Source: an uncultured Bacteroidota bacterium (lineage in GTDB: Bacteria > Bacteroidota > Bacteroidia > Chitinophagales > Chitinophagaceae). From it: 10,806 nt of DNA. Positions 1 to 10,806 of the stretch are shown here, piece after piece. The stretch covers positions 1 to 10,806 of the forward strand of contig CAIVKT010000420.1 of NCBI GenBank assembly GCA_903906615.1, read 5' to 3'. Within the stretch, counting starts at the first letter, position 1, and the number at the start of each line of letters is the position of its first letter. Under the pieces are notes generated by a model. It was given only the letters and a program-made list of their open reading frames with translations. It had not been told where the DNA came from and ran no database searches. The translations under genes and the position numbers were made by a program.

Positions 1-1
1 C

Positions 2-382
2 CCCACCACCTGGAAGTACGAGGTAAAGAAAAAGAGCGCTACCGAGTACCAGCTGATCTTTCACCTGGATATAAAGAAGGGCTGGCACATATGGTCGCTG
101 CACCCCGGCGGCGATGGCTACGAAATATCGCCGTCCTTTACCTTCGACAATAACCCCAATGTAACAGTAAAAGGTGCAGCCACAGAAAAGGGCACTGCTA
201 CCACCACCACCATGGAGGGCATAGATGGCAAGATCACGTACCTCAATGGCAAGATAGACTACATACAAAATGTGACCGTGAAAGGCAAGGGCAAAATAAC
301 CGGCAAGCACACCTACCAGGTATGCAACGACAAGCTGTGCCTGCCACCGAAGGATAAGGATTTTGTGTTTGTGATAAAGTAG
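2..382 (+). CDS. Stand-alone DsbD N-terminal (periplasmic) domain protein, 5' end outside window
   Basis: The frame is open from base 2 to a TAG at 380-382, giving 126 visible residues. The sequence aligns without large gaps to residues 31-155 of the downstream full DsbD. Shared blocks are GWHIWSLHPGGDG (WHIYALNPGGDG in DsbD), MEGIDGK, and the end YQVCNDKLCLPPK (YQICDDSQCLPPK). The two cysteines of CNDKLC match the redox-active pair of the DsbD N-terminal domain, which in the known family hands electrons from the membrane domain to periplasmic partners. The protein stops right after this domain, with no transmembrane or thioredoxin part. By comparison with the paralog, only a signal peptide and a few residues should be missing upstream. 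It is probably co-transcribed with the DsbD gene 83 nt downstream. Family assignment is firm; its partner is unknown. Confidence 0.8.
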   Translation, partial: PTTWKYEVKKKSATEYQLIFHLDIKKGWHIWSLHPGGDGYEISPSFTFDNNPNVTVKGAATEKGTATTTTMEGIDGKITYLNGKIDYIQNVTVKGKGKITGKHTYQVCNDKLCLPPKDKDFVFVIK

Positions 383-422
383 GTTGATAAGTTGATAAGT
401 TAATAGGTTGATAAGTTGATAA
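383..422 (+). repeat. Five tandem 8-bp units GTTGATAA
   Basis: Five consecutive 8-bp units begin directly after the stop codon of the preceding gene. Units 1, 2, 4 and 5 read GTTGATAA and unit 3 reads GTTAATAG. The tract fills the front of the spacer before the DsbD gene. No coding role is visible. Similar short AT-rich intergenic repeats are familiar in Bacteroidota genomes, but the function is unknown. Confidence 0.8.
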
Positions 423-465
423 ATTGTGCTGTTTGAAATAGGGGGGTGTTTTATAAAAGTATTCT

Positions 466-2604
466 ATGACAAAGCTATTTAGATATATACTGTTTGTTGT
501 GTTGTGCTTGTTTGCTGGCAACGTGGTACACGCACAAATTGTGCGTGATAACAGCAAATGGACGTTTGAGGCCAAAAAGATAAGCGGCGATAAGTATGAA
601 CTCATCGTGCATTGCAAGCTGCCGGATAAGTGGCATATCTACGCGCTGAACCCCGGTGGCGATGGGATGGAAATAGCCCCGGAGGTGAAGTTTACGAAGA
701 ATAGCGATGTGAAGCTGATAGGCGTGGTAAAGGAGCGGGGAAAGAGGATCAGCGAAGCAATGGTAGGGATAGATGGTAATGTGAACATCTACAAAAATAA
801 GGTGGACTATGTGCAGGAAGCTATCGTAAAAAGCAATGCGACCATTAAAGGCACATACAGTTACCAGATATGCGATGATAGTCAATGCCTGCCGCCTAAA
901 AGGGATAAGCCGTTTACCATCACAATAAGCGATGCCGGCGGCACGGCAGATGCTACCCCTGCGGCAGATACTGCTGATAACGGCAAAGCCACAAAAGATA
1001 CTACGAGCCTTGTGCAGACCGCTAATGTAAGCGGGGGCGGAGATACCACTAAGAGGACCGTAGCTGCAACAAATACGCCTTCGGGCAGTGCATCAGCAAA
1101 GGCGAAGGAAGAAAAATCATTGCTGTGGTTGTTCCTGGCAGCGCTGGCCGGAGGCCTTGCTGCGGTGATCACTCCGTGTGTATATTCAATGATACCCATC
1201 ACCGTGAGCTTCTTCACCAAAAGGAGCAAGACGCGTGCCGAAGGGTTGCGCAATGCGTTGTATTATTCGCTCTCCATCATCATCATATTTACGGTACTCG
1301 GGGTGCTGATCTCCGCTATCTTTGGCGCTAACGCACTGAATGCGCTCTCCACCAACTGGATCGCTAATCTTTTCTTCTTCGTCATTTTTGTCATCTTCGG
1401 CATATCCTTCCTTGGGGCATTTGAGATCACATTGCCCTCATCGTGGACAAGCAAAACAGATTCGCGCGCAGGGGTAGGGAGCTTTGGCGGTATTTTCTTT
1501 ATGGCGCTTACGCTGGCCATTGTTTCTTTCTCGTGTACCGGCCCAATAGTAGGCCCCCTGCTGGTGCTTGCAGGCAAGGGCGGCATTGCCGGCCCTGCGG
1601 TAGGTATGTTTGGTTTTTCAATTGGCCTTGCGTTGCCATTCGCGCTGTTTGCCATCTTCCCCGGTATGCTCAATAAAATGGCATCATCAGGCGGCTGGCT
1701 GAACCAGGTGAAAGTAGTGCTGGGTTTCATAGAACTGATGCTGGCGCTGAAATTCTTCTCTAATGCCGATCTCGCCAAAGGGTGGCGATTGCTGGATAGG
1801 GAAATATTCATAGCCATATGGATCGTGATCTCTGTTCTGCTCGGTTTCTATTTGCTCGGTAAATTGAAACTGTCGCACGATGATGCCTCTGCAAAGAATG
1901 TGTACGGGCAGGAGTATGTATCTATCTTCAAGCTTTTCCTGGCTATTACGTCGTTCTCGTTTGCCGTGTACTTGCTGCCGGGCATGTGGGGCGCACCGCT
2001 GAATGGCATCAGTGCATTTGTGCCACCAATAGGTACTTTTGATTCGTTTGGCGGCAGCGCAGCACCCGAGGCTAGCACTAATACGGAAAACAACGGGATA
2101 CACCCCGTGAAGTTTGTAAAGGATATGAAGCGTTTTGAGCCCCAGGCAGTAAAAAGCCTGGGACTAGTGACATACTTTGATTATGATGAGGCTGTAGAGG
2201 CTTCTAAAAAATTGAAGAAGCCCATCATGCTCGATTTTACGGGTATCAACTGTTCTAATTGCCGCAAGATGGAATCGCAGGTATGGTCGCAGCCGGAAGT
2301 GACGAAAAGGCTGAAAGAGGACTTTATCGTTGTGTCGCTGTACTGTGATTTTAATTCGATAGACTTGCCGAAGGAACTGCAACATTTTTCTAAAGACCTC
2401 AATTCACAGGTTGTGACTGTGGGCGATAAGAATGCCGAGCTGCAGGCAGCTAAGTTTGAATCGAGCACACAGCCATTCTATTTTTATGTGGATGAGAATG
2501 GTAATAAATTGGCAGACAAGGGTTACTCCTACAACCCGGATGTGCAGAAGTTTATAGATCACCTGGATAGTGTGAAAGCTAATTATAAGCGGACACACTC
2601 GTAA
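466..2604 (+). CDS. dsbD: Thiol:disulfide interchange protein DsbD (three-domain)
   Basis: This 712-residue inner-membrane protein should move reducing power from cytoplasmic thioredoxin to the periplasm. Residues 1-23 form a signal peptide ending VVHA. Residues 30-155 are the N-terminal domain with C136/C141 in CDDSQCLPP. Residues 156-216 are an Ala/Thr/Asp-rich linker. A multi-helix membrane domain spans about 218-510 and contains the conserved half motifs TPCVYSMIP (C238) and SFSCTGPIVGP (C357), the expected membrane cysteine pair. A thioredoxin-like domain covers about 545-712, with the active site DFTGINCSNCRKME (C596, C599) and a likely cis-proline at P670 (TQPFYF). All six redox cysteines expected for DsbD are present, so it looks functional. 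The ATG at 466 gives a proper signal peptide; no clear Shine-Dalgarno sequence is seen. It lies between single-domain relatives of its own two ends, suggesting one operon. The gene symbol rests on domain architecture. Confidence 0.93.
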   Translation: MTKLFRYILFVVLCLFAGNVVHAQIVRDNSKWTFEAKKISGDKYELIVHCKLPDKWHIYALNPGGDGMEIAPEVKFTKNSDVKLIGVVKERGKRISEAMVGIDGNVNIYKNKVDYVQEAIVKSNATIKGTYSYQICDDSQCLPPKRDKPFTITISDAGGTADATPAADTADNGKATKDTTSLVQTANVSGGGDTTKRTVAATNTPSGSASAKAKEEKSLLWLFLAALAGGLAAVITPCVYSMIPITVSFFTKRSKTRAEGLRNALYYSLSIIIIFTVLGVLISAIFGANALNALSTNWIANLFFFVIFVIFGISFLGAFEITLPSSWTSKTDSRAGVGSFGGIFFMALTLAIVSFSCTGPIVGPLLVLAGKGGIAGPAVGMFGFSIGLALPFALFAIFPGMLNKMASSGGWLNQVKVVLGFIELMLALKFFSNADLAKGWRLLDREIFIAIWIVISVLLGFYLLGKLKLSHDDASAKNVYGQEYVSIFKLFLAITSFSFAVYLLPGMWGAPLNGISAFVPPIGTFDSFGGSAAPEASTNTENNGIHPVKFVKDMKRFEPQAVKSLGLVTYFDYDEAVEASKKLKKPIMLDFTGINCSNCRKMESQVWSQPEVTKRLKEDFIVVSLYCDFNSIDLPKELQHFSKDLNSQVVTVGDKNAELQAAKFESSTQPFYFYVDENGNKLADKGYSYNPDVQKFIDHLDSVKANYKRTHS

Positions 2605-2615
2605 CCCCTTTGCCT

Positions 2616-3227
2616 ATGGGCCACTTCAGATACATATTCGTACTGTGCCTATTGGGATTGATGTTGGGTGGTAACGCACAGGGCCAAACAGCGAGGCGCA
2701 GGCGCACAAAGGACCTGCTGATACAGCCGGTAAGATATGTGGAGCGCATGAGGCTATATAAGCCAATGACCATTGAAGCGATAGGCCTCAATGTTTACTA
2801 CGACTATGATGAAGCGCTGGACGCCGCGAAGCAATTGAAGAAGCCGGTAATGCTCGACTTTACGGGCGTGAACTGTATGAATTGCCGGAAGATGGAGAAG
2901 GTTGTATGGTCGGACCCGGAGGTGGCAAAGCGTTTAAGAGAAGACTTCATTGTTGTTTCACTTTATGAAGATGTGCGCAAGATAGAATTGCCGCCCAGCC
3001 AGCAGTATTTTTCCAAGGCACTGAATAAACAAGTAAAAACGCTGGCAGACAGGAACCAGGATCTGCAGGAGTCAAATTTCTCATCCAACTCGCAACCTTT
3101 CTATTTTTTCATTGATGAAAATGAAAATAAGCTGGTAGAAGGTGGTTATGGTTACGACCCCAATGTGCAGAAATTTATTGCCCACCTGGATAATGTGATC
3201 GCCAGCTATAAGAAGACACATCCATAG
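2616..3227 (+). CDS. Secreted thioredoxin-like protein, homologous to the DsbD C-terminal domain
   Basis: This 203-residue protein starts at ATG 2616, 11 nt after the dsbD stop. A TTG two codons upstream is also in frame, but the ATG directly precedes a good signal peptide (about residues 1-22, hydrophobic FVLCLLGLMLGG). After a basic patch (ARRRR, 26-30), residues 40-203 align almost throughout with DsbD residues 549-712. They share YDYDEA, the active site DFTGVNCMNCRKME (C87, C90), EDFIVVSLY, the cis-Pro segment SQPFYFF (P161) and the end YKKTHP. It therefore looks like a duplicated DsbD thioredoxin domain released as a separate periplasmic protein. It probably exchanges electrons with the DsbD membrane domain or with client proteins. 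No transmembrane segment follows the signal peptide. The thioredoxin fold and secretion are well supported; the substrate is not known. Confidence 0.88.
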   Translation: MGHFRYIFVLCLLGLMLGGNAQGQTARRRRTKDLLIQPVRYVERMRLYKPMTIEAIGLNVYYDYDEALDAAKQLKKPVMLDFTGVNCMNCRKMEKVVWSDPEVAKRLREDFIVVSLYEDVRKIELPPSQQYFSKALNKQVKTLADRNQDLQESNFSSNSQPFYFFIDENENKLVEGGYGYDPNVQKFIAHLDNVIASYKKTHP

Positions 3228-3233
3228 CTAAAT

Positions 3234-3344
3234 ATGCAACTGATGAACACGCTGAAATTTATTCTCGCAATTTGTTGTTTGAATTCCAGTATCAATGTTG
3301 CTGCGCAGAACAGGCCATTGAGCAAAAGAGGATGCAGTTTGTGA
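3234..3344 (+). CDS. Short ORF with signal peptide, possibly a truncated secreted protein
   Basis: ATG 3234 (alternative ATG 3243, in frame) opens a 36-codon ORF 6 nt after the thioredoxin gene. The peptide begins MQLMNTLKFILAICCL and continues INVAAQNRPLSKRGC, which is a convincing signal peptide with a likely cleavage at AAQ. Only about 14 residues follow before a TGA. The same frame then stays open for another 33 codons (to TGA 3444-3446), including a CALC motif. The ORF may be the start of a longer gene broken by the TGA, or a small secreted peptide. The tight spacing suggests it is transcribed with the dsb genes. Nothing in it is recognisable by family. Confidence 0.35.
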   Translation: MQLMNTLKFILAICCLNSSINVAAQNRPLSKRGCSL

Positions 3345-3469
3345 GGATCGTTATATAATACCAATTGCTCCTCAAAAATCGGCATTAAACGTGCCTTTTC
3401 GAACTTTAAACGCCATATGTGCGCCCTTTGCGATAAATTTTATTGAGGAAATTCTGCACTTAATTGCTA

Positions 3470-3805
3470 TCAATACTCATCAGGGAAGTTGTAGCTTACC
3501 CCTGTTTCTTCTATGAAGGTGCGGATGTCTATCAATAGGTAGCGACTTTCATCATCAAGATCGGGTGAATAAAGCACCACATCGAAGTCGCTGCCGGTGT
3601 AGGCTGCGAGTGCAGACTGCGCATTCTTTGTTGCGTGGTATCGATCGGCGAATACTATTTTATCGGCCTCATCGAACGGGCACACTAACACATTATCTAT
3701 GGGCAACACTCCGTACTTGCCTATCTTGACATCGGTATCAATAAGGTCTTCAAAATCCTCGCGCATCTCTTCTGCGTCTTCATGTGTAAATGGTGTACGT
3801 GTCAT
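3470..3805 (-). CDS. Acidic hypothetical protein, 111 aa
   Basis: A complete ORF runs from ATG at 3805 to TGA at 3470-3472. The protein is rich in Asp and Glu (for example HEDAEEMREDFEDLID near the N terminus and DLDDES near residue 83), with no signal peptide or transmembrane segment. It is probably a small cytoplasmic protein. Hydrophobic and acidic residues alternate in FDVVLYSPDLDDESRYLLIDI, suggesting paired beta strands. I do not recognise the family. It points toward the dsb cluster and has about 470 nt of gene-free DNA upstream. No clear Shine-Dalgarno sequence is seen (TTAACCACA precedes the ATG). Reading-frame quality and composition make it a likely real gene. Confidence 0.65.
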   Translation of the reverse strand: MTRTPFTHEDAEEMREDFEDLIDTDVKIGKYGVLPIDNVLVCPFDEADKIVFADRYHATKNAQSALAAYTGSDFDVVLYSPDLDDESRYLLIDIRTFIEETGVSYNFPDEY

Positions 3806-4277
3806 TGTGGTTAAAGTCTTCGGGCTTTACCTTGCATCCGAAGTTAGATTATTTGATAGCAGCCAGGTAAATGGATCAAGGCTATCCCGGGTACAGTGTG
3901 CTTTTAGTTGTGCATCTGCGTTATCTGACCGGGATATACCTCAAACTCGTCAATGAGTAAAGTATCAATCCTTTATTTAATAAAGAATTGTCAATGCCCG
4001 CAAATGTAAAGTAACTTTTTTGATTCTTGAAATAGCTGCTAAGGAATGCTTAATGTTATGCAATGCTGCGGGAGGTGCATCTTTCCCCTGCATTGTAGAA
4101 GGATGGGGGCTTATCGTACCGGCATACGTAAAGAAATCGCAGACCCCTCCACTTTCAGGCGGGGTAATATCAGCGTCAATTGCAGCCTGATACCGCGCAC
4201 TACCCCGGTAAATGACATAAATCCCAAATCTTTCTTAAAGCCATAATTCCCCGAAATGTATTTCTTTACTTTACACA
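3806..4277. other. Gene-free stretch with an 8-bp inverted repeat and a possible -7 box
   Basis: No convincing gene was found in these 472 nt. The stretch holds a perfect inverted repeat (TATCCCGG at 3883-3890, CCGGGATA at 3929-3936). On the minus strand, TACATTTG (4008 down to 4001) fits the TAnnTTTG -7 consensus, but no matching TTTG box lies upstream of it. If real, it would give the 111-aa gene a leader of nearly 200 nt. The segment 4060-4200 is GC-rich and unassigned. A short minus-strand frame there (about 35 codons starting MSFTGVVRG) has no supporting signal. Confidence 0.4.
3883..3936. repeat. Perfect 8-bp inverted repeat, 38-nt spacer
   Basis: TATCCCGG at 3883-3890 and CCGGGATA at 3929-3936 are exact reverse complements separated by 38 nt. 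The repeat sits in the presumed leader of the minus-strand 111-aa gene. It could form a hairpin or be an operator, or it may be chance. Confidence 0.4.
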
Positions 4278-5081
4278 GTGAAATATCTTGTTGCAGCCTT
4301 CCTTACGTTGACCAGCTTTTCCTCCTTTGCCCAAAACGAGCAATGGGACTACTATATAGCCAGGTTTGGCGACAAGCCGGGCTATGTAATGGTGGATATG
4401 AACCTGTACAACACCGCGCCTGATAAAAAATTTCCTAACCTCGTCATCACAGGCCCGCGCGGCCACAACTGCAATGCTAATGGCCTGCCCGGCAAAGAGG
4501 AAACAGCCGTGCTGGAAGATATACTCACAGCTACCGATAACTTTATCACAGGTGTTACAGCCAAGGTACTCACGGGTACCTTTACCTACAAATGCGAGCG
4601 CCTCAATTACTATTATGTGAAGGATACAGTAGGCATACGCAACGCGCTGGGCCGCATGTATAACCACAGCTACAAAGACTATGACTACGTGATAGAAATA
4701 CGGCCCGACCCGGAATGGACCTCTTACCGTACCTTCCTGTATCCTGATGAATCCTCGCGCAACTGGATGGACAATAATAAGATCATTACCAATCTGCTGC
4801 TCTCCGGCGATAGCCTCACTATGAAGCGCGACATCAATTACTCCTTCTACTTCCGTAGCGATACCGACCGCACTTCTTTTGCCAACTATGCCGTCAGTAA
4901 AGGCTATAAAACTGACCTGCCGGTTGCCGAGAAGGCCGCAAAAGCATCTTACCCATTAACTGTATCTGCCTATACTTATGTGAAGATGGACAGCATCTGC
5001 GCCACCACAACTGACCTCAAACAGCAGGCCACACTGCACCACGGCTACTACGAAGGCTGGGCCGCGCCACTGAAGCGGTAG
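4278..5081 (+). CDS. Secreted DUF695 protein with RraB-like C-terminal domain
   Basis: This 267-residue protein starts at GTG 4278; there is no in-frame ATG nearby, and the GTG directly begins a signal peptide (MKYLVAAFLTLTSFSSFAQ, cleavage after about residue 18). Residues 21-155 have the DUF695 pattern, opening with EQWDYYIARFGDKPGYVMVD and followed by Tyr-rich beta segments. Residues 165-265 resemble the RraB-type fold: FYFRSDTDRTSFANYAVSKGY is the usual 'F.s..dr..f...v...Gy' start, and GYYEGW (256-261) is the family's closing motif. RraB inhibits RNase E in enterobacteria, but a secreted copy cannot act there, so the domain is probably reused for something else. The gene appears to be single and is followed by a peptidase remnant. 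The domain call is from memory of the family pattern; function is unknown. Confidence 0.72.
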   Translation: MKYLVAAFLTLTSFSSFAQNEQWDYYIARFGDKPGYVMVDMNLYNTAPDKKFPNLVITGPRGHNCNANGLPGKEETAVLEDILTATDNFITGVTAKVLTGTFTYKCERLNYYYVKDTVGIRNALGRMYNHSYKDYDYVIEIRPDPEWTSYRTFLYPDESSRNWMDNNKIITNLLLSGDSLTMKRDINYSFYFRSDTDRTSFANYAVSKGYKTDLPVAEKAAKASYPLTVSAYTYVKMDSICATTTDLKQQATLHHGYYEGWAAPLKR

Positions 5082-5159
5082 CGTAAAAAAAATCATATAA
5101 CAGTCATCATCATTTTTTTGATCACCACTATCTGCCCCTCTGAACAATGGGCCTTCCAA

Positions 5160-5321
5160 AATGAAATGAAGAAATTGACGAAACCCGTGAACAAAGCTGT
5201 ATGGCGTGTTGAGCCACAAACGGTAAACGCCTTTTACTATGCACTGCTCAATGAGATTGTTTTTCCCGCTGGGATATTGCAGCGCCCGTTCTTTGATGAA
5301 AATGCGGATGGATGCGGTTAT
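5160..5321 (+). pseudogene. Remnant of an M13-family (neprilysin/PepO-type) metallopeptidase
   Basis: About 54 codons encode a segment that closely follows a conserved block of M13 zinc peptidases: KLTKPVNKAVW, PQTVNAFYYALLNEIVFPAG and ILQRPFFDENAD. Family members typically read GKPVD..EW.M.PQTVNAYYNP..NEIVFPAAILQPPFFD..ADDA.NYGG, followed by the zinc-binding HExxH. Here the similarity ends at about GCGYI. The HExxH motif and the rest of the roughly 650-residue protein are absent on either side. The open frame (5118-5393) even runs into a transcription terminator. The fragment is therefore a relic of a deleted peptidase gene, not a working one. It is still readable, which suggests a fairly recent deletion. 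Confidence 0.75.
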
Positions 5322-5367
5322 ATATGCGCTGATAACAGAACTCTTGCCTCTTCAAACCTACCTCACC

Positions 5368-5406
5368 AAAAAAAAGGGCTGCCTCGCTTTTGAGACAGCC
5401 TCTTTT
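5368..5406. terminator. Intrinsic terminator after the peptidase remnant
   Basis: GGGCTGCCTC (5376-5385) pairs with GAGACAGCCT (5392-5401) around the 6-nt loop GCTTTT, with one G-T pair and one C-A mismatch. An A-run precedes it and CTTTT follows, so it may work in both directions. It closes the DUF695/remnant unit and separates it from the AT-rich cassette. Confidence 0.75.
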
Positions 5407-5494
5407 AAATAAATAATAATAGGTAGTCTCAATGGCGTAATCCTGATTAGGCTATTAATTCTCTTTTTAGTGCGTTAATAGGTGCTGCTTTAAT

Positions 5495-5525
5495 TTTGTT
5501 ATACTGCTATTTACATTTATATTTG
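5495..5525 (+). promoter_or_regulatory. Bacteroidota-type promoter of the two-gene cassette
   Basis: TTTG at 5495-5498 and TATATTTG at 5518-5525 are separated by exactly 19 nt, matching the known Bacteroidota primary sigma consensus (TTTG, N19, TAnnTTTG). Transcription should begin near 5530, giving a leader of under 30 nt before the ATG at 5558. Confidence 0.75.
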
Positions 5526-5557
5526 ACCTAAGGCAAGTAAAATGATAGTCTGCGAAT

Positions 5558-5962
5558 ATGACGCTATCTCAAAAATTTAGTAGAATTGCTGCTGTAAAAT
5601 TTTCCTTTTCTAAATCAACTGAATTCTCTCGGGTATTCGCACGGGATTGTGATGCTTTATCAATGTATGATCCATTTTTTGGATTAGGCATTCCAGAGCA
5701 TTTATCTTCGGAGAATAAATTAAGAGGTGTTTTTAGAGAAGTTATGTTACGAAATGGAGTTTTTCTGTTCAATCTTAGCGGTGTTGATTTGAAGAAAGCT
5801 ATGAAGGGCTTTGCAAGTTATGAAGAAGCAGAGTACAACAACCAAATAACAGAATGGGAGCTTTTTATGATTTTAACAAACAAAGATTATCTAAAAAGTT
5901 GTATCTTTCACAACGGAAAAGTTCAATTCAAGAAACGAATCATATGGAACTCGATAATGTAA
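5558..5962 (+). CDS. Unrecognised 134-aa protein, first gene of an AT-rich cassette
   Basis: ATG 5558 to TAA 5960-5962. I do not recognise the family. The protein has no signal peptide and no clear transmembrane helix. Its N-terminal third is Ser/Phe-rich and basic (SRIAAVKFSFSKSTEFSRVF). A conserved-looking core follows: YDPFFGLGIPEHLSSENKLRG (residues 37-57), then FNLSGVDLKKAMKGFASYEEAE and ITEWELFMILTNKDYL. It ends with a basic KKRI. The DNA is much poorer in GC than the flanking genes (21 of 60 in line 5581 and 18 of 60 in line 5701, against 42 of 60 in line 7081 of guaB), suggesting horizontal acquisition. It has its own promoter and overlaps the next gene by 19 nt, so the two are probably translated together. 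A toxin/immunity or effector/partner pair is possible but unproven. Confidence 0.65.
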   Translation: MTLSQKFSRIAAVKFSFSKSTEFSRVFARDCDALSMYDPFFGLGIPEHLSSENKLRGVFREVMLRNGVFLFNLSGVDLKKAMKGFASYEEAEYNNQITEWELFMILTNKDYLKSCIFHNGKVQFKKRIIWNSIM

Positions 5963-6342
5963 TTGTTGGAGCGACATTAAGTGAAATACAAAAAAAGTCA
6001 GACGAAGTTAAACTGGTTTTTGAAAATTCAAAGACTAGTAAAGCCTATGTTTTGATATTTAAAGGGTTGCTTTTTGAAACTTCCGCATCAACTTTAAACA
6101 GGCGTGTAAAGAATGTTCAATTAAATAACACTCTTGGTTTCCGGGCAACTTCGCAATTGAGGCATTTAAATAGGAACCCTGAAGACTATCGTCAGCTATT
6201 TATTCAAATGGAAGGTTCTGACGATAATAATAAGCTTGAATTATTAGGTGCTTTAAGAAGCTACAGGATGTGGCCAAGGCGAGTTGCCGCAATTAGCGGT
6301 AATACCATTGCTAAAAAGAATGCTGTAAAAAAGGAATCCTAA
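5944..6342 (+). CDS. Unrecognised 132-aa protein, second gene of the cassette; possible -1 frameshift at its 3' end
   Basis: The frame is open from 5854, but ATG 5944 is the better start: it lies 19 nt inside the end of the previous gene, and the earlier codons fall in that gene's core. The protein begins MELDNVIVGATLSEIQKKSD. It has likely beta strands at EVKLVFEN and AYVLIFKGLLFET, a basic middle (RRVKNVQ, RHLNRNPEDYRQ) and an acidic loop GSDDNNKLE before LLGALRSYRMW. There is no signal peptide or membrane segment. The last codons are GTA AAA AAG GAA TCC TAA. The -1 frame from the A_AAA_AAG heptamer (6327-6333) continues with 18 sensible residues to TAA 6387-6389. The normal product may therefore be 148 aa, made by frameshifting or lost by deletion of one A. 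Family and function are unknown. Confidence 0.6.
   Translation: MELDNVIVGATLSEIQKKSDEVKLVFENSKTSKAYVLIFKGLLFETSASTLNRRVKNVQLNNTLGFRATSQLRHLNRNPEDYRQLFIQMEGSDDNNKLELLGALRSYRMWPRRVAAISGNTIAKKNAVKKES
6327..6333 (+). promoter_or_regulatory. A_AAA_AAG slippery heptamer (candidate -1 frameshift site)
   Basis: In the reading frame of the cassette's second gene the bases fall as gtA AAA AAG, the classic bacterial X XXY YYZ slip site. Shifting back one base gives GILRKLFEVVGQYLKKHP and then TAA at 6387. No strong stem-loop follows directly and no Shine-Dalgarno-like stimulator precedes it. A plain one-base deletion in the A-run is the alternative. Confidence 0.4.
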
Positions 6343-6411
6343 GAAAGCTATTTGAAGTTGTTGGACAATATTTGAAAAAGCATCCTTAAATAAACAAAAT
6401 CATAATCGTAA

Positions 6412-6446
6412 AAAAGAGCAGAACCCACAAAAGGTTCTGCTCTTTT
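6412..6446. terminator. Bidirectional intrinsic terminator between the cassette and guaB
   Basis: AAAAGAGCAGAACC (6412-6425) and GGTTCTGCTCTTTT (6433-6446) are perfect 14-bp reverse complements around the loop CACAAAA. The A-run on one side and the T-run on the other let it end transcription of both converging units. Confidence 0.9.
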
Positions 6447-6495
6447 AAATAATAAGGGATGGAATTTGTTTATTGGAACTTGGAATTTCAAAGTT

Positions 6496-7965
6496 TTACC
6501 TGCTGTAATTCGGCGCTTCCTTGGTGATCACCACATCATGTGGATGGCTCTCAGCCATGCTCGCCGGGGTGATGCGTACGAATTGTGATTCGTTCTGCAG
6601 GGTAGCTATGTCTTTAGCGCCACAGTAGCCCATGCCTGCGCGCAGCCCACCTACAAACTGTTGTACAATTTCGCTCAGTGCGCCCTTGTAAGGCACACGG
6701 CCCACAATGCCTTCCGGCACCAGTTTCTTTATATCTGCCTCCATGTCCTGGAAGTAGCGGTCTTTAGAGCCTTCCTGCATCGCCTCTACCGAGCCCATGC
6801 CGCGGTACGATTTGAACTTACGCCCTTCGTATATGATCGTCTCGCCGGGGCTTTCCTCAGTACCTGCGAATATAGACCCTGCCATGATGCACGATGCGCC
6901 TGCGGCTATGGCCTTCACCATATCGCCGGTATAGCGTATGCCGCCATCGGCTATTACGGGTATGCCTGTTTTTTTAAGTGCCTGTGCTGCTTCTACTATT
7001 GCGGTAAGTTGCGGTGCGCCCGCGCCTGTTACCACGCGCGTGGTGCATATAGAGCCGGGGCCTACACCCACCTTCACGGCATCAGCGCCCGCATCGGCCA
7101 GCGCCTTGGCGCCTGCTGCCGTGGCCACATTGCCCGCTATAATAGGTATGTTCTTAAATGCTTTCTTTACCTTCTTTACTGCTTCTATTACACCCTTCGA
7201 GTGGCCGTGTGCGCTGTCCAGCGTTATCACGTCCACACCAGCGTTTTTCAATGCCTCCACACGCTCCAGTATATCTGGGGTAATCCCTATTGCAGCGCCT
7301 GCTACCAGGCGGCCCATAGTGTCTTTGCTGGCATTGGGGTGGCTCTTCAGTTGTATCGTATCCCGGAAGGTGATGAGCCCTATCAGCTTGCCCTTCTTAT
7401 CTACTATTGGTAGTTTTTCTATTTTGTGCTGCTCCAGTATCCGCTCTGCTTTCTGCATATCGGTGCCAAAGGCTGCGGTCACCAGGTTCTCGCTGGTCAT
7501 TACCTCGCTCACCTTTTTCTTCATGTTCTTCTCAAAGCGCAGGTCGCGGTTGGTGAGCATGCCCACCAGCAGAAAGTTGTTATCAACAATAGGTATGCCG
7601 CCTATTTTGTTGTCCTTCATTATCTTCAGGGCATCGCCTACAGTGGCATCGGGTTTCAGGGTTATGGGGTCCAGTATCAGGCCGTTCTCCGAGCGTTTTA
7701 CTTTGCGCACCTGCTCTGCCTGGCGCTCTATGCTCATGTTCTTGTGCAGGATGCCTATACCCCCTTCGCGCGACAGCGCTATGGCCAGCGGCGTCTCTGT
7801 CACCGTATCCATGGCGGCTGATACCATGGGGATGTTGATCTTAATGTCTTTGGTGAGATTGGTTACGATACTTACTTCGCGAGGCAGTACTTCGGAGTAA
7901 GCCGGCATAAGCAGTACATCATCAAATGTAAGCCCTTCGCCGTAAAATTTGGATTTTATTGCCAT
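6496..7965 (-). CDS. guaB: Inosine-5'-monophosphate dehydrogenase
   Basis: GuaB oxidises IMP to XMP with NAD+, the first committed step of GMP synthesis, in the cytoplasm. The 489-residue length is typical of bacterial IMPDH. Residues 8-95 begin the barrel ([33 protein letters not shown]). A CBS-domain pair is inserted at about 97-212. The catalytic loop is GPGSICTTR (C307). The phosphate-binding segments are [13 protein letters not shown] (340-352) and [13 protein letters not shown]. The GMGSVEAM motif follows, and the flap carries R403-Y404. The end is [25 protein letters not shown]. Every key residue is present. ATG 7965 is chosen over an upstream in-frame TTG (7992) because [16 protein letters not shown] is the usual N terminus and the TTG lies upstream of the -7 box. 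It converges on the AT-rich cassette and shares its terminator. No frame defects are visible. Confidence 0.97.
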
Positions 7966-7968
7966 GTG

Positions 7969-8001
7969 CAAAGATAGGTAACAAAAGACCAATTGTGCAA
8001 A
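7969..8001 (-). promoter_or_regulatory. guaB promoter, -7 box almost touching the start codon
   Basis: On the minus strand TATCTTTG (7976 to 7969) matches TAnnTTTG exactly. A TTTG (8001 to 7998) lies 21 nt upstream, two more than the usual 19. Only three bases (CAC) separate the -7 box from the ATG at 7965. Transcription should start at or next to the ATG, suggesting a leaderless mRNA. Confidence 0.6.
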
Positions 8002-8142
8002 TATGGGGCTATCAACAATTTCTATACCTTCTTAAAGACAGCCAGATTTGCGCAGGAGTAGCCACCACATTGGCTCATAGGTCATAATAGCCTACGTGGC
8101 CTGCTTTCATAAAGTACGTAGTGCAGATAGGAATTTCTCCCG

Positions 8143-8171
8143 CCTATGTGGTCTATGTGCCTATATGGTGG
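8143..8171 (+). repeat. Degenerate CCTATGTG-type tandem repeat
   Basis: Three imperfect units follow one another: CCTATGTGG, TCTATGTGC, CTATATGGTGG. A related TAGCCTACGTGGCC occurs about 60 nt upstream. Low-complexity intergenic DNA with no visible function. Confidence 0.4.
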
Positions 8172-8258
8172 CCTTTAAAACCCTTCGTAACCCCCCTGCA
8201 TTTATATGGCAAAATCGGTGTTCGCTACTATCTTTTAAAAATATCCGCCATAAAAGGC

Positions 8259-8286
8259 TTGTATTATTTGCCGTTTTATATATTTG
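8259..8286 (+). promoter_or_regulatory. Probable promoter of the Cys-rich secreted protein gene
   Basis: TATATTTG at 8279-8286 fits the -7 consensus exactly. A TTG at 8259-8261 lies 17 nt upstream, slightly closer than usual. A start near 8292 would give a leader of about 57 nt before ATG 8349 and would place the in-frame upstream codons outside the transcript. Confidence 0.5.
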
Positions 8287-8348
8287 CAGTAGTGTGGGTG
8301 CTTCGTGGTGAATGGCTATCTTTCAATGATCTAAAATCAAATTATTAT

Positions 8349-8792
8349 ATGTTATCACGTTTCACAATGGTGTTGTTCATTACGCTGGCTATGCTGGGGG
8401 GTAATTCAGTACAGGCACAGAGTACCGATTATCTAAAGCATGGCAAGATATTCAACCTGTGCTCTTACAAAAGGCAATGCACCAAGTGCTATACCTGCGA
8501 TAAAGACCGCTTCGATGTAAAGATCAAGAACAACACGACCAAAACCATAACTGCAATATCGGTAAAATTCTATTCAGAGGTATTCAACCGCATATTAGAG
8601 AAAGACACCAAGATCGAAGCTGATGTGATACGCGGCAAGCAGATAGGCCACTTCTACATGTGCGTACCCGATGGCCAGCACTGGATCATCAGCAAGATCA
8701 CCTACGACGACGGCAGCACCCAGGCCTTCACCCTCGCCGACCGCATGGAAGATTTTATGCAGGAGCCTGACGAATGCGATTGCAACGACTAA
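8349..8792 (+). CDS. Secreted cysteine-rich protein with a possible Ig-like beta domain, 147 aa
   Basis: ATG 8349 is chosen because it opens a signal peptide (MLSRFTMVLFITLAMLGG, cleavage near VQAQ, residue 24); ATG 8367 is also possible. The open frame extends further upstream to 8121, but that part lacks protein character. The mature protein has a cysteine cluster C38-x5-C44-xx-C47-xx-C50 (CSYKRQCTKCYTC), a lone C105, and C143/C145 at the acidic end DECDCND. Residues 53-125 look like a beta sandwich: RFDVKIKNNTTKTITAISVKFY is typical of Ig-like domains that start 'v.nnt.ktI..i.v.f'. The cysteines could form disulfides or bind metal; the nearby dsb cluster would suit disulfides, but this is only inference. 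The family is not recognised. Its stop is 3 nt from the stop of the converging plug-like gene. Confidence 0.7.
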   Translation: MLSRFTMVLFITLAMLGGNSVQAQSTDYLKHGKIFNLCSYKRQCTKCYTCDKDRFDVKIKNNTTKTITAISVKFYSEVFNRILEKDTKIEADVIRGKQIGHFYMCVPDGQHWIISKITYDDGSTQAFTLADRMEDFMQEPDECDCND

Positions 8793-8795
8793 ATA

Positions 8796-9143
8796 TCAAT
8801 GTAAGGCTCCGTCATCAATGTAGATGTCCCCGGCACCACTCCCGTGAACAATGACCTCATCGCCCCTGCGGCGCTGGTAAGCGCCGGGCAGGGTAGCTAC
8901 GATGTCGTTTATGTTGGTGTAAGACATCACACTTAATCTTGCTCTTGTAAATACATATTTTATTGGCGTGTAGTTTGCCATTGGATCAGGCCAGGTGCGG
9001 CACTCAGGAACGACTGTTATTTCTGTCCTGGTTATAAGGTTGGCTGGTGTTACCGGTTTATAATTCTCACGCCCATCTTTCACCCATTGTGCCGCAGCAT
9101 GCAACGCAAAGAAGCTGAAGAGCAATGTGGTCAACACTTTCAT
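8796..9143 (-). CDS. Small secreted TonB-plug-like protein, distal copy, 115 aa
   Basis: ATG 9143 to TGA 8796-8798. Residues 1-19 are a signal peptide (MKVLTTLLFSFFALHAAAQ). Residues 70-115 follow the front half of a TonB-dependent receptor plug: MSYTNINDIVATLPGAYQRRR, then GDEVIVHGSGAGDIYIDDG. Bacteroidota receptors usually read LPTRDVN.(I/L)..T.GVYQ...G..(L/I)..GG.R....YYIDGV. The protein stops five residues past the YIDG position, whereas a receptor would continue through the rest of the plug and a beta barrel of several hundred residues. It is clearly a paralog of the next two genes (same motif, same end point). It is the last gene of the array, 17 nt behind its neighbour. The similarity is read by eye. 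A role in blocking, tuning or copying a receptor plug is speculation. Confidence 0.7.
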   Translation of the reverse strand: MKVLTTLLFSFFALHAAAQWVKDGRENYKPVTPANLITRTEITVVPECRTWPDPMANYTPIKYVFTRARLSVMSYTNINDIVATLPGAYQRRRGDEVIVHGSGAGDIYIDDGALH

Positions 9144-9160
9144 AATGATCTGTTTTAAAA

Positions 9161-9529
9161 CTACTGCCTGATGCCATCTATGTAGTAGGCATTGCCATCT
9201 GACTTGCCGCCATACATATGCAGCGCATCGCCACGGCGGCGTTGGTAGGTGCCGGGCACAGTGCTCAATATATCATTTACATTCATCGTGGGCATGCGCT
9301 CTATCTCGCTGGCATTAAATACATACCTCCCTGGCTCGCGCAGTTTTATCGTTTCTTTCGGCAATAGAGGCCGGAAATTAACCTCATCATCAATGATGTA
9401 CATGTTGCCTTGGGTGCGGCCGTCTATCACAGGCAATGGATCTATTTTGACCACAGCCCTTGCTGCTATATCCTGTGCATTTGCCTGCCAGGCGGAGGCT
9501 ACAAGTAATGCGATAATGATCTTTTTCAT
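9161..9529 (-). CDS. Small secreted TonB-plug-like protein, middle copy, 122 aa
   Basis: ATG 9529 to TAG 9161-9163. The signal peptide is MKKIIIALLVASAWQANAQ. The mature N terminus (IAARAVVKIDPLPV) is nearly the same as in the broken upstream copy. Residues 70-122 carry the clearest plug signature of the three: FNASEIERMPTMNVNDILST, VPGTYQRRRGDALHMYGG and NAYYIDGIRQ. This matches the receptor-plug pattern (E(I/L)..mP..(D/N)VN, GvYQ, GG, YYIDG). It ends two residues after the YIDG position region. An internal echo, GRTQGNMYIIDDEV (38-50), resembles the C-terminal KSDGNAYYIDGI and may be an old duplication. It lies 35 nt downstream of the broken copy and 17 nt upstream of the distal copy, so one transcript is likely. 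The upstream bases show no strong Shine-Dalgarno sequence. Confidence 0.72.
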   Translation of the reverse strand: MKKIIIALLVASAWQANAQDIAARAVVKIDPLPVIDGRTQGNMYIIDDEVNFRPLLPKETIKLREPGRYVFNASEIERMPTMNVNDILSTVPGTYQRRRGDALHMYGGKSDGNAYYIDGIRQ

Positions 9530-9564
9530 AACACATCCGTTTTATAATGAGCAATAGAATAACC

Positions 9565-10027
9565 CTATTGTACCAATCTGCCTTTTACGTAAGCTGGTTT
9601 TTGAATCGGGCTGCCGTATATGCTTGTCGCATCCCCCCTGCGCTTTTGGTAGGTGCCGGGTGTTAGCGCTACAATGTCATTCACGTCTGAAGTAGGCAGG
9701 TGGCTTAGTTCCTCCGCTGTAAAGAAACTATAATCAGGCCCAATATAACTTGAGGTCTTTGACTGATAGTTATACATGCTAGTAGTTATACATGCTAGTA
9801 GTTATACATGCTAGATTTGGTACAGTTCCATCTCTCATTTTCCATACAGTACCTGGGATTATGACTAAAGTACCATGAATACTAACATCCGTATTAGTTG
9901 CTGTTCTTTTTATTTTGCAATGGCTTACCGGCAAAGGCTCTATTTTGATTACAGCTCTTGCCGCAGTTTCCTGTGCTGCTGCCTGCCATGCCGAGGCTAC
10001 GAGTAATGTAATAATGATCGTTTTCAT
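9565..10027 (-). pseudogene. TonB-plug-like small secreted protein, promoter-proximal copy, frame broken by a 16-bp repeat
   Basis: The first half runs from ATG 10027 (preceded by AAAGGATTT, a fair ribosome site): signal peptide MKTIIITLLVASAWQAAAQ, then TAARAVIKIEPLPV as in the middle copy, ending at a TAG inside the repeat near 9779. The second half is in another frame from 9777 to TAG 9565-9567 and carries the plug-like part FFTAEELSHLPTSDVNDIV, TPGTYQKRRGDATSIYG. Between them lie three perfect 16-bp repeats. Two copies would join the halves in frame into a protein of about 148 residues. The end reads AYVKG where the paralogs have YYIDG or YIDDG, so the motif has drifted. The gene may be dead or reversibly switched off. 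An upstream in-frame ATG (10060) is less likely as a start. Confidence 0.7.
9767..9814 (+). repeat. Three perfect 16-bp tandem repeats inside a coding region
   Basis: TAGTTATACATGCTAG occurs three times without change at 9767, 9783 and 9799. The unit is not a multiple of three, so each copy shifts the minus-strand frame. With three copies the frame meets TAG in the third unit. With two copies it reads through (…ACT AGC ATG TAT AAC TAT CAG…) into the downstream half. Confidence 0.92.
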
Positions 10028-10109
10028 AAATCCTTTATTATATAGACGTAATATAATCATATTTTCATGGGTAATTACAAAAAAATAGTTGTTTTATGAC
10101 TTATAGCGT

Positions 10110-10127
10110 ACGTTTTCCCCAAAACGT
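10110..10127. promoter_or_regulatory. Perfect inverted repeat ACGTTTT-CCCC-AAAACGT in a divergent intergenic region
   Basis: Seven-base arms flank a CCCC centre, about 83 nt from the minus-strand plug array start and 93 nt from the plus-strand 68-aa gene. It has no T-run on the plus side. It could be an operator serving either divergent gene. No clear TAnnTTTG box was seen here, so regulation is a guess. Confidence 0.35.
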
Positions 10128-10219
10128 TATAATTTTCCACAGATAGTTTGGTTTATTCAATTATTTTGTAGATTGTGTCCTGTTAACAATTCGTAAACGC
10201 TAAACACAAACTAAACAAT

Positions 10220-10426
10220 ATGGATACTTCAAAGATGCTCAGGGCATATTGCCTCAAGACAAAAGAAAAAGACGTACCGTTGCACGACGCTGTTATTACC
10301 CGCACTGCAAAGGGCGGCTATATAGCTAACGGCAATGACGGTAAGGGTAACAAGATGGCTGCCATCCTTGGCGAAGCCAAAGCCCTGCAGGCCATTAAAG
10401 ACGGCGTGGCTAAGCAAGCGTTCTAA
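10220..10426 (+). CDS. Small basic protein resembling DUF5679, 68 aa
   Basis: ATG 10220 to TAA 10424-10426, with its own terminator just downstream, so it is a complete small gene. The layout RAYCLKTKEKDVPLHDAV, then TAKGGYIANGNDGKGNKMA resembles DUF5679-type domains, which read 'AYCVKCK.K.......V..KNG...G.CP.CG.KM'. Here only the first cysteine remains; the other expected zinc-ligand positions are Thr, Asn/Asp and Gly. A helical tail rich in Ala and Lys follows (ILGEAKALQAIKDGVAKQAF). With no signal peptide it is probably cytoplasmic. The resemblance is weak and read by eye; the missing cysteines would rule out zinc binding. It is transcribed away from the plug-like array. Confidence 0.6.
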   Translation: MDTSKMLRAYCLKTKEKDVPLHDAVITRTAKGGYIANGNDGKGNKMAAILGEAKALQAIKDGVAKQAF

Positions 10427-10451
10427 ATAACTGTGGTAACACTACCACCTC

Positions 10452-10489
10452 AAAGGCCCTGCACTGATACTATCGGTCGCAGGGCTTTT
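10452..10489 (+). terminator. Intrinsic terminator of the 68-aa protein gene
   Basis: AAAGGCCCTGC pairs with GCAGGGCTTT (one bulged G). The stem continues inside with ACTGAT against ATCGGT, and TTTTG follows. It lies 26 nt after the stop codon. Confidence 0.8.
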
Positions 10490-10618
10490 GTATACCCTCT
10501 TTTTTTCGCTCTGTTTCTCCGCTCTAATCAAGATTCCCCCTAATGGCGGTATTTTGTTCGCAGCCTCTTTTGTTTACAGATATTTCTCTAATTTTATAAT
10601 AACCAAACACACACTATC

Positions 10619-10806
10619 ATGGGATTTTTCACAAAGCTTTCCAATGGATGGGAGATATCAATGACGAGCATAAAGGTGCTCAATGCCAATAAGCGGCTGA
10701 TCATCTTCCCGATACTGTCGGGTATCTCTTTACTGCTGGTCTTCGCATCGTTTGCTGTGCCCTTTATGGCCAGCCATGCGTGGGACATGAGTAATATCGA
10801 TATAAA
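10619..10806 (+). CDS. DUF6159-like integral membrane protein, N-terminal part only
   Basis: ATG 10619 opens a frame that continues past the window end (62 full codons visible). The N terminus, MGFFTKLSNGWEISMTSIKV then LNANKRLIIFPILSGIS, matches my memory of the DUF6159 family opening ('F..lsngW.i...S..vL..nk.LiiFPllSg'). A first transmembrane segment follows at about residues 29-50 (IIFPILSGISLLLVFASFAVPF). Full family members have several membrane helices and unknown function. The gene follows the terminator of the 68-aa gene, so it should have its own promoter, but no exact TAnnTTTG was found in the 130 nt upstream. Confidence 0.7.
   Translation, partial: MGFFTKLSNGWEISMTSIKVLNANKRLIIFPILSGISLLLVFASFAVPFMASHAWDMSNIDI

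Follow-up and report, generated by a model that had tools for sequence, protein, structure and literature searches.

A tandem array of small proteins ending in a TonB-receptor half-plug, with a promoter element shared with receptor genes, from an uncultured Chitinophagaceae bacterium

This locus raises the question of whether half a TonB-receptor plug, encoded on its own, is the debris of a lost receptor or a protein with a job. The window (the whole stretch of 10,806 nucleotides that was analysed) makes up contig C420 of G000, an incomplete genome (3.54 Mb in 757 contigs, 85.7% complete), and it carries three tandem paralogues on its minus strand at 8796–10027. With a probability of roughly 0.45, we favour the reading that the half-plug is a selected periplasmic docking piece of a co-regulated envelope system and that the array is not a receptor remnant.

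Anatomy of the array

A preliminary description of the window had reported three adjacent small proteins with signal-peptide-like starts and a common motif near the C-terminus, and this arrangement was confirmed by a hidden Markov model (HMM) of the half-plug and by the open reading frames. The three genes lie 35 and 17 bp apart, and the stop codon of the last one (copy 3) lies 3 bp from a convergent gene. By eye, each copy starts with basic residues and shows a stretch of hydrophobic ones as well as an A-X-A↓Q-like site, and all carry (D/N)(V/I)NDI...PG.YQ(R/K)RRGD near the C-terminus. The motif had been said to run through YIDG in every copy. This is true as far as RRGD; YIDG itself is intact in copy 2 only, its place being taken by YVKG in copy 1 and YIDDG in copy 3.

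Copy 2 (9161–9529, minus strand) encodes an intact free-standing half-plug protein of 122 aa, in which the half-plug domain occupies residues 65–122 (9164–9337, minus strand; 99.7 bits, HMM positions 2–59). Copy 3 (8796–9143, minus strand) encodes a diverged half-plug protein of 115 aa; its reading frame is open and its half-plug lies at 8802–8969. Copy 1, previously taken for a third intact protein, is split by a frameshift. Its signal-peptide-like start and variable middle are in one minus-strand ORF that runs to a stop (9779–10027), and the motif is in another (9565–9777), which holds the half-plug (9568–9738) and has YVKGRLVQ as its last residues. The first 39 residues of copy 1 are 69% identical to those of copy 2.

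The frameshift coincides with three perfect tandem units of 16 bp (9767–9814, minus strand). As the unit length is not a multiple of three, every gain or loss of a repeat would change the frame of copy 1, and the break may have arisen by mutation, reflect slippage that switches the gene, or be an error of the assembly. A phase-variable array, with slippage at the repeat switching copy 1, would account for perfect units of such a length inside a coding region; we nevertheless think it improbable, because the repeat is present in one genome only and an assembly error or a single mutation would explain it equally well. The loss of the YIDG consensus from copies 1 and 3, together with the break in copy 1, points to local decay within the window, where copy 2 looks like the working copy.

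Homology, end point and selection

In a comparison with the Pfam Plug family (PF07715), copy 2 scored 28 bits (3.4e-6; cut-off 23.9). The match spans profile positions 10–67 of 107 and is followed by the stop codon; it is to the front half alone, and a whole plug with both halves was not found in copy 2. The Pfam search returned no match for copies 1 and 3. The profile check proposed in the preliminary description for the middle copy thus gave significant plug similarity. An HMM built without window sequences, from 13 other seeds including the receptor of the same genome, gave 61.8, 89.2 and 56.6 bits for copies 1, 2 and 3, respectively, and the remaining window matches scored 7.9 (within copy 2), 5.7, 2.9 and 0.7 bits. 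Copy 3 reached 79.3 bits with an HMM that included it. Against PDB sequences, a profile built from ten half-plugs matched Cir, the colicin I receptor, at 3.5e-4 and BtuB weakly (0.12, chain residues 27–85); the other weak matches were unrelated proteins. We are confident that the window proteins correspond to the front half of a TonB-receptor plug.

The BtuB plug has been described as two mechanically separate halves in force experiments, with residues 23–73 forming the weak half (PMC5413942), and residues 1–75 of FepA have been modelled likewise as a ‘half-plug’ (PMC8546555). Provided that the chain is numbered as the mature protein, the half-plug of ~58 residues would equal the force-labile half of BtuB plus the next strand, which ends in IDG, making the window domain ~12 residues longer than the force boundary. 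Evolution has here cut the plug near the mechanical boundary seen in BtuB, and its first half survives as a separate protein. Unlike the plugs of BtuB and FepA, the window proteins have no second half and no barrel, and they are separate and putatively exported. The proteins end where a barrel would follow the plug, and no barrel was found in the window at E ≤ 1e-3; one match at E = 5.7 elsewhere is at chance level. The type IX sorting tail TIGR04183 gave no match in the copies up to E = 10. Longer relatives of the half-plug keep a region like the YKKPLV stretch of the receptor, which by our own reading is a TonB box; no such stretch was seen by eye in the window copies.

The prediction of the structure of copy 2 alone gave blocks of pLDDT 70–87 within the half-plug, at a mean pLDDT of 66 and a pTM of 0.39, and a fold search with this model returned no significant match. 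The predicted structure lends no support to an autonomous fold of copy 2.

The family was examined in a genus set of 35 Flavipsychrobacter-like genomes, 34 of which have matches to the half-plug profile. Defining as free-standing those half-plugs that lie in an open frame under 330 aa, we found such frames in 21 of the 35 genomes (one at a contig edge and two with an early stop). The survey of genomes that had been proposed for such proteins also produced a tandem pair outside the genus, in G199, where two adjacent free-standing copies have 4 and 3 residues to the end, the second scoring 22 bits only. Also outside the genus, G123 has two free-standing copies, which continue for 5 and 16 residues after the match, and G138 has one that is cut by the contig. 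Among the literature matches listed, no paper dealt with free-standing half-plugs, as judged by title or the opening of the abstract.

The common end point noted in the preliminary description extends well beyond the window. The 22 short-frame loci outside the window and the three window copies make 25 frames, one of which runs off its contig; 22 of the 24 examined end 0–3 residues past the half-plug domain, as defined by an HMM that has many of the counted sequences among its seeds. With the window copies in the HMM, 0, 0 and 1 residues follow the match in the three copies. With the window-free HMM, the match ends at model position 53 in copy 1, leaving 6 residues, and at position 56 in copy 3, leaving 3. 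The orthologues L037 and L045 stop 13 positions earlier, so that they lack the last strand. Among 40 database matches, several of which are the same genes as the genome loci, 31 are free-standing and 28 of these end within 4 residues of the domain; P0015 and P0021 are shorter and P0020 is 18 residues longer. Of the remaining nine, some are fragments of receptors or vWA proteins, and the others are unrelated or have no such domain. One matching database protein is from Taibaiella sp. In P0025, which is counted among the 28, the last ~30 residues of a free-standing half-plug protein are duplicated in tandem, and the protein ends after an extra partial repeat.

In longer members of the family, which have a CarboxypepD_reg domain, the final half-plug comes after traces of an earlier one. 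A single member of 221 aa stands beside guaB in G021 where the window has three, a placement conserved between species. In the same neighbourhood, near guaB in G001, L063 (5554–7515) encodes a YfbK-like vWA protein with a CarboxypepD_reg domain and a partial half-plug. Elsewhere in the window, at 466–3227, a gene for a DsbD-like protein that includes a thioredoxin-like domain precedes one for another thioredoxin-like protein, and a gene with a signal-peptide-like start joins DUF695 and RraB domains (4278–5081); the latter is kept near guaB in G021 and G001.

Values of dN/dS, obtained with our own Nei–Gojobori script, were computable for the half-plug in five pairs. In all four pairs where both parts could be computed the half-plug value was below that of the rest of the protein: 0.08 versus 0.35 (L052/L055), 0.05 versus 0.28 (L053/L057), 0.11 versus 0.23 (L042/L046, half-plug synonymous sites near saturation) and 0.16 versus 0.39 (copy 2/L036). 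The fifth pair, L042/L047, gave 0.13 for the half-plug, again with synonymous sites near saturation, the rest being not computable. Half-plug synonymous sites were saturated in L037/L045, L046/L047 and copy 2/copy 3, and L037/L045 showed the weakest half-plug conservation among the between-genome pairs (pN/pS 0.40). Most neighbouring genes are under stronger constraint (0.01–0.23).

These results bear on whether the copies are remnants of duplicated TonB receptors that have lost their barrels. The frameshift in copy 1, the lack of YIDG in copy 3, the sharing of the half-plug domain by receptor and array and the presence in the genus of the small extra fragments L179 and L180 would all suit such an origin. 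Full-receptor remains beside the copies had been named as the sign of decay; a search with the receptor of the same genome brought up no barrel pieces at E ≤ 1e-3, neither in the window nor in eight related free-standing loci. Simple decay is rejected as a general explanation because of the common end, the purifying selection and this lack of adjoining barrel remains, and the promoter near the gene start, described below, also speaks against it. In a sample of 296 genomes of the phylum, moreover, all but two of the matches listed outside G000 belong to open frames that reach 820 aa or more, the two short-frame ones (G483 and G558) running through the whole plug. We leave decay a small chance only. 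We conclude that the half-plug is maintained as a unit by purifying selection, has a fixed end and is not a receptor remnant, in agreement with the earlier proposal of a defined domain kept by selection. Small Bacteroidota proteins annotated as ‘plug’ or ‘hypothetical’ need not be broken receptors.

A promoter element shared with receptor genes

The motif ACCCAAG-N15-TACGTCTWTA is present ~15 bp upstream of many free-standing gene starts. The sequence CGTC marks ECF promoters. In the window, this ECF-sigma-like element precedes copy 1 (10033–10072, minus strand); a 32-bp core (10041–10072) with one mismatch is followed by WATAAAG, and 13 bp separate the core from the ATG of copy 1. None of 200 shuffles of the window gave a match at up to 3 mismatches. 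Across the genus, the motif at ≤1 mismatch has 242 matches, in 35 of 35 genomes, compared with 2 for the reversed pattern.

We then scored the motif within 300 bp upstream of gene starts at ≤2 mismatches. It precedes 11 of the 21 free-standing genes tested, which are copy 1 and 20 of the 22 other loci (10 of the 20 being positive; L039 and L050 were left out as they have no clear start). Three others (L043, L053 and L057) have a variant of the promoter, and seven have nothing like the motif within 300 bp upstream. The motif also precedes 25 of 30 receptor genes with enough upstream sequence, a count that omits the receptor of G000, where the contig ends 100 bp upstream. It was present before 2 of 12 MuiA genes and 1 of 6 vWA genes. 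Among 220 other ORFs it preceded two, which both belong to the system: one encodes a CarboxypepD_reg protein and adjoins a half-plug gene, and the other is a MuiA gene with a half-plug. On this sequence evidence, the shared promoter type favours a link between the half-plugs and the receptor system, and it names candidate partners.

Downstream of the motif, 79 genes were read, representing part of all matches, with some sites read twice. In at least seven genomes there is an ECF sigma gene, 77–91% identical to L289, with the motif 186–297 bp upstream (L289:1657–2235 on contig C590 of G000, and L280, L266, L269, L275, L276 and L282); the gene scores under the NCBIfam cut-offs of TIGR02985 and NF058625. 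ExbB-like genes follow the motif in at least three genomes, and an M43 protease and receptors are also among the downstream genes. Type IX sorting tails were found in 6 of 10 tested downstream proteins, and four of these six have NHL-like repeats.

Because the same motif precedes the sigma gene in seven genomes, we infer that the L289-type sigma factor reads the promoter, and the free-standing half-plug genes probably belong to its regulon. The three genes of the array probably form one transcription unit behind the element, and the half-plugs would be made together with the receptor, ExbB-like proteins and type IX cargo and be exported to the periplasm through their signal-peptide-like starts. 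The 10 of 21 free-standing genes without a good promoter match count against this reading.

Among known systems, ECF sigma regulons with TonB receptors, of the FecI/FecR/FecA type, come close. As in these, one promoter type in the present system precedes both the ECF sigma gene and TonB receptor genes; unlike them, its regulon would include type IX cargo. With the sigma gene under its own promoter motif, the regulon, including type IX cargo and an ExbB-like gene, is apparently self-controlled. Also downstream of the motif, in the genome of the window, is a gene for a 270-aa CarboxypepD_reg protein (L293:1552–2361) that ends KTYTREEINNSPK, resembling the first residues of the half-plug cut short.

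Half-plugs in larger proteins and possible roles

A CarboxypepD_reg/TonB receptor of ~1300 residues is encoded in 32 of the 35 genomes of the genus. The front end of the one in G000, L061, is the closest full-length relative of the half-plugs in that genome (Plug 3.1e-6; barrel 3.6e-5, yet under the barrel cut-off). Unlike the window copies, it runs for 1084 residues past the half-plug, as expected from the earlier statement that receptor plugs continue much further.

The same half-plug has also been kept as a piece of unrelated envelope proteins, where it is embedded and not free-standing: MuiA proteins (TIGR02231) and YfbK-like vWA proteins. All 13 MuiA proteins examined in the genus have DUF4139 and DUF4140 with a whole or partial half-plug in one loop, and one of them matched TIGR02231 at 9e-83. 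Eleven of these half-plug matches end at model positions 55–60, like the free-standing ones, and two (L172 and L177) end at position 38; the front is nearly complete in just five of the 13. All six vWA proteins have YfbK_C, vWF_A and CarboxypepD_reg domains, with plug pieces of varied length.

We compared the receptors of 32 genomes with half-plugs of the same genome and of permuted genomes (20,000 permutations). On average, both embedded classes were closer to the receptor of the same genome than to others. For MuiA the mean score was 149.3 versus 115.0 permuted (p = 5e-5, the permutation floor), and the own receptor ranked first of 32 in 8 of 13 cases (6 of 13 with a 25-residue flank). For vWA the values were 174.0 versus 118.1 (p = 0.002), with the own receptor first in 5 of 6 cases, one a tie, and in 6 of 6 with the flank. 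MuiA and vWA could be compared with each other in 2 genomes only (p = 0.5). The free-standing class, which served as a control for base composition and whose members are not all orthologues, showed no within-genome matching with the receptor (107.8 versus 106.1, p = 0.23); the own receptor ranked first in 3 of 19 cases, one a tie. In a tree of 54 half-plugs there were 11 label changes, where 500 shuffles averaged 23.3 and never fell below 19; with 58 residues, weak by length, and labels assigned by frame length, we treat this tree as a lead only.

The lack of matching weighs on the preliminary suggestion of plug mimicry, in which a free half-plug would enter the barrel of its own receptor in trans, or bind the ligand, and so regulate the receptor. 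The sequence relation and the promoter type shared with the receptor speak for it, as does the isolated FepA plug, which binds its ligand though unfolded (Usher et al. 2001, as told in PMC11658791). The free-standing copies are, however, no closer to their own receptor than to others, although the power of this test is limited by having one copy per genome, not always orthologous. We regard mimicry of the own receptor as unlikely.

A further alternative is that the short genes are silent cassettes, donors that recombine with receptor or MuiA/vWA genes and so vary their plugs. Exchange would give the resemblance between embedded half-plugs and the own-genome receptor, and tandem copies occur both here and in another genus (L182). 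The resemblance, however, links the receptor with the embedded copies and not with the free-standing ones, many of which have their own promoter, signal peptide and stop. Recent gene conversion is also unlikely because nucleotide identity is only 0.51–0.70 in 13 own-genome pairs (6 vWA and 7 of the 13 MuiA). The cassette explanation is thus scarcely credible; the resemblance may reflect conversion in the distant past, grafting on several occasions or adaptation to one partner in common.

A separate half-plug that is kept under selection, often behind the promoter type of the receptor, suggests that half a plug has a job of its own. In the docking reading that we prefer, the last strand (Y-I/V-I/V-D-G), which is covered by the second half in a whole plug, would pair with the surface of a partner. 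This particular step is a tentative one, somewhat less probable than the reading as a whole. L037 and L045, which have no last strand, count against docking by that strand, and since the free copies do not track their own receptor, strictly the own receptor is a less likely partner. If the half-plug does work outside a barrel, it would offer a natural system for studying the moving half of the plug.

A broader version of docking would make the N-terminal half-plug an autonomous module of some Chitinophagaceae, in which one sigma factor controls the receptor, the free half-plugs and sometimes MuiA or vWA proteins. The embedded modules would match the receptor as if binding a common partner, and the free ones would have diversified and pair by the open last strand. 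We hold this to be a rather doubtful extension, because only five of the 13 modules in MuiA proteins approach completeness and the promoter precedes few MuiA or vWA genes. Were it true, receptor front ends would be a general adaptor set outside receptors.

In a sample of 60 genomes of the family, a MuiA-family match was found in 38 and exceeded the cut-off in 34. The loops of ten picked MuiA proteins contained CarboxypepD_reg (three), a complete plug (one), the back part of a plug (two), a half-plug (two) or neither (two). The sequences would fit repeated insertion of receptor front ends into the MuiA loop. Varied receptor front-end and plug pieces are held in the MuiA loops of other Chitinophagaceae genera (L204, L208, L210, L209, L215 and L218), and in L204, L208 and L210 a VVVIGYG-like stretch follows the CarboxypepD_reg domain.
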